Source: Sulfurimonas sp. (lineage in GTDB: Bacteria; Campylobacterota; Campylobacteria; Campylobacterales; Sulfurimonadaceae). Taken from it: 9,367 nucleotides of DNA. Under the pieces are notes generated by a model. It saw only the letters and a program-made list of their open reading frames with translations, made no database searches and was not told where the DNA came from. The translations under genes were made by a program, and so were the position numbers. Location: NCBI GenBank assembly GCA_022712775.1, contig JAFLJZ010000220.1:1-9367 (forward strand), read 5' to 3'. Positions 1 through 9,367 of the stretch are shown in pieces (position 1 is the stretch's first letter; every line of letters begins with the position of its first letter).

Positions 1-182
1 TTCCGTTCTATCGTTATGATTCAGAGCGTTTTGCTCGTTTAGGATTTGAAGTACCTAAGGGAACTGAAATTACGGGTAATGAACCTAAAAACGAAGAGAA
101 CTACCAAGAAGAAGGTGGCGTATTCTTAGTTAAAAAATTCGATAAAAAAACATCAGTTATTATTGATGATCCACAAAGATAG
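1..182 (+). CDS. nuoC: NuoC, complex I subunit C (C-terminal 59 residues only)
   Basis: This reading frame is open from base 3 to a TAG stop at 180-182 and begins before the window. The visible tail starts PFYRYDSERFARLGFEVPKG and ends IIDDPQR, a charged, soluble C-terminus without cysteines. NuoC is the 30-kDa-type subunit of the peripheral arm, which packs against NuoD and binds no cofactor. The assignment rests mainly on position: it ends 11 bases before nuoD, and C precedes D as a separate gene in Campylobacterota, unlike the fused nuoCD of E. coli. The conserved NuoC core lies outside the window, so the family cannot be checked directly. The 11-base gap to nuoD holds GGGCGG, a modest ribosome-binding site for nuoD. 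Confidence 0.78.
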   Translation, partial: PFYRYDSERFARLGFEVPKGTEITGNEPKNEENYQEEGGVFLVKKFDKKTSVIIDDPQR

Positions 183-193
183 GGCGGTAAAAT

Positions 194-1435
194 ATGGCAC
201 AAATAAAAAATAGATTAACGCCGTTTTTTGAGAATATAACATTTGATAGAGATGACAATGAGTTAGTACTAAACTTTGGTCCGCAGCATCCATCTGCACA
301 TGGTCAGTTGCGTTTAATGCTTCACTTACAACAAGAACAAATTGTAAAAGCACAACAAGATGTAGGTTACTTGCACCGTGGTATGGAAAAAATGGCTGAA
401 AACATGATTTACAATGAGTTCATGCCAACAACAGATAGAATGGATTATATCGCTTCATCTTCAAATAACTATGGTTTTGCACTTGCGGTTGAAAAACTAA
501 TTGATTTCGATGTACCTCGTCGTGCGAAAGTTATTCGTATGATGCTTTTAGAGATTAACCGTTTAATGTCTCACCTTTTTTGGTTAGCTACGACTGCACT
601 TGATATTGGAGCTATGACAATCTTTCTTTACGCATTCCGTGAAAGAGAGTACTTAATGGATATTATCGAGGGTTATTGTGGAGCGAGACTTACTCACGCT
701 GCAATTAGAATCGGTGGTGTACCTTTAGATATTCAAGACACGTTTATTCATCAATTAAGAACCTTCTTAAATAAACTACCTCAAAACATTAAAGACTATG
801 AAGATCTTCTTGATACAAATAGAATTTGGTTAATGCGTATGGAAGAAGTTGGAGTTATTTCTAAAGAGATGGCACTTTCTTGGGGTTGTACTGGTCCAAT
901 GCTTAGAGCTTCTGGCGTTCAATGGGATATTCGTAAAGAAGAGCCGTATGAATTATATGATGAAATAGAGTTTAATGTTCCTTGGTCTGATAAGGGTGAT
1001 AACTTTGCTCGTTACCGTGTTTATATGCAAGAAATGCGAGAAACTGCAAAGATTCTTTATCAAACAATAGCGATGTATGAAGAGTGTGTTAAAAATGGAG
1101 ACACTGCTTTAATGGCACATGCTCCTAAATATATATCTGCTCCTAAACTAGACATTATGACGCAAAATTATTCTCTTATGCAACACTTTGTTCTTGTAAC
1201 ACAAGGTATGCGACCTCCTGTTGGAGAAGTGTATGTAGCAACTGAATCACCAAAAGGTGAGCTTGGTTTCTTTATTAATTCTCAGGGTGGACCGTATCCA
1301 TACAGATTGAAGCTTCGTGCTCCATCGTTCTGGCATACAGGAATTTTAACTGACCTTTTACCTGGTCATTATATTCCAGATGTTGTTTCTATTATTGGAA
1401 CAACTAACATAGTTTTTGGAGAGGTTGACAGATAA
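194..1435 (+). CDS. nuoD: NuoD, 49-kDa-type quinone-site subunit of complex I
   Basis: The 413-residue protein is full length for the family. NuoD, with NuoB, forms the quinone-reduction site and derives from the large subunit of [NiFe] hydrogenases. Residues 28-37 read [10 protein letters not shown], the family signature, and DRMDY lies at 81-85. His36 and Tyr85 have the same 49-residue spacing as His38 and Tyr87 of Thermus Nqo4, the known quinone head-group ligands. The C-terminus keeps [13 protein letters not shown] and ends VFGEVDR, as usual. One oddity is [12 protein letters not shown] near the end, where bacterial and mitochondrial homologues generally have Asp (SLDP or TQDI). The hydrogenase-type cysteine pairs are absent, as expected for complex I. 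The start at 194 gives the expected N-terminus and follows GGGCGG at 182-187. The stop TAATG overlaps the next ATG. Confidence 0.97.
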
Positions 1436-1533
1436 TGAGAGCAAAAAGTAAAAAGCTTTACTTTTGTAACGCAGATACTACTGATATACAATTCGGAGTG
1501 CGAGAGCAGTTCATTAGTAAGGAAGAAAATTAA
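1435..1533 (+). CDS. Possible 32-aa protein between nuoD and nuoE
   Basis: An ATG at 1435 overlaps the nuoD TAA by one base (TAATG) and opens a 32-codon frame whose TAA overlaps the next ATG in the same way. The product begins [20 protein letters not shown] and is basic at the N-terminus, with one cysteine and no membrane segment. GGAGAGG at 1418-1424 is a plausible but somewhat distant ribosome-binding site. One-base stop/start overlaps at both ends are typical of translational coupling, and a frame bridging the gap exactly is suggestive. I do not recognise the sequence and assign no function. It could instead be a leader ORF that keeps ribosomes moving to nuoE, or chance in AT-rich DNA. Confidence 0.5.
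   Translation: MRAKSKKLYFCNADTTDIQFGVREQFISKEEN
1444..1465 (+). other. AT-rich inverted repeat (possible mRNA hairpin) after nuoD
   Basis: AAAAGTAAA at 1444-1452 and TTTACTTTT at 1457-1465 are perfect reverse complements around the 4-base loop AAGC. The stem has one G-C pair among nine, so it is weak. There is no T-run after it, only GTAAC, so it does not look like an intrinsic terminator. It lies nine bases past the nuoD stop and could mark mRNA processing or modulate translation of the small ORF. Chance is also possible in such AT-rich sequence. Confidence 0.4.
1519..1525 (+). promoter_or_regulatory. Ribosome-binding site of the NuoE-position gene
   Basis: AAGGAAG lies seven bases before the ATG at 1533, inside the end of the 32-codon ORF. 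It supports the 1533 start for the 73-residue protein and allows ribosomes to initiate there independently of coupling. Confidence 0.7.
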
Positions 1534-1754
1534 TGAAAAGATATGATTTAAGACATTTAAGAGCAGAATTTGAACCTCGCATGAAAGAAATTTTAGGTGA
1601 GCATAAAGCGGGTGAAGTTGCTATATTTATTTTTGAAATAGGTGACTTTACTTCAGTTCAAAAATCAGCAGATTTAGCAAAAGAGAGTGGTTATGAACTA
1701 ATGAACTCTTTAAAATTTAACGAAGTCGATTGGACTATCGTATTAAAAAAATAG
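1533..1754 (+). CDS. nuoE: Small complex I protein in the nuoE position (Campylobacterota type)
   Basis: This 73-residue protein starts MKRYDLRHLRAEFEPRM and ends FNEVDWTIVLKK. It resembles the short conserved protein that Campylobacterota carry between nuoD and the NuoF replacement (annotated NuoE, the Cj1575c type, from memory). A true NuoE is about 160 residues with a thioredoxin-like fold and four cysteines holding [2Fe-2S] cluster N1a. This protein has no cysteine at all, so it cannot hold that cluster. It looks soluble, with alternating helix and strand, and is probably structural in the input module or a docking factor for the electron donor. That role is inference. The reading frame ends in AAA AAA TAG, and AGGAA overlapping the stop serves the next gene. 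Confidence 0.85.
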   Translation: MKRYDLRHLRAEFEPRMKEILGEHKAGEVAIFIFEIGDFTSVQKSADLAKESGYELMNSLKFNEVDWTIVLKK

Positions 1755-1764
1755 GAATTATTTT

Positions 1765-3798
1765 ATGAGTAAAGTCTATTTTTCAACTTGGAATGGAGAA
1801 TCTATAAATAATATAGGTAAACCAGAAGAAGAGTGGGAGGAATCAGCTTACAATTTGCCTGCTACATATGATGATCACCGTGATTCTCGTGCCTTTATAG
1901 GTTGGGATGGTGTTGCATTATTTGACGCAGATGTAGTTGTTATCCGTTTAGCGATGGAATATGCTGCACAATATCAAGTTTATTCTGAAGCATGTGGAAG
2001 ATGTGCACCTGGTAGATGGGGTGGACAAATTCTTTATGATACTCTGGATAAAATTGCGCGCGGCGCGGGTGCTGTATCTGATTTAGACCACTTAAAAGAG
2101 ATTGGTAAAAGTATGCAAGTTACTTCAAAGTGTGAGATTGGAAAAACTGTTCCAAATCCTATACTAGATTTAATGGAACATTTTGATGATGTTTTTATGG
2201 ATGCCATTAATAACCAAACAAAATCAAAACATTATGATGAAACTATTGGATACATTGCTAAAATAACTGCACCATGTACTGATGCGTGTCCATCGCATGT
2301 TGATATTCCTGGATATATTGAGGGTGTAAGAGATTTACGCTTTGATGATTCTCTCCAAGCAACAAGACAAACAATGCCTCTTGCTCATGTTTGTGGTCGT
2401 GTGTGTCCACACCCATGTGAAGATGCGTGTAGAAGATCAAATCTTGATGAGCCTATCTCGATTATGGCACTGAAGCGTTTAGGTGCTGATTGGGAAACTG
2501 ATCACGGATATGACTTTTTCCATCCAATGCAAAAGCAGCCAAGTAATGGTAAAAAAGTAGCTATTATTGGTGCTGGTCCTGCTGGATTAACAGCTGCGTA
2601 TTATCTTGCTGCTGATGGTGTGGAAGTTGATTGTTATGAAGAACTACCTGTTCTTGGCGGTGAAGTAACAGTTGGTGTTCCAGAGTACCGTATGCCATGG
2701 GAAAAGTATCTTAAAGATATCGAATGTGTAAAAGATATGGGCGTAAATTTTATTATGAATCATAAAGTAAGTGCTGATGATATGCGTACATTTGAGAAAG
2801 ATTATGATGCGACTATGATTGCATCAGGTACAAGACTTTCTAAAAAAGTACGATGTGATAATGAAAGACCTGAGATAGAGGGTTATTGGGGAGCTATTGA
2901 TTTTCTTGATCGTGTAAATCTTTATGAAAAGTTTGATATTAAACTTACACAAGCTCAGAAAAAAGAGTACGCAATAGATGCTGACTTTGTTGATTTAACA
3001 GGTAAAACTATTGCCTGTGTTGGTGGTGGTTTTACATCTATGGATGTTGTTCGTTGTTCAATTAGAGCAGGAGCTACGCGGGTAATTATGATTTATCGTC
3101 GTGATGAAAAAACAATTATTCGTAATACTACCTATGAAGAGTACCACGAAGCTGTTGAAGAGGGCGTAGAATTTATGTTCCACTCAGCAGTTAATACTAT
3201 GAATGACGAGAATGATGTACTTAAGTCGCTTCTTGTTGATAAGTTTGAACTTGTTCCTGACCCTGATGGTGGTCGTGCACAACTTGTAAAAATTGAAGGA
3301 GCATCAGAAGTTATTGATGTTGATTATCTTATACCAGCTGTTTCACAAGCTCCTGAATTTTCTCACTTGCCTGAAGAATGGGAATTTGCTATGACATCAT
3401 GGGGAACACTTCTTACAAATGGTAAAGATTATATGACTTCACGCGATGGTATCTTTACAGCTGGAGATTGTGAGTATGGTCCAATGACAATTGTAAATGC
3501 AGTTGGTCAAGCTAAACGCGCAGCTTCAGTTATGAGTAGATACATTCATACAAAAGAAGTTACCTTAACTGATGATGAGATTATGGAAGATCATCTTATG
3601 AAGTTAAAGGTATATAACAAGAAAGAAAAAATCACTGGATGGTTACCTGGACTTAAACGTGAGCATAGTACAGTTTTAGATGCAGATTTTAGAAAACATA
3701 ACAATGAAGAAGTTAACTTAGGTTTCACACAAGATGAAGCTATGAGTGAAGCTGACCGTTGTATGCGTTGTTATTACATCGCTATGGTTCAAGCGTAG
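1765..3798 (+). CDS. NuoF-replacing fusion: N3-type Fe-S domain plus GltD/NfnB-like FAD, NAD(P)H module
   Basis: This 677-residue flavoprotein probably feeds electrons into complex I. Residues about 44-140 match the C-terminal part of NuoF: GWDGVALFDADV, then EACGRCAPG at 75-83 and SKCEIGK at 121-127. These equal the ESCGKCTPC and second-cysteine regions that hold cluster N3, but the third ligand is Gly83 instead of Cys. The FMN/NADH-binding first part of NuoF is absent. Residues 171-240 are a GltD/DPYD-type Fe-S domain with C171, C175, C210, C214, C218 and C222 (VCGRVCPHPCEDAC). An FAD site GAGPAG follows at 269-274, a pyridine-nucleotide site GGGFTSMD at 420-427 with YRR at 444-446, and a second FAD motif FTAGD at 564-568. 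The tail carries RCMRC (C666, C669). AGGAA sits seven bases before the ATG. It is not ordinary glutamate synthase: there is no gltB and the N3 domain is attached. NADH versus NADPH preference cannot be told. Confidence 0.88.
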   Translation: MSKVYFSTWNGESINNIGKPEEEWEESAYNLPATYDDHRDSRAFIGWDGVALFDADVVVIRLAMEYAAQYQVYSEACGRCAPGRWGGQILYDTLDKIARGAGAVSDLDHLKEIGKSMQVTSKCEIGKTVPNPILDLMEHFDDVFMDAINNQTKSKHYDETIGYIAKITAPCTDACPSHVDIPGYIEGVRDLRFDDSLQATRQTMPLAHVCGRVCPHPCEDACRRSNLDEPISIMALKRLGADWETDHGYDFFHPMQKQPSNGKKVAIIGAGPAGLTAAYYLAADGVEVDCYEELPVLGGEVTVGVPEYRMPWEKYLKDIECVKDMGVNFIMNHKVSADDMRTFEKDYDATMIASGTRLSKKVRCDNERPEIEGYWGAIDFLDRVNLYEKFDIKLTQAQKKEYAIDADFVDLTGKTIACVGGGFTSMDVVRCSIRAGATRVIMIYRRDEKTIIRNTTYEEYHEAVEEGVEFMFHSAVNTMNDENDVLKSLLVDKFELVPDPDGGRAQLVKIEGASEVIDVDYLIPAVSQAPEFSHLPEEWEFAMTSWGTLLTNGKDYMTSRDGIFTAGDCEYGPMTIVNAVGQAKRAASVMSRYIHTKEVTLTDDEIMEDHLMKLKVYNKKEKITGWLPGLKREHSTVLDADFRKHNNEEVNLGFTQDEAMSEADRCMRCYYIAMVQA

Positions 3799-3803
3799 GA
3801 GGG
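3797..3803 (+). promoter_or_regulatory. Strong Shine-Dalgarno of nuoG1
   Basis: AGGAGGG overlaps the TAG stop of the preceding gene and lies four bases before the ATG at 3808. It is the best ribosome-binding site in the window, which suggests nuoG1 is translated efficiently in its own right. By contrast nuoG2 has only a weak GAGAG and depends on overlap with nuoG1. Confidence 0.8.
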
Positions 3804-3807
3804 TCAT

Positions 3808-6057
3808 ATGGATAAAATTATTAATTTTACAATTGATGGAAAAAGTGTAGAAGCTCAAAAAGGCGAAACTATTCTTCAAGTAGCGCGTAAAAATAGTATC
3901 TACATTCCTACTATGTGTTATATCTCAAAAACTACACCATGTGCGTCGTGTCGTATGTGTGTTGTAGAGGCTGAGGGGCTTGAAGGATTTGTGCTTTCTT
4001 GTAATACTCCTCCAACAGAGGGTGTTGAAATTACAACTAACTCAAATAAACTAGAACATGAACGTACAAATATTATGAAGCTTTATGATGTAAATCATCC
4101 TCTTGAATGTGGTGTATGTGATAAGTCTGGTGAGTGTGATTTACAAAACAAAACTTTAGAGTTTAATGTAGGTCAACAAAACTTTGCTGCAAAAGATATA
4201 TCTCGCAAGATAGAAAACTGGGGAATGATTAATTATGACCCTGCTCTTTGTATTTTATGTGAAAAATGTGTACATGTTTGTAATGAAGTGATTGGTGATG
4301 ATGCTATTGATGTTAAGTTTGGTGGATATAGTTCAACTATCATTCCTAAAAATAACGATACACTTGATTGTACTTTCTGTGGTGAATGTATCGCTGTTTG
4401 TCCAGTTGGAGCACTTGTAAGTTCGGATTTCCAATATACTGCAAATGCATGGGAATTATCTCGTGTCCCTGCTACTTGTGCACATTGTTCAGGTGGTTGT
4501 TCATTAGAGTATGAAACAAGAGAAGCTGGAATCAATGGTGACAGAACAATTTATAGAGTGAAAAACAACTTTGAATTTACTAATCTTTGTGGAGCTGGTC
4601 GTTTTGGTTTTGACTTTGATAATAAATCTGAAAAAAATCAAGCTGAGTTAAACAAAGCTGTAGAAGCAATCAAAGAAGCTAAAGCTATTCGTTTTTCTTC
4701 GATGATTACAAATGAAGAAGCATATATGTTAGGCGAGTTAAAATCTAAATTTGGAATGAAGCTTTTCAATGAAGATGCTCGTCTTTTTGCTTCATTTATG
4801 TCTTCTTATTCAAGTGTAAGTGGTAAAAAACATTATAGTGGTTCACTTGATGCGATTAAACAATCTCATGCGGTGATTATTATTGGTTCTAGAATCGCAA
4901 CGGATAATCCAGCTGTGAGATACGCTCTAACTACAGCGTCTCGTCATAATGGTGCAAAAATAGTTTATGCACATCCGATAGAAGATTCTCTTATGAAAAA
5001 TACAGCTACACAACTGATGAAGTATGAAGCTGGTTCAGAAGAGGGTGTGATGGCTCTTTTAGCGAATGAAATTTTAAAAGATGCAGATTTAGAAGAAACC
5101 GAGAGAGCATTTTTTGATGGTTTAGACTTAGGTTATTTAGGTGCTGAGAGTAATATAGGAGAAGAAGAAGTTTCATCAATGATGCAATCTTTTTCTCGTG
5201 CAAAAAACCGTATTTTAATTATAGGTTCTGATATTATTGCGCATCCATGTGCACAAAATATTGCAAAACTTGCAGCACTTATTGAAAAATATAGTGAATT
5301 TTCTTTAGTGGTAGTTCCATCGGAAGTAAATACACTGGGTGTTTCACTTATAAATGACTTAGATGTGGATGAAGTTACTATTGATGTTGTTGGTTATAAC
5401 GCACATGGAAACTTTGTGATTTCGTCCTTAGAATTTGCAAATCTTTCTATTCCTTCATTAAACAGCCAAGAGGGAACTTTTGTAAGTATAGATAACCGTG
5501 TAGTTCCAACAAATGCAGCACTTGAGTTTAATGGGTATACATTAAATGATATTCTCAAGGCTTGTGGAATTAGACATAAAAATACTATTGATTGTACAAA
5601 ACTTCTTGATTCTAAAGCTGGATTTAAAGCGATTGACTTTGATTCACTTGAAAACTTTTTAACTCCACATGGAGATGATGATAGAGGCTATCTTCTTGAT
5701 GAAGTTACTTGTAAGATGACTGGAAAACTTGATTCTATACAAGACTTACCAGAATTTAATTCAACTGTGATTTATCACTCTAATCCAGTTTTACAGTTTA
5801 ACGCATATACAAATACTACTTCGCAACTTGAACGTGATACAACTTTAAGAGGTTCCGCACAGTTTGCACAAGCTGCAAAAATTTCTGATGGAGATAGAAT
5901 AGAGATTACATTTGGCTCCAAAACTATACTAAGAGAGTTTAAATTAGACGAAGATTTAAAGGGAACAATAGCACTTAACCCAACATTTGATATAGCAGTC
6001 GATTCTGGTAAGTATAAATTTGAAAAATCCAAAATAGTGAGAGTAACTAATGAGTAA
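3808..6057 (+). CDS. nuoG: NuoG1, Fe-S subunit G of complex I (first of two copies)
   Basis: The 749-residue protein carries electrons from the input flavoprotein to the NuoI/NuoB chain. Cluster ligands can be read in order: [2Fe-2S] N1b at C37, C48, C51 and C65; N5 at H97, C101, C104 and C110 (HPLECGVCDKSGEC); two complete CxxCxxCxxxC motifs at C148/151/154/158 and C188/191/194/198; and an N7-type site at C224, C227, C231 and C261. Standard NuoG has only three cysteines of the first motif plus one of the second (N4), so here a dicluster ferredoxin domain like that of HydA/HoxU is predicted. From about residue 280 follows a degenerate molybdopterin-oxidoreductase fold that ends SKIVRVTNE, with no sign of a functional molybdenum site. 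It is a paralogue of the next gene. Its last 8 bases overlap nuoG2. Confidence 0.95.
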   Translation: MDKIINFTIDGKSVEAQKGETILQVARKNSIYIPTMCYISKTTPCASCRMCVVEAEGLEGFVLSCNTPPTEGVEITTNSNKLEHERTNIMKLYDVNHPLECGVCDKSGECDLQNKTLEFNVGQQNFAAKDISRKIENWGMINYDPALCILCEKCVHVCNEVIGDDAIDVKFGGYSSTIIPKNNDTLDCTFCGECIAVCPVGALVSSDFQYTANAWELSRVPATCAHCSGGCSLEYETREAGINGDRTIYRVKNNFEFTNLCGAGRFGFDFDNKSEKNQAELNKAVEAIKEAKAIRFSSMITNEEAYMLGELKSKFGMKLFNEDARLFASFMSSYSSVSGKKHYSGSLDAIKQSHAVIIIGSRIATDNPAVRYALTTASRHNGAKIVYAHPIEDSLMKNTATQLMKYEAGSEEGVMALLANEILKDADLEETERAFFDGLDLGYLGAESNIGEEEVSSMMQSFSRAKNRILIIGSDIIAHPCAQNIAKLAALIEKYSEFSLVVVPSEVNTLGVSLINDLDVDEVTIDVVGYNAHGNFVISSLEFANLSIPSLNSQEGTFVSIDNRVVPTNAALEFNGYTLNDILKACGIRHKNTIDCTKLLDSKAGFKAIDFDSLENFLTPHGDDDRGYLLDEVTCKMTGKLDSIQDLPEFNSTVIYHSNPVLQFNAYTNTTSQLERDTTLRGSAQFAQAAKISDGDRIEITFGSKTILREFKLDEDLKGTIALNPTFDIAVDSGKYKFEKSKIVRVTNE
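4393..4418 (+). repeat. 26-base direct repeat, copy in nuoG1
   Basis: This stretch is identical base for base to 6701-6726 in nuoG2. In both genes it encodes AVCPVGALV in the same codon phase, at the end of the second ferredoxin motif. Confidence 0.85.
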
Positions 6058-8542
6058 TAATATTACAATCAATATTGACGGAAAAGAGATTCAAACGCAA
6101 GAAGGCACATTTATTTTAAATGCGGCTCGTGCGAATGATATTTTTATTCCTGCAATATGTTATTTAACACGATGTAGTCCGACACTAGCGTGCCGTATAT
6201 GTCTTGTTGAAGTTGATGGAAAACAAGCATATGCTTGTAATGCTAAAAGTAAAGATGGTATGTCTATTAGTACTTCAACCCAAAACATTGAAAAAGAACG
6301 CCGTGCCATTATGGAAGTATACGATGTGAATCATCCTCTTCAATGTGGTGTTTGTGATCAATCAGGTGAATGTGAACTACAAAACTATACACTAGAAATG
6401 GGTGTAGATAGTCAGTCTTACGCAGTAAAAGATGTAGATAGAACTTCTCATGATTGGGGACACTTACATTATGATCCGGGTCTTTGTATCGTTTGTGAGC
6501 GTTGTACTACTGTTTGTAAGGATATGATTGGTGATAACTCTTTAACAACTATTGCTCGTGGTGGTGATGCACTTGAAGCTAGTTATAAAGAAGAGATGCC
6601 AAAAGATGCGTATGCTATGTGGAACAAACTTAACAAGTCAGTAATTGGTTTAACGAATGCAACTGATGTACTTGATTGTACTTCGTGTGGAGAATGTGCG
6701 GCTGTTTGTCCAGTTGGAGCACTTGTTAATACGCAGTTTATGTATACATCAAATGCTTGGGAGTTAAGTCAAGTTCCTGCTACATGTGGACATTGTTCTG
6801 CTGGTTGTCAAATTTCTTATGATATTAAGCATACTAGCATTGATAATCCAGAAGATAAAATTTACCGTGTTATGAATGAATGGAACTATGTTTCTCTTTG
6901 TGGTGCAGGTAGATATGGATTTGATTATCAAAATGCTGATGTTACTAAAGATAAAGCTTCATTTGACAAAGCTATTGAAGCTTTCAAAAAAGCTGATACT
7001 ATTAAGTTTACTTCAACGATTACAAATGAAGAAGCATTAATTCTTGAAAAACTAAAAGATAAATTTGGATATAAACTTGTAAATAATGAAGCAAAAGCAT
7101 TCCAAACATTTTTAGCAGATTATTCTTCACTTAGTGGAACACGACTTTATGGAAGTGATTTAAAAGAGATGGCTTCAAGTGGTTTCCTTGTTTCAATAGG
7201 AACTGCATTAAAAACAGATAATCCAAATGCAAGATATGCATTTAATAACTCACTTACTGTTAATAAAGGTGCAGGATTATATTTTCATCCAGTATCTGAT
7301 CCAATTGTAGATGGTTTAAGTAAAAATATCATGAGTATTAAACATCAGCCATTACAAGAAGAAAGTGCATTGTATTTATTACTTGATTTATTCGGAGATA
7401 AAGAGGCAATGCCTTGTGATGTTGTTGACTACTTAGCATCTTTTCACTCGATGAAAACTATAACAGTCGAAGAAACTATTAAAGAAAAAGTAGTTACGAT
7501 TGTTAAAGAGATGAAGAAGAATGAAGAAACTGGAGAAGAGGAAGAAGTTGAAGTTGAAAAAACGAAGATGGTTCCTAAAAAAGTTTCTAAAGAAGTTGAA
7601 GTAGATGACAATAGACTACTTACGATGCTCAGCGCTCCTGAAAACTTTACTGAATCACTTGAGAAGTTTTTAAAGAAAAAAGAAACTTTCTCTTTAGTAG
7701 TTGGAGCTGATTTATATAATCATCCAAACTCTAAAAACTGTGCAAGACTTGTTGCTCTAATTGAAAAGTATTCTAAATTTACAGTTGTTATGATTCCGAC
7801 ACTTACAAATACTTTGGGTGTATCTCTTATTAATGACTTATCTTCGACAGAGGGTGAGTGTAGTATAGGATATAATACTAAAGGTGATTTCACATTATCA
7901 GCATTAGGTGATGGAGATTTAGATATGCCAGCTATTAATCAGCAAGAGGGGACCCTTACTTCTATCAACAAAAGAGTAAATCCTACAAATGCTGCACTTG
8001 GATATAGTGGATATATTTTAAATGATATTGCAAATGCACTTGGTCTTGAAGCAGAATTAACAGTAGATTATACAAAAGAGTTACCTACTAGAAAAGGTTT
8101 TAGCGCAGTAGAGTTTGACTCTTTACCTAACCATTATACAAATGCTGGTGAAGAGATGCGTGGATATAAACTAAAAAATATGGGTAGAAGTATTTCTAAA
8201 GATGAAAGCGTAGCCAAAATTGATGAAGACTTATCGCTTGACGGTTCTTTGATATACGCAGCAAACCCAGTACGACAGTTTAGTGATTTTACAAATAAAA
8301 CTAGCAATCTTGATGAGCAAAGTGGTATCTACATGAGTGAAGAATATTTAAATAGTTCTGACTTTAATGCAGGTGATAGTGTGAGAGTTAAAAGTGAAAA
8401 TGGTGAAATAACTGCAAATATAGTTAGTGATAATAAAATCGCTGGTAGTATTGTAGTAATTCCAAATTTTGATTCTAAATTAAATTCAGAGGCTTTGTTT
8501 GACGGTTACCGTTTTGCAACAGCTTCGATACAAAAGGTGTAA
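6050..8542 (+). CDS. nuoG: NuoG2, Fe-S subunit G of complex I (second copy, with charged insertion)
   Basis: This 830-residue paralogue of NuoG1 keeps the same ligand sets: C37, C48, C51, C63 (N1b); H95, C99, C102, C108 (N5); two complete ferredoxin motifs at C146/149/152/156 and C210/213/216/220; and C246, C249, C253, C284 (N7). The two ferredoxin motifs are 53 residues apart against 29 in NuoG1, owing to an insert around 170-205. A second insert, about 474-519, is highly charged (GEEEEVEVEKTKMVPKK) and absent from NuoG1. The C-terminal degenerate molybdopterin fold aligns with NuoG1 through conserved NTLGVSLINDL and QEGT. At 830 residues it is closer than NuoG1 to the length I remember for Campylobacter NuoG. 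The ATG at 6050 lies inside the end of nuoG1 (8-base overlap, ATGAGTAA), so translation is probably coupled. The stop is four bases from nuoH. Confidence 0.95.
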   Translation: MSNNITINIDGKEIQTQEGTFILNAARANDIFIPAICYLTRCSPTLACRICLVEVDGKQAYACNAKSKDGMSISTSTQNIEKERRAIMEVYDVNHPLQCGVCDQSGECELQNYTLEMGVDSQSYAVKDVDRTSHDWGHLHYDPGLCIVCERCTTVCKDMIGDNSLTTIARGGDALEASYKEEMPKDAYAMWNKLNKSVIGLTNATDVLDCTSCGECAAVCPVGALVNTQFMYTSNAWELSQVPATCGHCSAGCQISYDIKHTSIDNPEDKIYRVMNEWNYVSLCGAGRYGFDYQNADVTKDKASFDKAIEAFKKADTIKFTSTITNEEALILEKLKDKFGYKLVNNEAKAFQTFLADYSSLSGTRLYGSDLKEMASSGFLVSIGTALKTDNPNARYAFNNSLTVNKGAGLYFHPVSDPIVDGLSKNIMSIKHQPLQEESALYLLLDLFGDKEAMPCDVVDYLASFHSMKTITVEETIKEKVVTIVKEMKKNEETGEEEEVEVEKTKMVPKKVSKEVEVDDNRLLTMLSAPENFTESLEKFLKKKETFSLVVGADLYNHPNSKNCARLVALIEKYSKFTVVMIPTLTNTLGVSLINDLSSTEGECSIGYNTKGDFTLSALGDGDLDMPAINQQEGTLTSINKRVNPTNAALGYSGYILNDIANALGLEAELTVDYTKELPTRKGFSAVEFDSLPNHYTNAGEEMRGYKLKNMGRSISKDESVAKIDEDLSLDGSLIYAANPVRQFSDFTNKTSNLDEQSGIYMSEEYLNSSDFNAGDSVRVKSENGEITANIVSDNKIAGSIVVIPNFDSKLNSEALFDGYRFATASIQKV
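6701..6726 (+). repeat. 26-base direct repeat, copy in nuoG2
   Basis: This is the second copy of the identical 26-base stretch at 4393-4418, 2308 bases downstream and in the same codon phase. A shorter identical 20-base pair lies at 4704-4723 and 7018-7037, encoding ITNEEA in both genes. Confidence 0.85.
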
Positions 8543-8545
8543 TAT

Positions 8546-9367
8546 ATGGAAGTAGCATATTTAATTGAGACGATAATAAAAGTTGTTGTCGTTCTAACTA
8601 TATTTTCAGCACTCGCTGGTATAGGGACTTATTTTGAGCGTAAGGTTCTTGCCTTCATGCAACGCCGTCTTGGACCAATGAATGTTGGACCTTATGGATT
8701 ACTGCAAGTTGCAGCGGATGGTATAAAACTATTTACTAAAGAAGATATTATTCCTACAAATGTTGTAGCACCTATCTTTAAAATAGCACCAGTTATTACT
8801 GCTTCTACAGCATTTATGGCAGCAGCGGCTATTCCATTCTTACCAGAATTTACACTCTTTGGATATACAGTGCGTCCAATTATCTCGGATATTAATATCG
8901 GTATTTTATATATCCTTGGGGTTATGGGAATTGGTCTTTATGGTCCACTGCTTGGCGGTATGGCCTCAGCAAATAAGTTTTCTTTACTTTCTGCTGCTCG
9001 TGCGGCTGCTGTGTTTATCTCGTATGAAGTAGTTACTGGTCTTTCAATTCTTGTTCCAATTATGATGGTTGGTTCATTGTCTTTGATTGATTTTAATAAT
9101 TATCAAATTGAAAATGGTTGGATAGTATTTAATCTTTATGGGGCTGGTTTTGTAGCTTTTATTTTATTTTGGATTGCAGCATTTGCTGAAACTGGTCGTA
9201 CACCATTTCACCTTATAGCAAATGACCATGAAATTATTGATGGTTTTGGTACTGAGTATTCAGGTATGCGATGGGGTCTTTTCTTCATCGGTGAATATGC
9301 AAATATGTTCTTTATATCATTTGTAATTCCACTTCTTTTTCTTGGTGGTTACGGTGATGGTTCACTT
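8546..9367 (+). CDS. nuoH: NuoH, membrane quinone-tunnel subunit of complex I (N-terminal 274 residues)
   Basis: The frame opens at ATG 8546, three bases after the nuoG2 stop, and is still open at the window end. Family length is about 330 residues, so roughly the last 50-60 are missing. NuoH joins the peripheral and membrane arms and forms much of the quinone tunnel. The first membrane helix is about residues 10-30, followed by FERKVLAFMQRRLGP (30-44) and ADGIKLFTKEDIIP (57-70), both signatures. Further hydrophobic segments lie near 75-98, 114-140, 155-185 and 195-215. TEYSGMRWGLFFIGEYANM (236-254) is also conserved. Two spots differ from the usual consensus: GPMNVGP instead of GPNRVGP (43-49), and the loop AETGRTPFHLIANDHEIIDG (214-233) instead of AETNRxPFDLPExExELVAG. 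The latter changes several acidic positions at the tunnel entrance. No strong ribosome-binding site is visible, so coupling to nuoG2 is likely. Confidence 0.97.
   Translation, partial: MEVAYLIETIIKVVVVLTIFSALAGIGTYFERKVLAFMQRRLGPMNVGPYGLLQVAADGIKLFTKEDIIPTNVVAPIFKIAPVITASTAFMAAAAIPFLPEFTLFGYTVRPIISDINIGILYILGVMGIGLYGPLLGGMASANKFSLLSAARAAAVFISYEVVTGLSILVPIMMVGSLSLIDFNNYQIENGWIVFNLYGAGFVAFILFWIAAFAETGRTPFHLIANDHEIIDGFGTEYSGMRWGLFFIGEYANMFFISFVIPLLFLGGYGDGSL

Follow-up and report, generated by a model that had tools for sequence, protein, structure and literature searches.

In the literature surveyed, a replacement of NuoEF by NuoXY is mentioned for complex I of the Campylobacterota; the accessible parts of these sources describe neither the fusion subunit reported here nor the origin of NuoY, and either may have been noticed earlier. 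The NuoXY type is represented by Cj1575c/Cj1574c of C. jejuni and by HP1264 and its neighbour in H. pylori. Flavodoxin has been reported as the electron donor for C. jejuni and ferredoxin has been proposed for S. multivorans (PMC4178425, PMC4585668, PMC6682613), and HP1264 is described as binding FMN (PMC6269979). The partial complex I of N. profundicola, in which nuoE, F, G, and K are missing, was proposed to run in reverse and send electrons to NAD(P)H (PMC2628731).

Other described systems resemble the fusion in domain content. SfrAB of Geobacter is reported to be involved in NADP regeneration (PMC13186404), and sfrB2 is given as the gene for the beta subunit of the NADPH-dependent formate dehydrogenase of M. 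thermoacetica (PMC13040438). In the StnABC/NfnABC enzymes, a GltD-type module with a trailing cysteine pair works with NuoE-, NuoF-, and NuoG-like parts, as in our locus. Their GltD part, however, is fused to a NuoG-like chain, and their NuoF-like subunit is described as keeping its flavin/NADH site; recombinant StnC is reported to bind FAD and to oxidise NADPH (PMC7483475).

Gene layout and domain structure of the fusion

The 9,367-base window, meaning the whole stretch of DNA that was analysed, is of Sulfurimonas type and carries nuoD, nuoX, the fusion gene, nuoG1, nuoG2, and nuoH in this order, all on the + strand. The 413-aa NuoD (194..1435) matched PF00346 and TIGR01962 over cut-off, and the 73-aa NuoX (1533..1754), a NuoE replacement of the HP1264 type and putatively FMN-binding, matched PF16514 (E 1.6e-36) and was homologous to H. 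pylori NuoE (HP1264, PDB 2lxr; E 9e-21). The place of nuoF is occupied by an intact 677-aa ORF (1765..3798) for an SfrB-like fusion subunit, followed by nuoG1 (3808..6057; 749 aa, Fe-S part included), nuoG2 (6050..8542; 830 aa; PRK08493, 1157 bits), and nuoH (8546..9367; PF00146), which is cut at the window end. By ORF coordinates, 10 bases separate nuoX from the fusion gene and 9 bases separate the latter from nuoG1, and nuoG1 and nuoG2 overlap by 8 bases. A wider operon is seen in the related locus L001, with nuoABC upstream and nuoIJKL plus part of nuoM downstream. No clear signal was obtained for promoter-like sites (29 found vs 37.9 expected) or terminator-like sites (7 found vs 3.8 expected).

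Both NuoG proteins contain eight cysteines in ferredoxin-dicluster spacing (C148, 151, 154, 158 and C188, 191, 194, 198 in NuoG1), as well as an additional cysteine set (C224, 227, 231, 261 in NuoG1). Canonical NuoG has fewer cysteines in its dicluster domain. NuoG2 carries a low-complexity, highly charged insert rich in Glu, Lys, and Val at residues 473-522.

The fusion joins the Fe-S tail of NuoF (residues 73-145) to an FAD/NADP module of the GltD/NfnB type. The N3-like domain (1981..2199) matched NADH_4Fe-4S, the N3 domain of NuoF (PF10589, E 7e-19), and is followed by a Fer4_20 domain at residues 168-247 (2266..2505; PF14691, E 2e-24) and an FAD/pyridine-nucleotide domain at residues 263-583 (2551..3513; Pyr_redox_2, PF07992, E 4e-25), so that the combination of Fer4_20 with a two-dinucleotide fold typical of GltD/NfnB-type proteins is present. 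These matches bear out the initial annotation in its proposal that NuoF has been replaced in this nuo operon by an N3 domain fused to a GltD/NfnB-like flavoprotein, and in its description of a flavin and pyridine-nucleotide module with two further Fe-S sites, for which eight cysteines, two of them at the C-terminus, are available. Its statement that the Fe-S tail alone remains of NuoF was likewise confirmed, with the domain boundaries moved from about 44-140 to 73-145. No match to Complex1_51K (PF01512) was found by Pfam in the fusion or the other window proteins, and the FMN/NADH fold is therefore absent from the fusion.

Like the 51-kDa subunit NuoF, the fusion has an N3 domain of the kind found at the NuoF C-terminus, and its gene lies next to NuoE-like and NuoG genes. 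In contrast to NuoF, it lacks the PF01512 fold, carries an added GltD-type module, and deviates from the four-cysteine N3 motif (CxxCxxC...C): Cys77 (1993-1995), Cys80 (2002-2004), and Cys123 (2131-2133) are retained, whereas the third canonical cysteine is Gly83 (2011-2013). The resulting CxxCxxG...C motif, with glycine for one of the four ligands, was found in all 116 distinct fusion proteins, whereas position 83 was Cys in 68 and Gly in 3 of 71 NuoF-type matches. NuoF chains were present in the sequence search and did not occur among the 50 structural matches listed, since matches to the GltD domain fill that list. The longer Helicobacter fusions (P0121-P0129) measure 724-962 aa, and in both of those inspected the N3 domain is separated from the GltD module by long inserts.

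The Fer4_20 domain contributes six invariant cysteines (Cys171, 175, 210, 214, 218, and 222), and its Lys237 aligns with the position occupied by Glu in NfnB and DPD-A. The remaining two of the eight Fer4_20-cluster cysteines, Cys666 and Cys669 of the terminal RCMRC segment (3760..3771), lie at the C-terminus and are kept in 115 of 116 proteins. Its aligned counterpart in NfnB and DPD-A is N-terminal, which makes the position in the fusion a permuted one; in StnC/NfnA-type chains the segment aligns C-terminal to the GltD part. The C-terminal pair would therefore represent a permuted completion of the first Fer4_20 cluster; its closure is not visible in the predicted single-chain structure because the last residues have block pLDDT values of 29-48. 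Within the nucleotide-binding part, Arg309 (2689-2691), aligned to Arg201 of P. furiosus NfnL/SudA, and Y444-R445-R446 (3094-3102) are invariant in the alignments of the fusion and of SfrB-type proteins. In public databases the protein is named 'formate dehydrogenase beta subunit' or 'FAD-dependent oxidoreductase', and JGI names of family members include formate dehydrogenase (NADP+) beta subunit.

Occurrence and operon linkage in the Campylobacterota

In the best 80 of 214 related loci, a selection biased toward Sulfurimonas, the fusion was matched almost end to end at 74-91% identity, the closest being that of the Sulfurimonas sp. Faavne_M6_B13 MAG (91%). Across the order, the fusion or a fragment of it was found in 136 of 248 genomes of unstated completeness (E below 1e-60). 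A chance origin of the fusion is excluded by these 80 near-full-length loci and 136 genomes. PF16514 was detected at E 0.001 or better in 133 of the 136 fusion genomes, one of which (G214) gave only a weak match.

Operon position was scored for 120 full-length copies, corresponding to 116 distinct proteins, as some loci had been sampled twice; split or cut frames led to the exclusion of five loci. The upstream neighbour was nuoX in all 120 loci, the downstream neighbour nuoG1 in all 116 loci with enough contig, and the next gene a nuoG in all 98 loci with enough contig, which puts the fusion in the nuo operon between nuoX and nuoG, as a putative component of a Campylobacterota-type complex I. 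Distances between fusion sequences from 86 loci tracked those of NuoD (Pearson 0.93), NuoH (0.89), NuoG1 (0.93), and NuoG2 (0.96), compared with 0.97 for NuoD vs NuoH in the same loci. Median distances were highest for NuoG1 (0.66 vs 0.46 for NuoG2, 0.27 for the fusion, 0.24 for NuoH, and 0.17 for NuoD). Linkage and co-divergence support the assignment of the fusion as a putative subunit of the Campylobacterota-type complex I operon.

The initial annotation had made its reading depend on the lack of a complete nuoE and nuoF elsewhere in the genome, and none was found in seven Sulfurimonas genomes. PF01512 was absent from all seven, and PF01257 gave no match over cut-off in any, with weak sub-cut-off matches in five. 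PF10589 was found over cut-off exactly once in each of the seven, in a frame of 678-681 aa as expected of the fusion. In a separate search, weak matches at E 1e-4 to 1e-7 were partly N3 tails in NuoF-length frames and partly other flavoproteins. In a set of ten fusion genomes, PF01512 was present in one (G008) and absent from nine; order-wide, 35 of 136 fusion genomes had some PF01512 match, 17 of them with a frame shorter than 500 aa. L126, from a fusion genome (G157), and L128, from a fusion-less one (G235), each have a long NuoF-like protein (539-574 aa) near a protein read as HoxU-like (239-250 aa). This pair is probably a hydrogenase or formate dehydrogenase module; in L126 the long frame adjoins the 250-aa protein, which we read as HoxU-like rather than as part of complex I.

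Relatives of the fusion and the origin of NuoY

When the most divergent copy (L133, Helicobacter sp. 13S00401-1) was used as query, it retrieved fusions named for H. aurati, H. bilis, and other Helicobacter, and those of the Sulfurovum type, followed by one metagenome protein (P0169) and then by NuoF-type proteins. P0169 leads to a large family in which, among the best 120 of 7990 matches, several members are named for Desulfuromonadales. One of its members, P0263 from Geothermobacter, bears a UniRef name beginning with NADPH-Fe(3+) and the NCBI name dihydropyrimidine dehydrogenase subunit A, and the window fusion aligned to it over its whole length with 37% identity in 678 alignment columns (E 5e-145). 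From its UniRef name P0263 would be SfrB; the comparison with SfrB covers proteins assigned by such database names.

The fusion shares with SfrB (SfrAB of Geobacter, SfrB2 of the M. thermoacetica formate dehydrogenase) the order of an N3-like domain before Fer4_20 and FAD/NADP domains, homology over the full length, the CxxCxxG start, the RCxxC end, and the FAD/NADP motifs; Gly at position 83 is common to all 120 aligned SfrB-type proteins. It differs in its place in a complex I operon, in having NuoG1 as its neighbour, and in lacking Cys121 and Cys126: cysteines 77, 80, 121, 123, and 126 are invariant in the 120 SfrB-type proteins, whereas all 136 Campylobacterota rows, among which P0121 repeats L133, have only 77, 80, and 123. 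Because these two cysteines are missing, we regard the fusion as a sister branch rather than SfrB itself. Fusions from Campylobacterota and Helicobacter grouped together as a clade in a GltD-region tree (SH-aLRT 100), with the SfrB-type rows placed next to them (fork 99); the remaining rows carried long-branch warnings, and this tree, like all the others, is a quick one. A Collinsella plasmid protein (L192:4719-9485) combines the same two domains with a canonical four-cysteine N3 motif. Its gene sits between those of a 4Fe-4S dicluster protein and an [FeFe] hydrogenase, a setting that suggests an NADPH-linked hydrogenase.

The SfrB-type and Collinsella proteins of the same architecture rule out a new invention of the two-domain protein inside complex I. 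The idea that a nucleotide-binding input was newly built here must accordingly be dropped, the same domain order being found in Desulfuromonadales (37% over 678 columns) and in Collinsella. Strict linkage to nuo operons, raised as a question at the outset, holds for the Campylobacterota, where all 120 copies follow nuoX, but fails for the architecture at large, which also occurs beside the Collinsella hydrogenase and in SfrB-type proteins. The two-domain protein is thus already known; what is new is its use in complex I in place of NuoEF and its three-cysteine N3 site.

The closest folds to the predicted chain among the 50 structural matches listed were the bifurcating NfnABC/StnABC. One could therefore imagine that the FAD splits the NADPH electron pair between menaquinone, via complex I, and a low-potential carrier, or works in the reverse, confurcating sense. 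Arg309 would fit, as its P. furiosus counterpart Arg201 is described as tied to the potential of the bifurcating FAD (PMC7483475), and so would NuoX as the homologue of an FMN-binding protein (PMC6269979). However, an equivalent of Arg309 is present in all 120 aligned SfrB-type proteins, which are nowhere called bifurcating in the accessible parts of the literature surveyed. The NuoF flavin/NADH fold used by StnB/HydB, the partner flavin/NAD(H) site (PF01512) of bifurcating Nfn/Stn enzymes, is missing from the window proteins and from nine of ten genomes, and no second pyridine-nucleotide site was recognised in the fusion. We therefore consider bifurcation or confurcation highly improbable.

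The fusion is not universal in the order: 65 of the 248 genomes had PF16514 without it, and 28 fusion-less nuoX loci from 27 of these 65 were analysed. These loci, of the NuoXY type known from C. jejuni and H. pylori, share with the window the operon and orthologous NuoX, NuoD, NuoG2, and NuoH, and differ from it in lacking the fusion and in having NuoG1 cut to NuoY without the Fe-S part. NuoG1 was truncated in all 28. In 27 of them the order was nuoD-nuoX-nuoY-nuoG2, with a NuoY of 245-339 aa, and the remaining locus (L168) encoded a 472-aa NuoG1 that aligned from residue 272 and so was also without the Fe-S part. One genome (G128) carries two NuoXY-type nuo operons without the fusion (L180, L181). 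A profile of 23 NuoY sequences matched NuoG1 at E 5e-67 and NuoG2 at 5e-27; four NuoY of the H. pylori type matched NuoG1 at 5e-18 and NuoG2 with a probability of 0.6% only, and the NuoX of one locus of this type shares 73 of 74 positions with PDB 2lxr. Judged by these profiles, NuoY is a truncated C-terminal part of NuoG1, the H. pylori type included, and the same would hold for Campylobacter; an unrelated replacement is ruled out by the comparison. The contrast drawn earlier with the small NuoE/F replacements of Campylobacter and Helicobacter changes accordingly, NuoY in the fusion-less loci being a shortened NuoG1.

NuoG2 proteins from loci with and without the fusion formed one clade (100). 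NuoG1 did not: four divergent proteins, those of L131, L133, L134, and L137, were not part of the fork uniting the remaining NuoG1 and NuoG2 (97, a starred branch), perhaps owing to long branches. On the NuoD+NuoH tree, which has a distant outgroup and uncertain deepest forks, six changes of the fusion state were counted, five of them forced by starred branches; without an outgroup the number was seven. A single loss, with the fusion-less/NuoY rows as one clade, was rejected (p-AU 9e-38; 26 rows vs 36, on a quick tree with the group chosen post hoc). The simplest reading would be that an ancestral module was lost several times independently and that the Fe-S half of NuoG1 went with it; the two adjoin, so one deletion can remove both. 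L139 and L140 are placed differently in the nuo and fusion trees, and since the trees disagree there, transfer is possible for these two loci.

The joint appearance and disappearance of the fusion and the NuoG1 Fe-S part would also be expected if the two formed a separate soluble NADPH oxidoreductase outside complex I, similar to SfrAB, which has been termed a soluble Fe(III) reductase (PMC7483475). Against such an enzyme speak the fixed place in the nuo operon (directly behind nuoX in all 120 loci), the co-divergence with NuoD (r 0.93) and NuoG2 (r 0.96), and the lack of PF01512 as an alternative electron input in nine of ten fusion genomes. In addition, the C-terminal part of NuoG1 is retained as NuoY where the fusion is missing, as expected of a structural part of the complex. 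This arrangement appears highly improbable.

Proposed electron path, coenzyme, and direction

We consider it probable that the fusion is an NADPH-type electron-entry subunit of complex I, a sister branch of SfrB that acts as a reversible wire to menaquinone. NADPH would reduce an FAD held in the GltD-type fold. Single electrons would then leave through both Fer4_20 4Fe-4S sites, of which the first would be completed by the C-terminal RCxxC, and reach the three-cysteine N3-like cluster. With three cysteines only, a one-electron relay at that cluster is uncertain, and Lys237 of the second Fer4_20 cluster, in place of the Glu of NfnB and DPD-A, also counts against this path. The N3-like domain would dock on NuoG1 as NuoF does on NuoG, with NuoX placed beside the fusion, and electrons would pass through NuoG1, NuoG2, and NuoI to menaquinone with proton pumping; the order of NuoG1 before NuoG2 is a guess. 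In chemolithoautotrophic Sulfurimonas the net flow would probably be reversed, the proton gradient pushing quinol electrons uphill to NADPH. Several lineages, one of them H. pylori-like, would have lost the fusion along with the Fe-S half of NuoG1 and kept only NuoY. We infer FAD as the flavin, the electron path, its direction, and loss rather than gain from the comparisons above. On sequence grounds the coenzyme leans to NADP(H) rather than NADH, and the YRR motif, although invariant, is no proof of NADPH.

Should electrons instead enter from ferredoxin or flavodoxin, the FAD/NADP site would be a side branch working as a ferredoxin:NADP oxidoreductase within complex I. The carriers named for the related C. 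jejuni and S. multivorans complexes (PMC4178425, PMC4585668, PMC6682613) agree with such an input, S. denitrificans is listed as an organism in which POR and OOR deliver electrons to Nuo (PMC6682613), and a single NfnB chain is described as carrying sites for both ferredoxin and NADP(H) (PMC7483475). However, carrier input seems not to need the fusion, as all 28 NuoXY-type loci do without it and without the Fe-S half of NuoG1, and no separate ferredoxin domain was found in the fusion by Pfam. We regard carrier input as unlikely. A carrier-fed type of complex without the NADPH module offers a reason for the difference in donor from the fusion type, although the POR/OOR feeding listed for S. denitrificans (PMC6682613) speaks against that split.

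A very unlikely variant would be a bifurcating complex I that delivers NADPH electrons to both menaquinone and ferredoxin or flavodoxin, with the FMN of NuoX and the open-site three-cysteine cluster as branch points. If this were true, the proton gradient could drive formation of both NADPH and the reduced ferredoxin used in the reverse Krebs cycle, and Campylobacter and Helicobacter, with their flavodoxin-fed complex, would have kept the low-potential branch after deletion of the NADPH branch.

The preferred reading of the fusion as an NADPH-type entry subunit suggests a candidate answer to the NuoY puzzle of the Helicobacter/Campylobacter-type complex: NuoY may be what remains of a second NuoG after loss of its flavoprotein partner, the complexes left behind being carrier-fed. 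The public names formate dehydrogenase beta subunit and FAD-dependent oxidoreductase would then mask a complex I subunit. If this reading is true, complex I of many vent, sediment, and groundwater bacteria would be NADP(H)-linked and probably reversible, which would bear on the NADPH supply of sulfur-oxidising autotrophs.
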